DNA from: an uncultured Oceanisphaera sp.
Lineage (GTDB): Bacteria > Pseudomonadota > Gammaproteobacteria > Enterobacterales > Aeromonadaceae
Direction of reading: 5' to 3'
Length of the DNA: 64,000 nt
NCBI RefSeq assembly: GCF_947495715.1
Contig: NZ_CANLZU010000007.1
Location: forward strand, 62,001-126,000
The notes beneath the pieces are model-generated. The model was not told where the DNA came from and ran no database searches. It saw nothing but the letters and a program-made list of their open reading frames with translations. Positions 1 to 64,000 of the stretch are shown here, piece by piece (positions within the stretch are counted from its first letter, which is position 1; each line of letters opens with the position of its first letter). Both the position numbers and the translations under genes were made by a program.

Positions 1-1
1 C

Positions 2-2071
2 GCCTATTTTCGGGCGATAAAGGCCTCGGGCGTCGACTACAAAGTTGGCATCATGATCGATCCCGATACCGGTCGCTGGATGCTGGTGGCGCTCAGAAAA
101 CTGGTGCTGTTCGACCCGGTGGAAAAAACCCGTAACAGTCGAGGCGAGCTCAAGGGCTATCTGGTGATCAAGTCCAACCTCGACTTCCTGAACCCGATCG
201 TCGACAACAGCAGCCTGTTCAGCGAAGGATTCAGCCTGCTTTATCATGACAACGGGACTCGGGTGCTGGAGCAGGGAGACACCCGGCTGTCGGCCGAAGG
301 ACTGACGATACTGTCTGCACAGGAAAAAGCGACCGACGCCGAGCAGATAATCTATCAGGAAAGCCTGATGCTCGATGCCCAGCCCTATCTGGTGGGACAG
401 GTGGCCCTGATGGACAACCTCTATTTTTCCATTGGCTGGCCAACCGCCAAGCTGCACCAGTTGCTGTGGGATCTCGGCTCCAGTGCCATCAAGCATACCG
501 CTGTGGTCATGCTGTTCAGCATGCTACTGCTGTTCTGGCTGCTGAACCGAATGTTGATAAGCCCGATATTGAAACTTGACTGGGCAGCTCGTCAACTGGA
601 ACAGGGAGATAACGACTGGCATTTTTACAGCCGCAGCAATGACGAGCTGACGGGCCTGGCCAACACAGTAAAAGACATGGGCCAGACTCTAATAAGACAA
701 AAACGGGATCTGCACGAAATAGCCTACCTCGACAACCTGACCCGACTGCCGAACCGGCGCAGATTGCTGGAAGAACTGGATCTGCACTATGCCAACAGCA
801 ATGGTGGCCCCCCGGCCATTGCACTGCTGTTTCTCGATCTGGACGAATTCAAGCATATCAACGACACCATGGGCCACGAAACCGGCGACGCCATGCTGCA
901 GGCCGTGGCCCGGCGCCTGGAGCAGACTCTGCGCTGCGCCGATATCGTCAGACCGCTCGGCCCCGATGAAAAAACAGCCCATCCCCAATTGGCCCGTATG
1001 GGCGGAGACGAGTTCACCATACTGCTGCGTAACATACGGGATCGGACTGGCGCCGAAGCCGTGGCCCGGCGCATTCTTGATGCCCTCGACGCCCCGCTGG
1101 CAGTCGATGGACGAGAGCTGCGTATCGGGGCCAGCATCGGTATCGCGCTGGCCGCCGAGGTGGGAGAAAGCGTGAGTGAGTTGCTGATGAGTGCCGATCT
1201 GGCGATGTACGACGCCAAGCGCGAGGGCAAGAATACCTACCGCTTCTTCTGTCGCAGCTCGGCCATCACCTCGCTCAAGAACCTGGAAATCAAGGATGAT
1301 CTGCGCAGGGCGCTCAACCACAACGAACTGCAGCTGGCCTACCAGCCCCAGATCTGCGCCCGCAGCGGCCGTCTGGTGGGCTGCGAAGCCTTGTTGCGCT
1401 GGCATCATCCGGACAAGGGCTGGATACCGCCCGATGTGTTCATTCCCGTCGCCGAACAGTCCGGCCTGATCCTGCCGCTGGGCCGTTGGGTGATTCTGGA
1501 GGCCTGCCATCAGATAAAGGCCTGGCAGAACGCCGGAAATGCGGTGCCCCGGGTGTCGGTAAACGTTTCCTTTGTACAGCTACTCAGGGAAGACATGCAC
1601 ACTCTGCTGCATGATTGCCTGACGGGGTTGGATCTGGCTCCCGACTGCCTCGCGGTAGAGGTAACGGAGTCCAGCATCATGCAGGGAGAAGAAGCCATCT
1701 CCCAACTGAGAAAAATCCGCAAGTCCGGCATCCGGGTAGCGCTGGACGACTTCGGTACCGGTTATTCCTCCCTGAGTGCCCTGAAGGGGCTGCCGATAGA
1801 CGAGCTTAAGATAGACAAGAGCTTTGTTACCGACCTCAATCAGGGCACCGACGGCAAGGCGATCATGTCCGCCGTGATCGCCATGGCCCGGCAGTTGAAT
1901 CTGGAGGTGGTGGCCGAAGGGGTAGAAACCGACACCGAGCTGGCTTATCTGCGCCAGAAGGGAGCGGATATCATTCAGGGATATTATTTCAGCAAACCCC
2001 TGCTGCACAGCGAGTTTTCCGCCTACCTGAACCAGCACTCGGCGTCCCGGCTTCAGATAGTAGAGGGCTAG
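2..2071 (+). CDS. Membrane-bound GGDEF-EAL bifunctional c-di-GMP protein (5' end outside window)
   Basis: The frame is open to the left edge of the window, so only the C-terminal 689 residues are visible and the true start lies upstream. The visible part begins inside an extracytoplasmic sensor-like domain. A membrane segment follows near nt 495-560, then a HAMP-like linker, a GGDEF domain and an EAL domain. The diguanylate cyclase signature GGDEF is intact (nt 1001-1015), with no RxxD inhibitory site just before it and about 15 extra residues ahead of it. The phosphodiesterase domain keeps EAL (nt 1384-1392), DDFGTGYSS and VAEGVE, so both activities look possible. It probably makes or degrades cyclic di-GMP in response to a periplasmic signal. 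Which activity dominates cannot be read from sequence. A terminator follows at once. Confidence 0.93.
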   Translation, partial: AYFRAIKASGVDYKVGIMIDPDTGRWMLVALRKLVLFDPVEKTRNSRGELKGYLVIKSNLDFLNPIVDNSSLFSEGFSLLYHDNGTRVLEQGDTRLSAEGLTILSAQEKATDAEQIIYQESLMLDAQPYLVGQVALMDNLYFSIGWPTAKLHQLLWDLGSSAIKHTAVVMLFSMLLLFWLLNRMLISPILKLDWAARQLEQGDNDWHFYSRSNDELTGLANTVKDMGQTLIRQKRDLHEIAYLDNLTRLPNRRRLLEELDLHYANSNGGPPAIALLFLDLDEFKHINDTMGHETGDAMLQAVARRLEQTLRCADIVRPLGPDEKTAHPQLARMGGDEFTILLRNIRDRTGAEAVARRILDALDAPLAVDGRELRIGASIGIALAAEVGESVSELLMSADLAMYDAKREGKNTYRFFCRSSAITSLKNLEIKDDLRRALNHNELQLAYQPQICARSGRLVGCEALLRWHHPDKGWIPPDVFIPVAEQSGLILPLGRWVILEACHQIKAWQNAGNAVPRVSVNVSFVQLLREDMHTLLHDCLTGLDLAPDCLAVEVTESSIMQGEEAISQLRKIRKSGIRVALDDFGTGYSSLSALKGLPIDELKIDKSFVTDLNQGTDGKAIMSAVIAMARQLNLEVVAEGVETDTELAYLRQKGADIIQGYYFSKPLLHSEFSAYLNQHSASRLQIVEG

Positions 2072-2092
2072 TCAAGCGTGTCTCTACACCAA

Positions 2093-2131
2093 GCAAAAAG
2101 GCCGGTGGGCATTCGCCACCGGCCTTTTTAT
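2093..2131 (+). terminator. Rho-independent terminator after the GGDEF-EAL gene
   Basis: A GC-rich stem (GCCGGTGG pairing with CCACCGGC) is flanked by an A-run on the left and CCTTTTTA on the right, 25 nt after the stop codon. The A/T symmetry could let it work in both directions. Confidence 0.85.
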
Positions 2132-2485
2132 ACCAATCTAAATAAAAATATGATCTATTTGAAACTCGGAACGAGAGGCAACAGAGTCACCTCCCACGAC
2201 ACGCCATAAACCCATCCATGGGGGCTCGGAAATGCCCTCCTTGGCATTTCACGGTCGTGGGAGCCGATCTCTGCTGCCTCTCCATAGCACCGAGTTATCT
2301 GTAGGTCGCTCCACAGGCAACTCTGCAGCATTAGAGAGGATGAAGGGTTCTACTCCAGCGACCATCACATGACAGGACGTCATGTGCTGAGCGTCGCAGG
2401 GATGCGGTTCAGCGTGTCGGTGGAGTGAGCCCTTCGTTCGACCTTTACCGTGAAGCCAAGCAGATCAGTTAATTTTCCAGATTGG
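2131..2485. repeat. Composite intergenic repeat E1 (units I + III)
   Basis: No gene is seen in 2132-2523. This 355 bp stretch is nearly identical to 23389-23755. Unit I has arms CTCCCACGAC (2191-2200) and GTCGTGGGAG (2254-2263) closing over two small hairpins, one with a CCATCCATGG-type loop and one AAATGCC/GGCATTT. The pairing extends outward through GAGAGGCA / TGCCTCTC. A linker of about 90 bp leads to unit III, with arms CTCCAGCGAC (2353-2362) and GTCGGTGGAG (2416-2425) around the hairpin ACATGAC/GTCATGT and a CGCATCCCTGCG-type hairpin in reverse orientation. The element sits between the upstream terminator and the 3' end of the TDT gene. I do not know an established name or function. Confidence 0.85.
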
Positions 2486-2523
2486 TCTTACATGCAACGA
2501 GTCTACCGTTCACGTATGGCGGC

Positions 2524-3489
2524 TCAGGATTGCGCCAACCCCGGTTGGATTTTGCGCTGCGGACCGAAAAACAGCGCGAAGCGCAGGGCGACATAGGCCA
2601 CCACCAGGGTGGCCACCATCAGCTCACCGCCGGCCAGCACACGCAGCTGCTCCCGAGTATGCGTATCCAGCCCCCATTGCCCGGCCAGCGCCGCCACCTT
2701 GAACAGGGCGGTGGCACCAATCACCAGCGGAAAGGTAAAGGCCGCATAACCCGGGCTGAACGGCAGGCGCAGCAGCTTGATAAACGCCAGATAAATCAGC
2801 GTTGTCATCAGCACGGCAATGCCCAGCAGCACCGCCACCAGCAGCGGAGAAGGATTGCCGATCACCGTCAGGTAACCGGCCAGCGACAGGCTGGCCGGCG
2901 CGGCCAGAATGGCGATGGTCGGCTTGGCCGCATCCGGCACCTCGGCGCAGAAGATCAGTCGATACAGCATCATCGGCAGCATCAGGGCATAGCAGCTCAT
3001 GCCGAACCACAGCAGACCCTGAGCCAGCGGGGCCAGGGCGCCACCGGGGCTGGCAACCGCCGCCACTATGATGCCCACCGGTGGTACAAACCAGCTGGGC
3101 ACCATGTGATGCAGCCGAAAATCCTTGAGCCGATGCCAGACGAAGGTGACCAGAAACACCAGGTGCAACGCCACCGCCAACAACCAGAGCGCGGCCCCCA
3201 TGTCGCCGCCGACCGCGCTGGAGATCACCATGGTGGCCATGGCAAAGGTGGGTACCACGCTGCCCACCACCGGATGCGCCAGATCCTGCGCCAGCAGCCG
3301 GGGGTGCAGCACGAATTTGCCCACCAGTATCAGCAGCAGCACGGCGGCGATGGCCGCCCCCAGCGCCTGGGCGCCACCGGCAAACAACCCGGTATTTTCC
3401 CAGCACCAGCCCAGACTGGCGATACCCAGCGCCAGCCCGGCCATGGGGGTGGGCGCGGCGGCGAAACGTTGGCGATAAATAGTCAGCAT
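2524..3489 (-). CDS. TDT (TehA-like) family transporter
   Basis: A 321-residue hydrophobic protein with about ten predicted membrane segments, resembling the tellurite-resistance/dicarboxylate transporter (TDT) family. Family members move small acids or anions across the inner membrane (for example malate, or sulfite in fungi), and the substrate cannot be read here. I chose the ATG at 3489 because AGGAGG lies 7 nt upstream. A longer reading from 3537 adds 16 polar residues without a ribosome site. It is divergent from a LysR regulator 92 bp away, which probably controls it. The repeat element E1 lies directly behind its stop. Confidence 0.8.
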   Translation of the reverse strand: MLTIYRQRFAAAPTPMAGLALGIASLGWCWENTGLFAGGAQALGAAIAAVLLLILVGKFVLHPRLLAQDLAHPVVGSVVPTFAMATMVISSAVGGDMGAALWLLAVALHLVFLVTFVWHRLKDFRLHHMVPSWFVPPVGIIVAAVASPGGALAPLAQGLLWFGMSCYALMLPMMLYRLIFCAEVPDAAKPTIAILAAPASLSLAGYLTVIGNPSPLLVAVLLGIAVLMTTLIYLAFIKLLRLPFSPGYAAFTFPLVIGATALFKVAALAGQWGLDTHTREQLRVLAGGELMVATLVVAYVALRFALFFGPQRKIQPGLAQS

Positions 3490-3545
3490 GATGGGCCTCC
3501 TCGATAACGAGTACTCATCATAGAAAAGCCCTACCATTCATGATA

Positions 3546-3586
3546 TCTAAATGATTTAAACAAACCGTTTGGTATTTCTAAATGAT
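3546..3586. promoter_or_regulatory. Candidate LysR operator region between the TDT and LysR genes
   Basis: The 92 bp divergent intergenic region holds a 10-nt direct repeat TCTAAATGAT at 3546-3555 and 3577-3586, the second covering the LysR start codon. Between the copies is the palindrome CAAACCGTTTG (3561-3571). This is typical spacing for an autoregulated LysR-type divergent promoter, but binding is inferred only. Confidence 0.35.
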
Positions 3587-4454
3587 AAGTCTGAAACAAC
3601 TGCAGGTATTCAGCAGCATTGCCCGCCACGGCAACCTGGGGCTGGCGGCCGAAGAGTTATTTCTGAGCAAGGGCGCCCTGTCACAGGCGCTGGCCGAGCT
3701 GGAGCGTCGCCTGGGTAATCCGTTGTTTGACCGGGTGCACCCACGGCTGCAACTCAATGCACAGGGCCGACAATTGCAGCCGCTGGCCGAAGAGGTGTTG
3801 AGCCGCATTACCGACATAGAGCACCTGTTTGACGACAGCGCCGAACCCAGCGGCACCCTGCGGTTGGGCGCCAGCCAGACCATCGGCAATTACCTGCTAC
3901 CCAGGCTGTTGGCCCGGCAACCGGGGCTGCAGGCCCGGGTGTGCATCACCAACACCCACAACCTGTGTGAAATGCTGGCACGCTTCGAGCTGGATATGGC
4001 GCTGATCGAGGGAGAAAATTATCATCCGGCACTGGTCACGCAAGACTGGCTCAGCGATGAAATGCTGATCGTCACCCACCCGAACCACCCCTTGACCCGG
4101 CAGCGAACACTGAGCCTGGCGCAACTCGAACACTACGATTGGGTACTGCGTGAGCCACGGTCGGGTAACCGCGAGCAGTTTGATCGCGAGCTGCTACCCA
4201 GGCTCGGCACCTTGGGCAACATGCTGGAACTCAACACCCTGGAGTCGGTGATGCAGGCGGTAGAGCAAGGGCTGGGGCTGGCATTTGTGTCCCGCAGGGC
4301 GGCACAGGATCGGCTGGCCACCGGCCGTCTGGTAGTGGTTGATGTCAACATTCAGTTGTCGCGCACCCTGCGGCTGGCCTGGCACAAACAAAAATACCAT
4401 TCGGCCCTGCAGCGCCGCTTTATCTCCTTCTGCCTGCAACAGGGCCAAGGCTGA
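3582..4454 (+). CDS. LysR-family transcriptional regulator (divergent to TDT transporter)
   Basis: 290 residues, the normal LTTR length. An N-terminal winged helix-turn-helix (about residues 1-60, with AAEELFLSKGALSQALAELE as recognition region) is followed by a periplasmic-binding-protein-like effector domain. It is transcribed away from the TDT transporter, the usual arrangement for a LysR protein and its target. No strong Shine-Dalgarno precedes the ATG at 3582, but this start gives the standard MISLKQLQVF beginning of the family. The effector is unknown. Confidence 0.88.
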   Translation: MISLKQLQVFSSIARHGNLGLAAEELFLSKGALSQALAELERRLGNPLFDRVHPRLQLNAQGRQLQPLAEEVLSRITDIEHLFDDSAEPSGTLRLGASQTIGNYLLPRLLARQPGLQARVCITNTHNLCEMLARFELDMALIEGENYHPALVTQDWLSDEMLIVTHPNHPLTRQRTLSLAQLEHYDWVLREPRSGNREQFDRELLPRLGTLGNMLELNTLESVMQAVEQGLGLAFVSRRAAQDRLATGRLVVVDVNIQLSRTLRLAWHKQKYHSALQRRFISFCLQQGQG

Positions 4455-4580
4455 AACGGTGAGTGGCATTTACCAGAGCGGATCCACCAAGCGGGCCTTT
4501 TGCCCGGGAGTGATATAACAGTCAAAAAGTTAATCCGATGGGTATAATTCGGCTAAATCAGGATGACAGGCCAACCCCTT

Positions 4581-5510
4581 ATGAAACTCTCCCAGCTCAA
4601 TGCCTTCAAGGCTATTGTCGAATGCCGGACGGTCACCGCCGCCGCCGAGCGGCTTAATCTCAGCCAGCCGGCGGTCAGCCGCCTGCTGGCGGCGCTAGAG
4701 CAGCGACTGGGGTTCCAGCTGTTTATCCGCAAGGGCAACCGGCTGCAGCTCAGCGATGATGGCGAAGCCTTTTATCTGGAGGTAGCCAGAGCCTTCGAGG
4801 CCGTCTCCGGGCTGGATCAGGCCGCGGCCTCCATTCGCGCCCACCGGTTCGGCCGCCTCAATATTGCCGCCATGCCGCTGCTTTCCAACACCTTTCTTCC
4901 CCGTACCCTGGCCCGCTTTCTACACCAGTCACCGCAGATGAAGGTGGCACTGAAGACCTACCGTTCGGAAGAAGTGGTACACAGGGTCCAGAGCCAGACC
5001 ACCGACATCGGCTTTGCCTTTATCGATGAGCCGCTGGCCGGCGTCAGGGCCCGGCGCGTGAAATGCAAGTCGGTGTGCCTGCTGCCCGCCTCCTCGCCAT
5101 TGGCAGAAAAGTCGCATATTGATGTGGATGATCTGGCCGATCTTCCGCTGATCCGCCATGAAAAAGATGTCAGCCAGCGCCAGTTCGATGCGCTGCTGCG
5201 GCGCTACCAGTTGAATATGACCGAGCAGATAGAAGTCTCGTTGGCCACTACCGCGGCCGCGCTGGTACAAGAAGGGCTTGGCATGGCCATCACGGATCCC
5301 TTTACCGCCCGCATTGCCAGCGAGCATAACGCCGTGATAGAGCGGCCGCTGGCCTTTTCGCTGCCGTTCGAATTTGAAGTGCTCTATCCGGCTCTGCGCC
5401 CGCTCAACCGCCATGCCCAGCGCTTTATCGATCACTTTACCGCGCTGGCCGCAGACATGGGCATAGAATTAAACATGGGACCGATGCGGGACCTCTCCGA
5501 GAAAAAGTGA
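4581..5510 (+). CDS. LysR-family regulator of the opine dehydrogenase locus
   Basis: 309 residues from the ATG at 4581, which gives the canonical MKLSQLNAFKAIVE start. An alternative ATG at 4563 adds six residues. It has the N-terminal helix-turn-helix (TAAAERLNLSQPAVSRLLAAL) and a LysR substrate-binding domain, resembling the OccR/NocR-like subgroup that responds to opines or amino acids. It is encoded in the same direction and about 190 bp ahead of an opine dehydrogenase, then a YfcC-type transporter. Control of these two genes is the natural inference. The inducer is not known. Confidence 0.85.
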   Translation: MKLSQLNAFKAIVECRTVTAAAERLNLSQPAVSRLLAALEQRLGFQLFIRKGNRLQLSDDGEAFYLEVARAFEAVSGLDQAAASIRAHRFGRLNIAAMPLLSNTFLPRTLARFLHQSPQMKVALKTYRSEEVVHRVQSQTTDIGFAFIDEPLAGVRARRVKCKSVCLLPASSPLAEKSHIDVDDLADLPLIRHEKDVSQRQFDALLRRYQLNMTEQIEVSLATTAAALVQEGLGMAITDPFTARIASEHNAVIERPLAFSLPFEFEVLYPALRPLNRHAQRFIDHFTALAADMGIELNMGPMRDLSEKK

Positions 5511-5703
5511 CCTGCGTCACACTTGTCTTTCGATAATAGCGGCACGCATCATAAAATTAACACCTTACTCATCAACCAATTACATATCGACACCCGCCGA
5601 AGCATGTCTTTTCTGCATGGTTCAAGAGGGCCTGTGCATTATTCTGCGCTCCCGGTTTTTCCTAGTCTGGCGCCATCAGCAATCCACCTCCAGAGGAAAA
5701 ACC

Positions 5704-6813
5704 ATGTCCACTCGTGTCTCCGTGATCGGCTCCGGCAATGCCGGCCTGACCGCCGCCTATCATTTTTCCCTGCTGGGAGCCCGGGTCTGCCTGTACGGCG
5801 CCCCCGGCTTCGATCAGCCACTGGACGACATCGCTCAACGCGGTGGTATTCAGGCCTTGGCCGAATTCAATGGCGTGCCTCTGGAATTCGCCGGCACCCA
5901 GGCCATCGATACTCTGAGTCGCGATCTGGCCGAGGCGGTGGCCTTCTCCGATGTGCTGGTGCTGCCGGTACCCTCTTTCGCTCAGGAACCCCTGTTCAGG
6001 GCCATGCTGCCGCACCTGCGCGATGGCCAGACAATATTGCTGATGCCGGGAAATTACGGCTCCCTGGTCTTTAACCGCATCAGATTGGAAGCAGGTTATC
6101 AGACGCTGGACGTCACCCTGATCGATGCCATTTCCATCCCCTGGGCGACTCGCATCGTCGGCCCGGCGCAACTGGCCATCCTCGGCATGAAAGAGCAGCT
6201 GCCGGTGGCTGCCCTGCCCGCCAGCCGCACGCAAGAGGCCATTGAGCGCCTGCAGCCGCTGATGCCGCTGCCGCTGACCGCCCTGGACAACGTGATTGCC
6301 GCCGGGCTGGAAAACATCAATTTCGGCGGCCATCCGCTACTGACCACCCTCAACATGGGTCTGCTGGAAAATTTCAACGGCCAGTTCAATTACTACAAGG
6401 ACTGCTGTTCACCAGCCACCGCCCGGGCGGCGGCGGTCATGGAGCAGGAGCGGCTGGCGGTCGGTCAGGCTCTGGGCCTGACGCTGACATCCGAGCTGGA
6501 GGCCATGAACAGCCTGTATGGCCTGAACGCCGACAGCGTCCATGAGCTGAACCGCACCTCGGAAACCCACGGCAAGCTCAACAGCGCCCCAAAGTCGTCC
6601 CAGGACCGCTACATCACCGAAGACGCCGCCTATCTGCTGGTGCCCTGTTTCGAGTTCGGCCGGCTCGCGGGAGTAAAAACCACGCTGGTCGAATCCTGCC
6701 TGCATATCGACAACGCCTATAACGAAGCCGATTATTTCAGCAGCGGACGCACCCTGGACAAAATGGGCCTGGCCGGGAAATCGGTTCAGGAAATCATGGA
6801 ACTGGTTGCCTGA
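5704..6813 (+). CDS. NAD(P)-dependent opine (octopine/nopaline-type) dehydrogenase
   Basis: 369 residues. The N-terminal Rossmann fold starts with VIGSGNAGLTAA (GxGxxG-type dinucleotide site, residues about 6-17), followed by the helical NAD/NADP octopine/nopaline dehydrogenase C-terminal domain, which contains the ENINFGGHP region and conserved His residues. The family reversibly joins an amino acid and a 2-oxoacid into an opine. In bacteria the reaction often runs toward opine breakdown. The start at 5704 follows GAGG by about 8 nt; an in-frame extension to 5617 lacks a ribosome site. Flanked by a LysR regulator and a YfcC transporter, it looks like part of an opine or N-substituted amino acid utilisation module. 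The substrate is not identifiable from sequence. Confidence 0.85.
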   Translation: MSTRVSVIGSGNAGLTAAYHFSLLGARVCLYGAPGFDQPLDDIAQRGGIQALAEFNGVPLEFAGTQAIDTLSRDLAEAVAFSDVLVLPVPSFAQEPLFRAMLPHLRDGQTILLMPGNYGSLVFNRIRLEAGYQTLDVTLIDAISIPWATRIVGPAQLAILGMKEQLPVAALPASRTQEAIERLQPLMPLPLTALDNVIAAGLENINFGGHPLLTTLNMGLLENFNGQFNYYKDCCSPATARAAAVMEQERLAVGQALGLTLTSELEAMNSLYGLNADSVHELNRTSETHGKLNSAPKSSQDRYITEDAAYLLVPCFEFGRLAGVKTTLVESCLHIDNAYNEADYFSSGRTLDKMGLAGKSVQEIMELVA

Positions 6814-6822
6814 TACCAGGCC

Positions 6823-6843
6823 GAGAGGGCCCTCGGCCCTCTC
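6823..6843 (+). other. Intercistronic hairpin between opine dehydrogenase and transporter
   Basis: Perfect 9-bp inverted repeat GAGAGGGCC / GGCCCTCTC with a 3-nt CTC loop, 10 nt after the stop and without a T-run. It may stabilise or partly terminate the message. Confidence 0.5.
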
Positions 6844-6879
6844 GCCGGTAATCCGGTCGATGAACACAAGGACATCCTG

Positions 6880-8289
6880 ATGACCAAAATTAAGTTTCCC
6901 TCCGCCTATACCATACTGTTCCTGCTGACCATGGTGATGGCGGCACTGACCTGGATCGTTCCCGCCGGTCAGTATCAGATGGAAAAGAACGAAGCCCTGG
7001 GCCGCGAGGTACCGGTAGCAGGCTCTTATCAGTCGGTAGACGCCAACCCTCAGGGCATGGTCGAGATACTGATGGCCCCGGTGCAGGGGTTTTATGATCC
7101 GGCCAGCTATGCCGCCCGCGCCGTCGATGTGGCCCTGTTTGTGCTGGTGATCGGTGGTTTTCTGGGCGTGGTGACCCGCACCGGCGCCATCGATGCCGGC
7201 ATCAACGGCAGCATGGCCCGGCTCAAGGGCCGGGAAAAGTGGATGATCCCCTTGCTGATGGGACTGTTTGCCCTCGGCGGTACCGTCTATGGCATGGCCG
7301 AGGAAACCATCCCCTTCTATGCCCTGCTGATCCCGGTGATGATCGCCGCCGGCTACGACAGCATAGTGGGCGTCGCCATCATCATGATCGGTGCCGGTAT
7401 CGGTTGCCTGGGCTCCACCATCAACCCCTTCGCCACCGTCATCGCCTCCAATGCCGCCGAAATCAACTTCATGGACGGCTTTGGCCTGCGGCTGGCGATA
7501 TTGCTGCTGGGCTGGCTGGCCTGCGTCTTCTACGTGATGCGCTATGCAGAAAAAGTGAAACGGGATCCATCCCGCTCTCTGGTCGCCCATCAGAAGGAAG
7601 AGAACGAACGTCACTTTCTGCACGGCAAGGCACAGCAGGCTCCCGAGCTGACCCGGACCCGCAAGCTGATCCTGGCCATCTTCGCCCTGACCTTCGGTGT
7701 CATGATGTGGGGTGTGTCGGCGGGCGGCTGGTGGATGGCCGAGCTGTCGGCACTCTTTATCGGCGCCAGCATACTGGTGGGGCTGGTGGGCCGGCTGTCG
7801 GAAGCTAACCTGACCGGCAGCTTTATCGATGGCGCCCGGGATCTGCTCGGAGTAGCGCTGATTATCGCCATTGCCCGCGGCCTGGTGGTGGTAATGGATA
7901 ACGGCAATATCACCCACACCATCCTCCATTATGCCGAGGAGCTGCTGTCGGGGATGCACCAGATCGCCTTTATCAACGCCATTTACGGAATAGAAGCGGT
8001 AATGAGCCTGATAGTGCCTTCTTCCTCCGGGCTGGCGGTGCTGTCGATGCCGATACTGGCACCCCTGGCCGACTTTTCCGGCATCGGCCGCGAACTGGTG
8101 GTCACCGCCTTCCAGTCCGCCTCCGGCCTGCCCAACCTGGTGACGCCGACCTCCGGCATCGTGATGGGCGGCCTGGCCATCGGCCGGGTATCCTACGGCG
8201 TCTGGCTGAAGTTTATCGGCCCCCTGCTCGGCGTGCTGACTCTGATGGTGATGGCCATGCTCAGCCTGGGGGTGGTGCTGGGCAGTTAG
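6880..8289 (+). CDS. YfcC/ArcD-type (DcuC superfamily) membrane transporter
   Basis: 469 residues with about 12 membrane segments, matching the YfcC family of the C4-dicarboxylate/basic amino acid anion-transporter superfamily. Recognisable features are the N-terminal PSAYTILFLLT...TWIVPAGQY, the MAEETIPFY and GSTINPFAT re-entrant-type motifs, and the C-terminal PSSSGLAVLSMPILAPLAD. It is 66 bp downstream of the opine dehydrogenase in the same direction, so it probably brings in the opine substrate or exports a product. Relatives move amino acids, peptides or dicarboxylates, so the cargo is uncertain. Confidence 0.82.
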   Translation: MTKIKFPSAYTILFLLTMVMAALTWIVPAGQYQMEKNEALGREVPVAGSYQSVDANPQGMVEILMAPVQGFYDPASYAARAVDVALFVLVIGGFLGVVTRTGAIDAGINGSMARLKGREKWMIPLLMGLFALGGTVYGMAEETIPFYALLIPVMIAAGYDSIVGVAIIMIGAGIGCLGSTINPFATVIASNAAEINFMDGFGLRLAILLLGWLACVFYVMRYAEKVKRDPSRSLVAHQKEENERHFLHGKAQQAPELTRTRKLILAIFALTFGVMMWGVSAGGWWMAELSALFIGASILVGLVGRLSEANLTGSFIDGARDLLGVALIIAIARGLVVVMDNGNITHTILHYAEELLSGMHQIAFINAIYGIEAVMSLIVPSSSGLAVLSMPILAPLADFSGIGRELVVTAFQSASGLPNLVTPTSGIVMGGLAIGRVSYGVWLKFIGPLLGVLTLMVMAMLSLGVVLGS

Positions 8290-8361
8290 CCCCGATCATC
8301 AAGAACAGACAAAAAGGCGGTGTCGCCCTTGCTGGCACCCGCAAATCAGGAACATTGCTCA

Positions 8362-8398
8362 ATAAAAAAGGCCGCGGGCATAACGCCCGCGGCCTTTG
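8362..8398 (-). terminator. Terminator between convergent YfcC and sstT genes
   Basis: A 10-bp perfect stem GGCCGCGGGC / GCCCGCGGCC (8370-8379 and 8385-8394) with loop ATAAC. Read on the minus strand it is followed by TTTTTTATT, a strong terminator for sstT. In the plus direction the tail is only TTTGT, so it may also serve the YfcC gene weakly. Confidence 0.85.
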
Positions 8399-8417
8399 TC
8401 GTTCACCGGGCCGAAGG

Positions 8418-9638
8418 TCAGGCCTTGTTCTGCTCCGCCTGACAGGCGGCGGCGGTAAACAGCACGTCGGTGGAGCTGTTGAGGCCGGTTTCTGCCGAGT
8501 CTTGCAGCACACCGATGATGAAGCCCACGGCCACTACCTGCATCGCCACCTCGTTGGAGATGCCGAACAGACTGCAGGCCAGCGGGATCAGCAGCAGTGA
8601 GCCACCGGCTACACCGGAGGCACCACAGGCGGAAACGGCGGCAACCACACTCAGCAGCAGGGCCGTGGCCATGTCCACTTCTATGCCCATGGTATGCACG
8701 GCGGCCAGGGTCAGCACGGTAATGGTAATGGCGGCGCCGCCCATGTTGATGGTGGCCCCCAGCGGAATGGACACGGAGTAGGTGTCTTCATGCAGATCCA
8801 GCCGCTTGCACAGATCCATGTTTACCGGAATATTAGCGGCCGAGCTGCGGGTAAAGAAGGCGGTCACGCCGCTTTCGCGCAGGCACTTGAACACCAGCGG
8901 ATAAGGGTTGCGACGCGTCTTGAAGTAAACGATCAACGGGTTCATCACCAGCGCAATTACCGCCATCGAGCCGAGCAGGACTCCCAGCAGCCGGGCGTAC
9001 CCCCACAGGGCCTCGAAGCCGGTGCTGGCGATGGTGCTGGCCACCAGACCGAAGATACCGATGGGTGCCAGCCGAATCACAAACTTGACGATACCGGACA
9101 CACCGTTGGCCATATCCCGAAACAGATGCTTGGTGGAGTCGGCACCGTGGCGCATGGCCAGTCCCAGACCGATGGCCCAGGCCAGCACACCGATGAAGTT
9201 GCCGGTCAGCAGGGCATTAACCGGATTATCCACCACCTTGAACAGCAGCGTCTGCAGCACTTCACCAATGCCCTCGGGCGGCGAGGCCTCGGCGCCGTTG
9301 GTCACCAGCACCAGCTCGGTGGGAAAGGCAAAGCTCATCACCACCGCGGTCAGGGCGGCGGCAAAGGTACCCAGCAGGTACAGCGACAATATCGGCTTGA
9401 TGCTGGTCTGATTGCCATGCTTGTGATTGGCGATGGACGACGCCACCAGCACGAACACCAGTACGGGTGCCACGGCCTTGAGCGCGCTCACAAAAAGGCT
9501 GCCGAGCAGGCCAACCGAATTGGCGGTATCGGGCAGCAATACCGCCAGCAGGGTACCGGCGATAATGCCGATCAGAATTTGCGTCACCAGACTGACACTG
9601 TTGGTCAGCCGCAGCAGAAGAGGTTGTGCTTGGTTCAT
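8418..9638 (-). CDS. sstT: Serine/threonine:Na+ symporter SstT
   Basis: 406 residues (E. coli SstT has 414) of the dicarboxylate/amino acid:cation symporter family, which takes up serine and threonine with sodium. Family-typical stretches include [16 protein letters not shown], the glycine-rich [13 protein letters not shown] and the C-terminal [23 protein letters not shown] start at 9638 because AAGGA lies 6 nt upstream; in-frame ATGs at 9644 and 9671 are less well placed. It is transcribed alone, away from the large membrane protein gene. Confidence 0.93.
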
Positions 9639-9986
9639 AGTCATCCTTTGATGGCAGAAAATCCATCTCATACACTAAAGATGCTGCGACTTTATAGCAG
9701 AACCGACTAGAAAAAAACCAAAAGTGCAGCATTTTGCAACAGGTGACACATGTGAACCCGTTTTTATGCTGCTTTGGAGTATATAGAAAGCGGTAAACCT
9801 TGGTTTTCGCAATAAACATCGCCTTTTCACATCATCAAGTCATCACCAGCCAGTGATAACCGGCGGCCAAAACCAGTCAATTTGATTGCCGTTCGAATCT
9901 ATTCACAGCCAGATCCTGCTACGCTTGATACTCTATGGGCGACCCTTAAACACGCCGCTATTGCTGTCTGCCAAGGAAGGAACCCG
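9639..9986. other. Divergent intergenic region, no gene seen
   Basis: 348 bp holding the promoters of sstT (minus) and of the large membrane protein (plus). It is more AT-rich in 9660-9860 than its surroundings. I see no repeat, RNA gene or convincing operator here. Confidence 0.5.
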
Positions 9987-12900
9987 ATGCGCCCCGTTGT
10001 CACCCTGTTACTCTTGATGCTTACCCTGCTGCCGCTGACGGTTCGCGCCCTTAGCCCGGAGCAGGTCCCCGCTCCGCTGCAACCCTGGATTGGCTGGGCG
10101 CTGCACGGCGAAGAACAGCGCCACTGCCCCTTTCTCTATAACCAGGGAGCCAGCCACCACTGTGCCTGGCCCAGCCGACTGGCCCTCGATCTCGGCGATA
10201 ACGGCGGTCGCTTCAGCCAGCAGTGGCAACTCTATCGGGAAGACTGGGTCACCCTGCCCGGAGACCAACGGCACTGGCCCCGGCAGATCACCGTGAACGG
10301 CAAGCCGGTGGCGGTGTCGGCCGACCAGGGCAACCCCAGCATCAAGCTGCCCCCCGGCAATCATCGCATCGAGGGGCAATGGCAATGGCAGCGACTGCCG
10401 AAGCAGCTCACCCTTAACCCGGACACCGGTTTGCTGGCACTCACTATCAATGAAAAGCCTGTAGAAGAAACCTATGTGGATAATAATGGCCGCCTCTGGC
10501 TGGGCAAGCGACAGGCTGACGGCGATACACAAGCAGCAGGGGGAAATACCCTGGCGCTGCAGGTGTATCGCCAGGTCGAAGACAATATTCCGCTGCAGGT
10601 AACCACCCTCGTTAATCTGGAGGTGGCCGGTGAGCAACGCGAACTGCTGCTGGGCCCGGTGCTGCTCAATGAACAGATACCGCTGCTGCTAAACAGTCCC
10701 CTGCCCGCCCGGCTTGAGCCCGACGGTCGCTTGCGGGTACAGGTTCGCCCCGGTCGCTGGAGCATCCGCCTTGTCAGCCGTCACCCAGCTAATATCAGCA
10801 ACCTGACCCTGGCTACCGTACCGGCGCCCTGGCCGAAGCAGGAGGTCTGGGTATTTAAGGCCATGAATCAGCTGCGACTGGTCGAAGTCGAGAATCTGGT
10901 TTCCATCGATCCACAGCAGACCAGCCTGCCTCGGGAGTGGCAACGCCTGCCCGCCTATCGGATTGATCAGGGTGACCGGATGCAGCTCAGGGAAATCCGG
11001 CGCGGTGACCGGGAACCGGAGCCCGACCGGCTCAGCCTGCAGCGCCGAATGTGGCTGGACTTCGACGGTGGCGGCTACACCCTGCAAGACCGCATCACAG
11101 GCCGCATGACCCAGGGCTGGCGGCTGGAAGCGACCCCGGCCCTGCAGCTGGGTCGGGTTTCCATCGACCGGCAACCCCAGTTCATTACCCGACTGCCGGA
11201 TTCGGATCGGGTGGGGGTTGAAGTGCGCCGGGGGGCACTCGAACTCAGCGCCGACAGCCGCTACCAGGGCAACATCGGCACCCTGCCGGCGGTAGGCTGG
11301 AATACCGACGTGCAGCATTTACACACCCAGCTGCACCTGCCACCGGGCTGGACGCTGCTTTCCGCCTCGGGCATGGACAGCGCGCCCAGCACCTGGCTGC
11401 AACGCTGGACCCTGCTGGACTTGTTTCTGGTGCTGATCGCCGCCCTCGCCGCCTATCGCCTCTGGGGCTGGCAATGGGGACTGCTTGCCCTGCTGACCCT
11501 GGTGCTGATCTGGCATCAGTCCAGCGGACTGGGCCCGCCACGCTGGGTCTGGCTGCATCTGCTGGCGGCCACGGCACTGCTGCGGGTACTGCCCGCCGGA
11601 CGATTACGCAAATTCATGATCGGTTATCGTAATCTCGGCCTGCTGGTGCTGCTGCTGATCGCCATCCCTTTCATGGTGGCCGAGGTACGTACCGCCATGT
11701 ATCCGCAGTTGGCACACACTTCGTCTTATCAGCCGGTTCCGGTGGCCGACCAGGCCCCAACGGCCGTCACGTCCGACGCCGAACAGGGGTTGTCGGTACC
11801 GCAGTCGACGCCGCTGCAGGAGCTGACCGGCAAACGGCTGGCCGCAGCGCCTTCCACCGGCCAGAGCCAACCACTGACGCAAATTGACCCCAATGCCAGA
11901 GTGCAGACCGGCCCCGGCCTGCCAGACTGGCAATGGAACAGCGTCAAGCTAAGCTGGAACGGCCCGGTGCAACGGGATCAGCAAATACAACTGGTGCTGT
12001 TGCCACCGACGGCCAACCTGCTATTGAACCTGCTGCGGGTGACGCTGGTTGGCCTGCTGGTACTGCGCATGGCCGGCATTAACTTTCAGCGGGGACGCGG
12101 TTTCTATCTGCAACACAGCCTGTTGTCGGCCTGGTTACCGGTATGGTTGCCGATAGGGCTGCTGCTTCCTCTGTTGCTGGCCCTGCCAGCCCCGGTCCAG
12201 GCAGAAATGCCGGATGCCCGGCTGCTCGAACAGCTGAAAACCCGCCTGCTGGCTCCTCCCGACTGCCTGCCCGACTGTGCGTTGATCTCGCAGATGAACC
12301 TGACCATAGATCCGCAACAAATAGACCCGCAGCAGCTGGTTGCCGAACTGGAAGTGCATACCCAGGCGGCGGTGGCCGTGCCCCTGCCGGCCGACGCCGA
12401 TCACTGGCTACCGCACCAGGTACTGCTTAACGGTGATCCGGCACCGGCACTGCGGCGCGGCAGCAACGGTGAGCTGTATCTGCCGTTGCCGCCGGGCATT
12501 CACCGAGTAGAAATGAGTGGCCCGCTGCCCGCTCGGGGCGGCGTGCAACTGCCGCTGACGCTGCGCCCTCACAACGTCACGGTGCAGGCAAGCGGCTGGA
12601 CGGTGCAGGGCATCGATGAAAATGGCGTGCCCGAGGCCCAGTTGCAACTGAGCCGCATTAAAACGGCCAGCGCCACGCAGCCAACCGCGCTGGAACCCGG
12701 CTCGTTGCCGGACTTTGTACGCGTAGAACGGACATTACGGCTCGATCTGGACTGGATGATCGAGACCCGGGTCACTCGGCAATCACCGCCAGGGCAGCCC
12801 ATCTCGCTGCAAATACCGCTACTGGCGGGTGAGTCGGTACTTACCGACGGCGTTCGCGTGCAGAACGATCAGGTGATGCTGGTGCTTGCCGCCAACCAGC

Positions 12901-14114
12901 AGCAAGCCCGCTGGCAGTCCCGGCTGGAAAAGGCTCCCCGCCTCACCCTGACCGCCCCCGACACCCGCCGCTGGACAGAGACATGGCGAGTGGATACCAG
13001 CCCTATCTGGCACCTGGAAAGCAGCGGCATACCGGTCATTCATCATCAGGGCGCCACCGGCAACTGGCTGCCGGAATGGCGCCCCTGGCCCGGAGAGTCC
13101 ATCAGGCTCGACATCAGTCGCCCCGCCGGGGTCGAGGGGCAAACCCTGACCATCGACAGCACCCGCCTGACCCTGAAGCCCGGCCAGCGCGCCATCGATG
13201 CCAGCCTGCAGCTGCGCCTGCGCAGCAGTCAGGGTGGCCAGCACAGCCTGCAACTGCCCGACAACATCAGCCTGCAGTCGGTGGCCATCAACGGCAAGGT
13301 GCAGCCCATTCGCCTGCAGGGCCAAACGCTGACCTTGCCGCTGACACCGGGGGTCCAGACGCTGGAGGTTAACTGGCGCCATAACCAGGGCATCAGCCCG
13401 CTGCTGTCTACCCCGCATATCGATCCGGGCAGTGCCGGCGTCAATAATCACATCGAGCTGGAACTGGGCAAGGATCGCTGGATCCTGTTTGCCATGGGCC
13501 CACGCCTGGGCCCGGCGGTACTGTTCTGGAGCCTGCTGGCCATGACCCTGTTGCTGGCCCTGGGCCTGAGCCGAATCTCGTTCACCCCGCTGCGCTTTCA
13601 TCACTGGTTGCTGCTGGGCATAGGGCTGACCCAGGTGCCCTTGTGGATGGCACTGGTGGTGGTTGGCTGGCTGCTGGCGCTCGGCCTGCGTGGCCGCTGG
13701 CAACACGCCGAGGCGGGGCGACTGTTCAATCTGGCACAAATCGGCCTGGTATTGCTGACCCTGCTGGCACTGAGCTATCTGTTTTTTGCCATACAGCAGG
13801 GCCTGCTGGGCCTGCCCGACATGCAGATCAGCGGCAACAACTCCCATGGCAATACCCTGCGCTGGTATCAGGACCGCAGCGAGGGAGCACTGCCCCAGGC
13901 CTGGGTGCTGTCGGTGCCGCTGCTGGTGTACCGGCTGCTGATGCTGGCCTGGGCGCTGTGGCTGGCCTTCGCCCTGCTGCGCTGGTTGCGCTGGGGCTGG
14001 GGCTGTTTTTCCAGTCACGGCCTCTGGCGGCCCTTCAACCTGCGCGTAGCGCGCGGCAGCAAGAAGGACGCTCCCGGCAACCTGGATGGCAGCAACCAGC
14101 CGCCCAAGAGCTGA
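9987..14114 (+). CDS. Very large unrecognised exported/inner-membrane protein with internal duplication
   Basis: 1375 residues from the ATG at 9987, preceded by AAGGAAGGA. An in-frame extension to 9882 has no ribosome site. Residues 1-20 form a signal peptide ending ...TVRA. A long beta-rich, presumably periplasmic region follows (about 21-480), then several membrane segments (about 490-620 and 685-740). The last of these runs straight into an LPAPVQA sequence that looks like an internal signal cleavage site. A second soluble region (about 745-1130) precedes a terminal bundle of membrane segments (about 1130-1340). The two soluble halves share short motifs (LPPGNHRIEG and LPPGIHRVEM, each after a VNGKP or LNGDP strand), and LTPGVQTLEV is a third copy. 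This points to duplication or fusion. No catalytic motif is recognised and no function can be assigned. It seems monocistronic, followed by repeat E2. Confidence 0.75.
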   Translation: MRPVVTLLLLMLTLLPLTVRALSPEQVPAPLQPWIGWALHGEEQRHCPFLYNQGASHHCAWPSRLALDLGDNGGRFSQQWQLYREDWVTLPGDQRHWPRQITVNGKPVAVSADQGNPSIKLPPGNHRIEGQWQWQRLPKQLTLNPDTGLLALTINEKPVEETYVDNNGRLWLGKRQADGDTQAAGGNTLALQVYRQVEDNIPLQVTTLVNLEVAGEQRELLLGPVLLNEQIPLLLNSPLPARLEPDGRLRVQVRPGRWSIRLVSRHPANISNLTLATVPAPWPKQEVWVFKAMNQLRLVEVENLVSIDPQQTSLPREWQRLPAYRIDQGDRMQLREIRRGDREPEPDRLSLQRRMWLDFDGGGYTLQDRITGRMTQGWRLEATPALQLGRVSIDRQPQFITRLPDSDRVGVEVRRGALELSADSRYQGNIGTLPAVGWNTDVQHLHTQLHLPPGWTLLSASGMDSAPSTWLQRWTLLDLFLVLIAALAAYRLWGWQWGLLALLTLVLIWHQSSGLGPPRWVWLHLLAATALLRVLPAGRLRKFMIGYRNLGLLVLLLIAIPFMVAEVRTAMYPQLAHTSSYQPVPVADQAPTAVTSDAEQGLSVPQSTPLQELTGKRLAAAPSTGQSQPLTQIDPNARVQTGPGLPDWQWNSVKLSWNGPVQRDQQIQLVLLPPTANLLLNLLRVTLVGLLVLRMAGINFQRGRGFYLQHSLLSAWLPVWLPIGLLLPLLLALPAPVQAEMPDARLLEQLKTRLLAPPDCLPDCALISQMNLTIDPQQIDPQQLVAELEVHTQAAVAVPLPADADHWLPHQVLLNGDPAPALRRGSNGELYLPLPPGIHRVEMSGPLPARGGVQLPLTLRPHNVTVQASGWTVQGIDENGVPEAQLQLSRIKTASATQPTALEPGSLPDFVRVERTLRLDLDWMIETRVTRQSPPGQPISLQIPLLAGESVLTDGVRVQNDQVMLVLAANQQQARWQSRLEKAPRLTLTAPDTRRWTETWRVDTSPIWHLESSGIPVIHHQGATGNWLPEWRPWPGESIRLDISRPAGVEGQTLTIDSTRLTLKPGQRAIDASLQLRLRSSQGGQHSLQLPDNISLQSVAINGKVQPIRLQGQTLTLPLTPGVQTLEVNWRHNQGISPLLSTPHIDPGSAGVNNHIELELGKDRWILFAMGPRLGPAVLFWSLLAMTLLLALGLSRISFTPLRFHHWLLLGIGLTQVPLWMALVVVGWLLALGLRGRWQHAEAGRLFNLAQIGLVLLTLLALSYLFFAIQQGLLGLPDMQISGNNSHGNTLRWYQDRSEGALPQAWVLSVPLLVYRLLMLAWALWLAFALLRWLRWGWGCFSSHGLWRPFNLRVARGSKKDAPGNLDGSNQPPKS

Positions 14115-14134
14115 ATAGCGGGGGCCAGACCATC

Positions 14135-14430
14135 GGACCAAGGGCCCGCTCCGCCGACACGCCATGAACCCATCCGTGGGGGCTCTCTGTTTCATCCCTG
14201 AAACAGAAGGTCGGCGGAGCAGATCCCTTTGTCCTCCTTGAAGCTACAGAGTCAGCTGTTAGCGCTGTCTGCGGGCAACTCGGTATTCAAGAAAGAGGCA
14301 ACAGAGAACGCCTCCCACGACCGTGAAATGCCAGGGACGGCATTTCCGAGCCCCCAAGGATGGGTTAATGGCGTGTCGTGGGAGGCGGCTGTGTTGTCTC
14401 TGGAACGACAGCATGCAGACAGCTGAAACC
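14135..14430. repeat. Composite intergenic repeat E2 (unit II + inverted unit I)
   Basis: Fills the gap 14115-14515. Unit II has perfect 11-bp arms GCTCCGCCGAC (14148-14158) and GTCGGCGGAGC (14210-14220) around hairpins CCCATCCGTGGG and CTGTTTCATCCCTGAAACAG. A linker of about 90 bp follows, then unit I in reverse orientation with perfect 12-bp arms (14310-14321 and 14375-14386) around GAAATGCC/GGCATTTC and a CCC..GGG hairpin. The whole is the reverse complement in organisation of element E4 at 19.5 kb, including the linker. The conserved core lies at 14155-14185 (plus) and 14348-14378 (minus). Confidence 0.85.
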
Positions 14431-14515
14431 GGTTAGCGGTTTACCGGAGGGCGAGCTTTGCATAAAGTACCCTTACGCTTAGGGACTCAAACTTTTCCAG
14501 ATAAGGGACAACAAC

Positions 14516-15433
14516 ATGAAAAAGTCGCTGGCTTCGGCCGTATTTACCCTTTCCATGGCCGTGGCCCAGCCCGGCCTGGCTGCCGACGCCATCGTGGTGT
14601 CGTCCAAAATCGACACCGAAGGCGGCCTGCTGGGCAATGTTATCTATCTGGCGCTGGAAGATGCAGGCCTCGATGTAGAGAATCGCTCCCAGCTGGGCGG
14701 CACCCCCATAGTGCGCAAGGCCATCACCTCCGGCGAAATCGATATCTATCCGGAATACACCGGCAACGCCGCCTTCTTCCATAACCGGGAAGCAGACTCG
14801 GCATGGAAAGACTTTCAACAGGGCTATGACCTGGCCAAACAGCTGGATTACGACCAGCACCAGCTGGTCTGGCTCACGCCCGCCAACGCCAACAACACCT
14901 GGGCCATCGCGCTGCGACAGGACATTGCCGATAGTAACCAGTTACACACCATGTCCGATTTCGGCCGTTATGTGACCCAGGGGGGCGATATCAAGCTGGC
15001 CGCCTCGGCCGAGTTTGTGTCCAGTCCGGCGGTGTTGCCCGCCTTTCAGCAGACCTATGACTTTACCCTGAGCGACGATCAGCTGCTGGTGCTGGCCGGG
15101 GGCAATACCGCCGCCACCATAAAGGCGGCGGCCCTGCAAACCGACAACACCAATGCGGCCATGGTATACGGTACCGATGGCGCCATCGCCTCGGTCGGCC
15201 TGGTGGTAATGGAAGACGACAAGGGCGTGCAGCCGGTCTACGCCCCGGCACCCATAGTGCGTGAAGAGATTCTGATGGCCCATCCGGAAATCGCCACCAT
15301 TCTGGAGCCGATTTTCCAGTCGCTGGACATCAAGACCCTGCAACAGCTGAACAGCCGCATCGCCATCGGCGGCGAAAGCGCCCAGGCGGTCGCCAGAAGC
15401 TACCTGTCCGACAAGGGCTTTTTGAAGGACTGA
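14516..15433 (+). CDS. osmF: Osmoprotectant ABC transporter substrate-binding protein OsmF (YehZ)
   Basis: 305 residues with a Sec signal peptide ending QPGLA-ADA. The rest is an OpuAC/OsmF-type periplasmic binding domain containing IVVSSKIDTEGGLLGNVI, the family's EIDIYPEYTGN stretch and TDGAIA. It captures glycine betaine or a related compatible solute in the periplasm for the YehYXW permease. The E. coli operon is yehZYXW. Here the same order holds, but 428 bp containing a repeat element separates osmF from yehY, so downstream expression may need read-through or a second promoter. Confidence 0.92.
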   Translation: MKKSLASAVFTLSMAVAQPGLAADAIVVSSKIDTEGGLLGNVIYLALEDAGLDVENRSQLGGTPIVRKAITSGEIDIYPEYTGNAAFFHNREADSAWKDFQQGYDLAKQLDYDQHQLVWLTPANANNTWAIALRQDIADSNQLHTMSDFGRYVTQGGDIKLAASAEFVSSPAVLPAFQQTYDFTLSDDQLLVLAGGNTAATIKAAALQTDNTNAAMVYGTDGAIASVGLVVMEDDKGVQPVYAPAPIVREEILMAHPEIATILEPIFQSLDIKTLQQLNSRIAIGGESAQAVARSYLSDKGFLKD

Positions 15434-15489
15434 TACTATCGGATTAAATATGCGTGCAGATTGCCAGTAACACCGTTAAACGTGCACGC

Positions 15490-15830
15490 ATCGGACAAAG
15501 GGCCCGCTCCGCCGACTCGCTGTGAATACATCCATGTACGCTCTCTGTTTCATCCCTGAAACAGAAGGTCGGCGGAGCAGATCCCTTTATCCTCCTTTAC
15601 GCTCAGGTGTCGCCTGTCGGTTGGCTGCTGAGAGACAACAGGGAACGACTCCCGCGACCGTGAAATGCCATGGACGGCATTTCCGAGCCCCAATGGGGCA
15701 GCTTGCTGCCGTGTATCTTTGTTGGGTAATGGACCGAATATCCAGTGAATATTCGCAGCCGTTACCCAGCAAAGATGGCTAGCCCAGTGGCGAGTCGGCG
15801 GAGCGGACCCTTTGTTCGGTACAGCCATTG
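15490..15830. repeat. Composite intergenic repeat E3 inside the osmF-yehY gap
   Basis: Fills 15434-15861. Unit II has perfect 11-bp arms at 15506-15516 and 15568-15578 around TACATCCATGTA and CTGTTTCATCCCTGAAACAG hairpins. After the linker comes an enlarged unit with arms CTCCCGCGAC (15649-15658) and GTCGGCGGAG (15794-15803) holding several hairpins. These are AAATGCC..GGCATTT, GCCCCAATGGGGC, GCAGCTTGCTGC and a nested long stem ATCTTTG..CAAAGAT that contains GAATAT/ATATTC. It seems to be a hybrid of a unit I half and a unit II half, with extra hairpins inserted. Confidence 0.85.
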
Positions 15831-15861
15831 GCAGTTTTTTAAGTATGTGTCAGGAGTTTTT

Positions 15862-17013
15862 TTGAAGTTTTTCAATCTGGACAAGGTCGGCGGCCTGCTC
15901 GGGTTCGCCCTGCTGCTGTCGCTGTTTGCCCTGCCCTTCGTCAGCCTGCAACCCAACCGCATCATGCCCGGCCAGAGCATCGGCCTGCTGGATGCGGCCG
16001 GTTTCAGCACCTTAACCCCCCTGCTGGTGATGTTAGCGCTTACCAGCCTGTTATCCCTTTTCAAAACGGCCATACGCACCCGTTTGGTGCTGACCGCTCT
16101 GACCCTGATAATGCTGATGTATACCGCCGGCGCCAGTGCAACACTGCTGCTGGTTGAGGCCAGCCCGCTGGCCCGGGTTTCCCTCAATGCCGGCTTCTGG
16201 CTGGCCATATTCTGGCTGGCGCTGCTGATCACCGATGTGGCCATCAAGCTGGCATTGCGCCCCCTGCCCCGGCTGGCGCTGGTTGCCCTGATCGTCGCCG
16301 CCGTCATGGCATTGCTGGCCTTCGGCCATGGCGACAACCTGTCGCTGTTGCGGGAATACCATAATCAGACCGATTTCTGGCGTCAGGCGATTCGCCATCT
16401 ACAGCTGTCACTGGGCAGCATAATACCGGCGCTGGTCGTCGGCATTCCGCTGGGTCTGTATTGCCACCGTTCCCAACGCCTGCGCAATGGCGTTTTTCCG
16501 GTGCTGAATGTGCTGCAAACCATCCCCAGCCTGGCCATGTTCGGCCTGCTGATGATCCCCCTCAGCCTGCTGGCCACCGGCTACCCGCTGCTGGCCGAGC
16601 TGGGCATTAGGGGCATAGGCGCGGCCCCGGCGGTGATTGCCCTGTTCTTCTATTCACTGCTGCCCATCGTCAGCAATACCGCACTGGGCTTCGACAGAAT
16701 AGACGCCCGAGTACGAGAAGCCGCTACCGGCATGGGCATGAATACCCGTCAGCGCCTGTGGCAGGTGGAGTTTCCGCTGGCCATGCCGGTGATTCTTACC
16801 GGGCTGCGGGTAGTGGTGACCATGAACATCGGTCTGGTGGCGGTGGCGGCCCTGGTGGGCGGCGGCGGCTTCGGTACCTACATCTTTCAGGGGCTGGGCC
16901 AGACCGCCACCGATCTGGTGATTCTCGGCGCCGTGCCCACCCTGTTGCTGGCCTTTTTGTTCGCCATCCTCATCGACACCCTGATAGCCCTGCAGAAAGG
17001 CGAAAATGCATGA
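15862..17013 (+). CDS. yehY: Osmoprotectant ABC transporter permease YehY
   Basis: 383 residues (about 385 in E. coli YehY) with an N-terminal group of membrane helices and a C-terminal ABC-permease domain carrying the EAATGMGMNTRQRLWQVEFPLA coupling helix. I use the TTG at 15862 because AGGAG lies 7-8 nt ahead. The longer in-frame reading to 15745 runs back into repeat E3 and gives a polar tail of the kind seen as spurious sequence across that repeat. It forms the membrane channel together with YehW, energised by YehX. Its stop overlaps the next start (ATGA), implying translational coupling. Confidence 0.9.
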   Translation: MKFFNLDKVGGLLGFALLLSLFALPFVSLQPNRIMPGQSIGLLDAAGFSTLTPLLVMLALTSLLSLFKTAIRTRLVLTALTLIMLMYTAGASATLLLVEASPLARVSLNAGFWLAIFWLALLITDVAIKLALRPLPRLALVALIVAAVMALLAFGHGDNLSLLREYHNQTDFWRQAIRHLQLSLGSIIPALVVGIPLGLYCHRSQRLRNGVFPVLNVLQTIPSLAMFGLLMIPLSLLATGYPLLAELGIRGIGAAPAVIALFFYSLLPIVSNTALGFDRIDARVREAATGMGMNTRQRLWQVEFPLAMPVILTGLRVVVTMNIGLVAVAALVGGGGFGTYIFQGLGQTATDLVILGAVPTLLLAFLFAILIDTLIALQKGENA

Positions 17014-17957
17014 TCGAAGTAAAAGCACTCGGCAAACAATTTGGCGCACAAATCGCCGTCAATGACATCTCGTTCAGGGTAGAACGTGGCCAGTTCTGCA
17101 TGCTGGTCGGCACCTCCGGCTGCGGCAAGTCCACTACCCTGCGCATGATCAACCGGCTGATAGAACCCAGCCAGGGCCAGATCCTGATCAACGAGCAGGA
17201 TGTCACCACATTGCCGCCGGAGCAGCTGCGCCGGCGCATCGGCTACGTCATTCAGGGAGTAGGCCTGTTCCCCCATCGCACCATTCATCACAACATCGCC
17301 ACCGTGCCCCGGCTGCTGGGCTGGAAAAAGGCGGATATCGATGCGCGGGTCACCGAGCTGCTGACCCTGTTCAAGCTGGATGCCGCCACCTTCGCCAACA
17401 AATACCCGCACCAGCTCTCCGGCGGCGAACAGCAGCGGGTTGGTGTGGCCCGGGCTCTGGCCGCCCGACCCGAACTGTTGCTGATGGACGAGCCCTTCGG
17501 CGCCCTGGATCCGCTGACCCGCGAACACCTGCAGGACGAGCTGCTGCGAGTACAAAAATTGCTGGGCATCACCATCATCATGGTGACTCACGATCTGGAA
17601 GAAGCGGTGAAGATGGCCGACGTGATTGCGGTAATGGACAAGGGCGAGTTGCTGCAGCTCGACAGCCCGGAGGCCCTGCTGCGCCAGCCCCGCGCCGGTT
17701 TTGTACAAAGCCTGGTGGGCGGACTGGACCGCTCCCTGCGCCTGCTGGCCATCAAGCAGGTAGGCCAGATAATGGCGCCCCTGCAACAGCCGTTGCCGCC
17801 TTCGGTACCAAGCATTATGGCCAGCGCCAATCTGCGCGACGCCATGGCATTGCTTATCTGGGAGCAAGCCGAGCTGCTGCAAGTACTGGATGCCAACGGC
17901 ATTGCCGTCGGCCAGTTATCGATGAATAATCTGCTGCAACAGGGTGCCCGGGCATGA
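17010..17957 (+). CDS. yehX: Osmoprotectant ABC transporter ATP-binding protein YehX
   Basis: 315 residues (308 in E. coli). The ABC ATPase domain shows Walker A GTSGCGKST, signature LSGGEQQRVGVARAL, Walker B LLLMDEPFGALD and the switch His in MVTHD. A short C-terminal extension follows. The start at 17010 overlaps the yehY stop by 4 nt and its own stop overlaps yehW by 4 nt, so the three genes are translationally coupled. It hydrolyses ATP at the cytoplasmic face to drive osmoprotectant import. Confidence 0.93.
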   Translation: MIEVKALGKQFGAQIAVNDISFRVERGQFCMLVGTSGCGKSTTLRMINRLIEPSQGQILINEQDVTTLPPEQLRRRIGYVIQGVGLFPHRTIHHNIATVPRLLGWKKADIDARVTELLTLFKLDAATFANKYPHQLSGGEQQRVGVARALAARPELLLMDEPFGALDPLTREHLQDELLRVQKLLGITIIMVTHDLEEAVKMADVIAVMDKGELLQLDSPEALLRQPRAGFVQSLVGGLDRSLRLLAIKQVGQIMAPLQQPLPPSVPSIMASANLRDAMALLIWEQAELLQVLDANGIAVGQLSMNNLLQQGARA

Positions 17958-18694
17958 GCAGCCGTTCTCCTGTCCGCTGGCTGGGGGTGGCGATCCCCCT
18001 GCTGCTGTTACTGATCATGACCCTCAAGATGCCATCGCTGGAGCCGCTGTTTCGCCCGCTGGTCGATGAACGGGCCCCGGCCATTTACGCCCGCGACAGC
18101 TTCCTGAATTTGCTGCTGTGGCATCTGGCGGCTGTATTCATCGCCATTTTCGGCGCCACCCTGGTGGCGCTGGGCGGCGGTATTCTGGTAACCCGTGCCG
18201 CCGGGCGGGAATTTCTGCCACTGGCCCGGGCCATCGCCAATCTGGGCCAGACCTTTCCGCCGGTGGCGGTACTGGCACTGGCGGTGCCGGCGCTGGGCTT
18301 CGGGCTGACCCCGACTCTGGTGGCGCTGTTTCTCTATGGCATGCTGCCCATTTATGAAAACACCGTTACCGGCCTGCAGCAGGTGCCGGCCAGCGTGCGC
18401 GAGGCGGCACGCGGAATGGGCATGAGCCCGCGCCAGCAGCTGTGGTCGGTGGAATTGCCGCTGGCACTGCCGATGATCATCGCCGGTATCCGTATCTCGC
18501 TGGTGATCAGCATCGGCACCGCCACCATAGGATCGACGGTGGCGGCCAAGGGCTTTGGAGAGGTGATTATTGCCGGCCTGCTGACCGACAACATGGCTTT
18601 CGTGCTGCAGGGCGGCATCATGGTGGCGCTGGTGGCCATTTTGATCGATGCCCTGTTTCAGCGGCTGGAACGGCGGCTGTCGCCGCCGGGCTGA
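17954..18694 (+). CDS. yehW: Osmoprotectant ABC transporter permease YehW
   Basis: 246 residues (243 in E. coli) with a BPD-type permease domain and the coupling motif EAARGMGMSPRQQLWSVELPLA, closely parallel to that of YehY. It is the second membrane subunit of the OsmF/YehYXW system and the last gene of the operon. It ends 4 bp before the stop of the convergent DJ-1/PfpI gene, with no room for a separate terminator. Confidence 0.92.
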   Translation: MSSRSPVRWLGVAIPLLLLLIMTLKMPSLEPLFRPLVDERAPAIYARDSFLNLLLWHLAAVFIAIFGATLVALGGGILVTRAAGREFLPLARAIANLGQTFPPVAVLALAVPALGFGLTPTLVALFLYGMLPIYENTVTGLQQVPASVREAARGMGMSPRQQLWSVELPLALPMIIAGIRISLVISIGTATIGSTVAAKGFGEVIIAGLLTDNMAFVLQGGIMVALVAILIDALFQRLERRLSPPG

Positions 18695-18698
18695 GGTG

Positions 18699-19379
18699 TC
18701 AGTGCTTCAATAGCGCCAGCAGGGCGCTGGCAGCCGGCTCGGAAGAGGCCGGGTTCTGGCCGGTGACCAGCAAACCATCGGTTTCCACATGCGGCTGCCA
18801 GTCATCGGCCCTGCGGTAATCGCCGCCGTTCTGGCGCAGCATCTCTTCCACCAGAAAAGGCACTATGGCGGTCAGTTGCACCGCTTCTTCTTCGCTGTTG
18901 GTAAAGCCGGTTACCCGCCTGCCGCTCACCAGCGGTTTACCCGCGCCGTCTTTGGCATGACGCAACACCGCCGGGGCGTGACACACCGCCGCCACCGGTT
19001 TGCCCGCCGCAGCCATGGCCTCGATTAACGCGATGGAGTCGCCATCTTCCGCCAGATCCCACAGTGGACCGTGACCGCCGGGATAAAACACCGCATCAAA
19101 GTCATTCACCGACAGATCGGCCAGCTTGTGGGTAGTGGCCAGCTCGGCCTGAGCGGCCGCATCGGCGCGAAAACGCTCGGTGGCCTCGGTCTGGGCATCG
19201 GTTGCATCGCTTTTCGGATCCAGCGGCGGCTGGCCCCCCTTGGGCGAAGCCAGAGTAATGCTAGCGCCCGCATCCTTGAATACGTAATAAGGAGCGGCAA
19301 ATTCTTCCAGCCAGAAACCGGTTTTCTCGCCGGTATCCCCCAGTTGGTCATGAGAGGTCAGTACCATCAAAATACGCAT
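18699..19379 (-). CDS. DJ-1/PfpI (type 1 glutamine amidotransferase-like, Hsp31-type) protein
   Basis: 226 residues. The DJ-1/PfpI fold is shown by YPGGHGPLWDL and the nucleophile elbow AVCHAP, where the Cys is the family's catalytic residue and the next His supports it. A glutamate near the N-terminus in TGFWLEE fits the Hsp31-like glyoxalase III triad. Such proteins convert methylglyoxal to lactate or act as deglycases or chaperones, and which applies is not clear. The gene is convergent with yehW, and repeat E4 lies upstream of its start. Confidence 0.85.
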   Translation of the reverse strand: MRILMVLTSHDQLGDTGEKTGFWLEEFAAPYYVFKDAGASITLASPKGGQPPLDPKSDATDAQTEATERFRADAAAQAELATTHKLADLSVNDFDAVFYPGGHGPLWDLAEDGDSIALIEAMAAAGKPVAAVCHAPAVLRHAKDGAGKPLVSGRRVTGFTNSEEEAVQLTAIVPFLVEEMLRQNGGDYRRADDWQPHVETDGLLVTGQNPASSEPAASALLALLKH

Positions 19380-19489
19380 ATCGACTCCTTGTTTATTACA
19401 GAAAGTTCGTTACAGAAAGCACGCTTATCAGGTTAGCCGACGGCACTACAGGATGACACTGTAGTCGAGGTAAGCATCTGTCTTTACGC

Positions 19490-19775
19490 CCGGCTCCAGA
19501 GGCAACACAGTCACCTCCCACGACACGCTACAAGTACATCCCTGTAAGGCTCGGACATGCCATCCCTGGCATGTCACGGTCGTGGGAGCTTGTCTCTGTT
19601 GCCTCTTTCTAAACTCCGAGTTGTCTGCAGACGGCGCCAACAGGCGATGCCGGAGCAGCAAGGAGGGCAAAGGGATCTGCTCAGCCGACCATCCGCGCCA
19701 CGGATGGCTCGGCTGAGCCTACAGGGATGTATTTACGGCGTGTCGGCGGAGCGGGCCCTTTGGCCGATTTTCTGC
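19490..19775. repeat. Composite intergenic repeat E4 (unit I + unit II)
   Basis: Fills 19380-19823. Unit I has arms CTCCCACGAC (19515-19524) and GTCGTGGGAG (19579-19588) around TACATCCCTGTA and GACATGCCATCCCTGGCATGTC. Its outer pairing extends as AGAGGCAACA / TGTTGCCTCT. The linker is homologous to that of E2 in reverse. Unit II has arms GCTCAGCCGAC (19679-19689) and GTCGGCGGAGC (19742-19752) around an inserted GCTCAGCCGA..TCGGCTGAGC hairpin carrying CCATCCG..CGGATGG, plus TACAGGGATGTA. Confidence 0.85.
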
Positions 19776-19823
19776 TGTTATCACAACTACTTGTGACCAA
19801 CAAGCAATCCATCGGAATTACGC

Positions 19824-21134
19824 TTACTCGGGTCGAGTCAGCCCCAGATGATCGCGCAGGGTGCTGCCTTCATATTCGGTGCGGAACAGGCCGCGGCGCT
19901 GCAGTTCAGGTACCACCTGATCGACAAAGTCCTCGATGCCGGCGGGCAGCGACGGTGGCATCAGGTTGAAACCGTCGGCACCCTCGTTTTGAAACCACAG
20001 CTCCATACGATCGGCAATAGACTCGGGCGTGCCCACCATGGTGCAGTGACCGCCACCGGCCGCCAGCCGACCCAACAGCTGCCGCACCGTGGGCTGTTCG
20101 GTCTCGATAATGCGCAGAATGGTGGCGAAACGGCCCTTGGGCCCGGTAAAGGCATCCAGCGACGGCAACGCCGGTACCGGCGCGTCCAGCTCCCAGCCGG
20201 AGCAGTCCTGCCCCACGTAGGTACTCAGCTGGCGCAGCGAGGCGGCGGCGGGCAGCAGCTCGTCCAGTTCCCGTTGCTTGGCCTGCGCCTCGGCTTCGGT
20301 AGACGCCACATAGGTCACCAGCCCCGGCATAATGGGCACATCGACGTTGCGGCCCGTTTCCTTCACCCGCCGTTTGATATCGCGATAGTAATCCTGAGCG
20401 GCGGGCAGATCGTAGGCCACGGCGTAAATGGCCTCGGCACACTTGGCCGCCAGCTCCCGGCCCTGATCGGAGGCACCGGCCTGAAACAGCACCGGGTGCC
20501 CCTGGGGCGGGCGCGGCACATTGAGCGGGCCGTCCACCAGAAAGAACTCGCCGTGGTGATTGATGGGCACCACCTTGTCGGGATCGGCATAGTGGCCGGC
20601 ACGATCCATCACCAGCGCATCTGTCTGCCAGGAATCCCACAGTTTGATCACCGCATCCACAAACTCCTCGGCCCGGCGATAACGCTCGGCGTGGGCCGGC
20701 ATGGCCTCATAACCATGGTTGCGGGCTTCCACATCGAACATGGAGGTCACAACGTTCCAGCCCATGCGGCCGTTGGAGATATGATCGAGCGAGGCCATCA
20801 TGCGCGCCGCATGAAAAGGCGTGAAAAAGGTGCTGGAAACGGTGCTGATAAAACCGATGCGATCGGTGGCCCGGCTCATGGCGGCCATGGCCGTCAACGG
20901 CTCCAGAAACCAGTAGTTGCCGTCCGCCACATTGCCGGTAGACTGACCGTCGGCGAAGAACACCGCATCCAGCTTGCCCCGTTCGGCGGTTTGCGCCAGC
21001 CGCTCGTAATAACGTATATCGCCCAACTGCTCTACCGCCGAGTCGGGGTGACGCCAGGCCGCCCTGTGATGACCGCAGCCAAACAAAAACAGGTTCAGGT
21101 GCATCATGCGCTGGTCTTGATTCCGGGCCGCCAT
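19824..21134 (-). CDS. NtaA/SnaA/DmoA-family FMN-dependent monooxygenase
   Basis: 436 residues of the luciferase-like (LLM) superfamily, nitrilotriacetate/dibenzothiophene/dimethyl sulfide monooxygenase branch. Typical motifs are MHLNLFLFGCGHHRAAWRH near the N-terminus, LDAVFFADGQ, SNGRMGWNVVTS and HPVLFQAGAS (flavin phosphate region). Such enzymes use FMNH2 from a separate reductase and O2 to break C-S or C-N bonds or oxygenate rings. The ATG at 21134 overlaps the upstream SDR stop as TGATG, so the two are translationally coupled and lie behind one TPP riboswitch. That places the reaction near thiamine metabolism. The substrate is unknown. Confidence 0.85.
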   Translation of the reverse strand: MAARNQDQRMMHLNLFLFGCGHHRAAWRHPDSAVEQLGDIRYYERLAQTAERGKLDAVFFADGQSTGNVADGNYWFLEPLTAMAAMSRATDRIGFISTVSSTFFTPFHAARMMASLDHISNGRMGWNVVTSMFDVEARNHGYEAMPAHAERYRRAEEFVDAVIKLWDSWQTDALVMDRAGHYADPDKVVPINHHGEFFLVDGPLNVPRPPQGHPVLFQAGASDQGRELAAKCAEAIYAVAYDLPAAQDYYRDIKRRVKETGRNVDVPIMPGLVTYVASTEAEAQAKQRELDELLPAAASLRQLSTYVGQDCSGWELDAPVPALPSLDAFTGPKGRFATILRIIETEQPTVRQLLGRLAAGGGHCTMVGTPESIADRMELWFQNEGADGFNLMPPSLPAGIEDFVDQVVPELQRRGLFRTEYEGSTLRDHLGLTRPE

Positions 21135-21907
21135 CAGTTTTTCACCAGGCCGCCGTCGACCACCAGATTCTGGCCGGTCACCGAGCGTGACCAGGGTGAG
21201 GCGAAGAACAGGGTGGCATCGGCAAACTCGGCGGGGGTCGTAACACGGCGCAACGGCGTAGCGGCAGCGATGTAATCGAACACCGCTTCGGGCGTGGCGG
21301 CCGAGGCATCGGTGGTGCGCAGCAGGCCGCCGGACACCATGTTGACGGTAATGCCGTCCGGGCCCAGATCCTGCGACAGGGTGCGGGTCAGAGACAGCAG
21401 CGCCGCCTTGGCGGCGGTGTAGTCGTGATAAGGCACCACCGGGTTCTGAAACAGGTTGGTGCCCACGTTGACGATACGGCCAAAGCCCGCCTCGCGCATG
21501 CCGGGCAAGGCAGCCTGAGTGGTGTTGAGGGCACCTTTGACCACACCTTCCAGCTGCTGGTTGAGATCTTCCCAACGCAGTTGATCCGCATGTGGCCGTG
21601 CATCGCCATTAAACGAAAAGGCCGGCAGGGCATTGTTGATGACGGTGGTGATCGGGCAGCCAAAATGCTCCCGCGCCTTTGCAAACAATGCTCGCACCGC
21701 ATCGGCATCGGTCACGTCGGCCTGCAGTGCCAGCGCACGATCGGGGGCTTCTGCCGCCAGCGTTGCTGCGGCCTCGGCGCTGTGCAGATAGTTGATTACC
21801 ACTCGCGCGCCTTCGCGCAGAAAGGCCCGCACCAGGTGTTCGCCCAGACCGCGGGCGCCGCCGGTAACCAGCACCAGCTGTTCGTTCAGATTGATGGACG
21901 TTTGCAT
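21134..21907 (-). CDS. SDR-family oxidoreductase in the TPP-riboswitch operon
   Basis: 257 residues, a classical short-chain dehydrogenase/reductase. It has the cofactor site VTGGARGLGE (residues about 14-23), the catalytic Tyr-x3-Lys as YTAAK and a terminal GQNLVVDGG. The usual NNAG is NNALP here, a small deviation. It resembles 3-oxoacyl-ACP reductase annotations, but the context argues against fatty acid synthesis. It is the first gene after a TPP riboswitch and is coupled to a flavin monooxygenase. AGAGGT precedes the ATG by 5 nt and sits inside a small hairpin. It presumably oxidises an alcohol or reduces a carbonyl in the same pathway as the monooxygenase. Confidence 0.86.
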   Translation of the reverse strand: MQTSINLNEQLVLVTGGARGLGEHLVRAFLREGARVVINYLHSAEAAATLAAEAPDRALALQADVTDADAVRALFAKAREHFGCPITTVINNALPAFSFNGDARPHADQLRWEDLNQQLEGVVKGALNTTQAALPGMREAGFGRIVNVGTNLFQNPVVPYHDYTAAKAALLSLTRTLSQDLGPDGITVNMVSGGLLRTTDASAATPEAVFDYIAAATPLRRVTTPAEFADATLFFASPWSRSVTGQNLVVDGGLVKN

Positions 21908-21912
21908 CGCTA

Positions 21913-21926
21913 CCTCTTGTTAGAGG
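21913..21926 (-). promoter_or_regulatory. Hairpin covering the SDR ribosome-binding site
   Basis: On the minus strand the sequence CCTCT-AACA-AGAGG forms a 5-bp stem whose right arm is the Shine-Dalgarno of the SDR gene. It lies between the TPP riboswitch and the ATG, so it could be the translational expression platform. Confidence 0.5.
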
Positions 21927-21960
21927 CGAAGGCATGGACTGGCAGAATACGCCGATAGCC

Positions 21961-22058
21961 GGAAGGCTGACATCCCTTCGCCAGTATGAACTGGATCAGG
22001 TTCGACGGGTGTTATCTCAGCCCTGCCGGCCTTTGGCCGCAAGACACCCCGTGTCACG
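21961..22058 (-). promoter_or_regulatory. TPP (THI-box) riboswitch upstream of the SDR/monooxygenase operon
   Basis: Read on the minus strand, GGGGTG is followed by a P3-like stem (GCGGCC..GGCC), the conserved CTGAGA, then ACCCGTCGAACCTGATC and TACTGGCGAAGGGATG. These are the hallmark THI-box positions that bind the pyrimidine and pyrophosphate of TPP. The aptamer ends 53 nt ahead of the SDR start. Excess TPP would be expected to shut the operon down. Confidence 0.93.
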
Positions 22059-22095
22059 TCCAGACCATAACATACCCCAGCGCCCGAGAGCGAGA

Positions 22096-22178
22096 GGCGT
22101 GAGGGGGAAGGCGTGAGGGGGAAAACCACCTGACAAGCCGCCTGTTTTCCCCCTCACCCTTCACGCCTCACCCCTCAC
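22096..22178. repeat. GTGAGGG-rich inverted repeat
   Basis: A perfect 14-bp stem GTGAGGGGGAAAAC (22113-22126) pairs with 22144-22157 around a 17-nt loop. Both sides continue with GTGAGGN-like heptamers, so an imperfect longer pairing is possible. It lies between the promoter side of the minus-strand riboswitch and pyrC. The same heptamer type recurs at 38320-38396. Confidence 0.75.
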
Positions 22179-22257
22179 ATTTTCAGAAGTTTGGTGAAAA
22201 CCGCCGCTGGGTGGATAATGGCCGTCTGGATGTAATGGATAACCCGCCGAGCCGACT

Positions 22258-23313
22258 ATGACCTCAACTATGACCGCAACTACAACCACACTGACCATCA
22301 CCCGCCCCGACGACTGGCACCTGCACCTGCGCGATGGCGAACAACTCAAAGACACGGTGCGCGATGCCAGCCGTTACCTGGGCCGCGCCCTCGTGATGCC
22401 CAACCTGCTGCCGCCGGCCACCACCACCGAGCTGGCACTGGCCTACTACGATCGCATCGTGGCGGTTCGTCCCCAGGGCAGCCGGTTCGAGCCGCTGATG
22501 AGCCTGTATCTGACCGATAAAACCGACCCGCAGGAAATCCGCACGGCCAAGGCCACCGGCAAGATTGTGGCCTGCAAGCTCTACCCGGCCGGCGCCACCA
22601 CCAACTCCGACTCCGGCGTGACCGATGTTAAAAACATCTACCCGGTGCTGGAAGCCATGCAGGAAACCGGCACCCTGCTGCTGGTGCACGGCGAGGTGAC
22701 CGATCCGAGCATCGATATCTTCGACCGGGAAAAGGTGTTCCTCGACACCGTGCTGCCGGATGTGGTGCGCGACTTCCCCGGGCTGAAAATCGTGCTGGAG
22801 CACATCACCACCGAGCACGCGGTCAACTTCGTGGAGCAAGCCGGCGATAACGTGGCGGCCACCATTACCGCTCACCACCTGCTGTTCAACCGCAATCACA
22901 TGCTGGTGGGCGGCATTCGCCCGCACTTCTACTGCCTGCCCATTCTCAAGCGCAACACCCACCAGCAGGCGCTGGTGCGGGCAGCAGCCAGCGGTAACAA
23001 GAAGTTCTTCATGGGTACCGACTCGGCGCCGCACTTTCAGCATCGCAAAGAAGCCGCCTGCGGCTGTGCCGGTGCCTACACCTCCCACGCCGCCGTGGAA
23101 CTGTATGCCGAAGCCTTCGAGGAAGCCGGTGCGCTGGACAAGCTGGAAGCCTTTACCAGCCACAACGGCCCCGACTTCTACGGCCTGCCCCGCAATGCCG
23201 ACACCATCACCCTGGTGAGAGAAAGCTGGACCGTTGACGCCACCCTGCCGCTGGGCGGCGATCAGCTGGTGCCGATTCGCGCCGGTGAAACCATCGACTG
23301 GATGGTGAAATAA
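22258..23313 (+). CDS. pyrC: Dihydroorotase PyrC
   Basis: 351 residues, class II (monofunctional) dihydroorotase, the third step of de novo pyrimidine synthesis (carbamoyl aspartate to dihydroorotate). Zinc ligands are in [12 protein letters not shown]. The Lys to be carboxylated is in [13 protein letters not shown], further His ligands are in VHGE and EHIT, and the catalytic Asp is in GTDSAPH. The C-terminal AGAYTSHAA loop region is also present. The ATG at 22258 is taken as start; 22267 is an equally plausible in-frame choice matching the E. coli N-terminus (MTA). A tight terminator follows. Confidence 0.95.
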
Positions 23314-23333
23314 GCCGGCCTCTGTGCTGAAAG

Positions 23334-23362
23334 TAAAAACGCGGCTTCGGCCGCGTTTTTTT
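23334..23362 (+). terminator. Terminator of pyrC
   Basis: Stem AACGCGGC / GCCGCGTT with a TTCG tetraloop, preceded by an A-run and followed by seven T, 20 nt after the stop codon. A textbook intrinsic terminator. Confidence 0.93.
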
Positions 23363-23388
23363 ATGCCGACGATCAAGGGATTGGTAAT

Positions 23389-23755
23389 ACCAATCCAAGT
23401 AAAAATGTGATCTGTTTCAAAGCTGGACACGAGAGGAAACAGAATCACCTCCCGCGACACGCCATAAACCCATCCATGGGGGCTCGGAAATACCGTCCCT
23501 GGCATTTCACGGTCGTGGGAGCCGATCTCTGTTACCTCTCCGTAACCACCGCGTTGTCTGCAGGACGCCCCCACAGGCAGCGCCGCAGCAGAGGGGTGGA
23601 TGAAGGGTTCTACTCCAGCGACCATCACATGACAGGACGTCATGTGCTGAGCGTCGCAGGGATGCGGTTCAGCGTGTCGGTGGAGTAGCCCCTTCGTTCG
23701 ACCTTTTCGGGACAGCTAAACAGATCGGTTAGTTTTCCAGATTGATATAACGCTA
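23389..23755. repeat. Composite intergenic repeat E5 (units I + III), near-copy of E1
   Basis: Same order and orientation as E1 at 2131-2485, with long identical blocks, notably 23602-23685. Unit I has arms CTCCCGCGAC (23449-23458) and GTCGTGGGAG (23512-23521), with one arm position changed to a G-U type pair. Unit III has arms at 23613-23622 and 23676-23685. The hairpins inside unit III are identical in both copies, while the linker and the outer flanks differ by scattered substitutions. Confidence 0.87.
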
Positions 23756-23888
23756 GGTTCATGGATTCCCGCCTGCGCGAAAATGACAAAAAACATGACG
23801 AAAATAACGAATATCTGTCACTGCCGCGGCCATCGGTTTCCGGCCTTTGATTGACAACCATCGGCAGTCTCTCTACTCTCTTGACGCT

Positions 23889-23978
23889 ATTCCTGGGGGA
23901 GCCTGACCGGCTGAGACTCTGCAATTTACTGCAGTAACCCTTCGAACCTGATCCGGGTAATGCCGGCGAAGGGAAGGA
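23889..23978 (+). promoter_or_regulatory. TPP (THI-box) riboswitch upstream of the SSS symporter
   Basis: Conserved GGGGGAGCC, GGCTGAGACT, a P3-like variable stem (CTGCAATTTACTGCAG), ACCCTTCGAACCTGATC and TGCCGGCGAAGGGA follow in order, the complete THI-box pattern. After it come two hairpins before the symporter start, GGTAGCCA/TGGCTACC (24031-24051) and TTGCCTGTTACAGGCAA (24062-24078). The second lies next to the ribosome site GGGAG and may serve in translational control. Confidence 0.95.
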
Positions 23979-24090
23979 AATGATTGATCCTCACTCTCCC
24001 TCCCAATCTGCCCGTTGTTGCCCGGCACCAGGTAGCCAATGAATGGCTACCATCGTCATGCTTGCCTGTTACAGGCAAAGGGAGAACAAC

Positions 24091-25530
24091 ATGCTGGACA
24101 CCACCGCCGCGATTCTGTGGCTCTGCTTATTTGCCGCCGTCTTTGCCATACCCGGCCTGCTTTATGCCCGCCGCCGGCAGGACAAGCTGGAAGACTTTAT
24201 CGTGGCCCGCAACAGCCAGAGTGGCAGCGCCACCATGCTGACCCTGCTGGCCACCACCATGGGTACCTGGATTCTGTTTGGCCCGGCCCAGGCCGCCACC
24301 TGGGGCGGCATTGGTGCCATTACCGGCTACGCCCTCGGCGTGCTGGTGCCACGGCTTATCATGATTCCGCTCGGCGGCCGCATTCGCGAGCTGATGCCCG
24401 AAGGCCACACCCTGACCGAATTCGTGCTCGGCCGCTATGGCCGCGGCATGTACGGTTTTGTGCTGGTGATCATGATGTTCTACCTGTTTATCTCACTCAC
24501 CGCCGGCCTGACCGCCATCGCCCAGATGGTGGCACTGCTGGCACCGGTACCGCTGTGGGTGACCGCCGGCATCGTCATGGGCGCTACCCTGCTCTATACC
24601 CTGTACGGCGGGCTGCGGGTCACCATCTTTACCGACCGGGTGCAGATGCTGGTGATACTGCCGTTTTTGCTGCTGTTGATGATGTTCGGCTGGCAAGCCA
24701 CCGGCGGGCTAACACCGATCATCGCCGGACTGCAGGAAAAAGCCCCGCAGTTGCTGAATCCGCTGGATACTACCGGGCTCAAGTCCGGGCTGACCTTTTT
24801 TATTGCGGTGGTGCTGACCGGCCTCTTCTATCAGGGTACCTGGCAGCGGGTGTTTGCCGCACGAGACAACAAGGTGATCCGCAACGGCTTCATTCTGAGC
24901 GGCCTGATCAGCTTTCCGATCATCTTCATCATGGGGCTGTTCGGTCTGGCATTCGTGGGGCTGGATCTGCCCGGTGACGGTTCGGTTGCCCTGTTCAGCG
25001 TCTTGATGCCGAACATGCCGCTGTGGTTTGCCATCGGCCTGCTGCCCTTTGGTCTGGCGCTGATCATGAGCAGTGCCGACTCCACCATCAGCGGTCTGTC
25101 CAGCATGATGGTGGTGGATCTGCGCCGCCTGCTGCCGAACATCGGCGCCCACAAGCTGCTTGGGCTGTCGCGCTGGCTGATCGTGCTGCTGTCGATTCCG
25201 GTGCTGGTGGTCGCCTCCCAGGGTTTCAGCGTGCTGTATCTGTTTCTGCTGGCCGATTTGCTGTGCTGTGCCGCCGCCTTCCCGGTGTTCTTCGGTTTCT
25301 ACAGCGCCCGCTACCAGAGCTATAACGCCGTACTCAGCACCGCGGCCGGGCTGCTGGCCGGCCTCTGGCTATTCCCGGCACCAGGCGAGCCACTCACCTA
25401 TCTGCTGGAGTCCTTCCTGCTGGCCACTCTTGTGCCGGTGCTGGTGTCTTGCCTGCTGATGCTGCTGCCGAACCGTTCGGCGTTCGACTTTTCGATACTG
25501 CGCCAGCGTATCCGCAGCCTGGAAAGCTGA
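24091..25530 (+). CDS. SSS-family sodium:solute symporter under TPP riboswitch (ThiV-like candidate)
   Basis: 479 residues with about 13 membrane segments, a sodium:solute symporter (SLC5/PanF-like). N-terminal topology and the LEDFIVARNSQSG, TTMGTWILFGPAQAATWGG and GTWQRVFAARD stretches fit the family. The ATG at 24091 follows GGGAG. An earlier in-frame ATG at 24043 overlaps the leader hairpins. A TPP riboswitch directly upstream argues that it imports thiamine or a precursor (HMP or thiazole), as reported for PanF-like 'ThiV' transporters with THI-boxes. The substrate is inferred from regulation, not from a motif. It seems monocistronic. Confidence 0.85.
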   Translation: MLDTTAAILWLCLFAAVFAIPGLLYARRRQDKLEDFIVARNSQSGSATMLTLLATTMGTWILFGPAQAATWGGIGAITGYALGVLVPRLIMIPLGGRIRELMPEGHTLTEFVLGRYGRGMYGFVLVIMMFYLFISLTAGLTAIAQMVALLAPVPLWVTAGIVMGATLLYTLYGGLRVTIFTDRVQMLVILPFLLLLMMFGWQATGGLTPIIAGLQEKAPQLLNPLDTTGLKSGLTFFIAVVLTGLFYQGTWQRVFAARDNKVIRNGFILSGLISFPIIFIMGLFGLAFVGLDLPGDGSVALFSVLMPNMPLWFAIGLLPFGLALIMSSADSTISGLSSMMVVDLRRLLPNIGAHKLLGLSRWLIVLLSIPVLVVASQGFSVLYLFLLADLLCCAAAFPVFFGFYSARYQSYNAVLSTAAGLLAGLWLFPAPGEPLTYLLESFLLATLVPVLVSCLLMLLPNRSAFDFSILRQRIRSLES

Positions 25531-25543
25531 ATCGATAAAAATG

Positions 25544-25580
25544 GCCGACCCGCCCGGGTCGGCTATCCTTCCGTGTTTTT
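25544..25580 (+). terminator. Possible terminator after the SSS symporter
   Basis: GC-rich inverted repeat GCCGACCC..GGGTCGGC (25544-25563) starting 13 nt after the stop. The T-run (GTTTTT) comes only 12 nt later, so termination may be weak. Confidence 0.45.
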
Positions 25581-25731
25581 ATCCCATAATTAAAGCGCGA
25601 AACGGGTCGCCGAGATGCGGGCAGACGCCGGTCGGCCAACCTGTTACACTCGCGACCCTTTGGCGCTATTCACGCCATATTTATTCTTGCCACCGCCTTG
25701 TATTGCGCACCGGCGTCATACTGGAGACACC

Positions 25732-26001
25732 ATGAAAATCATGATTCGGGGCCTGTCCCGCCTCACCACAGAAGACAAGGTACTGGCCCTGCTGGCACCT
25801 TACGGCCTGGTGCATTACTTCCACCTGGTAATGGACCCGAACACCAATAACTCCAAGGGCTTCGGCTTCGCCTTCATGCCCAACCCGGCTCAGGCCAAAG
25901 CCGCCATCAAGAGCCTGAACGGCATGGAAGTAGACGGCCAGAAAATCCGCGTCAAAAAAGCGGAAGTGAAGCCCGGGGAGAAAAACGAAAATGACCAATA
26001 A
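25732..26001 (+). CDS. Small RRM-domain RNA-binding protein
   Basis: 89 residues, essentially a single RNA-recognition motif. RNP2-like IMIRGL lies near the N-terminus and RNP1 KGFGFAFM lies centrally. The C-terminus is a lysine/glutamate-rich tail. Bacterial single-RRM proteins bind RNA, and their roles are mostly unsettled. The ATG at 25732 follows GGAG by 5 nt. Its 3' end overlaps the start of yehS by 11 nt, so the two are co-transcribed. Confidence 0.85.
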   Translation: MKIMIRGLSRLTTEDKVLALLAPYGLVHYFHLVMDPNTNNSKGFGFAFMPNPAQAKAAIKSLNGMEVDGQKIRVKKAEVKPGEKNENDQ

Positions 26002-26464
26002 CGATATTCTGCGCCGCATTCGTTATGCGCTCGATCTGCCCGACCAGCAAGCCATAGCGCTGTTTGGCATGGGTGACGTGACCATCAACGAAACACAATT
26101 TCTGGCCCTGCTGGCCAAGGAAGAAGACGCCAATTACCACAGCTGCAGCAACGAGCAGATTCTGGGCTTTCTGGACGGTTTGATCCTGAAAAACCGCGGC
26201 CCGCGCGAAGGTGGCCCGGCACCGCGTGCGGAACAGGCTGAACCCATCAACAATCAGGTGTTCAAAAAGCTGCGCGTGGCGCTGGAGCTGAAGGAAGAAG
26301 ACATTCTCGGCCTGCTGAAGCTGGCCGGTTTTGAAGTGAGAAAGCCCGAGCTGACCTCACTGTTCCGCAAGCCCGGTCACAAGCATTATCAACCCTGTGG
26401 CGATCAGTTCCTGCGTAACTTCCTGCAGGGCCTGGCACTGCAGCGTCGGCATGGCGCCGAATAA
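25991..26464 (+). CDS. yehS: DUF1456 family protein YehS
   Basis: 157 residues made of two tandem DUF1456 repeats (about residues 3-68 and 87-152). Each begins with a NNDILRRIRYAL- or NNQVFKKLRVAL-type helix, continues through a FG- or AGFEV-like turn, and ends in a YHSCSNEQILGFLDGL / YQPCGDQFLRNFLQGL motif. This matches E. coli YehS in length and repeat layout. Its biochemical function is unknown to me. It overlaps the preceding RRM gene by 11 nt and ends before a strong inverted repeat. Confidence 0.88.
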   Translation: MTNNDILRRIRYALDLPDQQAIALFGMGDVTINETQFLALLAKEEDANYHSCSNEQILGFLDGLILKNRGPREGGPAPRAEQAEPINNQVFKKLRVALELKEEDILGLLKLAGFEVRKPELTSLFRKPGHKHYQPCGDQFLRNFLQGLALQRRHGAE

Positions 26465-26489
26465 GCGACCACTGACGCCAGTTAGTCGC

Positions 26490-26527
26490 GCTTGCCCGGT
26501 CGGCCGTTTGCCGCCAACCGGGCAAGC
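26490..26527. terminator. Bidirectional hairpin between convergent yehS and LysR genes
   Basis: Perfect 11-bp inverted repeat GCTTGCCCGGT / ACCGGGCAAGC around a 16-nt interior, located exactly between the two convergent stop codons. There is no T-run, so it is only a probable termination or processing structure. Confidence 0.5.
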
Positions 26528-26535
26528 CGCATCCG

Positions 26536-27429
26536 CTAGGTCGTTACCTGGCGGATCTGTTGCCAGCACAGCGCCACCTGTTCGGAACGAAACGGTTGCC
26601 GACAGCACAACTCGATATCCAGTTTTACCCACGCCGACAACGGCAACTCCACCAGCCGACCCTGCTCCAGCTCTTCCCTGACCAGACTCGCCGGCAAAAA
26701 ACTGGCGCCATCCCCCTGCAGCACCAACGCCTTCAGCCCCTCGCCCAGGGCATTTTCGCATACCGGCAGACAAGGCTGTTCGCTCAACGCCGGAAGGCAT
26801 TTACGCTGGATCAACCCGCCCAGAAAAGACGTGGGCGGATACAGCAACAGGCGCAACGGCGTGTCGGCAGACAAGCCATGCAGCGGATGACCCGAGTCGT
26901 TCACCGCCGACACCAGCACCAGCCGATCCTGCCCGACTACCCGCCGCTCTACCTCGGGGCGATTGAGCATGGGGCTGGTATCGTCGCCGGAAAAACACAG
27001 CAAAAAGTCGACCGAGCCGGACATGAACTGTTCGATGGCATCGTGATAATGGCCGGTATTCAGCCGGATCAGGCTGTTCCCCAGCTGCGGGCGCAGAGAG
27101 TGGATCCAGCCGGGAAAAAAGGTCACCGCCAGCGAAGGTTGCGCCACAAAATTCACACTGCTGTGCTCATGCAGGCTCTGGCGCAGCTGGTCGCGTGTGC
27201 CATAAATCTGCGACAATAGCAGCCGGGCCTGCTCCAGAAAGCTCTCGCCGGCCTCGGTCAGTGCCATGGGGTAACGATCCCGGCATACCAGCGGTACGCC
27301 CAGCCAGTTTTCCAGCGAACGAATACGCCGGCTGAACGCCGGTTGGGTCACGAAACGAACGTCCGCCGCCTTGGAGAAGTTACCCTGCTCGGCCAGGGCA
27401 ACGAAGTCGTGCAGCCATTTGCTTTCCAT
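26536..27429 (-). CDS. LysR-family regulator, HypT (YjiE)-like
   Basis: 297 residues. The N-terminus (ESKWLHDFVALAEQGNFSKAA..VTQPAFSRRIRSLE) strongly resembles E. coli HypT/YjiE, the hypochlorite-responsive LTTR, but the response cannot be inferred from that alone. A LysR substrate domain follows. It is divergent from the YeiH-type membrane protein gene 163 bp away and is likely its regulator. Cysteines (for example in LLCFSG, KCLPAL and PCLPVCEN) could sense oxidants, which is speculative. Confidence 0.82.
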   Translation of the reverse strand: MESKWLHDFVALAEQGNFSKAADVRFVTQPAFSRRIRSLENWLGVPLVCRDRYPMALTEAGESFLEQARLLLSQIYGTRDQLRQSLHEHSSVNFVAQPSLAVTFFPGWIHSLRPQLGNSLIRLNTGHYHDAIEQFMSGSVDFLLCFSGDDTSPMLNRPEVERRVVGQDRLVLVSAVNDSGHPLHGLSADTPLRLLLYPPTSFLGGLIQRKCLPALSEQPCLPVCENALGEGLKALVLQGDGASFLPASLVREELEQGRLVELPLSAWVKLDIELCCRQPFRSEQVALCWQQIRQVTT

Positions 27430-27592
27430 GATTCTGCTCGTTAATACATTGATGCGGTATTGTATGCAAAAAAGTAACAGGCCCGCTATAAAAAGGCATT
27501 AGATACTGTCGAGTTCGCCTCTTACCATGAAAATCTATCACCGGCTTCTTCACGCTGGCCTCAATACAGATTAACCGGCAAGGACGGCACTC

Positions 27593-28630
27593 ATGACTGC
27601 AGGAACCAACAACCAGGTAATGGGCATGTTGCAACGAATTGAAAATACAAGAAAACGCTACTTTCCCGGGGTGTGCGTGGCAGTCACCATCGGCATTGCC
27701 GCCAGCTTTCTGTCGCAGCACTACGGCGCTCCCGCCATGCTGATGGCACTGCTGCTCGGGCTGGCCTTCAACTTTTTGAGCCAGGAGTCGGTCTGCCTGC
27801 CGGGGCTGGAATTTTCCGCCAAAACCGTACTGCGCATCGGGGTGGCCATGCTGGGGCTGCGCATCACCTTCAGCGACGTGCTCACCCTGGGCTGGTCGCC
27901 GCTGCTGATGGTGTGCTCTTCGGTGGTGCTGACCATCGGCTTTGGCGTGATCATGGCCCGCGCGCTCGGCTTCTCTTCTTCATTCGGCACCCTTACCGGT
28001 GGCTCGGTGGCCATTTGCGGTGCCTCGGCCGCCATGGCCATCAGCAGCGTGCTGGATCAAAGTGAACAAACCAAGCGCAATACCCTGTTCACCGTGATCA
28101 GCGTCACCACCCTCAGCACCCTGGCGATGATTTTCTATCCGATGATCAGCTCCAGCCTGGGGCTGACCCCGCAGGAAGCCGGGCTCTTTATCGGTGCCAC
28201 CATTCACGACGTCGCCCAGGTAGTGGGTGCCGGTTACAGCATGTCGAGCGAAGTCGGTGACCTCAGTACCTTCGTCAAGCTGCTGCGCGTGGCCATGCTG
28301 GTACCCATCGTCATGACCATCGGCATCCTGATCCAGCGCGCGGCTCGCCAGCGCGGTGAAAGCGGCAGCAGCAAAGGAGTGGCGATACCCGGCTTTCTGC
28401 TCGGCTTTGTGGCGCTGTTCATTCTCAACAGCCTGGGCTGGATTCCGACCGCCGTCAGCCAGCCGCTGGCCGGCAGCTCTTCCTGGATGTTGCTGACCGC
28501 CATCGCCGCCCTGGGTGTACGTACCCAGCTCAAGGACATTCTCTCGGTCGGCTGGAAGCCGGTGCTGCTGGTGGTACTGGAAACCCTGTTTATCGCCGGT
28601 CTGATCCTCGCTTACATCCTGATCAGTTAA
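27593..28630 (+). CDS. YeiH-family (UPF0324) putative sulfate exporter-type membrane protein
   Basis: 345 residues with about 10 membrane helices, of the PSE/YeiH family. Characteristic motifs are LSQESVCLPGLEFSAKTVLRIGVAMLGLRIT, GGSVAICGASAAMA and GATIHDVAQVVGAGYSMS. Members have been linked to export of sulfate or sulfonate-derived ions, but proof is limited. It is controlled presumably by the divergent HypT-like LysR protein. A clear terminator follows at 28654. Confidence 0.85.
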   Translation: MTAGTNNQVMGMLQRIENTRKRYFPGVCVAVTIGIAASFLSQHYGAPAMLMALLLGLAFNFLSQESVCLPGLEFSAKTVLRIGVAMLGLRITFSDVLTLGWSPLLMVCSSVVLTIGFGVIMARALGFSSSFGTLTGGSVAICGASAAMAISSVLDQSEQTKRNTLFTVISVTTLSTLAMIFYPMISSSLGLTPQEAGLFIGATIHDVAQVVGAGYSMSSEVGDLSTFVKLLRVAMLVPIVMTIGILIQRAARQRGESGSSKGVAIPGFLLGFVALFILNSLGWIPTAVSQPLAGSSSWMLLTAIAALGVRTQLKDILSVGWKPVLLVVLETLFIAGLILAYILIS

Positions 28631-28653
28631 TAAGACAATCCGCTACAGCAACC

Positions 28654-28688
28654 AAAACGGCGACCCTGAGGTCGCCGTTTTTCTTTTT
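28654..28688 (+). terminator. Terminator after the YeiH-family gene
   Basis: 10-bp stem AAACGGCGAC / GTCGCCGTTT with loop CCTGAG, followed by TTCTTTTT. It lies between the YeiH gene and the convergent Gfo/Idh gene and may serve both. Confidence 0.88.
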
Positions 28689-28698
28689 GCTGCCGTGC

Positions 28699-29730
28699 CT
28701 ACCGGAAGCTGGTGGCGGTTAACGACAGGGTGCGTCCTTCCGCCGAGCTCTGCTCTGCCAGATTGATGATATTGAGCCCGTCCAGTGCATCCTGCATGGT
28801 CACCGGCAAGGGGCCTTCACCACGAATGGCTCTGGCCGTGGCCTCATAGAAATAGCGGTAGCCTCCCACTTGTGACTCGATGATCTCCGCCTCGTCATCG
28901 GAATAGAAGATGCCGTAGTCCGACTCGGCTTCCTTGGCCAGATAGGGCGAGTCCGGCACTATGCCGTCCTGCAGCCGTTCTTCCTGCGGATCGAACCCCC
29001 GCTTGATGTAGCAGCCACGCTCTCCCTGCAGCTTGAAACGCAGGGTCGGCCCCGGATGATAGGGGCTGGAATGCAGCAGCACTTCCTTGTCGCTGTAGTG
29101 CAACTGCACATGGAAGTAGTCGGTGACCTCTGAGCCGGGGCGCATCGACAAACAACGGGCGGTCACCGACAGCGGCTTGCCGAACAACACCAGCGTCTGA
29201 TCCACCATATGCCCGCCCAGATCGAACCAGACACCCGCGCCAACGCCGGGCTTCTCTGCCCGCACTCGCGGCCGAAAGCGGTCGAAGTGGGACTCGAAAC
29301 CATGAATCGGCCCCAGGGTCTCGTCGGCCAGCAGCTTGCGCAAGGTCAGAAAATCGCTGTCCCAGCGACGGTTATGAAAGGGGATCAGGCACAGTTTATT
29401 GGTGTCGGCCAGCCGCATCATCTCGGCGCCCTGATGCAGCTGGGTCACGACGGGGTTTTCCATCACCACATGCAGCCCCAGCTTCAACGCCTTGAGACCC
29501 AGTTCGTAGTGCACCTCGTTGGGCGCGGTGATCACCACCAGCCGGGCGCCGGATTCGGCCAGCATCTGGTCCACGTCGGTATAGACCTTCACCTCGGGCC
29601 AGTCTTGCGCCGCCTTTTCCGGTTTGGAGGTGCTGATGGCCACCAGCTCGAATTCCGGCAGACAGTCGATAAAAGGCAAATGGAAAATACTGGCGGACTG
29701 GCCGTAGCCAATGATGGCGGTTTTAATCAT
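28699..29730 (-). CDS. Gfo/Idh/MocA-family oxidoreductase with altered EKP motif
   Basis: 343 residues, similar over its length to E. coli YdgJ-type enzymes. The N-terminal NAD(P) fold has AIIGYGQSASIFHLPF. The central FHNRRWDSDFLTL and FESHFDRFRPR motifs and a GVWFDLGGHMVDQ active-site helix with the expected His follow. The usual EKP (or DKP) motif, whose Lys is catalytic in many family members, reads ENP here (Asn92, codon at 29455-29457). This may change activity or substrate use. It is preceded by a LysR gene on the same strand, 25 bp upstream. The substrate is probably a sugar or inositol derivative, unproven. Confidence 0.82.
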   Translation of the reverse strand: MIKTAIIGYGQSASIFHLPFIDCLPEFELVAISTSKPEKAAQDWPEVKVYTDVDQMLAESGARLVVITAPNEVHYELGLKALKLGLHVVMENPVVTQLHQGAEMMRLADTNKLCLIPFHNRRWDSDFLTLRKLLADETLGPIHGFESHFDRFRPRVRAEKPGVGAGVWFDLGGHMVDQTLVLFGKPLSVTARCLSMRPGSEVTDYFHVQLHYSDKEVLLHSSPYHPGPTLRFKLQGERGCYIKRGFDPQEERLQDGIVPDSPYLAKEAESDYGIFYSDDEAEIIESQVGGYRYFYEATARAIRGEGPLPVTMQDALDGLNIINLAEQSSAEGRTLSLTATSFR

Positions 29731-29755
29731 GGGTAGCTCTCGTTAAAAGTTCTCG

Positions 29756-30661
29756 TTAAAAGTAATGTTTGATATCCATGTAACGGGAACGGATATGCTC
29801 AATCAACAGCTTTATTTTGCGCGGTGGCTGGCGACTGTAGGGATAGACGGCATAAATACCCAGTATCTTGCCGACCTGCTGGGGTAACAGCTCAACCAGG
29901 CGCCCAGACTGCAGGTCGGGATAGACCAGGCAGCGTGGCACATACGCCAAACCATGGCCAGCCAGGGCCGCTCTGCGCAGAGCGGCGGCATTATTGGTAG
30001 AAAAGTTGCCGCTCACCCGCAGCGGATAAATTTCGCCATAACGGTTGAACAGCCAGTCACGGGCCCCGCTCTCCTGATAACTGTAAATAAGACAGTTATG
30101 CTGCAACAGATCCTCCGGCACCTGGGGCTTGCCACGGCGACTAATATACGCAGGAGCGGCACAGATGGTCCAATGTGAATCCAGGATATGACGCGCGATC
30201 AGGTTGGAGTCGTCCAGGTGCCCGGTACGAACCACCAGATCATATCCCTCTCCAACCAAGTCCACGAAGCGATTCTCCAGCGACATATCCACCGAAATAG
30301 CCGGATGCAGTTCACAAAATTCGGCGACCGCCTGCGCCAGCAACAGTTCGCCGGAAATGGTGGGAACCGACATTCTGATATGCCCCTGCAGCGACTGGCT
30401 GTAGCCAGTAATGGCGTCAAATGCTTCCTGAGCGGTCTGTGCCACCAGGCGAGCACGCTGATACAGCACCTGTCCGGCTTCACTCAGCGTCAAACGCCGC
30501 GTGGTGCGGTGGATCAGGGTACTGCCCAGCTCCTTTTCCAGCCGGGCGATACGCTTGCTCACCACCGAGTTGGTCAGGCCGTTGGCGTCGGCCGCCTTGC
30601 TGAAGGAGCCTAATTCAACCACCTGGGCAAACAGGATCAGATCATCCGTTTTCGGCATCAT
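29756..30661 (-). CDS. LysR-family regulator, divergent to lldP
   Basis: 301 residues (or 300 from the second Met). It has an N-terminal winged HTH (FSKAADANGLTNSVVSKRIARLE) and an AaeR/DhcR-type substrate domain with SGNFSTNNAAALRRAALAGHGLAYVP. It is divergent from the lactate operon across a 158-bp region and upstream of the Gfo/Idh gene. It may regulate either or both. In other proteobacteria lactate operons are often controlled by GntR-type LldR, so LysR control here is a working guess from position. Confidence 0.85.
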   Translation of the reverse strand: MMPKTDDLILFAQVVELGSFSKAADANGLTNSVVSKRIARLEKELGSTLIHRTTRRLTLSEAGQVLYQRARLVAQTAQEAFDAITGYSQSLQGHIRMSVPTISGELLLAQAVAEFCELHPAISVDMSLENRFVDLVGEGYDLVVRTGHLDDSNLIARHILDSHWTICAAPAYISRRGKPQVPEDLLQHNCLIYSYQESGARDWLFNRYGEIYPLRVSGNFSTNNAAALRRAALAGHGLAYVPRCLVYPDLQSGRLVELLPQQVGKILGIYAVYPYSRQPPRKIKLLIEHIRSRYMDIKHYF

Positions 30662-30756
30662 TCATCCACTTTTGGAAATAATGGGTTTCATTAAATCTAT
30701 ATATCCACAAAAGACAAGGGGATAAGGTTACATCACGTTAACAATCTGGTCACCAT

Positions 30757-30778
30757 CATACTCTAAACTGGGAGTATG
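30757..30778. promoter_or_regulatory. Inverted repeat upstream of lldP
   Basis: CATACTC..GAGTATG with an 8-nt spacer, 41 nt ahead of the lldP start in the divergent LysR-lldP region. This could be a regulator site or a leader hairpin. The binding protein is unknown. Confidence 0.4.
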
Positions 30779-30819
30779 CCCATGATGACCACCAAGACAT
30801 ACTCAAGGAAGGAACCGCT

Positions 30820-32520
30820 ATGTTGAATGATTCCCTGCTGGCACTGCTGGCATTTTCGCCCATCGTGCTCGCCGCCATTCTGCTGGTCGGCCTGCAATGG
30901 CCGGCCAAACGCGCCATGCCCCTGGCATTTATCCTGACCGTGCTCGTCGCATTGCTGGTATGGGACATGAGCGGCACCCGGGTGATCGCCTCCAGCCTGC
31001 AGGGGCTGGCGATTTCCGTCTCGTTGCTGTGGATCATCTTCGGCGCCATCCTGTTACTGAATACCCTGAAGCATACCGGTGCCATCACCACCATTCGTAA
31101 CGGCTTCACCGCCATCTCGCCGGATCGCCGCATCCAGGCCATTATCGTCGCCTGGTGCTTCGGCTGCTTTATCGAGGGCGCCTCCGGCTTTGGTACCCCC
31201 GCCGCGGTGGCTGCGCCGCTGATGGTGGCGCTGGGCTTCCCGGCCCTGGCGGCGGTACTGATGGGCATGATGATTCAGAGCACACCGGTGTCGTTCGGTG
31301 CCGTAGGCACCCCCATCATCGTCGGCGTGACCACCGGCCTGGACAACGCCGCCATCAACACCACCCTGACCACCGCCGGCTCCGGCTGGCAAGACTACCT
31401 GCAAACCGTAACCAGCAACGTGGCGGTCACCCACGCCATCATCGGTATCCTGATGCCCCTGTTCATGAGCATGATGCTGACCCGCTTCTTCGGCAAGAAC
31501 AAGAGCTGGAAAGAAGGCCTCGACATACTGCCGTTTGCCATCTTCGCGGGTCTGGCCTTTACCGTGCCTTACGCACTCACCGGCGTTCTGCTCGGCCCGG
31601 AATTTCCTGCCCTGATCGGCGGCCTGGTGGGTCTGGCCATCGTCGTCACCGCCACACGCAAAGGCTTTCTGGTACCCAAGAGCACCTTCGAGTTTCCGGA
31701 AGAGAAAAACTGGCCAGCAGAATGGCTGGGCTCGCTTACCATTCACAAGGAAGATCTGAAACAACACCCCATCAGCATGGGCCTCGCATGGTTCCCTTAC
31801 CTGCTGCTGCCGGTACTGCTGGTACTGAGCCGCACCAGTGACAGCTTCAAGGGCCTGCTCACCAGCTGGAGCATCGCCTTCGGCGATATTCTGGGCGAGG
31901 CCGGTATCAGCGCCAGCATCCAGCCCCTGTACCTGCCCGGCGGTATCCTGGTGTTCGTTTCTCTGGTGGCGGTACTGAGCCAGACCCGCTCGCTCACCGC
32001 CTTCGTACCGGCCGTCGCCGAGTCTTCCCGCACCCTGATCGGCGCCGGCTTCGTGCTGATGTTCACCGTGCCCATGGTGAGGATCTTCATCAACTCCGGG
32101 GTCAACGAGGCCGACATCGCCAGCATGCCGGTGATGACCGCCAGGGTGGCCGCCGATCTGGTCGGTGATTTCTTCCCGGCCATCAGCGGGGTCATCGGTG
32201 CGCTGGGGGCCTTTATCGCCGGCTCCAATACCGTGTCCAACATGATGTTTTCCCAGTTCCAGTTCGAAGTCGCCCAGACGCTGAACGTGTCCACCGCCAT
32301 GGTGGTGGCGTTGCAGGCGGTGGGTGCCGCCGCCGGCAACATGATCGCCATTCACAACGTGGTTGCGGCCTCGGCCACCGTCGGCCTGCTCGGTCGGGAA
32401 GGCACCACCTTGCGCAAGACCGCCTTGCCCACCCTCTACTACCTGGTGGCCCTCGGCGTCATCGGCATGATTGCCATCTATGGGCTGGGTATTTCGGATC
32501 CCCTGCTGAAATTATCTTGA
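30820..32520 (+). CDS. lldP: L-lactate permease LldP
   Basis: 566 residues with about 14 membrane segments, matching LldP/GlcA length. Typical motifs are the [21 protein letters not shown] stretch, [17 protein letters not shown] and, near the C-terminus, [18 protein letters not shown]. It imports lactate with protons. It leads a cluster with lldEFG and an FAD/Fe-S lactate dehydrogenase, the set known from Shewanella oneidensis lactate use. A SD-like AAGGA lies upstream. It is separated from lldE by 73 bp with a strong hairpin. Confidence 0.95.
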
Positions 32521-32525
32521 GTTGC

Positions 32526-32560
32526 GTTGCCTGCCGGTCGGCACCAGACCGGCAGGCAAC
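32526..32560 (+). other. Strong intercistronic hairpin between lldP and lldE
   Basis: Perfect 14-bp stem GTTGCCTGCCGGTC / GACCGGCAGGCAAC with 7-nt loop, starting 5 nt after the lldP stop and lacking a T-run. It could mark an mRNA processing or stabilising point that separates lldP from lldEFG expression. Confidence 0.65.
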
Positions 32561-32593
32561 AGCTAAAACAGTGTTATTTGAAGGAATTGCCTT

Positions 32594-33367
32594 ATGTCGT
32601 CCGCTATTCGCATCTATCCGGCCAAGCCAGAAAAGGTATATATCTACGCCACCTGCCTGGTGGACATGTTCTCCCCCCAGAGCGGGCTGGATGCCATCCG
32701 TCTGCTGGAACTGGCCGGTGTCGAGGTCATCTATGTGCCCAAGCAAACCTGCTGCGGCCAGCCCGCCTATTCATCCGGCTACGAAGATGACGCCAAAACC
32801 ACAGCCCTGAGCCAGATGGCACTGTTCCCCGCTCCCTGGCCAGTCATAGTGCTGTCCGGTTCCTGCGGCGGCATGATGCACCACCACTACCGCCGGCTGT
32901 TCGCCGGCAGCGAGCAGGAAGCGGTGGTTAACCAATTTTGTGATCGGGTATTCGAACTCACCGAATTTCTGGTGCAGGTGTGCCGCATCCGGCTTAGTGA
33001 TCAGGGCCCGGCCACCTCGGTGGTGCTGCATACCTCCTGCGCCGCCCGTCGGGAAATGAAAGTCCACAACACCGCCCGCCAACTGCTGAGCCAGCTGGAG
33101 CGTGTGGAACTGCGTGAACAGGCCTACGAAAGCGAGTGCTGCGGCTTCGGCGGCACCTTCTCGGTACGTCACCCGGCGATCAGCGAAGCCATGGTGCAAG
33201 ACAAGACCCAACACCTGAGCGAAGCCGGCGCGGAGCAGCTAATCAGTGCCGACTGGGGCTGCCTTCTCAACATCAACGGCGCCCTGGAATATCAGGGCAA
33301 AGCACTAAAAGGGACACACCTGGCCACCTTTTTGCTGAGTCGGATGGAGGGACATGATGCACAATAA
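32594..33367 (+). CDS. lldE: L-lactate utilisation protein LldE (CCG-domain Fe-S protein)
   Basis: 257 residues with two CCG domains: CLVDMF..TCCGQPAYSSGY in the first half and HTSCAARRE..ESECCGFGGTFS in the second. These bind an Fe-S cluster in the heterodisulfide-reductase-like fold. It forms, with LldF and LldG, the LldEFG (LutABC-type) L-lactate dehydrogenase of the cytoplasmic membrane. It overlaps lldF by 11 nt. Confidence 0.93.
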   Translation: MSSAIRIYPAKPEKVYIYATCLVDMFSPQSGLDAIRLLELAGVEVIYVPKQTCCGQPAYSSGYEDDAKTTALSQMALFPAPWPVIVLSGSCGGMMHHHYRRLFAGSEQEAVVNQFCDRVFELTEFLVQVCRIRLSDQGPATSVVLHTSCAARREMKVHNTARQLLSQLERVELREQAYESECCGFGGTFSVRHPAISEAMVQDKTQHLSEAGAEQLISADWGCLLNINGALEYQGKALKGTHLATFLLSRMEGHDAQ

Positions 33368-34775
33368 ACCCCAGCTGTTTCATCCCCAGGCCGAGGCGGC
33401 GCTGGCCAATCCCGAACTGCGCGCCAACTTCCGTGGCGCCATGGACTACCTGCGCGACAAACGCCAGACCGCCTTCGCCGACCCGGATGAAGAAAGCGCC
33501 ATCCGCGACCGGGCCGAAGCCATCCGCCAGCGCTGTCTGAGCAAGCTGCCGGCGCTGCTCGAACAACTGGAAGCCAATTGCATCGCCAACGGCATTCGGG
33601 TGCACTGGGCCGAAAACGCCGAACAGGCCAACGCTCTCTTCGCCGACATCATCCAGTCTCACGGCGGCACCCAGGTAGTGAAAGGCAAGTCCATGGTGAG
33701 CGAAGAGATCGAGCTGAACCACGCCATGGCCACAGAAGGCATCGACTGCCTGGAAAGCGACATGGGCGAATACATAGTCCAGCTCGGCGACGAGACCCCC
33801 TCGCACATCATCATGCCCGCCATTCACAAGAACAAGCAGCAGGTGGCGGACCTGTTTGCCGAGCACGTACCCGGCTTCAAACACACCCTGGACGTGGATA
33901 CCCTGATCCGGACCGGACGCAATGTATTGCGCGAGAAGTTCCGTCGCGCCGACATAGGGGTGTCGGGCGTCAACTTCGCGGTGGCCGAAACCGGTACCCT
34001 GTGCCTGGTGGAAAACGAGGGCAACGGGCGCATGTGCACCACGGTACCCGAGGTACATATCGCCATCACCGGTATCGAAAAGGTGGTGGAGTTTCTGGCC
34101 GACGTACCGCCGCTGTTCAGTGCCCTCACCCGCTCGGCAACCGGCCAGTCCATTACCACCTACTTCAACATGATAAGCGGCCCCCGCAAGCACGACGAGC
34201 TGGACGGCCCCAGAGAAGTGCATCTGGTGCTGCTCGACAACGGTCGCAGCCAGGCCTTCGTGGACGAAGAAATGCGCAAGACACTGCAGTGCATTCGCTG
34301 CGGCGCCTGCATGAACCACTGCCCGGTCTACACCCGCATCGGCGGCCATGCCTATGGCACCGTCTATCCCGGCCCCATCGGCAAGATCATTTCCCCCCAC
34401 CTGATGGGACTGGAAGCGACCCGGGAGCTGCCCACCGCCTCCAGCCTGTGTGGCGCCTGCGGCGAAGTCTGCCCGGTACGTATTCCCATTCCCGAATTGT
34501 TGCAACGGCTGCGGCGCGAGGCCAAGCAGGAGCCCCGCCCCGGCGTACCGGCGCTACGCGGCCAAAATTCCGCCAAGAGCAATACCGAGGCCTTCGTCTG
34601 GCGCAGCTTCGGCCTGCTCACCCGCACGCCTGCGCTGTACCGGATGATGAGCTGGTGCGCCACCCGCCTGCGCGGCCTGATACCGAGTAAACTGGGCCCC
34701 TGGACCCGTTGCCGCACCGCCCCCAGACCCGCCGCCAACACCCTGCGTGAACTGATGGCCAAGAGGAACAAATAA
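33357..34775 (+). CDS. lldF: L-lactate utilisation Fe-S protein LldF
   Basis: 472 residues from the ATG at 33357, which has GGAGGG 5 nt upstream. The ATG three bases earlier is too close to that site. An N-terminal LUD domain is followed by two 4Fe-4S motifs, CIRCGACMNHCPVY and CGACGEVCPVRIPIPELL, with a C-terminal extension. It is the electron-transfer subunit of the LldEFG lactate dehydrogenase. Its stop overlaps the lldG start by 1 nt. Confidence 0.93.
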   Translation: MHNKPQLFHPQAEAALANPELRANFRGAMDYLRDKRQTAFADPDEESAIRDRAEAIRQRCLSKLPALLEQLEANCIANGIRVHWAENAEQANALFADIIQSHGGTQVVKGKSMVSEEIELNHAMATEGIDCLESDMGEYIVQLGDETPSHIIMPAIHKNKQQVADLFAEHVPGFKHTLDVDTLIRTGRNVLREKFRRADIGVSGVNFAVAETGTLCLVENEGNGRMCTTVPEVHIAITGIEKVVEFLADVPPLFSALTRSATGQSITTYFNMISGPRKHDELDGPREVHLVLLDNGRSQAFVDEEMRKTLQCIRCGACMNHCPVYTRIGGHAYGTVYPGPIGKIISPHLMGLEATRELPTASSLCGACGEVCPVRIPIPELLQRLRREAKQEPRPGVPALRGQNSAKSNTEAFVWRSFGLLTRTPALYRMMSWCATRLRGLIPSKLGPWTRCRTAPRPAANTLRELMAKRNK

Positions 34776-35428
34776 TGTCGACTGCCCGCAACGCCATACT
34801 CAACCGACTGCGCCAGGCAGAGATCAAGCCGCTGCCGGTCAATAATCCGGACTACCCGATCTGGGATAACACCGACCGTAGCGCCATGCTGACCCGATTG
34901 ACCGAACTGCTGCAGCAGAATCACGCCGAGGTACTCAGGCTGAACCGCGGTGAACTGATAGCCACCCTGAAAACCCGGATAGAGCAGATGGGACTGAAAC
35001 GTATTGCCACCGGCACCGGTGGCGATTTTCATGCCGAGCTAACCGAGGCCCTGGCCGACTGCGCCGAACAGCGGCCCTTCGACCAGTCGCTGGAGCAGTG
35101 GAAAGACGAGCTGTTCAACCGGGTCGATGCCGGCATTACCGGTTGTCACGGCGCCATTGCCGCCACCGGCAGCCTGGTACTCTGGCCCGGGCCGGCAGAA
35201 CCCCGTACCCTGTCGCTGGTGCCGCCCTGTCATATCGCCATTCTAAAGGCCTCGACCCTGCACTCCAACCTGCCGGCGATGATGGCCGATCAGCACTGGG
35301 CCGGTGGGATGCCGACCAACCTGCTGCTGATCTCGGGGCCGTCCAAGACCGCCGACATTCAGCAAACCCTGGCCTATGGCGCTCACGGACCCAGGCAGCT
35401 GCTGGTGCTGATCCTGGAGGATGCCTGA
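34775..35428 (+). CDS. lldG: L-lactate utilisation protein LldG (LUD domain)
   Basis: 217 residues with an LUD-domain C-terminal half containing TGCHGAIAATGSLVLW and the terminal STLHSNLPAMMAD..LLISGPSKTADIQQTL stretch typical of YkgG/LutC. It is the third subunit of LldEFG. The ATG overlaps the lldF stop; GAGG lies ahead. The 3' end is 73 bp from the dld start used here. Confidence 0.92.
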   Translation: MSTARNAILNRLRQAEIKPLPVNNPDYPIWDNTDRSAMLTRLTELLQQNHAEVLRLNRGELIATLKTRIEQMGLKRIATGTGGDFHAELTEALADCAEQRPFDQSLEQWKDELFNRVDAGITGCHGAIAATGSLVLWPGPAEPRTLSLVPPCHIAILKASTLHSNLPAMMADQHWAGGMPTNLLLISGPSKTADIQQTLAYGAHGPRQLLVLILEDA

Positions 35429-35501
35429 TAACCGATACCCAGTGCCTGATGACAACGCCAATACCGAAACCACTTTTAGTTCTGATGTTAGAGGACCTTT
35501 G

Positions 35502-38315
35502 ATGGAACATCGTTACCGCCTGCTGCTTGATGCTCTGGCCCAGTTTCTGCCCGCCGAGCAAATCATTACCGACAGCTCCCTCTGCCTGGCCTACGGTACC
35601 GACGCCAGCTTTTACCGCCTGTTACCCAGGATGGTGCTGCGCCTGAGCAGCCTGGAAGAAGTGGTGCGGGTGTTGCAGCGGTGTGGCGAGTACCAGATTC
35701 ACTGCACCTTTCGCGCCGCCGGCACCAGCCTGTCGGGTCAGGCGGTGTCCGACTCGGTACTGATCGCCCTCACCGACGACTGGCGCCATCATCAGGTACT
35801 GGATGACGGCCATAAAATAGCCCTGCAACCCGGCGTGATCGGGGCCGATGCCAACAAATATCTGGCCCCCTTCGGCCGCAAGATAGGTCCCGATCCGGCC
35901 TCCATCAACAGCTGCAAGATCGGCGGCATCGCCGCCAACAACGCCTCCGGCATGTGCTGCGGCACCGCCCAGAATTCCTACCGCACCCTGGATGGACTGA
36001 GCCTGGTGCTGGCCGATGGCACCACTCTCGATACCCGGGATCAACACAGCCGGGCCCGCTTTGCCGAGCAACAGTCGGCGCTGCTGGCCGGCCTGCGGCA
36101 ACTGGCCGAAGAAACCAGGGCCAACCCCGAACTGGCCGAACATATTCGTCACAAGTACCGGCTCAAGAACACCACCGGCTACAGCCTCAACGCGCTGGTG
36201 GACTTCGAAGACCCTTTCGACATCCTGGCCCACCTGATGATTGGCTCGGAAGGCACCCTCGGCTTTATCGCCGAGGTCAGTTACCACACTGTGCCCGACC
36301 ATCCGTTCAAGGCGTCCTGCCTGCTGGTGTACCCGAATATCGAAACCACCTGTCTGGCGGTGACCGAGCTGGCCCATACCTCGGTGGCGGCGGTGGAACT
36401 GATGGACGGCCGGGCATTGCGATCCATCGCCGACAAGGCCGACATGCCCGACTTTGTCAAAGATCTGGATCTGGAAGCGGCCGCCCTGCTGATTGAAGTG
36501 CATGGCGAAAACGAAGCCCAACTGGTGGCTCAGTGCGAACAGGCGATGACGACGGTGGCCGGATTCGAGCGATGTAACGAAGTCCCCTTCACCCAGAACA
36601 AGAGAGTCTGTGCCAGCCTGTGGGCCATGCGCAAGGGCATGTTTCCGGCGGTGGGTGCGGTGCGTGAAACCGGCACTACGGTGATCATCGAAGATGTGGC
36701 GTTTCACGTGGAACAACTGGCACCGGCCGTACGCAGGTTGACCGAGCTGTTCGACCGCTTCGGCTACGATGAGGCCATCATCTTCGGCCATGCCCTGGCC
36801 GGCAACCTGCATTTCGTGTTCACCCAGGGCTTCGACTCACAAGAAGAACTGGACCGCTACGGCGGCTTCATGGACGCCGTGGCCCAACTGGTGGCGGTGG
36901 AATATAAGGGCTCACTCAAGGCCGAACACGGCACAGGCCGCAATATGGCTCCCTATGTGGAGCTGGAATGGGGTAAGGAAGGTTACGCGCTGATGCAACG
37001 TATCAAGGCGCTACTGGATCCCGGGGGTATCCTCAATCCGGGCGTGATCCTCAACCAGGACCCGGAGGCCCACCTGAAAAACCTCAAGCCCCTGCCCGCC
37101 GCCGACGATATCGTCGACAAGTGTATCGAATGCGGCTTCTGCGAGGCGGTATGTCCGTCCCGGGATCTGAGTCTGACCCCGCGCCAGCGCATCGTGCTCT
37201 ATCGCGAGCTGCAACGACGGCAAGCAACCGGTGACACCGTCGATGATTCGCTACAGCGAGTGTTCGACTATCAGGGAGTGGACACCTGTGCCGCCACCGG
37301 CCTCTGCGAACAACGCTGCCCGGTGGGCATCAATACCGGCAACCTGGTGCGCAAGCTGCGTACCGCCCGCTACCGAAAATTCGAATCCATCGCCCGCTGG
37401 AGTGCCGATCACTTCACCACCACCACCAAGGCGGTGGCCATCGGCCTGAACAGCGCCGATCTGGGCCGCAGGCTGCTGGGAAATGGCACCATGACCACCC
37501 TGAACCGGGGTCTGCGCAAACTGAGTCATGACAAGGTGCCGCTGTGGCTGCCGGAAACGCCGGCCGCCAATCGGCATCGACCACAGGCTTCGGATCAGAG
37601 CTCGGATCGTGGTCGACCCAAGGTGGTGTATTTCCCCTCCTGCGCCAGCCGCACCCTGGGCCAGTCACCGGATGCCCATGACCGCCGGTCACTGACCGAA
37701 GTCACTCAGGCCATACTGGAAAAAGCCGGCTTCGATGTCGTTCTACCCCGTGATCTCAACAACCTGTGTTGTGGCATGCCTTATCAGAGCAAGGGCATGA
37801 GCGGGCTGGCCAACGACAAGACGCGCGAGCTGGAGGCGAGTCTGTGGCAGGTCTCGGAGCAGGGCCGCTGGCCGGTGCTGATGGACACCAGCCCCTGCGC
37901 CAAACTCGTCCAGGATGGCTTTAGCCTGCCGCTCACCGTCTATGAGCCGGTGGCCTTTGTGCTGGAGCAGGCTCTGGAACGTCTGGAGCTGCAGCCGGTG
38001 AACGAGACGGTGATGCTGCACATCACCTGCAGCAGCCGACGCATGGGGCTGGCCGACAGAATGCTGGAGCTGGCCCGGCGTTGCGCCACCCAGGTGGTAG
38101 TACCGGAGCATATAGAGTGCTGCGGCTTTGCCGGCGACAAGGGCTTTACCCTGCCCGAGCTGAACGCCACCGCCTTGAAGCCGTTAAAAGCCCAGATACC
38201 GGCCGACTGCACCCGTGGGGTCAGCAACAGCCGCACCTGCGAACTGGGTCTCAGCCACCACAGCGGCATCAACTACGAGTCCATCCTCTACCTGGTGGAT
38301 GAAGCCAGCCGGTAA
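35502..38315 (+). CDS. dld: FAD- and Fe-S-containing D-lactate dehydrogenase (Dld-II type)
   Basis: 937 residues from the ATG at 35502, which follows GAGG. A longer frame from 35421 overlaps lldG and lacks a site. Domain order is: FAD-binding PCMH domain (TFRAAGTSLSGQAVSD), FAD-oxidase C-terminal domain (AEHGTGRNMAPYVE), a 4Fe-4S pair (CIECGFCEAVCPSRD and CAATGLCEQRCPVG), then CCG domains (LCCGMPYQS and ECCGFAGDKGF). This is the organisation of Shewanella Dld-II, which oxidises D-lactate and passes electrons to quinones. With LldP and LldEFG the cell can use both lactate isomers. Confidence 0.93.
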   Translation: MEHRYRLLLDALAQFLPAEQIITDSSLCLAYGTDASFYRLLPRMVLRLSSLEEVVRVLQRCGEYQIHCTFRAAGTSLSGQAVSDSVLIALTDDWRHHQVLDDGHKIALQPGVIGADANKYLAPFGRKIGPDPASINSCKIGGIAANNASGMCCGTAQNSYRTLDGLSLVLADGTTLDTRDQHSRARFAEQQSALLAGLRQLAEETRANPELAEHIRHKYRLKNTTGYSLNALVDFEDPFDILAHLMIGSEGTLGFIAEVSYHTVPDHPFKASCLLVYPNIETTCLAVTELAHTSVAAVELMDGRALRSIADKADMPDFVKDLDLEAAALLIEVHGENEAQLVAQCEQAMTTVAGFERCNEVPFTQNKRVCASLWAMRKGMFPAVGAVRETGTTVIIEDVAFHVEQLAPAVRRLTELFDRFGYDEAIIFGHALAGNLHFVFTQGFDSQEELDRYGGFMDAVAQLVAVEYKGSLKAEHGTGRNMAPYVELEWGKEGYALMQRIKALLDPGGILNPGVILNQDPEAHLKNLKPLPAADDIVDKCIECGFCEAVCPSRDLSLTPRQRIVLYRELQRRQATGDTVDDSLQRVFDYQGVDTCAATGLCEQRCPVGINTGNLVRKLRTARYRKFESIARWSADHFTTTTKAVAIGLNSADLGRRLLGNGTMTTLNRGLRKLSHDKVPLWLPETPAANRHRPQASDQSSDRGRPKVVYFPSCASRTLGQSPDAHDRRSLTEVTQAILEKAGFDVVLPRDLNNLCCGMPYQSKGMSGLANDKTRELEASLWQVSEQGRWPVLMDTSPCAKLVQDGFSLPLTVYEPVAFVLEQALERLELQPVNETVMLHITCSSRRMGLADRMLELARRCATQVVVPEHIECCGFAGDKGFTLPELNATALKPLKAQIPADCTRGVSNSRTCELGLSHHSGINYESILYLVDEASR

Positions 38316-38319
38316 TAAT

Positions 38320-38396
38320 GTGAGGTATGAGGTGTGAGGTGTGAGGTGTGAGGTGTGAGGTGTGAGGTGTGAATAGTGAATAGTGAATAGTGAGGA
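38320..38396. repeat. GTGAGGT/GTGAATA heptamer tandem array
   Basis: Eleven consecutive 7-nt units start 5 nt after the dld stop: seven GTGAGGT-type (one ATGAGGT), three GTGAATA, one GTGAGGA. An inverted counterpart, five TCACTCC/TCACTAT units, lies at 38705-38739. The two arrays thus face each other across repeat element E6. Confidence 0.92.
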
Positions 38397-38404
38397 GTGT
38401 AAAC

Positions 38405-38690
38405 GCCGGACAAGGGACCCGCTCAGCCGACTCGCCGTGGGTCGTGACACTCACTGCTTTATCCTGCTGCGAACATTCACTGGATGTTCGATCAAACTAA
38501 AGCACTTCGTCACGGCAGCAAGCTGCCCCCTCTAGGCTCAGCCGCGCCATCCGTGGCGCGGCCGGGAAATGCTCCTGCCGTCCAGGCATTCCCGCCATCC
38601 ATGGCGGTCAGATGGTCGGCTGAGCAGATCCCTTTGTCCCTTGATGCTCCGGCGTTGCCTGTTAGCGCCGTCTACACCGAATGGGCAGGC
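38405..38690. repeat. Composite intergenic repeat E6 (expanded unit II, truncated linker)
   Basis: Fills 38316-38735 between two convergent genes. Perfect 11-bp arms GCTCAGCCGAC (38421-38431) and GTCGGCTGAGC (38615-38625) enclose about 180 nt with many hairpins: TGCTTTA..TAAAGCA holding GAACAT/ATGTTC, GGCAGCAAGCTGCC, GCGCCATCCGTGGCGC, GGAATGCC-like, and CGCCATCCATGGCG. The right flank matches the linker start seen in E2 and E3 (GCAGATCCCTTTGTCC) and then breaks off. Confidence 0.85.
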
Positions 38691-38704
38691 CTGGGGTTTT
38701 CCCT

Positions 38705-38739
38705 TCACTCCTCACTCCTCACTCCTCACTCCTCACTAT
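38705..38739. repeat. Inverted TCACTCC heptamer array
   Basis: Four TCACTCC units and one TCACTAT, the reverse complement of the array at 38320-38396. The last unit overlaps the stop codon of the MOSC-fusion gene. Confidence 0.9.
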
Positions 38740-40550
38740 AAGATCACATCCGACAGCGGCACACAACAGCAGGTCAGGATCACCCCGGCCGCCCGCTCCG
38801 CTGCCGACAACGCCGGCGCCTCCGGCTGATCCACCTCGCCGGACTTGAGGGTCTGCTTGCAGCTACCGCAGATGCCGGCCCGACAGGACCAGGGCAGATT
38901 CATGCCCTGACCTTCCGCCTGAGTCAGCAGGTTCTGTTGGTTATTGCCGACGAACTCGAGTTCACCGATACGAATATTCACATTGTGTGTTTCACGTGAA
39001 ACAGTCTCGTGTTGCGGACCGGCGAAATACTCCTGCTGCACCTTGCCAGGCGACACGCCCAGCGCCAGCAGCCAACTGTGTGCCTGTTGCATGAAACCCG
39101 CCGGGCCGCAGAGATATACTCGGCGTTGCTGCAAGGCGGAGATATCCGCCAGCCGGGCCAGGGTAAGACGACCGCCCTCGCCCCGCGCTGGCCGGGTCAG
39201 CACGAATTCCACCATCAGCCCCGAATGCTCGGCGGCCAGCTGTTCCAGCTCGGCACGGGCCGGTATATCCGCCTCGGTACGACACAGATGCAGAAAGTGT
39301 ACATCGTCGAGTTGTCCTCGATCCGCCAGCGCCCGCAGCATCGACAACATGGGGGTGACGCCGGAACCGGCCGACAGCAGCAGATAACGTTTCGCCGGTT
39401 CAAGGATGAAATCGCCGGCCGGGGCATGTGCCAGCAAGGTGCTGCCAGGCTGCAGCTCCCTATCCGGCTGCAGCGCCTCGGCCAGCCAGTTCGATACTCG
39501 GCCGTCGGGCTGTCGTTTGACGCTGATGCCATAACGACCCGGGCGAGTCGGGCTTGAACTCAGGGTGTAATAGCGTAAATGACGCTGCCCGTCGATATCC
39601 AGCGCCAGCGGTAAATGCTGACCCGGCCGGTAATCGGCCAACGGCTTGCCGTCCGACGATTCCAGCCAGTAGGTGTCCAGGTTCCGAGCCAGAGATTCAC
39701 GCGCTACACATCGCAATGGCCGACGCCGGGGCGCCGAATCCGGATACATGGGGGCGCTGGCGTATTCCAGCACCTCCACCTCGTCACCCAGCCTAATCTG
39801 CCCCTGGTTAAGCGGCACCAGATTCTGGCCGAAATAAACGTCGCCGTCCTCTCCCCGCCGGTAACGCAACAGCGTCGCCAGCGGCTCCTTCATCCGGTTG
39901 AAGTCTTCTGTGCCCGGCTCTATGGTGGTCATCACACAACGACTGCAGGGCTTGGCCACCAGAAACTCCACCTCACCGATGCGAATGCGCCGCCAGCCGT
40001 CTTCCTCGAAGGGTCGTGTTCCCCTCACCACCAGATTGGTGCGAAACCGGGACATCTCCATGCGGGCATCGGCACGCAGGTTGAGATCGGCCAGCGAAGC
40101 TTCGGAGATCAACAACAAGGGGTAGCCGTCGGCAAAACTGACCGCCGTACCCAGCTTGTCGCGATAGCGGCCGGATTGTTCACCCACCCAGAGTAACCGA
40201 ACCTCCTGTTCCAGGATCTGGCTGAACCAGGCGTCGTATTCGGGATGAGTACTCCAGGCGGTAAACTCATCGCCCCATACCGCCGTGGTGATCGGTTGCA
40301 GCTCGAACTGCCGATGGCGCACGGCCAGCCGCTCCCCCCCATACTGCAGGTCCAGTCCCCCGGCCACCGGCGTTACCTCGATAGACTGCAGGCGTGGGTG
40401 AGTCCGGGCGGTCACAAAGCGGCCATCGGGTTTTGCCAGCATATAACGGCGATCACCGGTGAGTCCCTCGCGGGAAACCCGGCTCTGTGCGACCGAGACC
40501 GCCGCTGCCGACTTGATCGGATAAAGATTCAGCCCCGTGATCACCGCCAT
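38736..40550 (-). CDS. MOSC domain - flavin reductase - 2Fe-2S ferredoxin fusion (YcbX-like)
   Basis: 604 residues with four modules: MOSC N-terminal barrel (residues 1-120), MOSC domain (about 125-265, with the molybdenum-cofactor Cys in [14 protein letters not shown]), an FAD/NAD ferredoxin-reductase module (about 280-500, with [10 protein letters not shown] and [16 protein letters not shown]), and a C-terminal plant-type 2Fe-2S domain ([12 protein letters not shown]). E. coli YcbX has only MOSC plus 2Fe-2S. Here the NAD(P)H reductase is built in, so electrons could flow to the molybdenum centre within one chain. A likely role is reduction of N-hydroxylated compounds. The stop codon abuts the heptamer array. 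Confidence 0.88.
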
Positions 40551-40647
40551 ATTATTTCACCTTTATTCTTGGTATCAGTTTACAAAAGCAGCCCAAAAGG
40601 TAAGGTTTGGTACATACTGCCACTTTCATCGTATTTACGGAGTAGAA

Positions 40648-40998
40648 ATGACTATTGAACGTCAACAGGTTGGCCAGCGCATGAGCCGTATCGTCAAGCA
40701 CAACGGTACCATCTATCTGTGCGGTCAGGTCTGCAAGGATGCCACCAAGGATATTACCGAGCAAACCATGACCATGCTGGACAAGGTGGATGAGCTGCTG
40801 CTGGAAGCCGGTTCCAGCCGCGAGCATATGCTGTCGGCCACCATCTATCTGAATACCATGGCCGATTTTTCCGCCATGAATGCGGTATGGGATGCCTGGG
40901 TACCACAAGGGCACGCTCCGGCCCGCGCCTGCGTGGAAGCCGCCATGGCTCGCCCCGAGTTGCTGGTGGAAATTTCGGTGGTTGCCGTCGAGCGGTAA
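40648..40998 (+). CDS. RidA (YjgF/YER057c/UK114)-family protein
   Basis: 116 residues, single RidA-fold domain of the YoaB/RidA-2-like type, with [32 protein letters not shown] and the conserved Arg in PARACVEA. RidA proteins hydrolyse reactive enamine/imine intermediates from PLP enzymes. GGAG precedes the ATG at 40648. It is divergent from the MOSC fusion by 97 bp and ends before a bidirectional hairpin. Confidence 0.9.
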
Positions 40999-41030
40999 AT
41001 ATTACCAAACTGTCAGTCGTATCAAATACA

Positions 41031-41062
41031 GAGGCCTGCTTGTCATCAAGCAGGCCTCTTGC
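41031..41062. terminator. Hairpin between convergent ridA-like and GH3 genes
   Basis: Perfect 12-bp stem GAGGCCTGCTTG / CAAGCAGGCCTC with TCAT loop between two convergent stops. The T-run is short, so termination strength is uncertain. Confidence 0.6.
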
Positions 41063-41093
41063 GTAATAGTCTCTCGCCAAATACCGCTTCGGC

Positions 41094-43817
41094 TTAGTCG
41101 CCTATCTTCGACGCCGAGTGTTTACCTAAAGGCGGCAGGAACATGCCGATATGCTCCATGCCAGGCTGCTGATGAAGATGCTTTCCTATCGGCGGCAAAG
41201 GCATCTTGATAGGTTTCGGTTTATGACTATGTTTGCCTGCTTTCGGGAACGCGATACCAATGCGGCTCACCAGCGGTGTCTCGGCGGAAGAACCACCTAC
41301 CAGAACCTGATACCGGCCGCTGGCCGATTTCCAGTCACCATTTGCCCAGGTAGTCAGATCGTCCGGATCATCAGGTACAAAGTAGGAAAACGGATGATTG
41401 GAGGCACCGGCATCAATTTCTACCACCACCCGACGGCTCTCACCGGGATCCAGAAAGACCTTTTCGAACCCCACCAAACGTTTGGACGGCTGTGCAGATC
41501 GCTTCGGCAGCTTCAAATAGACTTGAGAGGCTTCGGCCCCCGCCATCGCACCGGTATTGGTCACGGTATACTCCACCGTCAGCACCGGTATGAGACCCGC
41601 AAGCTTCAACATGGAAGAAGAGTGCTTTCCCCCCTTGTGTGGAGAGGGGGTAAATTCGCGCCGAAAGCGCTTGCTGAGCGTGAGATTGCTGTATTCGAAG
41701 TCGGTATAAGACAAGCCATGCCCGAAAGGAAACACGGGAGTGACACCGTTGGCCTCGTACCAGCGATAACCCATTTCCAGGTTTTCGGTGTAATTACTGA
41801 TCAGCTGATTACTGCCATCACCAAAGACGCCGTCGTTCGGAAAGCCCTTCCCTCCCGGCAGACCGTTGTCTTCACGAACCCCGGGATACTGGGCCTCGGT
41901 CGCAAAGGCAGCTTCGCGATCGCTGGTAGGAAAGGTCACCGGCAGCTTGCCCGAAGGATTGAGCGCCCCGAACAGCAGATCGGCCATAATGTCGCCGTCT
42001 TCCTGACCGGGAAACCAGGCAGCAAACAGGGTGGGAACCTGGTCCAGCCAATCCATCAATATGCCGGACGCACTGTACAGTACCACCACGTTATTGGGGT
42101 TGGCCGCCGATACCTGGCGCACCAGCTCGTCCTGCGCAACCGTATCGCCATCACAGTCAGGTTCTTCTACCGGTGGCGGCGGCACTACGGCCCTGAGTAG
42201 CAAGCCCGAATCGGACGGCTCTTCAGGGTTTTCATCATCGTCATTGCCGATACACAAGGTCGGCAATATCAGACTGAGTAAATCTCTGGTTTCTCTCGGG
42301 TTGGTACCCACCATCAACACGACGATGTCGGACTCCTGGGCCAGTGCCACCGCCGAATCGATATCGGCACCATTGTTATAGCTCACACTGGATACGTATT
42401 TCTCCAATCCGGTTTTCGGCGGTACGGTAAAGTAAGGCACCACAGTGGTAAGCCCCAGCCGGCTCAGGTTACGTGGCGGCATGGTGGCCCGGCCGGCAAA
42501 CCAGGGATGGCCGATCAAGGCGATGGAGGGGTTGGTATCCGCATTCAACGGCAGCAAACCACCTTCGTTTTTCAGCAGGGTAATTCCGCCTTCCGCCAGT
42601 GCTCTGGCCTTGGCGGCATTGGCGGTTAAATCCGGATCCGTAAAATTGTCGAAAGAATCATTAAACTGTTCGAACTCGGACATTTTCACATACCGGGGCC
42701 GCAGCACGGCATCGATATCAGTCTCGGTAATCTCACCGGCCTCGATGGCCGCCTTGATGTTTTCTTCGGAATAGAACAGCGGATCCGAGTCCAGCTCGTA
42801 GCCTACCCCCGCAAGCATGGCCTTGACCGTGCTGTGCATGGCGCGCCGGTCGCTTTCCACCCAGCCGTCAAAACCCCAACGCTGGCGCAGGGTTTTGACC
42901 AGCACATCATGGCTGTCGCAGATATAGTCGGTGTCGTTCAAATAGGGAAAGGCGCACATGATGGAAGCCGGTTTGGCATCACGCACCGCCATTTCAAAGG
43001 GCAGCAGATACAGCTCGTGCAATGCCCGGCTGGGAATGCGAACCCCGGCGGTCCAGCGCTCGAAATCGTATTCATGCTCGTTGCCCAAAAAGTGCTTGGG
43101 CTGCGCCTGCACCCCCTGCGACTGAATACCCCGAATCTGGGCCGAGCCGATAATGCCCGCCAGATACGGATCCTCACCCGGATATTCCTGACCACGACCG
43201 GCATAGGGCGAACGGATCAAGTTCAACCCCGGCCCCAGCAGCACCTGGCTGGCAAAGGTGAAGGCTTCATTCCCCACCACTTCCCCCCAGCCGTAGACCA
43301 GCTCGGGATCAAAACTGGCGGCGGCCAGTGTCATGGAGGGACCCGCCGTTCTGACCGGCTCGGGCACGCAGGATCCGCCGCGAATACCGTTACCGCTGTT
43401 TATCTCGCGAAAATTGGGAATACCCAGTTCGGGAATGCCGGTGATATGCCGACCCAGGGCGGAAAATCCGCAGGTGGTGAACTGGTCACCCTGACCAAGA
43501 TAGGTGCCTTCGGGCAAGGCATCGGCGTCGGGCCGATTGGATATTTGCTGAATTTTCTGCTCAAGCGTCATCGACGCAAGCAGTTCATCGGCAAACATCT
43601 GGTGCGAGTCGGTTTCTTCAGGCGAGTTATCCCCTTCATGGGGGTGAGTCCAGTTTTGAGGCGGATCCCATGCATGAGGAGGAGTCCACTTGTGAGCAGG
43701 AGCCCATTCATGAGGGTCAAGGTCGGTAGCCTCCGCAGCCCCCATGGACAATACCACCGATGTCAGCACGGTAATTCCCACCCGTCGGCAGGATGCAACA
43801 CTTGCAAGACGAATCAT
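41094..43817 (-). CDS. Secreted glycoside hydrolase family 3 (beta-glucosidase-like) with odd termini
   Basis: 907 residues from the ATG at 43817, chosen because GGGAG lies 9 nt ahead; 43832 is possible. Residues 1-30 are a signal peptide ending GAAEA. Next come four degenerate H-x-W-x-P-P hexapeptides (residues 36-59). The GH3 N-terminal domain then has KHFLGNEHE and the nucleophile region GFDGWVESD. The C-terminal alpha/beta sandwich and a fibronectin-like domain (PFGHGLSYTDFEY) follow. The last 50 residues are His/Lys/Pro-rich with repeated LPP(I/L)GKH. The catalytic Asp motif reads SDRR instead of the common SDW. It probably cleaves beta-glucosides or xylosides outside the cytoplasm. The type II secretion operon nearby is a possible exporter. 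Confidence 0.88.
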   Translation of the reverse strand: MIRLASVASCRRVGITVLTSVVLSMGAAEATDLDPHEWAPAHKWTPPHAWDPPQNWTHPHEGDNSPEETDSHQMFADELLASMTLEQKIQQISNRPDADALPEGTYLGQGDQFTTCGFSALGRHITGIPELGIPNFREINSGNGIRGGSCVPEPVRTAGPSMTLAAASFDPELVYGWGEVVGNEAFTFASQVLLGPGLNLIRSPYAGRGQEYPGEDPYLAGIIGSAQIRGIQSQGVQAQPKHFLGNEHEYDFERWTAGVRIPSRALHELYLLPFEMAVRDAKPASIMCAFPYLNDTDYICDSHDVLVKTLRQRWGFDGWVESDRRAMHSTVKAMLAGVGYELDSDPLFYSEENIKAAIEAGEITETDIDAVLRPRYVKMSEFEQFNDSFDNFTDPDLTANAAKARALAEGGITLLKNEGGLLPLNADTNPSIALIGHPWFAGRATMPPRNLSRLGLTTVVPYFTVPPKTGLEKYVSSVSYNNGADIDSAVALAQESDIVVLMVGTNPRETRDLLSLILPTLCIGNDDDENPEEPSDSGLLLRAVVPPPPVEEPDCDGDTVAQDELVRQVSAANPNNVVVLYSASGILMDWLDQVPTLFAAWFPGQEDGDIMADLLFGALNPSGKLPVTFPTSDREAAFATEAQYPGVREDNGLPGGKGFPNDGVFGDGSNQLISNYTENLEMGYRWYEANGVTPVFPFGHGLSYTDFEYSNLTLSKRFRREFTPSPHKGGKHSSSMLKLAGLIPVLTVEYTVTNTGAMAGAEASQVYLKLPKRSAQPSKRLVGFEKVFLDPGESRRVVVEIDAGASNHPFSYFVPDDPDDLTTWANGDWKSASGRYQVLVGGSSAETPLVSRIGIAFPKAGKHSHKPKPIKMPLPPIGKHLHQQPGMEHIGMFLPPLGKHSASKIGD

Positions 43818-44295
43818 CACTACATCTCCCATCCATCAGGTATGGTGTCGGACAATTCCCTGTCAATGTTGAGAAAATAATTATTGGCTCGTTGGCCGGC
43901 GGCTGCGTTTTGCGCGGGTAATGGATAATATCGCAGTCACGGTATGAAGAATCTGATCGCTTTCCGAGCCGGTCAGTCACCCCGTCATCAGAAAACTGAA
44001 ACATCAAATATTCGAGAAAGGATGCAATGTTCCGTGGCAACAGGTGATGGCAGCCATAGCATCATGTGCCGCATCAGCCTGACGTTAACGAATCAGATTC
44101 AATTTAAACAAGAATAGTATCTCAAAGTGAACTGGTCACTTTTTGTACAGAAAATAACCTGCGTATTCGGTGTGTTCAGACTTTGGCTTCAACTGATGGC
44201 AGGTAATCGGGCCCGATAAGGTGGTAACGAGTTCGCACAAAAAATAAAAGCCCGGTTCTACCGGGCCTTTAGACGTTGCTAAAGCGACTGCTCGC
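43818..44295. other. Intergenic region between GH3 and gdhA
   Basis: 478 bp with the GH3 promoter side on the left and the gdhA terminator on the right. Moderately AT-rich around 44090-44160. I see no gene, repeat or RNA in it. Confidence 0.5.
44241..44270 (-). terminator. Terminator of gdhA
   Basis: On the minus strand a GCCCGG-core stem (CCCGG / CCGGG with loop TAGAA) is followed by CTTTTATTTTTTG. It starts about 26 nt after the gdhA stop. Confidence 0.85.
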
Positions 44296-45666
<1,371 letters not shown>

Positions 45667-45871
45667 TTATGTAAAACTTTTCCGGGATACAAATTAAGAC
45701 CCGACGCTATTGAAATATGGATAACCTGACCGGTCAATGCCCACAGAACAAATATATATATCCAAAAGCAGAATATTTATTCCTTTCTGGCGTTTATTTC
45801 GGCGCAATCCACCTGACCGGAGATCGCTTAAAGCAGTCTATGCTTGATTCGAGGTAGAGGGAGAAAACAAA

Positions 45872-47587
45872 ATGGACACGAAAGAGTCTCTTTTATCGAC
45901 CGACGATACACGACTGGGGCAGGCCCTGATAAAGCAGGGACACCTCTCGGATAAGGAACTTGCCCGCCTGGAGCGAATGCGTCAGAGTCAGGCCGATGGA
46001 GGCTCATTGGCGACCCTGCTGCTCAATCTGGGCATGATGTCGGAACGAGAGCTGGCCATCACCATGGCAAATCTGACCGACCTGCCACTGACCGGCAATG
46101 AAGAATATCCGCTATCTCCTCCTCTCGACATCGAGCTGCCCTACCGCTTCCTGAAAGAACATCACCTGGTGCCATTGCGGCAGGAGGAAGGTGAACTGGT
46201 GCTGGCCATGGTTGACCCCAGAGACGACTTTTCGGTAAGCGCCATGGCCATGATGTGCCAACAGCCGATACGGCTGCAGGTGGGAGTCAGCTCGGAAGTC
46301 ACCGCCACCATAGAGCGACTCTACGGTGAAGGGCAGAGTAAAATGGGCGATATTCTCTCTGCGGTACAACAGGAGGAAGAAACCGAAGAAAGCATCGCCC
46401 AACTCAAGGACATGGCCAGCGAGGCACCGGTGATCCGCCTGGTCAATCTAATCATCCAGAAGGCGGTGGATCTGCGCGCCTCCGACATCCATGTCGAGCC
46501 GTTCGAAAACCGGCTCAACATCCGCTACCGTATCGACGGCGTACTGCAACAGAGCGAAGCCCCGCCGGTGAACATTACCCCGGCCATTATCTCGCGCATC
46601 AAGATCATGGCCCGGCTCAATATCGCCGAGCGACGCCTGCCGCAGGATGGCCGTATCGAGCTCAAGATACAGGGCATGGAGCTGGATATCCGGGTATCCA
46701 CAGTCCCTACCATGCATGGCGAAAGCCTGGTGATGCGACTGCTCAACCGGGAAAGTGTCATTCTTGATTTCGATGCCCTCGGATTTGCCAAACACACCAA
46801 ACAACGCTTTCAGCAGGTGTTGAAGATCCCTCACGGCATGGTCATGGTCACCGGCCCCACCGGCAGCGGTAAAACCACCACCCTCTATACCGCCCTCAAT
46901 CAGCTGAACACCACAGAGCTCAAACTGATCACGGTAGAAGACCCGGTGGAATATCAGCTGGAAGGGGTCAACCAGATCCACGTCAAGCCGGCTATCGGGC
47001 TGACCTTCGCCAGTGCCCTGCGCTCCATAGTGCGTCAGGATCCGGATGTCATCATGGTCGGGGAAATGCGCGATCTGGAAACCGCCCGTATCTGCGTGCA
47101 GTCGGCGCTCACCGGTCACCTGGTGCTGTCGACCCTGCACACCAACGATGCCGCCAGCAGCGTTACCCGACTGCTGGAAATGGGGGTAGAAGACTACCTG
47201 CTCACCTCCACCCTCAACGGGGTGATAGGACAGCGCCTGGTGCGGGTGCTGTGTCCCCATTGCAAAGAAGGCTACCAACCCCTGCCGGAGCTGGTGAAAG
47301 AGTTGAAATTGACGCCACTCATCCCGGACGAACCCATCCGTCTGTATCGTCCGACAGGCTGCGCCCGGTGTGCCGGCACCGGCTATCACGGCCGACTGGC
47401 CATTCAGGAGCTGCTGACCATGAACGACGATATCCGCAAGCTGGTGCTGAGCCACGCCGACGCAGGGCAAATCCAGCAAGCCGCCATTCGTAATGGTATG
47501 CATACCATGTACGACGATGGCCTGCTCAAGGCTCAACAGGGAATCACCAATATCGAAGAGGTGATCCGGGTCACTCAGGAGGCCTGA
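45872..47587 (+). CDS. gspE: Type II secretion ATPase GspE
   Basis: 571 residues. An N1E/MshEN-type N-terminal domain is followed by the secretion ATPase: Walker A GPTGSGKTTT, the Asp box VEDPVEY, Walker B VIMVGEMRDLETA and the His box TLHTNDA. The GspE-specific tetracysteine zinc motif is intact (CPHCK...CARC). It sits on the cytoplasmic face of the secretion platform and powers pseudopilus assembly through GspL and GspF. It starts an eleven-gene operon whose order E-F-G-H-I-J-K-L-M-C-D resembles the Xanthomonas xps system. Confidence 0.94.
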   Translation: MDTKESLLSTDDTRLGQALIKQGHLSDKELARLERMRQSQADGGSLATLLLNLGMMSERELAITMANLTDLPLTGNEEYPLSPPLDIELPYRFLKEHHLVPLRQEEGELVLAMVDPRDDFSVSAMAMMCQQPIRLQVGVSSEVTATIERLYGEGQSKMGDILSAVQQEEETEESIAQLKDMASEAPVIRLVNLIIQKAVDLRASDIHVEPFENRLNIRYRIDGVLQQSEAPPVNITPAIISRIKIMARLNIAERRLPQDGRIELKIQGMELDIRVSTVPTMHGESLVMRLLNRESVILDFDALGFAKHTKQRFQQVLKIPHGMVMVTGPTGSGKTTTLYTALNQLNTTELKLITVEDPVEYQLEGVNQIHVKPAIGLTFASALRSIVRQDPDVIMVGEMRDLETARICVQSALTGHLVLSTLHTNDAASSVTRLLEMGVEDYLLTSTLNGVIGQRLVRVLCPHCKEGYQPLPELVKELKLTPLIPDEPIRLYRPTGCARCAGTGYHGRLAIQELLTMNDDIRKLVLSHADAGQIQQAAIRNGMHTMYDDGLLKAQQGITNIEEVIRVTQEA

Positions 47588-47588
47588 G

Positions 47589-48794
47589 ATGGCGCTGTAT
47601 TATTTCAAGGCGGTCAGCCAGAACGGCGAGCCTCAGGAAGGCCGGCTCGAAGGCAGCGATCAGCAGGCCATAGTACTGCAACTGCAGCAGCGCGGCCTGA
47701 TCCCGCTTAGCGTAGAGCTGGATCATAGGCGCATCGGTCTGGGAAGAAACCGCCGTCGCACCAGCGAGCGCCGACTCCAGGCCATAACGCAGGATCTGGC
47801 CGCACTGATCAAGGCTGGCGTTCCGCTGGAACGCGCCCTGGGCATCATGATCGAGGTGCACGACCAGGCCGATGATGATGTGCGCCTGCTCGGCCAGATA
47901 CGTGAAGGCATTCAGCGCGGCCAGCCACTGTCGGTCGTGCTGGCCGAGCAGGATGAAGGATTTTCTCCTTTTTATCTGAACATGATTCGGGCCTCCGAGA
48001 TCTCCGGCAACCTGGAGCAGGGCCTGGCCGATCTGGCCGTTTATCTGGAGCGTAGCCGACAGCTCAAGGAAAAAGCCCTGTCGGCGCTGATTTACCCCAT
48101 CATACTGGTGCTGGTATCGGCGGTGTCGCTGCTGATCATCCTCACCTATGTCATCCCCCAGTTTCAGCAGCTGTTCGCCGACATGGGTCATACCATGCCG
48201 TTGTCGACCCGCATCGTGATCGGCAGCGCCGAGTTCCTGCGCACCATGGGTCCCTGGTTATTACTGGCCCTGCTGCTGGCCCTGATTGCCGGACAACGCC
48301 TGCTTGCCCAGCCGAGCAAACGCCTGGCCTGGGATCGCATGCTGCTACGTTTACCCCTGGCCGGAGAGCTGATCCGCCGGCTGGAGGTCGCTCGCTTCAG
48401 CCGCAGCCTAGGCACCCTGATGAAAGGCGGAGTACCCCTGCTCAATGCCCTGACTATTGCGCGCGATACCGTTAATAACCGCTTGCTGGCCCAGACCATC
48501 GGCGAGGCGGCCGGCAGCCTGAAAGAGGGCAAGCGCCTGGCCGATCCACTGCAGGCCTCGGGCCAGTTTCCGCCACTGGCGATACAGATGCTCCGGGTGG
48601 GTGAAGAAACCGGCCAGCTGGAGGAGATGCTGCTCAAGGTAGCCGATCGCTATGACCGGGAAGTGGAAAGCGCCATTCAACGGTTACTGACCATTCTTGA
48701 ACCTGTGCTGATCGTCGGCCTGGGCGTGCTTATCGCCGGCATCATCATCTCCATTCTGGTTGCCATACTCAGTATCAACGAACTGCCCATATAG
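47589..48794 (+). CDS. gspF: Type II secretion inner-membrane platform protein GspF
   Basis: 401 residues with two T2SSF domains (about 68-190 and 270-393) and three membrane helices, the last at the C-terminus (IVGLGVLIAGIIISILVAILS). It starts 2 bp after the gspE stop. It is the polytopic centre of the platform and interacts with GspE and GspL. Standard length. Confidence 0.94.
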   Translation: MALYYFKAVSQNGEPQEGRLEGSDQQAIVLQLQQRGLIPLSVELDHRRIGLGRNRRRTSERRLQAITQDLAALIKAGVPLERALGIMIEVHDQADDDVRLLGQIREGIQRGQPLSVVLAEQDEGFSPFYLNMIRASEISGNLEQGLADLAVYLERSRQLKEKALSALIYPIILVLVSAVSLLIILTYVIPQFQQLFADMGHTMPLSTRIVIGSAEFLRTMGPWLLLALLLALIAGQRLLAQPSKRLAWDRMLLRLPLAGELIRRLEVARFSRSLGTLMKGGVPLLNALTIARDTVNNRLLAQTIGEAAGSLKEGKRLADPLQASGQFPPLAIQMLRVGEETGQLEEMLLKVADRYDREVESAIQRLLTILEPVLIVGLGVLIAGIIISILVAILSINELPI

Positions 48795-48804
48795 GGAGGT
48801 AAAG

Positions 48805-49233
48805 GTGCGTTACCAACATAAAACTTCACCCTTCGGCTTCACCCTGCTCGAACTGCTGGTGGTGCTGGTCATCCTGGGTCTGCTTGCCAGCCTGGTCGGC
48901 CCTCAGGTTCTGCGCCAGCTCAGTGGTTCCAAAACCAAGACTGCCGCGCTGCAGATCAAGGAACTCGGTACGGCGCTGGACTTGTACCGGCTGGAAGTGG
49001 GCCGCTATCCCACCAGCAGCGAGGGCCTGTCGGCACTCATCAGCGCCCCGGCCAACGCCCGGGGCTGGAACGGCCCCTATCTGACCAAGAAAACGGTTCC
49101 CCAGGATCCCTGGGGCAACAACTACCAGTATCGCGCCCCCGGGCAACAGGGTGAATTCGATCTGTTCAGCCTGGGCGCAGACAACCAGCAAGGAGGAACC
49201 GGTGAGGATCAGGACGTGGTCAGCTGGGAGTAG
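48805..49233 (+). CDS. gspG: Type II secretion major pseudopilin GspG
   Basis: 142 residues from a GTG at 48805, preceded by GGGAGG. An ATG at 48760 would overlap gspF and lacks a site. The prepilin leader ends SPFG before FTLLELLVVL, with Glu at +5. The C-terminal pseudopilin fold has YPTSSEGLSALI, GWNGPYL, DPWGNNYQY and SLGADNQQGGTGEDQD (calcium-binding loop). It is the main subunit of the pseudopilus after cleavage by a prepilin peptidase not encoded here. It overlaps gspH by 32 nt. Confidence 0.94.
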   Translation: MRYQHKTSPFGFTLLELLVVLVILGLLASLVGPQVLRQLSGSKTKTAALQIKELGTALDLYRLEVGRYPTSSEGLSALISAPANARGWNGPYLTKKTVPQDPWGNNYQYRAPGQQGEFDLFSLGADNQQGGTGEDQDVVSWE

Positions 49234-49660
49234 TTGTCACCCGGATGGCTTCACCCTGCTGGAGCTACTGGTGGTACTGACCCTGGCCAGCCTGATGCTG
49301 GCCGTGGCCATGCCCCGTTTTGCCGCCCTGCTGCCGGGAGCCGAACTGAAAAGCTACAGCCGGCAAACCGCCGCCCTGCTCCGGCTGGCCCGCAGCCAGG
49401 CCATTGCCACCGGTGACGAAGTAAGAGTGGATCTCGATCCCGCTGCCCGCCACTCCCGAATGACCGGGCGGCAAAAAGTCTCCCTCTGGCCAGAGCGGAT
49501 AACCGTGTCCTTCAATGGCCTTGCCGATAACAGCGATACCGGCCCGGTGTTTTATCCGGATGGCAGCGCCAGTGGCGGTACCCTGCACATCTCCGGTAAC
49601 GGTCGTCACTACCAAATCGAGGTGAACTGGCTGACCGGCAGGATAAGCCTCCATGACTAG
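49202..49660 (+). CDS. gspH: Type II secretion minor pseudopilin GspH
   Basis: 152 residues from a GTG at 49202 with GGAGG 4 nt ahead. The start lies inside gspG. The leader ends in HPDG before FTLLELLVVLTLASLMLAVAMPRF. The rest fits the GspH domain (YSRQTAALLRLARSQAIATGDEV; VFYPDGSASGGTL). It is a minor pseudopilin in the tip complex region. Confidence 0.9.
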   Translation: MRIRTWSAGSSCHPDGFTLLELLVVLTLASLMLAVAMPRFAALLPGAELKSYSRQTAALLRLARSQAIATGDEVRVDLDPAARHSRMTGRQKVSLWPERITVSFNGLADNSDTGPVFYPDGSASGGTLHISGNGRHYQIEVNWLTGRISLHD

Positions 49661-50054
49661 ACAACACAGAACGAGACAACAGGGATTTTCACTGCTTGAA
49701 GTGCTGGTGGCCTTTACCATATTGACCATCACCCTGGGGGTGTTGCTCAATATCTTTTCACTGGCCATTCGCACCACCCAGTCGGCTCAGCAGCAACAGA
49801 AAGCCATGCTGCTGGCGGAGTCTAAACTGACCGAACTGTACGCCGGCACCACACTGCAACCGGGCCGCGAGCAGGGCTGGTTTGACGACCACTACTGGTG
49901 GGAAACCCGGATTGAAGAATTCGACACTCGAGCGCTGATGGACAACCAGTCCATGCTGCTCCCCTATCAACTCTCGGTCATCGTGGGCTGGGGCCGCCAT
50001 GAACAGCAATACCGGCTCACCACCCTGCGACTGGTCAGGCAGGAGGCCAGATGA
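49653..50054 (+). CDS. gspI: Type II secretion minor pseudopilin GspI
   Basis: 133 residues with prepilin leader RQQG before FSLLEVLVAFTILTITLGVLL and the GspI-typical KAMLLAESKL. It overlaps gspH by 8 nt and gspJ by 4 nt. It nucleates the I-J-K tip complex of the pseudopilus. Confidence 0.9.
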   Translation: MTRQHRTRQQGFSLLEVLVAFTILTITLGVLLNIFSLAIRTTQSAQQQQKAMLLAESKLTELYAGTTLQPGREQGWFDDHYWWETRIEEFDTRALMDNQSMLLPYQLSVIVGWGRHEQQYRLTTLRLVRQEAR

Positions 50055-50716
50055 AACGGCAACACGGCTTTACCCTGCTGGAACTGGTGGTCTCACTGAC
50101 CCTGCTGACCCTGCTCTCGGGACTGATGTTCGGCGGCTTTCGCCTCGCCGGCAAAGCCTGGGAAACCGTCGGCGAGCGCAATGCCGACATCAGTGAACAG
50201 GTCCAGCTACAACGTTTTTTGCGTAACCTGCTGGAACAGGCGGAGGAACGCGAGGTACAGAATCAACAGCAGGCCCCGCTGCTGCCCTTCCAGGGAACCC
50301 AGCACTCCCTGATATTTTTGGCCCCGCAGCCCCGACGACTGGGCAGCTCCGCCGGGCCGGCGTGGTTTTATCTGGCGCTGGACCAGTCCGATCCCGAGCA
50401 CCCGGTGCTCTCGCTAAAATCACAGCCACTGACTTCCGAGACGGAGCCACAAGAGCAGACGCCGCCTCTCGGCTGGTACCAACTGCTGGACGACTTTCGG
50501 CAACCGAAGCTGATCCCCCCTCTGCTGGAACTGGAAATCACTTCATTCAGCCTGCAGTACCTGCCGGCAGAAGAGCATAACACCCCGGTCTGGCAACCCG
50601 AGTGGCTGGAGCAGAATCAACTGCCGGCCCTGATCCGCCTGCAGCTGGATTCGGACTGGCCCCCCCTGGTGGTCGCCTTGCGTAAACATCGTTTCGAGAT
50701 AAAGAATGAGTATTAG
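50051..50716 (+). CDS. gspJ: Type II secretion minor pseudopilin GspJ
   Basis: 221 residues with prepilin leader KRQHG before FTLLELVVSLTLLTLLSGLMFGGFRLAGKAWE. The large C-terminal domain fits GspJ. It overlaps gspI by 4 nt (ATGA) and gspK by 11 nt, so translation is coupled. It forms part of the I-J-K tip complex. Confidence 0.9.
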   Translation: MKRQHGFTLLELVVSLTLLTLLSGLMFGGFRLAGKAWETVGERNADISEQVQLQRFLRNLLEQAEEREVQNQQQAPLLPFQGTQHSLIFLAPQPRRLGSSAGPAWFYLALDQSDPEHPVLSLKSQPLTSETEPQEQTPPLGWYQLLDDFRQPKLIPPLLELEITSFSLQYLPAEEHNTPVWQPEWLEQNQLPALIRLQLDSDWPPLVVALRKHRFEIKNEY

Positions 50717-51608
50717 ACAAAATCGGGGCCTTGCCCTGATCAGCGTATTATGGGTATTGACCCTGCTGACCCTGCTGGCCACCGGTCTGTCGCTGAACAG
50801 CCGAAGCCAGGCACAGCAGAGCAGTAATATCACCCATGCAGCCCAGGTTCGCCAGGCCGCCGAGGCCGGGGTACAAATGGCACTGCTGATGCTGGCGCAA
50901 CCGTTGGATCAGCAAACCTGGCTGGCCGATGGCAGCCCTTATCAGGTAAGGCTCGACGATATAGAGGTTCGGGTCGCCCTGTTCAACGAAAGCGGCCGTA
51001 TCGACCTCAACGCCGCTGGCCCCGAGCTGCTCGACGGCCTGCTGGCCACCGCCGGGGTAGACGAGGATCTGCGCGCCCGGCTGGTGGATGCCATCATGGA
51101 CTGGCGCGACGGTGACAGTCTGCGCCGACTCAACGGCGCAGAGGCCGATGACTACCTGGCCGCCGGCTTGGATTACGGCCCGAGCAATACCCCCTTTCGG
51201 TCGGTGGACGAAGTGCTGCGCGTGTTGGGCATGCCCCCCGATATTTACCGGCGGATCAGGCACAGCCTGACCCTGCGCAATCCGCGTAACAGCATCAACC
51301 CTCGTTACGCCCCGCGCCAGGTACTGCTGGCGCTGCCGGGCAGCGATGAGCTCACCGTCGATCAGTTTATTGCCGACCGGCGCCGAAGCCACGAAGAAGG
51401 CCACCCCTTACCCGCCATAAACATGTTCCCCCGCGCCTTGCTCTCTGGCGGCTCATCGGGGGTCAACTACACTGTTCATACCGAAGCCCGAATGAATACG
51501 GTTTATCGCTACCGGCTGACGGCCAGCCTGCGTAACCGTCGCGGCCGACCCATTCTGGAACAGATAACACAGGAGTTCATTCCGCTGTTCACCGAACCAG
51601 ACGCTTAA
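50706..51608 (+). CDS. gspK: Type II secretion minor pseudopilin GspK
   Basis: 300 residues. The leader ends RQNRG before LALISVLWVLTLLTLLATGLSLNSRS; as usual in GspK the +5 Glu is missing. A large globular domain carries IDLNAAGPELLDGLL, MDWRDGD and FRSVDEVLRVLGM. It caps the pseudopilus tip. It overlaps gspJ. Confidence 0.9.
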   Translation: MSIRQNRGLALISVLWVLTLLTLLATGLSLNSRSQAQQSSNITHAAQVRQAAEAGVQMALLMLAQPLDQQTWLADGSPYQVRLDDIEVRVALFNESGRIDLNAAGPELLDGLLATAGVDEDLRARLVDAIMDWRDGDSLRRLNGAEADDYLAAGLDYGPSNTPFRSVDEVLRVLGMPPDIYRRIRHSLTLRNPRNSINPRYAPRQVLLALPGSDELTVDQFIADRRRSHEEGHPLPAINMFPRALLSGGSSGVNYTVHTEARMNTVYRYRLTASLRNRRGRPILEQITQEFIPLFTEPDA

Positions 51609-51619
51609 CGGAGATCCCT

Positions 51620-52699
51620 ATGGATGGGGAAAAGTTCACCAAGCTGCTGCATCATTACCGCCGGTTATCATGGCAGCTTCTGGCCACATTCTGGCAATGG
51701 TGGAGCCGGCAATTGTTCGATCTGCTACCCGCCTCAATCAGTCATCGTCTGCACAGCCAGCAGCAACGACTGCTCATTTATCCCGAGCAGAAACATTACC
51801 GGTTGAAGCTGGACCCCGACGGCGAACAACTGCTGCTGGATGATGACACCGAGCAAAGCGGGTTGCTGGCTGACATGCAGCGCCGGGCAGACAGCATACA
51901 GCTGTGTCTGCACGGCAAAGACGTGCTGCATACCCGTATATCACTGCCCGCGGCGACCGCCGGTAACCTGGATAATGTGCTGCGCTTCGAAATGGACAGG
52001 CATACCCCCTTTCATGCCGAACAGGTTTATTTCGGCTATCACATTGCCACTCAGAATAAACAACAGCCCCTCATCCAGGTTGAACTGCTGCTGGCACCAC
52101 GAGCACAGGTAGACCCGCAACTGACCGAGCTGAAGATGCTCGACCTGGTGCCCACCGAGCTGGCCAGTGCCGAACATCCACAAGCACCGATCATCACACT
52201 AAAGGTGCCGCCCGGTGCCGTTATTATCAAGGCCAGGCGATTGAAAACCCTGCGGGGATCCCTGGTGCTTCTAATGCTGGTGCTGATGATTGCCGTGCCG
52301 CTTTACCAGCGACAGCACCGTATCGAATCTTTGAATGCCCAGCTGAACATACCCCGGCAACGAGCCGAACAGGCCGCCGATCTGAAACGACAGATCGAAG
52401 AATTGCAGCAAAGTCGGCGGATTCTGGCGCGTGAAAAAGCCAGGCAACCCTCGACACTGTTATTGCTGGATACCCTGACTCGCCAATTACCCGACCATAC
52501 CTGGCTCAGCCGCTTCGAACTGCACGACGGCTCGGTGCAATTGCGCGGCGAATCGGCCAGTGCCTCCGAGCTTATCGGTATTCTGGAAGCCTCTCCGCTG
52601 TTCTTCGATGTGAACTTCAGCTCACCGGTGACCAATAATCCGGCTACCAGCAAGGATCGCTTCATGATCGATGCCCGTTTCGGCGAGGAGGGATCATGA
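51620..52699 (+). CDS. gspL: Type II secretion platform protein GspL (PilM/N-like)
   Basis: 359 residues. A cytoplasmic N-terminal part (about 1-210, reduced actin-like fold) is followed by one membrane helix (GSLVLLMLVLMIAVPLYQR, about 214-232), a coiled coil rich in Arg/Gln, and a periplasmic ferredoxin-like domain (FELHDGSVQLRGESASASELIGILE). This matches GspL of the xps-like branch, which links GspE to GspM. It overlaps gspM by 4 nt. Confidence 0.85.
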   Translation: MDGEKFTKLLHHYRRLSWQLLATFWQWWSRQLFDLLPASISHRLHSQQQRLLIYPEQKHYRLKLDPDGEQLLLDDDTEQSGLLADMQRRADSIQLCLHGKDVLHTRISLPAATAGNLDNVLRFEMDRHTPFHAEQVYFGYHIATQNKQQPLIQVELLLAPRAQVDPQLTELKMLDLVPTELASAEHPQAPIITLKVPPGAVIIKARRLKTLRGSLVLLMLVLMIAVPLYQRQHRIESLNAQLNIPRQRAEQAADLKRQIEELQQSRRILAREKARQPSTLLLLDTLTRQLPDHTWLSRFELHDGSVQLRGESASASELIGILEASPLFFDVNFSSPVTNNPATSKDRFMIDARFGEEGS

Positions 52700-53310
52700 T
52701 AAACCTCGGTCAGCGCCAGCAGCAGGCGATCGCTTTGGGTCTGCTGATCACGGCTCTATTACTGATATTCAGTCTGATTATCAGCCCTCTGCTCGGTCTG
52801 TTTCTGCAACAGGGAGCGGCCATTCATCAACTTGAGGATCGGCTTCACCGTTATCAGCAACTGTCGGCCGAGCTGGAACAGACCAAACAATCGTTGCAGC
52901 AACTGCGCAGCGCCACTCCCGACACCGGCCTTTATCTGCCGGAGCGACGCCCCAGCCTGGCCTCGGCCTGGCTGGGGCAGCACCTGAACCGGCTGGTCAG
53001 TCGCAGCGGCGGCCAACTGGTCAGTATTCAAAATGTCCAGCCCGGTACCGAGGGCCCGCTGCAGGGCGTCGTGCTTCGGGTTCATCTGCGCAGCGAAATC
53101 GATCAGTTGGTGCCCCTTATCCATGCGATCGAGTCGGGGGATCAGGCTCTGTTCATGCGCGATTTGGTGATCACCGCCAATCCTCGGCGGGCAATCACCC
53201 GAAACAATCGCAACCGGGTGATCCGCCGTCAGAGAGTAAACGCACGGCAGATTCCCTCTCTCGATATTCGCTTCGATCTGCTTGGTTATACCCAAAGGGA
53301 GGCGTTATGA
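52696..53310 (+). CDS. gspM: Type II secretion platform protein GspM
   Basis: 204 residues with one N-terminal membrane helix (ALGLLITALLLIFSLIISPLLGLFL), a coiled coil and a PilO/GspM-type periplasmic domain. It is flanked by 4-nt overlaps with gspL and the gspC-like gene. It dimerises and stabilises GspL in the inner membrane. Confidence 0.85.
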   Translation: MINLGQRQQQAIALGLLITALLLIFSLIISPLLGLFLQQGAAIHQLEDRLHRYQQLSAELEQTKQSLQQLRSATPDTGLYLPERRPSLASAWLGQHLNRLVSRSGGQLVSIQNVQPGTEGPLQGVVLRVHLRSEIDQLVPLIHAIESGDQALFMRDLVITANPRRAITRNNRNRVIRRQRVNARQIPSLDIRFDLLGYTQREAL

Positions 53311-53843
53311 AGCCTTGGTTAGTGTTGCTGATCATGCCGATGTTATGGCTGTCATCCTCCCGCGCGCAAAACGATGGCGGCCCGATACCGGGCTATCCAC
53401 CTATCGAGCAATTCGAGGAAATAATGGCTCGCCCCTTGTTCGACGACACCCGCCGACCACGAGAAGACGAAGCAGAAACAGAGGAAAACATCAGCGCAAG
53501 CGCCGCCGCCATACGCAAGAAATGGCGCCTGAGCGGGGTGGTATGGGAAAACGATCAGCAACTGGCCCTGTTCAATGAACGCCGGGGAGAAGGCCGGGCG
53601 CGCATCAAGACGGGCATGTACCTGGACGGTGACTGGCAGTTGGAAGAGATAGGTCGGGATAGCGCAACCCTGAGCGACGGCGGCCAGACCCTGCGGCTGG
53701 AGCTGTGGGAACCGAGGCCGCCCTCGACTCGGCCTGACGCCGTTCGGAACAACCCGAACGAAGCAAACGCCGCACCAAATACTCCTTCTGCAGAGACAAC
53801 CGAAGCGGATAACAAACAGGGAAGTAACGAGGAGTCACAATGA
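53307..53843 (+). CDS. Short GspC/XpsN-like protein of the type II system
   Basis: 178 residues. It has an N-terminal hydrophobic stretch ending SSSRA-QN, closer to a cleavable signal peptide than to the usual GspC anchor. Then come RPLFDDTRRP and a homology-region-like core (WRLSGVVWENDQQLALFNER; YLDGDWQLEEIGRDSATLSDGGQTLRL), and a Pro/Asn/Glu-rich tail. No PDZ or coiled coil follows, so it is much shorter than classical GspC (about 270-300). Position before gspD and length fit XpsN-like components that connect the platform with the secretin. It overlaps gspM and gspD by 4 nt each. Confidence 0.75.
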   Translation: MKPWLVLLIMPMLWLSSSRAQNDGGPIPGYPPIEQFEEIMARPLFDDTRRPREDEAETEENISASAAAIRKKWRLSGVVWENDQQLALFNERRGEGRARIKTGMYLDGDWQLEEIGRDSATLSDGGQTLRLELWEPRPPSTRPDAVRNNPNEANAAPNTPSAETTEADNKQGSNEESQ

Positions 53844-55933
53844 CCAACTCACACCAGACTACATGGCTGTTTACCGGTGTTTTCTGCCTGCTGCTGACCG
53901 CCTGCACCAACCCGACCGGAGACAGGGGCGCGCTCGACAAACCCTGGGGCCAAGCCAGAGTCACCAGCGATTACGATCCGGTGCAGTTGCCTCCCCGTCA
54001 CGACGAGCATATCGCCCGTACCGCCGACACCGCTGCCGATAGCGCTACTCTCCCGGCTCCCCGTAGCGAGATTTACCGTGGCTCGGGAAATTTCGTCAAA
54101 CTCGGCCAGGCCAGCAAGACACCGATGAACACCGCCACCCCCGGTGACATCACCCTCAACTTTCAAGGATCCGACATTGCCGAGGTGGTCAAAACCATTC
54201 TCGGCGATATTCTGCAGCTCAACTATTCACTGGATGAGCGGATACGCGGTCAGGTGTATCTGCAGACCAACACCCCCATTCGACAAGACGATCTGCTGCC
54301 CACACTGGAAAACCTGCTGCAAACCCACGGTGCCGCCCTGGTGCACAGCAACGGCCTGTTCAACGTGGTGCCCGCCGGCGAAGTACCGCCCTCGGCCCTG
54401 AACCCGCGGCTGACACCCACCGCCGAGCGGGGCTACCAGATGCTGATTTTACCCCTGCGCTACATCGGTGCCCGGGAAATGGAAAAAATCCTGGAGCCGG
54501 TCAAGCCCCGCCAGGGTGCCATGATGGTGGATGACAGGCGCAATATGCTCACCCTGGTCGGTAGTCGTGACGAACTGGTCAACATTCGCGACACCGTCAA
54601 CCTGTTCGATGTGGATCAATTGCGCGGCATGTCGGTGGGGCTGTTCCGGCTGCAAGCCAGCAGCGCCGACGTGATTGCCAACGAACTAGAGGCCATTTTC
54701 GGCGATCAGGCCGAAGGGCCGCTGGCCGGCATGGTGCGTTACCTGCCGATAGAACGACTCAATGCCCTGCTGGTGATCACTCCGCAGGAACGTTATCTGA
54801 CCGACGCCAGAGTATGGATAGAACGGCTGGATCGGGCCGAAAATCCGCGCGGCCTCAACATGTATGTGTATCACGTGCAGAACGGCAAGGCCGATCACCT
54901 GGCCACCCTGCTTAACCAGCTGTTCGACAGCCAACGCCGCAACAGTGCCGGTTCTTCCCAGACGCCGGCTACCCAACCTGCGGAAGATGGCGCGCCGCTG
55001 CAAATCACCACCGGCATCAATGCCGCCAACCTGGATGTGGGCGAGGTGAGCGTGATTGCCGATACCGAACGCAACGCTCTGGTGGTCATGGCCGCCAGCG
55101 CCGATTACCAGAAGGTGGAGCAGGCCATCAAGCGGCTGGATCAGCTGCCGCTACAGGTGCTGGTGGAAGCTACCATCGTGGAGGTGAGCCTGGATGACGA
55201 ACTGCGATACGGCCTGCAATGGTACTTCAAGAACCAGCTGGGCGGCGGACGCAGCGGCGTGGGCGCCATCGGCTCCTTGCCTATTCCCTCCCCTTTCGAC
55301 GGCGGTCTTGCCGCCAGCGCCAGCTACGAGGTGTTCAACGCCAGCGGTACTCGAGCCCTGCTCACGGCACTTGCCAGCGATTCCAAGGTCAACGTGATCT
55401 CCTCGCCTACGCTGATGGTGCTGGACAACCAGAAGGCACTGATCCGGGTGGGCGATCAGGTGCCCATTCGTACCTCGGAAACCACCAACCTCAACAGCGA
55501 CGTAGGCAATGTCACCAGCACCATACAGTACCGGGATACCGGCGTACTGCTGGAGGTAACCCCACGGGTCAATTCCGGCGGCATGGTGGTACTGGAGCTG
55601 GTACAGGAGGTAAACGACGTGGCCACCACGACGAGTTCCAATATTCAGTCACCCACCATCACCCAGCGCAAAATCGACACTCGGGTGGCGGTGCAGAGCG
55701 GCGAAACTCTGGTGTTGGGCGGTCTTATCCGCGAGAACAAGTCTCAGGACAGCCAGGGCGTGCCCGGCATTCGCCATGTGCCGATACTGGGATGGCTGTT
55801 CGGCAGCAGCGGCACCAACGTAAGACGTACCGAGCTGGTGGTGCTGATCACCCCCACCGCCGTGGCCAACCCGGCCGACGCCCGCGCCGTGACCCAGGAG
55901 TATCGTAGCAAGCTGCAACAGGTGGCGATGTAG
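53840..55933 (+). CDS. gspD: Type II secretion outer-membrane secretin GspD
   Basis: 697 residues. The signal peptide ends in a lipobox, LLTAC, so it is probably a lipoprotein secretin. N0 (NFQGSDIAEVVKTIL) and N1-N3 ring domains precede the secretin domain, which has the VPIRTSE and VQSGETLVLGGLIRE motifs and ends PILGWLFGSSGTNVRRTELVVLITP. It forms the outer-membrane pore. It is last in the gsp operon, whereas in classical systems gspD comes second. It is convergent with the VWA gene. Confidence 0.93.
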   Translation: MTNSHQTTWLFTGVFCLLLTACTNPTGDRGALDKPWGQARVTSDYDPVQLPPRHDEHIARTADTAADSATLPAPRSEIYRGSGNFVKLGQASKTPMNTATPGDITLNFQGSDIAEVVKTILGDILQLNYSLDERIRGQVYLQTNTPIRQDDLLPTLENLLQTHGAALVHSNGLFNVVPAGEVPPSALNPRLTPTAERGYQMLILPLRYIGAREMEKILEPVKPRQGAMMVDDRRNMLTLVGSRDELVNIRDTVNLFDVDQLRGMSVGLFRLQASSADVIANELEAIFGDQAEGPLAGMVRYLPIERLNALLVITPQERYLTDARVWIERLDRAENPRGLNMYVYHVQNGKADHLATLLNQLFDSQRRNSAGSSQTPATQPAEDGAPLQITTGINAANLDVGEVSVIADTERNALVVMAASADYQKVEQAIKRLDQLPLQVLVEATIVEVSLDDELRYGLQWYFKNQLGGGRSGVGAIGSLPIPSPFDGGLAASASYEVFNASGTRALLTALASDSKVNVISSPTLMVLDNQKALIRVGDQVPIRTSETTNLNSDVGNVTSTIQYRDTGVLLEVTPRVNSGGMVVLELVQEVNDVATTTSSNIQSPTITQRKIDTRVAVQSGETLVLGGLIRENKSQDSQGVPGIRHVPILGWLFGSSGTNVRRTELVVLITPTAVANPADARAVTQEYRSKLQQVAM

Positions 55934-55946
55934 GTTGATTCAAAAA

Positions 55947-55977
55947 ACCACCGCCTGCCGGTGAACCGGTAGCGGTG
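55947..55977. terminator. Possible terminator between gspD and the VWA gene
   Basis: ACCACCGC..GCGGTGGT stem 13 nt after the gspD stop, with a small CCGGTGAACCGG hairpin inside. No clear T-run on the plus side, but the minus side ends GGTTTTTTG, which favours termination of the leftward VWA gene. Confidence 0.5.
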
Positions 55978-56036
55978 GTGTATTACGGCTTCATGAGCCT
56001 AATTGGCTGTAATTACGTCAGAGGTATCCCCAGCTA

Positions 56037-57098
56037 TCAAGGCATCAAACGCATCACATCGCTGGCTTCAAATTCGACCTCTTCATTGTCATCATTCAGG
56101 TATTTACCACTGATGCTGATCAGCCGTGCTTCTCGCTCGGTGACATTACCCAACTGCCCAGCCACACACTGGCTGTTGAACTTCAGGGTCAGATCCGCCC
56201 AGCCATCGGCCTGTGCCGTGGTACATTCGTCTTCCAGCACCGGCTCGCTGAAACCACCGTCATAAGGTGTGGCCACATCCTCATAAGACCAGCGTAAAGC
56301 TTCACAGTCACCGGCCATTTTGACGGTATCAGGCAGGATTCGGGAAACATCGAAGCTTTCAGATCCCAGAATGGCCGCCGGAATCACCCCTTTCTGGGTC
56401 AACTTGAACGGGTTGGGGCAAGAGCCAGGCTTGATATCCACCTTGACCGGAGCCGCTGCGGCAACACAGGCGGCCAATACCGCTTCAATCACCGGGGTTG
56501 CATCATTCTGGAACGAAGCCAGATTGAATAACTCACCGCCGGTGGCATCAGCCAGCGGCTGAGCTTCAGCGAACAGCCCGCTTGGCATAATACCGAAAAA
56601 GATCCCCCCCACCGCCGTCATGGCATCGATGGCATCCTGTCGGGTTACACTGCCCTGGGCGGGGGTTTCATCTGTAATAAGAATGTTACAGTAAGGCGCG
56701 CCGGTGAAGTTAAGCGAGCCTCCATCCACGGTGTCTGTGGCCGACTCCACCACCGCTCTGTAGCCTTCCTCAAGGCCCCCATTGGCCACCAGCTCATTTA
56801 CCGCAGCCTGAAAGGCGACACTGTCTGTAGTTAGCGGTGAGTGCAGGTGCGGTGCCTGATTGGTACCGTGCCCGCTTCTGCTGGAACCATACCCCACCAG
56901 GCCTACCGCCGATCCCGCTGGCAAGGCGTTAAAAATGGTCACCACATTGGCCTGCACATCGGCAATTTCCCCGCCCATGGAGCCGGATTCATCTATTTTG
57001 AATACCACGTCTATACCCTGGGCATAGGCTCCGCCACAGGCCATGGAAACGGCCAGAGCGCAGAGCGTATTGCGCGTATACTTCTTTATCGTATTCAT
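56037..57098 (-). CDS. Secreted von Willebrand factor A-domain protein
   Basis: 353 residues from the ATG at 57098. Residues 1-26 are a signal peptide ending GGAYA. The VWA domain (about 27-220) has the metal-ion-dependent adhesion site DESGSMGG and supporting ITDETPAQG and NGGLEEGYRAV segments. A C-terminal domain (about 235-340) starts VDIKPGSCPNPF and continues GVIPAAILGSESFDVSRILPDTV, a module seen in many secreted bacterial proteins. It is probably extracellular or surface-bound. It sits beside gspD with an 800-bp AT-rich leader and a VpsR-like activator gene upstream. It may be a type II secretion substrate, which is inference. Confidence 0.82.
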   Translation of the reverse strand: MNTIKKYTRNTLCALAVSMACGGAYAQGIDVVFKIDESGSMGGEIADVQANVVTIFNALPAGSAVGLVGYGSSRSGHGTNQAPHLHSPLTTDSVAFQAAVNELVANGGLEEGYRAVVESATDTVDGGSLNFTGAPYCNILITDETPAQGSVTRQDAIDAMTAVGGIFFGIMPSGLFAEAQPLADATGGELFNLASFQNDATPVIEAVLAACVAAAAPVKVDIKPGSCPNPFKLTQKGVIPAAILGSESFDVSRILPDTVKMAGDCEALRWSYEDVATPYDGGFSEPVLEDECTTAQADGWADLTLKFNSQCVAGQLGNVTEREARLISISGKYLNDDNEEVEFEASDVMRLMP

Positions 57099-57134
57099 GG
57101 TTTCACCCGATATATTATTAGTTGATGAAACTGA

Positions 57135-57150
57135 TGCAAAAACAATGCTA
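57135..57150 (-). promoter_or_regulatory. Weak sigma-54-like -24/-12 element ahead of the VWA gene
   Basis: On the minus strand TAGCATTGTTTTTGCA has the spacing of TGGCAC-N5-TTGCA. The -12 half is perfect but the -24 GG reads AG. It ends 37 nt ahead of the start codon, and the next gene upstream encodes a sigma-54-type activator. Confidence 0.3.
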
Positions 57151-57903
57151 TGTATTGCATCTCCTTGAAAAACCTCACTTTCAAAGCAGTTCCTTCCTTT
57201 CATTTGCATTTAATCATTAAAAGTCGACATAAATCAGTGAGGCCATAAAACCTTACGGACCGAGCCTACTGATTAACCCCTATCACAGTTAAAAAAACTG
57301 GATAAGCACCCTTCAACCTTAAATGAGAAGGCAAAAATCAGACCACATCAAAAAAAACATTGTTTTAATTGAGTTATTTAAAAAAATAAAATAAAAATAA
57401 GTTTAAATCAGTGAGAAGTGTTTCAAAAAAATTACACTTAAACGAAAAAAAAGAACAAGGACACTCAAGGTTACAAAAAAATTCAAATAAGATACTGTTA
57501 TATATGGATAAAATATGAATCTTCTTACGTACGGGCACCATGCTCGATCTACATAAGCATGTTGATGCAAATTGCCGGGCAAGACTTAATGACCCTCATC
57601 CCATAAGGAAATGTACGGGCGGCAATGGCGACGGGAGGAGTAATGGCAGTAAAAGCGTGGACCGCAGCAAAATATGACTCGGTTGAGCCTGATTCTTTCG
57701 TTAACTGTTTTTGCTGTTTTTTTAACTCTTGCATGCTTCATGGTGTTATCTTTACCATGTCTTATTTAGTCTATGCTCGAAGAATCCATACATAGTATAA
57801 ACAAGGCAAGTTTTACACCACATTTAAATATCCCAATAAAATTAGATACTTTACTAACGCTCAGCCTCGTATTATAAAAAACTGTTAACCTCAATAAACA
57901 GGA
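57151..57903. other. AT-rich intergenic region
   Basis: About 750 bp, clearly more AT-rich than the rest of the window. I count 25 G/C in the 120 nt 57361-57480, about 21%. It holds the leader of the VWA gene and the 3' flank of the VpsR-like gene, with many A- and T-tracts of the sort bound by H-NS-like proteins. A 61-codon frame on the minus strand (57549-57734) is not convincing. No repeat of the E1-E6 type is present. Confidence 0.6.
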
Positions 57904-59310
57904 TCAGTTTTTTCCGGCCGCATGCAGCCGATGCTTTTCCATCAATCGGTACAGGGTAACCCGCGACACCCCCAGCAGCCGGGCCGCAGAAGACACATTA
58001 TGGTCGGTTTTTTTCAGGCTGCGCCGAATGGCCTGTCGCTCGGCCTGGTTGCGGGCCTGCTCCAGTGTGGGTACCGCCTCCCCGCCTCCGGCGTTGTCCA
58101 GTCCCAGATCGGCGGCGGTGATCAAGCGGTTGTCACTCATAACTATGGCCTTGCGCACCCGGTTAATCATCTCGCGCACATTGCCCGGCCAGTCGTGCCG
58201 GTTCATGGCGGCAGTGGCCCTGCGGCTGAAGCCCCTGACCTTGTAGTGTTTTCCCTCGGTAAACTTGCGAAAGAAGAAGTTGGCCAGCAGCTCGATATCG
58301 CCTTCCCGCTCCTTGAGATCCGGCACTTCAATGCTGAGCACATTGAGCCGGTAATAAAGATCTTCCCGAAAAGCGCCTTCTTTTATCTCGTTTTCCAGAG
58401 CCCGGTGGGTGGCGGCAATGACCCGGGCATCAATATACAGGGTTTCATGGCCGCCCAGCCGCTCTATGGTTTCTTCCTGCAGAAATCGCAGCAGGTTTAC
58501 CTGCAAGGACAGCGGTAAATCGCCGATTTCATCGAGAAACAGGGTACCGCCCGTGGCGGCTTCAATCCGCCCTACCTTGCGGCAATGGGCGCCGGTAAAG
58601 GCCCCCTTTTCATGACCGAACAATTCGGCCTGCACCAGGTTCTCCGGCAAGGCGCCGCAGTTCAGTGCCACAAAGGGCCCCTTGTGACGATGAGAACGTT
58701 GATGAATGGCCTGGGCGATCAGCTCCTTGCCGGTGCCGCTGTTGCCGGTGATCAGTACGGTGGCATCCACCCCCGCTACCTTGCGGATCTGGCTGAACAC
58801 CAGCCTGATGGCCGGACTGGCCCCCACCATCTGACATTCTTCCCGGTAGCGTCGCTGTTCATGCTCGGCATCGCACAGGGCTCCCAACCCATAGGCATGG
58901 CCCAGCGCGGCCGACAGAAACGGCACCTTGTCGGTGAGTGGCAGGGTGTAATAGTCGAAAAAATAGTCGTAGATCAACTGGCTGAAGCCGTCCTGCTCTA
59001 TGCTGTCCGCATCAAGCAGGGCAATCCAGTACAGTGGCGGCGACGCTTCCACCAGCTGTTCGAAGGCAAGTTTTCGCTCATGATCCAGCTCGCCAAAACG
59101 AACCAGCACCACTCGCAACGGGTCATCCTGCATGGCCGCGCGCGCCTCCTGCACCGAGCCAACCCGAATCACCTGCCAGTCATCCAGCAAATCGGATACA
59201 TCCTCTTCCCTGGAAGAGGCCCAATGAAGGTAAAGCACCTTTCTCTTTGCCTGCTTCTGTGCCTGCTGCGATTCACATGCCCGGTATTGAGATGAAGGTT
59301 CTGTCGTCAT
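57904..59310 (-). CDS. VpsR-like sigma-54-type transcriptional activator
   Basis: 468 residues from the ATG at 59310. A VpsR-like pseudo-receiver region (about 20-145) shows no Asp at the usual phosphorylation strand (VVLVRFGELD). An AAA+ domain (about 155-385) follows, with Walker A GNSGTGKE, the sigma-54 contact loop KGAFTGA, Walker B GGTLFLDEIGDL and FREDLYYRLNVL. A Fis-type HTH (SSAARLLGVSRVTLYRLMEKH) ends the protein. Vibrio VpsR lacks a proper GAFTGA and uses c-di-GMP; here the loop is intact, so true sigma-54 activation is possible. It is divergent from gspA and next to gspD. Control of secretion or the VWA gene is inferred. Confidence 0.85.
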   Translation of the reverse strand: MTTEPSSQYRACESQQAQKQAKRKVLYLHWASSREEDVSDLLDDWQVIRVGSVQEARAAMQDDPLRVVLVRFGELDHERKLAFEQLVEASPPLYWIALLDADSIEQDGFSQLIYDYFFDYYTLPLTDKVPFLSAALGHAYGLGALCDAEHEQRRYREECQMVGASPAIRLVFSQIRKVAGVDATVLITGNSGTGKELIAQAIHQRSHRHKGPFVALNCGALPENLVQAELFGHEKGAFTGAHCRKVGRIEAATGGTLFLDEIGDLPLSLQVNLLRFLQEETIERLGGHETLYIDARVIAATHRALENEIKEGAFREDLYYRLNVLSIEVPDLKEREGDIELLANFFFRKFTEGKHYKVRGFSRRATAAMNRHDWPGNVREMINRVRKAIVMSDNRLITAADLGLDNAGGGEAVPTLEQARNQAERQAIRRSLKKTDHNVSSAARLLGVSRVTLYRLMEKHRLHAAGKN

Positions 59311-59452
59311 TATCCATGGCCATCCTTGAACAGATATCAACCAGTTTAGTACAGCCGACATGACTCCCGCATGGCAAAGCCTCATCGCCAACCGAGCGGG
59401 GTGGGCTGGCGGCTTCTATATTTACAATCAAGTACATTCAGGGATGATCATC

Positions 59453-61192
59453 ATGTACGGCACTTATTTCGGCCTCAGCGATCTGCCTTTTTCCATTGCG
59501 CCCGATCCGCGTTATCTCTATCTCAGCCGGCAACACAGAGAGGCGCTGGCTCATTTACAGTATGGACTCGTCTGTCACGGCGGTTTTGTGCTGCTGACCG
59601 GCGAGGTCGGCACCGGAAAAACCACCGTCTGCCGTTGTCTGCTGGAACAGGTACCGGAGCAGACCGATCTGGCATTTATTCTCAACCCCGGCTGTTCGGT
59701 GCAAGAGCTGCTGGCCGCCCTTTGTCGGGAGCTGGCAATCAAGGTGCCGGAGCCGTCCCATGGCCAGCAGTTGATCGATGCCATTCATCATCACCTGCTC
59801 GCAACCCACGCCCGGGGTCGCCAGACGGTGCTGATCATCGACGAGGCTCAGAACCTGTCCACCGAGGTGCTGGAGCAGATCCGGCTGCTGACCAATCTGG
59901 AAACCGATACCCACAAGCTGTTGCAGATTATTCTGTTGGGGCAACCGGAGCTGGCCGACAAGCTACGCCAGCCCGAGCTGCGCCAGTTATCTCAGCGGAT
60001 CACCGCCCGTTATCACCTTGCCCCCTTGTCGTTCAGCGAGATGCAAGCGTATATCGCCCACCGCCTGTCGGTGGCGGGTATAGAAGCGGCGCTGTTTCAA
60101 CACAACAGCCTGCGCCGGCTGTATCGCCTGACCGGCGGGGTGCCGCGACTGATCAACGTGATCTGCGACCGGGCCTTGCTGGGGGCCTATGTACAACGGC
60201 TGCCCCGGGTCGATCTGGTGACCCTCAATCGCGCTGCCGTCGAGGTGCTGGGTGCTTCACAGCCCCCCACGCGCCGATGGATCCTTGCCATTGCCGCCGG
60301 CCTGCTCGCCGTTGTTGTCACCGGCGGCTGGCTGGCTCAGTCAACATGGCCGGGCATTACCGACATAAGCGGGCCGGCAACCCCCACGCCAGTCGTTAGC
60401 AATAACGGCCTTTCGCCACCACAGGCTGAGCCCCCCCATGAACCACTCCCTGAACAGCGCATCACCGGCGCGATGGCCCCGGAACCTGCTCCGCCGGCTC
60501 AAGCAGCATCGACACCAGCACCGGCGCCGAGTGATACCGCGACGCAACTCAATCCATGGCAATGGCCTGCGGCCCTGACCACCGACCTGAGCCAGGTCAT
60601 GGCATATCAGCATCTTTTCTCGCTGTGGGGGCTCGATTACGATCCGGCCGAACATCCGGTGGTGTGCCCTTTTGCGCGCCGGCATCGGCTGGAATGCGCT
60701 TTTCAGAACGGTGATCTCGCTACGGTGCGGCAACAGAACCACCCGGTCATTTTTCGCCTGGAGCACCCCGAAAAGGGAGCCGTATATGCCATCCTGACTC
60801 GTCTCGATGACGAGCGGGCGGAGCTGGTGGTGGGCGGTCGGCTCAAGCGCATGTCACTGACGGAGCTGGCCGCCAGCTGGCCCCACAGCTACGTTCTGCT
60901 GTGGCAGTTGCCGCCGCATTATCAGGCACCACTGTACCCCGGTAGTCGAGGAGACATCGTCGTCTGGCTGGAACAACAGATGGCGCGCTGGCAAGAACGA
61001 GTCCCTCGCCGGCAGCACCAATATTATGACGAGGTACTCGTCGGTGATATCAGGGCTTTTCAACGCAGCAAGGGGCTGACCGCCGATGGCATTTTCGGCC
61101 CACAAACCAGCATTTATCTCAGCGCCAGCCTGCTGAACGACTTGCCGAGGCTTACCGGCCAACAGGAGATAACCAGTGTCATACATCCTTGA
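59453..61192 (+). CDS. gspA: Type II secretion assembly ATPase GspA (ExeA)
   Basis: 579 residues from the ATG at 59453, preceded by AGGGA; earlier in-frame ATGs at 59444 and 59360 are less likely. The N-terminal AAA ATPase begins MYGTYFGLSDLPFSIAPD with Walker A TGEVGTGKTT and Walker B LIIDEAQ. One membrane helix lies near residue 275-293, then a Pro/Ala-rich linker. The periplasmic part has a peptidase-like region and a C-terminal peptidoglycan-binding domain (DIRAFQRSKGLTADGIFGPQT). In Aeromonas, ExeA with ExeB lets the secretin assemble through the cell wall. It overlaps gspB by 17 nt. Confidence 0.92.
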   Translation: MYGTYFGLSDLPFSIAPDPRYLYLSRQHREALAHLQYGLVCHGGFVLLTGEVGTGKTTVCRCLLEQVPEQTDLAFILNPGCSVQELLAALCRELAIKVPEPSHGQQLIDAIHHHLLATHARGRQTVLIIDEAQNLSTEVLEQIRLLTNLETDTHKLLQIILLGQPELADKLRQPELRQLSQRITARYHLAPLSFSEMQAYIAHRLSVAGIEAALFQHNSLRRLYRLTGGVPRLINVICDRALLGAYVQRLPRVDLVTLNRAAVEVLGASQPPTRRWILAIAAGLLAVVVTGGWLAQSTWPGITDISGPATPTPVVSNNGLSPPQAEPPHEPLPEQRITGAMAPEPAPPAQAASTPAPAPSDTATQLNPWQWPAALTTDLSQVMAYQHLFSLWGLDYDPAEHPVVCPFARRHRLECAFQNGDLATVRQQNHPVIFRLEHPEKGAVYAILTRLDDERAELVVGGRLKRMSLTELAASWPHSYVLLWQLPPHYQAPLYPGSRGDIVVWLEQQMARWQERVPRRQHQYYDEVLVGDIRAFQRSKGLTADGIFGPQTSIYLSASLLNDLPRLTGQQEITSVIHP

Positions 61193-61907
61193 TGCGCTTA
61201 AACAATCGGAACGCAAACGAGGCCAACAGACATCGTCGGCGGAAAACCATACACCGGCGGAAACGCCGAGTTTACCGCCGGCTCCCCGCTATCGACGCCG
61301 ATTAGGGTGGCTGCTGGCCGGTGTGCTGCTGGCGCTGATCGTCGGATATGGCCTGGGTAAAATCGGCTCAAGATGGCTGCAATCACCGCAGCAAGCCATA
61401 TCGCCGCAGCAAACCATTGAGATGCCTTCACCTGCAGCCACGCCCCCCGAACCCGAAGAGAAAGCACCGGCGCAAGCGGCCCCCACTGCGGCCAGAACGC
61501 CGATAGTGACTGGCCCAGCGCCGGTACGCATTTTGCTGGACGATCCCCCGAGCCTGACCATGAACCCGGCACCAAAGGCCGGCAATACCACAACACCGGC
61601 CACGGAAAGTGCCGGTTCATCGGCGAAGGTGTCTCCCGACGTCGTGCCCACTCCCGAGCCGGTATTCGATCCCGGTGTGCCGGATCTGCGTGAGCTACCG
61701 GCCAGTATTCGGGCGAAACTGCCTCCACTGACGCTGTCGGTACACATCTACTCGAAAACCGCCGGCAGCAGGATGGCCAGTATCAACGGGCAGATGCTGC
61801 GAGAAGGCCAGCAACTCGGGGCCTTGCGCCTGCAGAGCATCACTCCCCGCGGGGTGATCCTGAGTTTTGAAGGGAAGGAGTTTCATTTGAAATCAGTCGG
61901 GGGATAG
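61176..61907 (+). CDS. gspB: Type II secretion protein GspB (ExeB)
   Basis: 243 residues starting with the family hallmark MSYILDALKQSERKR. One membrane helix follows (about 43-62), then a Pro/Ala-rich periplasmic linker, and a C-terminal GspB domain (LTLSVHIYSKTAGSRMASIN..GVILSFEGKEF). It partners GspA in secretin localisation. The start overlaps the end of gspA, so the two are coupled. The gspAB pair is separated from the main gsp operon by the VWA and VpsR-like genes. Confidence 0.92.
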   Translation: MSYILDALKQSERKRGQQTSSAENHTPAETPSLPPAPRYRRRLGWLLAGVLLALIVGYGLGKIGSRWLQSPQQAISPQQTIEMPSPAATPPEPEEKAPAQAAPTAARTPIVTGPAPVRILLDDPPSLTMNPAPKAGNTTTPATESAGSSAKVSPDVVPTPEPVFDPGVPDLRELPASIRAKLPPLTLSVHIYSKTAGSRMASINGQMLREGQQLGALRLQSITPRGVILSFEGKEFHLKSVGG

Positions 61908-62046
61908 GCTTCAAACCCAATCATCACCGACGCTCTCGGCTATGACAGTTCAAGGCCAGAACTGTGCCTGAGCAACACAGATCCTTCACCACGGTCGCCT
62001 TCGGATGATGCTAAAATCGGCACCATTATCTTTATCAAGGAACTGT

Positions 62047-62493
62047 ATGAGTCACTTCACCCTGTTAGTGGGCTCCACCCTCGGCAGCGCGGAAGATCTG
62101 GCCGATGACCTGGCCGGGATCCTGCAAAATCATGGTCATCAAACGGTTATTCACACTTCTCCCCAGCTTGATCACATCTTGATCAGACCCGATCATTATT
62201 TACTGTTGATCTGCTCTACTCATGGGGCCGGCGATCTGCCGGACAATATTCAGCCCTTTTCTCTGCAATTGAACGAACAACAGCCGGATTTAACCGGACT
62301 GGCGTATCTGGCCATCGGCCTGGGCGATTCCGCCTACGACACCTTCTGTTACGCCATCCATAAACTCGATCGACAGCTGGCGGATCGAGGCGCACAGCGG
62401 ATCGGCGATCGGTTGGATATCGATGTGAGCCAGCCGGATCCGCCGGAGCTGATCGCAGAAAAATGGCTGGATCACTGGTTATCACAGCAGTAG
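62047..62493 (+). CDS. mioC: Flavodoxin-like protein MioC
   Basis: 148 residues (147 in E. coli) with a flavodoxin fold: TLLVGSTLGSAEDLADDLA at the FMN-phosphate loop, then CSTHGAGDLPDNI and GLGDSAYDTFC. AAGGA precedes the ATG at 62047 by 5 nt; an upstream in-frame ATG at 62005 lacks a site. As in enterics, it lies directly beside oriC and its transcription runs toward the origin, which can influence initiation. FMN-dependent electron carrier; also linked to biotin synthase activity. Confidence 0.93.
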   Translation: MSHFTLLVGSTLGSAEDLADDLAGILQNHGHQTVIHTSPQLDHILIRPDHYLLLICSTHGAGDLPDNIQPFSLQLNEQQPDLTGLAYLAIGLGDSAYDTFCYAIHKLDRQLADRGAQRIGDRLDIDVSQPDPPELIAEKWLDHWLSQQ

Positions 62494-62627
62494 ATCCTGG
62501 TTTTTACTCGGGGAGCGTGGATCTGGCCACCGCAAGATCCACGCACCTACAAAATTCTTTCCACCAAGTTATCAACAGATCCCCCACTGAGATCCCCGTC
62601 CCCGCCCTGCGCTAAAAAAACCATCAA

Positions 62628-62636
62628 TGTGTATAA
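62628..62636 (-). promoter_or_regulatory. DnaA box, perfect TTATNCACA match
   Basis: TTATACACA on the minus strand, the same 9-mer as the R2 box in E. coli oriC. It is the only exact consensus match I find in the region. Confidence 0.8.
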
Positions 62637-62825
62637 CCATGCTTGAATCCGGTGTTAAACCTATAGTTATCCTATTAATTAAATAAAGCTTCACCAGCCT
62701 CTGTTGATAACTATGCAAGTTACCCACCGGTCCAGGGAGGGCTCCGGCAAGGTTGTACACATCAATCGATCGTAAGTAACCGCATGATCTTAAAGATCAA
62801 AAAACGGTTACTCACAGATCTGGTC

Positions 62826-62905
62826 GTCCCTAATAATAGATCTAACAGAAGATCGATCTAGAGATCTAAGATCTATTAACGATCACGAGATCCTCTCGAT
62901 CCGGT
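62826..62905. other. oriC DNA unwinding region with GATC-linked 13-mer-like repeats
   Basis: Short AT-rich units ending in GATC repeat here (TAATAATAGATC, TAACAGAAGATC, CTAGAGATC, TAAGATC, TATTAACGATC, CGAGATC). They correspond to the L/M/R 13-mers of E. coli on the mnmG side. At least eight GATC fall within 80 bp. Confidence 0.8.
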
Positions 62906-62982
62906 TTCCATCCGCTCGCTAAAAAAGCTAAAATGACCGCCCTTCGGGATCCTTACACCTGCCTGTCTCAAGAGTATCTGTT

Positions 62983-64000
62983 ATGCACTATGAAGAATCG
63001 TTTGACGTCATTGTTGTGGGTGGCGGTCATGCCGGCACTGAAGCCGCTGCTGCCGCTGCTCGCATGGGAGCAAACACCCTGTTATTGACCCATAACGTGG
63101 ATACTTTGGGACAGATGTCGTGCAACCCGGCCATCGGGGGTATCGGCAAAGGTCATCTGGTCAAGGAGATCGATGCCCTCGGCGGGATCATGGGTACCGC
63201 CGCCGATCACGCCGGGATCCAGTTTCGCACCCTCAACGCCTCCAAGGGCCCAGCCGTTCGAGCCACCCGTGCCCAGGCGGATCGTCAGCTGTATCGGCAG
63301 GCCGTAAGAACCCGACTGGAAAACCAGCCAAACCTGAAGATCTTCCAGCAGGCCTGTGATGATCTGCTGCTGGAAGGCGATACCGTCGTCGGTGTAGTGA
63401 CCCAGACCGGTCTTAAATTTCGCGCCAAGACCGTGGTACTGACGGTCGGAACCTTCCTCAACGGCTTGATCCATATCGGCATGGATAATTACAAGGGCGG
63501 TCGTGCCGGTGATCCTCCCTCCATCGCCCTGGCAAGCCGGTTGCGGGAACTGCCGCTGCGCATCGATCGACTGAAAACCGGTACTCCGCCCAGAATCGAT
63601 GCCAACAGCGTGGATTTCTCGGTAATGCAGGTTCAGCCAGGCGACAACCCGACTCCGGTGTTTTCGTTTATCGGCAGTCGTGAGGATCACCCGCGGCAGA
63701 TCCCCTGTTACATCACTCACACCAATGAAAAAACCCATGAGGTGATCCGCAAAAATCTGGATCGCAGCCCCATGTACGCCGGTGTGATCGAAGGGATCGG
63801 CCCGCGCTATTGCCCCTCGATCGAAGACAAGATCACCCGCTTTGCCGACAAGAACGCCCATCAGATTTTTGTCGAGCCGGAAGGGCTGACCAGTACCGAG
63901 CTGTATCCCAACGGGATCTCCACCAGCCTGCCCTTCGATGTGCAGCTGGCGATCGTGCGTTCGATCAAGGGCTTCGAGCAGGCGCACATCATGCGACCCG
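62983..64000 (+). CDS. mnmG: tRNA uridine 5-carboxymethylaminomethyl modification enzyme MnmG (3' end outside window)
   Basis: The frame is open to the right edge, so 339 residues are visible. The N-terminal FAD-binding motif is [22 protein letters not shown], then [25 protein letters not shown] with the conserved Cys, and later TGTPPRID and [12 protein letters not shown]. MnmG with MnmE forms the cmnm5 modification at U34 of tRNAs. CAAGAG lies about 8 nt before the ATG at 62983. Its place next to oriC is conserved in this class of bacteria; old name gidA. Confidence 0.96.

What the first reader, a model, noticed from the sequence alone, without database searches (positions are those of the whole stretch)
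19824..22058. TPP riboswitch controls a flavin monooxygenase plus SDR operon
A complete THI-box (minus strand, 22058-21961) precedes an SDR and an NtaA/DmoA-type FMN monooxygenase, coupled by a TGATG overlap. Seen directly: the riboswitch consensus and the gene order. Known: TPP riboswitches control thiamine synthesis, salvage and transport genes. Inference: the pair oxidises a thiamine-related compound, such as a degraded or oxidised thiazole/pyrimidine or a side-chain alcohol, to recover a usable precursor. LLM monooxygenases cut C-S and C-N bonds, which suits thiamine breakdown products. I know no established pathway with this pair.
Basis: partly seen in the sequence, partly recalled or inferred. 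Interest (0 to 1): 0.82.

Follow-up and report, generated by a model that had tools for sequence, protein, structure and literature searches.

The report
Vitamin B1-controlled pyrimidine salvage gene module
A vitamin-B1-sensing RNA switch controls an unusual pair of oxidation and reduction enzymes that usually travels with a similarly controlled transporter through many bacteria, and the set probably takes up a broken piece of vitamin B1 and turns it back into a usable building block.

Summary
In detail: RF00059 hits 22061-21956(-), 67.6 bits, before an SDR and an NtaA/DmoA-type FMN monooxygenase (LLM) overlapping at TGATG. Of the 80 best LLM relatives (73-97% identity), 78 carry a TPP aptamer by model R1, 69 have the SDR directly upstream and 74 hold the SSF. 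In 37 loci of remoter SDR or LLM relatives R1 found none in the short flanks held; two of these later proved to belong to TPP-led thiM-thiE-thiD-SDR clusters. Of 51 distinct module genomes examined, 16 lack ThiC and 15 of those keep ThiG; in a class control 8 of 32 ThiC-less genomes do. This points to the pyrimidine half of thiamin. Best reading: TPP-repressed uptake of a pyrimidine vitamer, oxidative cleavage by the LLM to an aldehyde, reduction by the SDR to HMP. The thiamin link is strong, the pyrimidine direction supported, substrate and chemistry inferred. My paper searches showed no description of this set; the library is incomplete.

The parts
21956..22061 (-). TPP riboswitch aptamer (RF00059) of the SDR-LLM operon
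   Evidence: cmscan 67.6 bits, gathering 54.3; an RF00059 hit upstream of the SDR in 18 of 18 same-genus loci, own included
21912..21932 (-). Proposed expression platform: CCTTCGCC (21932-21925) can pair with aptamer strand GGCGAAGG (21982-21975); overlapping GCCTCT (21927-21922) can pair with the Shine-Dalgarno strand AGAGGT (21917-21912); the two pairings exclude each other
   Evidence: read from the sequence; the Shine-Dalgarno hairpin is in the fold, whose energy is not unusual (z -0.66). Of 70 loci examined, 57 held the aptamer motif and 47 of these have a helix of 7 bp or more; per-locus shuffle p 0.005-0.355 for those 47
21134..21907 (-). SDR oxidoreductase, 257 aa, NF006393 (PRK08642) family
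   Evidence: NCBIfam 445.2 bits against 292; Pfam PF13561
19824..21134 (-). FMN-dependent monooxygenase of the NtaA/DmoA (TIGR03860) LLM family, 436 aa, TGATG overlap with the SDR
   Evidence: 544.9 bits against 279.7; AlphaFold model mean pLDDT 90.5; nearest folds BdsA, CmoJ/YtnJ, NtaA
23885..23991 (+). Second TPP riboswitch aptamer, upstream of the SSF transporter
   Evidence: cmscan 77.5 bits
24088..25530 (+). Sodium:solute symporter (SSF), 480 aa, candidate pyrimidine-vitamer or thiamin importer
   Evidence: PF00474, 69.3 bits against 22.8; homologue in 74 of 80 LLM loci, divergent upstream in 63 and convergent downstream in 11
22258..23313 (+). pyrC (dihydroorotase), between the two arms in this lineage; not part of the module
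   Evidence: TIGR00856, 452.8 bits; among the 80 loci a pyrC hit appears only in L069-L074, L084 and L086, titled Oceanimonas, Oceanisphaera or Aeromonadales

Best explanation
SSF, SDR and LLM form one thiamin-salvage module, switched off by TPP. Shown by sequence: two TPP aptamers, and an SDR-arm leader able to form either an anti-Shine-Dalgarno hairpin or a helix with the aptamer, so TPP most likely blocks translation (inferred). Shown by comparison: genes and aptamers stay together across many Gamma- and Betaproteobacteria. Inferred: when TPP is short, the SSF imports a pyrimidine vitamer; the LLM, with FMNH2 from a general flavin reductase and O2, oxidises the CH2 carbon next to the pyrimidine ring and releases 4-amino-2-methylpyrimidine-5-carbaldehyde; the SDR reduces this aldehyde to HMP; ThiD and ThiE then make thiamin phosphate. 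Likely substrates are AmMP, FAMP or another N-substituted or opened thiamin fragment. This would be an oxygen-dependent alternative to TenA/YlmB. My odds: thiamin-salvage role about 0.85; pyrimidine half about 0.65; this two-step chemistry about 0.35.
For: TPP aptamers in 78 of 80 LLM loci by model R1: 60 on the SDR/LLM arm, 75 on the SSF arm, 57 on both. In 37 loci of remoter relatives (9 SDR, 28 LLM, about 1.5 kb held each side) R1 found none at E up to 1. LLM orthologues form a distinct group: in 398 genomes of the phylum identity falls from 74% (G420) to 51% or less, and at 38 positions at least 29 of 30 module LLMs share a residue that none of 8 outgroup LLMs has. Of the same 398 genomes, only the own one and G420 hold the SSF at 58% or more. 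SDR homologues (62-63%) close a TPP-riboswitch thiM-thiE-thiD-SDR cluster in two other genomes, with no LLM in the 12 kb held. Of 51 distinct module genomes 16 lack ThiC; 15 of the 16 keep ThiG; control 8 of 32, Fisher p 6e-6, uncorrected for kinship. Eight genomes lack both ThiC and a TenA hit, all eight with ThiD over the cut-off. All 16 ThiC-less genomes have a ThiE hit, 15 over the cut-off. The only other SSF match (E up to 1e-70) in the 398 is a TPP-led symporter of a 1.2 Mb genome that looks like Pelagibacterales (34% identity). SAR11 ThiV is the proposed HMP transporter (PMC11452348, passages). Solved LLM relatives cut C-S and C-N bonds; CmoJ releases an aldehyde (PMC10863075, passages).
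Against: 35 of 51 module genomes, this one included, have ThiC, and 30 of 51 have TenA, so the module is not tied to auxotrophy or to lack of TenA. In 10 of 80 loci, all titled Achromobacter, no SDR lies next to the LLM (one, L093, shows a partial SDR beyond the SSF). In 18 loci, also all Achromobacter, R1 found an aptamer on the SSF arm only. L137 and L144 show none in the DNA held. The SDR also occurs at 66-74% identity in L029-L034 without thi genes or an aptamer in the DNA held (12 kb around L034). Taken singly, most switch helices are not beyond chance (median shuffle p 0.085). There is no assay and no substrate, and the SSF is only 34% identical to the putative ThiV.
Confidence: 0.55

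Rival explanations
1. The SSF imports thiamin or HMP itself, and the LLM and SDR repair a damaged or oxidised thiazole or whole thiamin rather than making HMP.
For: Solved LLM relatives include C-S cutting enzymes (PMC10863075 passages); in Marinobacter L082 and L083 a thiG homologue follows the LLM.
Against: Module genomes that lack ThiC keep ThiG in 15 of 16; the reverse (ThiC present, ThiG missing) occurs in 3 of 51, all MAGs. The genome of L083 (G465), with thiG beside the module, lacks ThiC.
Confidence: 0.2
2. The LLM and SDR make HMP from a compound outside thiamin breakdown, an O2-dependent substitute for ThiC.
For: ThiC-less module genomes keep most of the rest of the pathway: ThiG in 15 of 16, ThiD and ThiE hits in 16 of 16; eight also lack a TenA hit.
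Against: A transporter accompanies the LLM in 74 of 80 loci and most carriers have ThiC (35 of 51), which fits salvage better.
Confidence: 0.12
3. The SDR and LLM degrade a toxic thiamin or HMP antimetabolite, and TPP control merely times the defence.
For: Solved LLM relatives include enzymes of xenobiotic breakdown, such as EDTA and hexachlorobenzene monooxygenases.
Against: Expression would rise only when TPP is low, together with an importer that could admit the toxin (inference).
Confidence: 0.06
4. The SDR is an ordinary 3-oxoacyl-ACP reductase and the LLM a general catabolic monooxygenase that happen to sit behind a THI-box.
For: NF006393 is labelled 3-oxoacyl-ACP reductase.
Against: Conserved riboswitch-gene linkage over many genera and the separate thiM-thiE-thiD-SDR clusters.
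Confidence: 0.05

Closest known systems
TenA/YlmB pyrimidine salvage (FAMP to AmMP to HMP)
   Same: Would recover HMP from broken thiamin; described in PMC10470507 (passages read)
   Different: TenA is a PF03070 protein; here an FMN monooxygenase and an SDR would do the work; eight carriers have neither ThiC nor a TenA hit
SAR11 ThiV, sodium:solute symporter proposed for HMP
   Same: SSF family with a TPP riboswitch upstream (PMC11452348 passages); 34% identity to the TPP-led symporter of a probable Pelagibacterales genome
   Different: [quoted passage not shown] here SDR and LLM accompany it
CmoJ (YtnJ) alkylcysteine sulfoxide C-S monooxygenase
   Same: Nearest solved relative by sequence profile and second entry by fold; salvage by oxidative dealkylation that yields an aldehyde (PMC10863075 passages)
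   Different: 37% identity; gene context differs; substrate pockets not compared
NtaA/EmoA (C-N cutting) and DmoA/DszA/BdsA (C-S cutting) monooxygenases
   Same: TIGR03860 family and fold
   Different: Catabolic (recalled); I recall no case under a TPP riboswitch
oarX and thiV of Rodionov et al. 2002 (recalled, paper not seen; no thiamin paper with oarX among the rows listed)
   Same: I recall an SDR-like gene and an SSF gene listed as THI-box regulated
   Different: I recall no LLM partner or pyrimidine-aldehyde role; this could lower the novelty

Membership tests
TPP riboswitch RF00059 | Covariance-model score over the gathering cut-off 54.3 | tested here: met
   67.6 and 77.5 bits
TPP riboswitch RF00059 | Control of a downstream gene in response to TPP | not testable with these tools
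   Only folds and exclusive pairings were examined
NtaA/DmoA LLM monooxygenases (TIGR03860) | Profile score over the curated cut-off | tested here: met
   544.9 against 279.7
NtaA/DmoA LLM monooxygenases (TIGR03860) | FMNH2 and O2 dependent oxidation with a separate flavin reductase | not testable with these tools
   No flavin reductase among the neighbouring window proteins that I scanned; a general reductase is assumed
SDR family NF006393 | Profile score over the curated cut-off | tested here: met
   445.2 against 292; filed here by profile only, not as a proven 3-oxoacyl-ACP reductase
3-oxoacyl-ACP reductase with classical SDR active site | Catalytic Ser about 13 residues before the Tyr of YxxxK (motif recalled) | tested here: not met
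   Thr150 at that place in all 19 aligned members; Tyr163 and Lys167 are kept
ThiV-type SSF | PF00474 and upstream TPP riboswitch | tested here: met
   69.3 bits against 22.8; aptamer 23885-23991
ThiV-type SSF | Orthology with SAR11 ThiV | tested here: inconclusive
   34% over 437 aa to the symporter of G419, a genome the tool does not name
TenA/YlmB salvage | TENA_THI-4 domain | tested here: not met
   In Pfam the LLM matched only Bac_luciferase and the SDR four SDR-type or epimerase families; the own genome has a separate TenA hit

The most novel reading that the evidence does not exclude
A so far undescribed, oxygen-dependent route to the thiamin pyrimidine: an FMN monooxygenase and a short-chain reductase turn an imported pyrimidine into HMP by oxidative dealkylation and aldehyde reduction, letting bacteria without ThiC and TenA live on degraded thiamin.
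Probability: 0.35. Interest if true: 0.88.

Novelty: new variant of a known kind. Interest (0 to 1): 0.72.

Why it matters
[quoted passage not shown] A riboswitch-defined set of transporter plus two redox enzymes, found in ThiC-less Marinobacter, Marinomonas, Halomonas, Vreelandella and Candidimonas genomes among others, gives direct candidates for that gap and adds a possible oxidative chemistry to vitamin salvage.

Tried and rejected
Paper searches with little result. oarX with thiamin and riboswitch (20 of 803 papers listed, none of them with oarX); oarX alone (20 of 35 listed, mostly sheep genomics, none on thiamin); LLM or SDR terms with TPP riboswitch or thi genes (4 of 4 listed; 25 of 810 listed, none with nitrilotriacetate monooxygenase; 11 of 11, none with flavin-dependent monooxygenase; 9 of 9). 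None of the rows shown describes this gene set. One search looked for the pyrimidine aldehyde in thiamin papers; none of the 12 of 522 listed held those terms.

Downstream of the LLM I saw no gene that recurs over the 80 loci (read by eye), so no fourth member is claimed. The nearby PfpI/DJ-1 gene (18699-19379) scores 37.4 against 131.25 for TIGR01383, named not_thiJ; a look-alike follows the LLM in L068, L073, L074 and L084; rejected as part of the module. Thiazole salvage as main role was set aside on the ThiC/ThiG pattern. MAFFT misaligned the variable stem in the mixed TPP set A3, so a more uniform set A4 was used for model R1. The unliganded fold of the whole leader is not used as evidence.

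Rows dropped: 50 of the 80 loci, plus G000 and G420, went to the ThiC, ThiG, TenA and ThiD searches (52 handles) because of a limit of 50 loci. G420 and G498 gave identical coordinates and are counted once, so n is 51. Completeness is not stated for the genomes reached through loci, and several are MAGs.

Full report
What is there. The window holds two TPP riboswitches at gathering threshold, not one: 21956-22061(-) and 23885-23991(+). The first precedes an SDR (21134-21907) and an LLM monooxygenase (19824-21134), overlapping at TGATG. The second precedes an SSF transporter (24088-25530). pyrC lies between the two arms. The own genome has four TPP aptamers over the cut-off: these two, one before thiC (L006; thiC, ThiD, ThiE and ThiG hits on that contig) and one before thiD (L002). 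A fifth, weak match (31 bits) lies before a set that I read as thiBPQ-like (L008). So this bacterium carries ThiC, ThiG, ThiD, ThiE and TenA and probably makes thiamin de novo.

How the switch probably works. After the aptamer, CCTTCGCC can pair with the aptamer strand GGCGAAGG, and the overlapping GCCTCT with the Shine-Dalgarno strand AGAGGT. The two helices exclude each other, which suits translational control. The Shine-Dalgarno hairpin appears in the fold of that stretch, whose energy is ordinary for its composition (z -0.66). In one search I examined 70 loci with a forward SDR: 13 lacked the searched motif, and 47 of the other 57 have a helix of at least 7 pairs. Singly most are not beyond chance (median shuffle p 0.085, 16 of 57 at 0.05 or less), so only the recurrence carries weight, and related loci are not independent.

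Conservation. In 61 genomes of the family the SDR query at E up to 1e-60 matches 18, all of the own genus (23 genomes of that genus in the sample); the 18 loci, own included, all carry an RF00059 hit. In 398 genomes over the phylum 41 hold an LLM at E up to 1e-100, but only the own genome and G420 exceed 51% identity. G420 (74%) again has the SSF, two TPP aptamers, SDR and LLM. A scan of genome contigs with an alignment of ten LLMs (A1) kept the best 80 of 429 relatives, 73-97% identical, from Oceanimonas, Oceanisphaera, Marinobacter, Pseudomonas, Halomonas, Marinomonas, Granulosicoccus, Methylobacillus, Achromobacter and other Alcaligenaceae among others. With model R1, 78 of 80 have an aptamer, 60 on the SDR/LLM arm, 75 on the SSF arm, 57 on both; the 18 with the SSF arm only are all Achromobacter. 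A plain pattern search found 73 of 80, with 0 hits in one mononucleotide shuffle of each locus. R1 was built largely from this operon, so eight of the 80 loci were checked with Rfam: six have RF00059 hits, L137 and L144 none, and in L107 only the SSF-arm aptamer reached the cut-off. The SDR lies directly upstream of the LLM in 69 of 80 by my distance rule; in L143 it lies slightly further off; the other ten are Achromobacter loci. The SSF is in 74 of 80; some of the missing ones end at a contig end.

Control. R1 on 37 loci of remoter relatives (9 SDR loci, 28 LLM loci, about 1.5 kb on each side) found nothing at E up to 1. This holds only for the DNA held: for two of the nine SDR loci (L035, L036), longer stretches showed an RF00059 hit 2.2-2.3 kb upstream of the SDR, in front of thiM. 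The longer stretch around L034 showed none. This does not change my odds, because the two exceptions are thiamin clusters.

An independent link for the SDR. In G159 and G373 (same phylum, one family of their own, two genera) an SDR homologue (62-63%) is the last gene of thiM-thiE-thiD-SDR, with the aptamer before thiM and no LLM match in 12 kb. They look alphaproteobacterial to me (inference). SDR homologues at 66-74% in L029-L034 show no such link in the DNA held.

Which half of thiamin. For 52 handles (51 distinct genomes) carrying the module I asked for pathway genes. ThiC: absent in 16. ThiG: absent in 4, only one of them ThiC-less. So 15 genomes are ThiC-minus and ThiG-plus, and 3, all MAGs, the reverse. 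ThiD is found in 49 of 51, ThiE in 16 of 16 ThiC-less genomes, G484 below the cut-off. TenA is found in 30 of 51; eight genomes lack both ThiC and a TenA hit: those of L098, L113, L117, L119, L120, L126, L132, L139. In a class-wide control of 140 genomes, own included, 32 lack ThiC and 8 of these keep ThiG (set difference). Fisher p 6e-6 for 15 of 16 against 8 of 32; carriers are related and some are MAGs, so this is support, not proof. Five of the eight bear no MAG or uncultured label: Marinomonas algarum, Candidimonas humi, Candidimonas nitroreducens, Vreelandella jeotgali and Alcaligenaceae bacterium CGII-47.

The transporter. The only other SSF match at E up to 1e-70 in 398 genomes is in G419, a 1.2 Mb one-contig genome (34% identity, TPP aptamer upstream), whose size and neighbours look like Pelagibacterales (inference). 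ThiV of SAR11 is the proposed HMP transporter and has a TPP riboswitch (PMC11452348, passages); PMC10881298 lists thiV under pyrimidine(/B1) transport (passages).

The enzymes. The LLM model (pLDDT 90.5) matches BdsA, CmoJ/YtnJ, NtaA, LadA, RcaE and EmoA. CmoJ salvages cysteine by a dealkylation that ends in an aldehyde (PMC10863075, passages). At 38 positions the module LLMs differ consistently from eight outgroup LLMs. An LLM that oxidises the CH2 between ring and nitrogen of AmMP or FAMP would give a pyrimidine aldehyde, and the neighbouring SDR would be a natural reductase to HMP. That step is inference. In the SDR the place of the usual catalytic Ser holds Thr150 in all 19 aligned members (motif recalled).

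Known or new. My searches of the open library showed, in the rows listed, no paper describing this set. The LLM association and the pyrimidine reading seem new.

Noticed in passing
window 23885-25530 (+): Second, stronger TPP riboswitch with an SSF transporter, not mentioned in the finding; followed up as part of the module.
   Followed up: yes
L008 6741-6831 (G000:C12:119740-119830): Weak TPP match (31 bits, below the cut-off) in front of a set that I read as thiBPQ-like in the own genome; possibly a decayed or divergent aptamer.
   Followed up: partly
L152 3909-7012 and L153 8373-5272: TPP riboswitch followed by thiM-thiE-thiD-SDR in two genomes that look alphaproteobacterial: the SDR without the LLM.
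   Followed up: yes
L096, L100, L103, L105, L106, L108, L111, L112, L114 (Achromobacter): LLM directly beside the SSF riboswitch arm with no SDR next to it; in L093 a partial SDR lies on the other side of the SSF. L106 carries a second SSF-aptamer-LLM piece.
   Followed up: partly
L132: Contig titled uncultured Micrococcaceae carries an SDR-LLM unit of the module type with an RF00059 hit: binning error or gene transfer.
   Followed up: no
window 14516-18694 (+): OsmF-type glycine betaine ABC transporter genes next to the module; ATPase hits also lie downstream of the LLM in L068-L074, L084 and L086.
   Followed up: no
window 18699-19379 (-): PfpI/DJ-1 family gene downstream of the LLM; a look-alike follows the LLM in L068, L073, L074 and L084; far below the cut-off of TIGR01383, not_thiJ.
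   Followed up: partly
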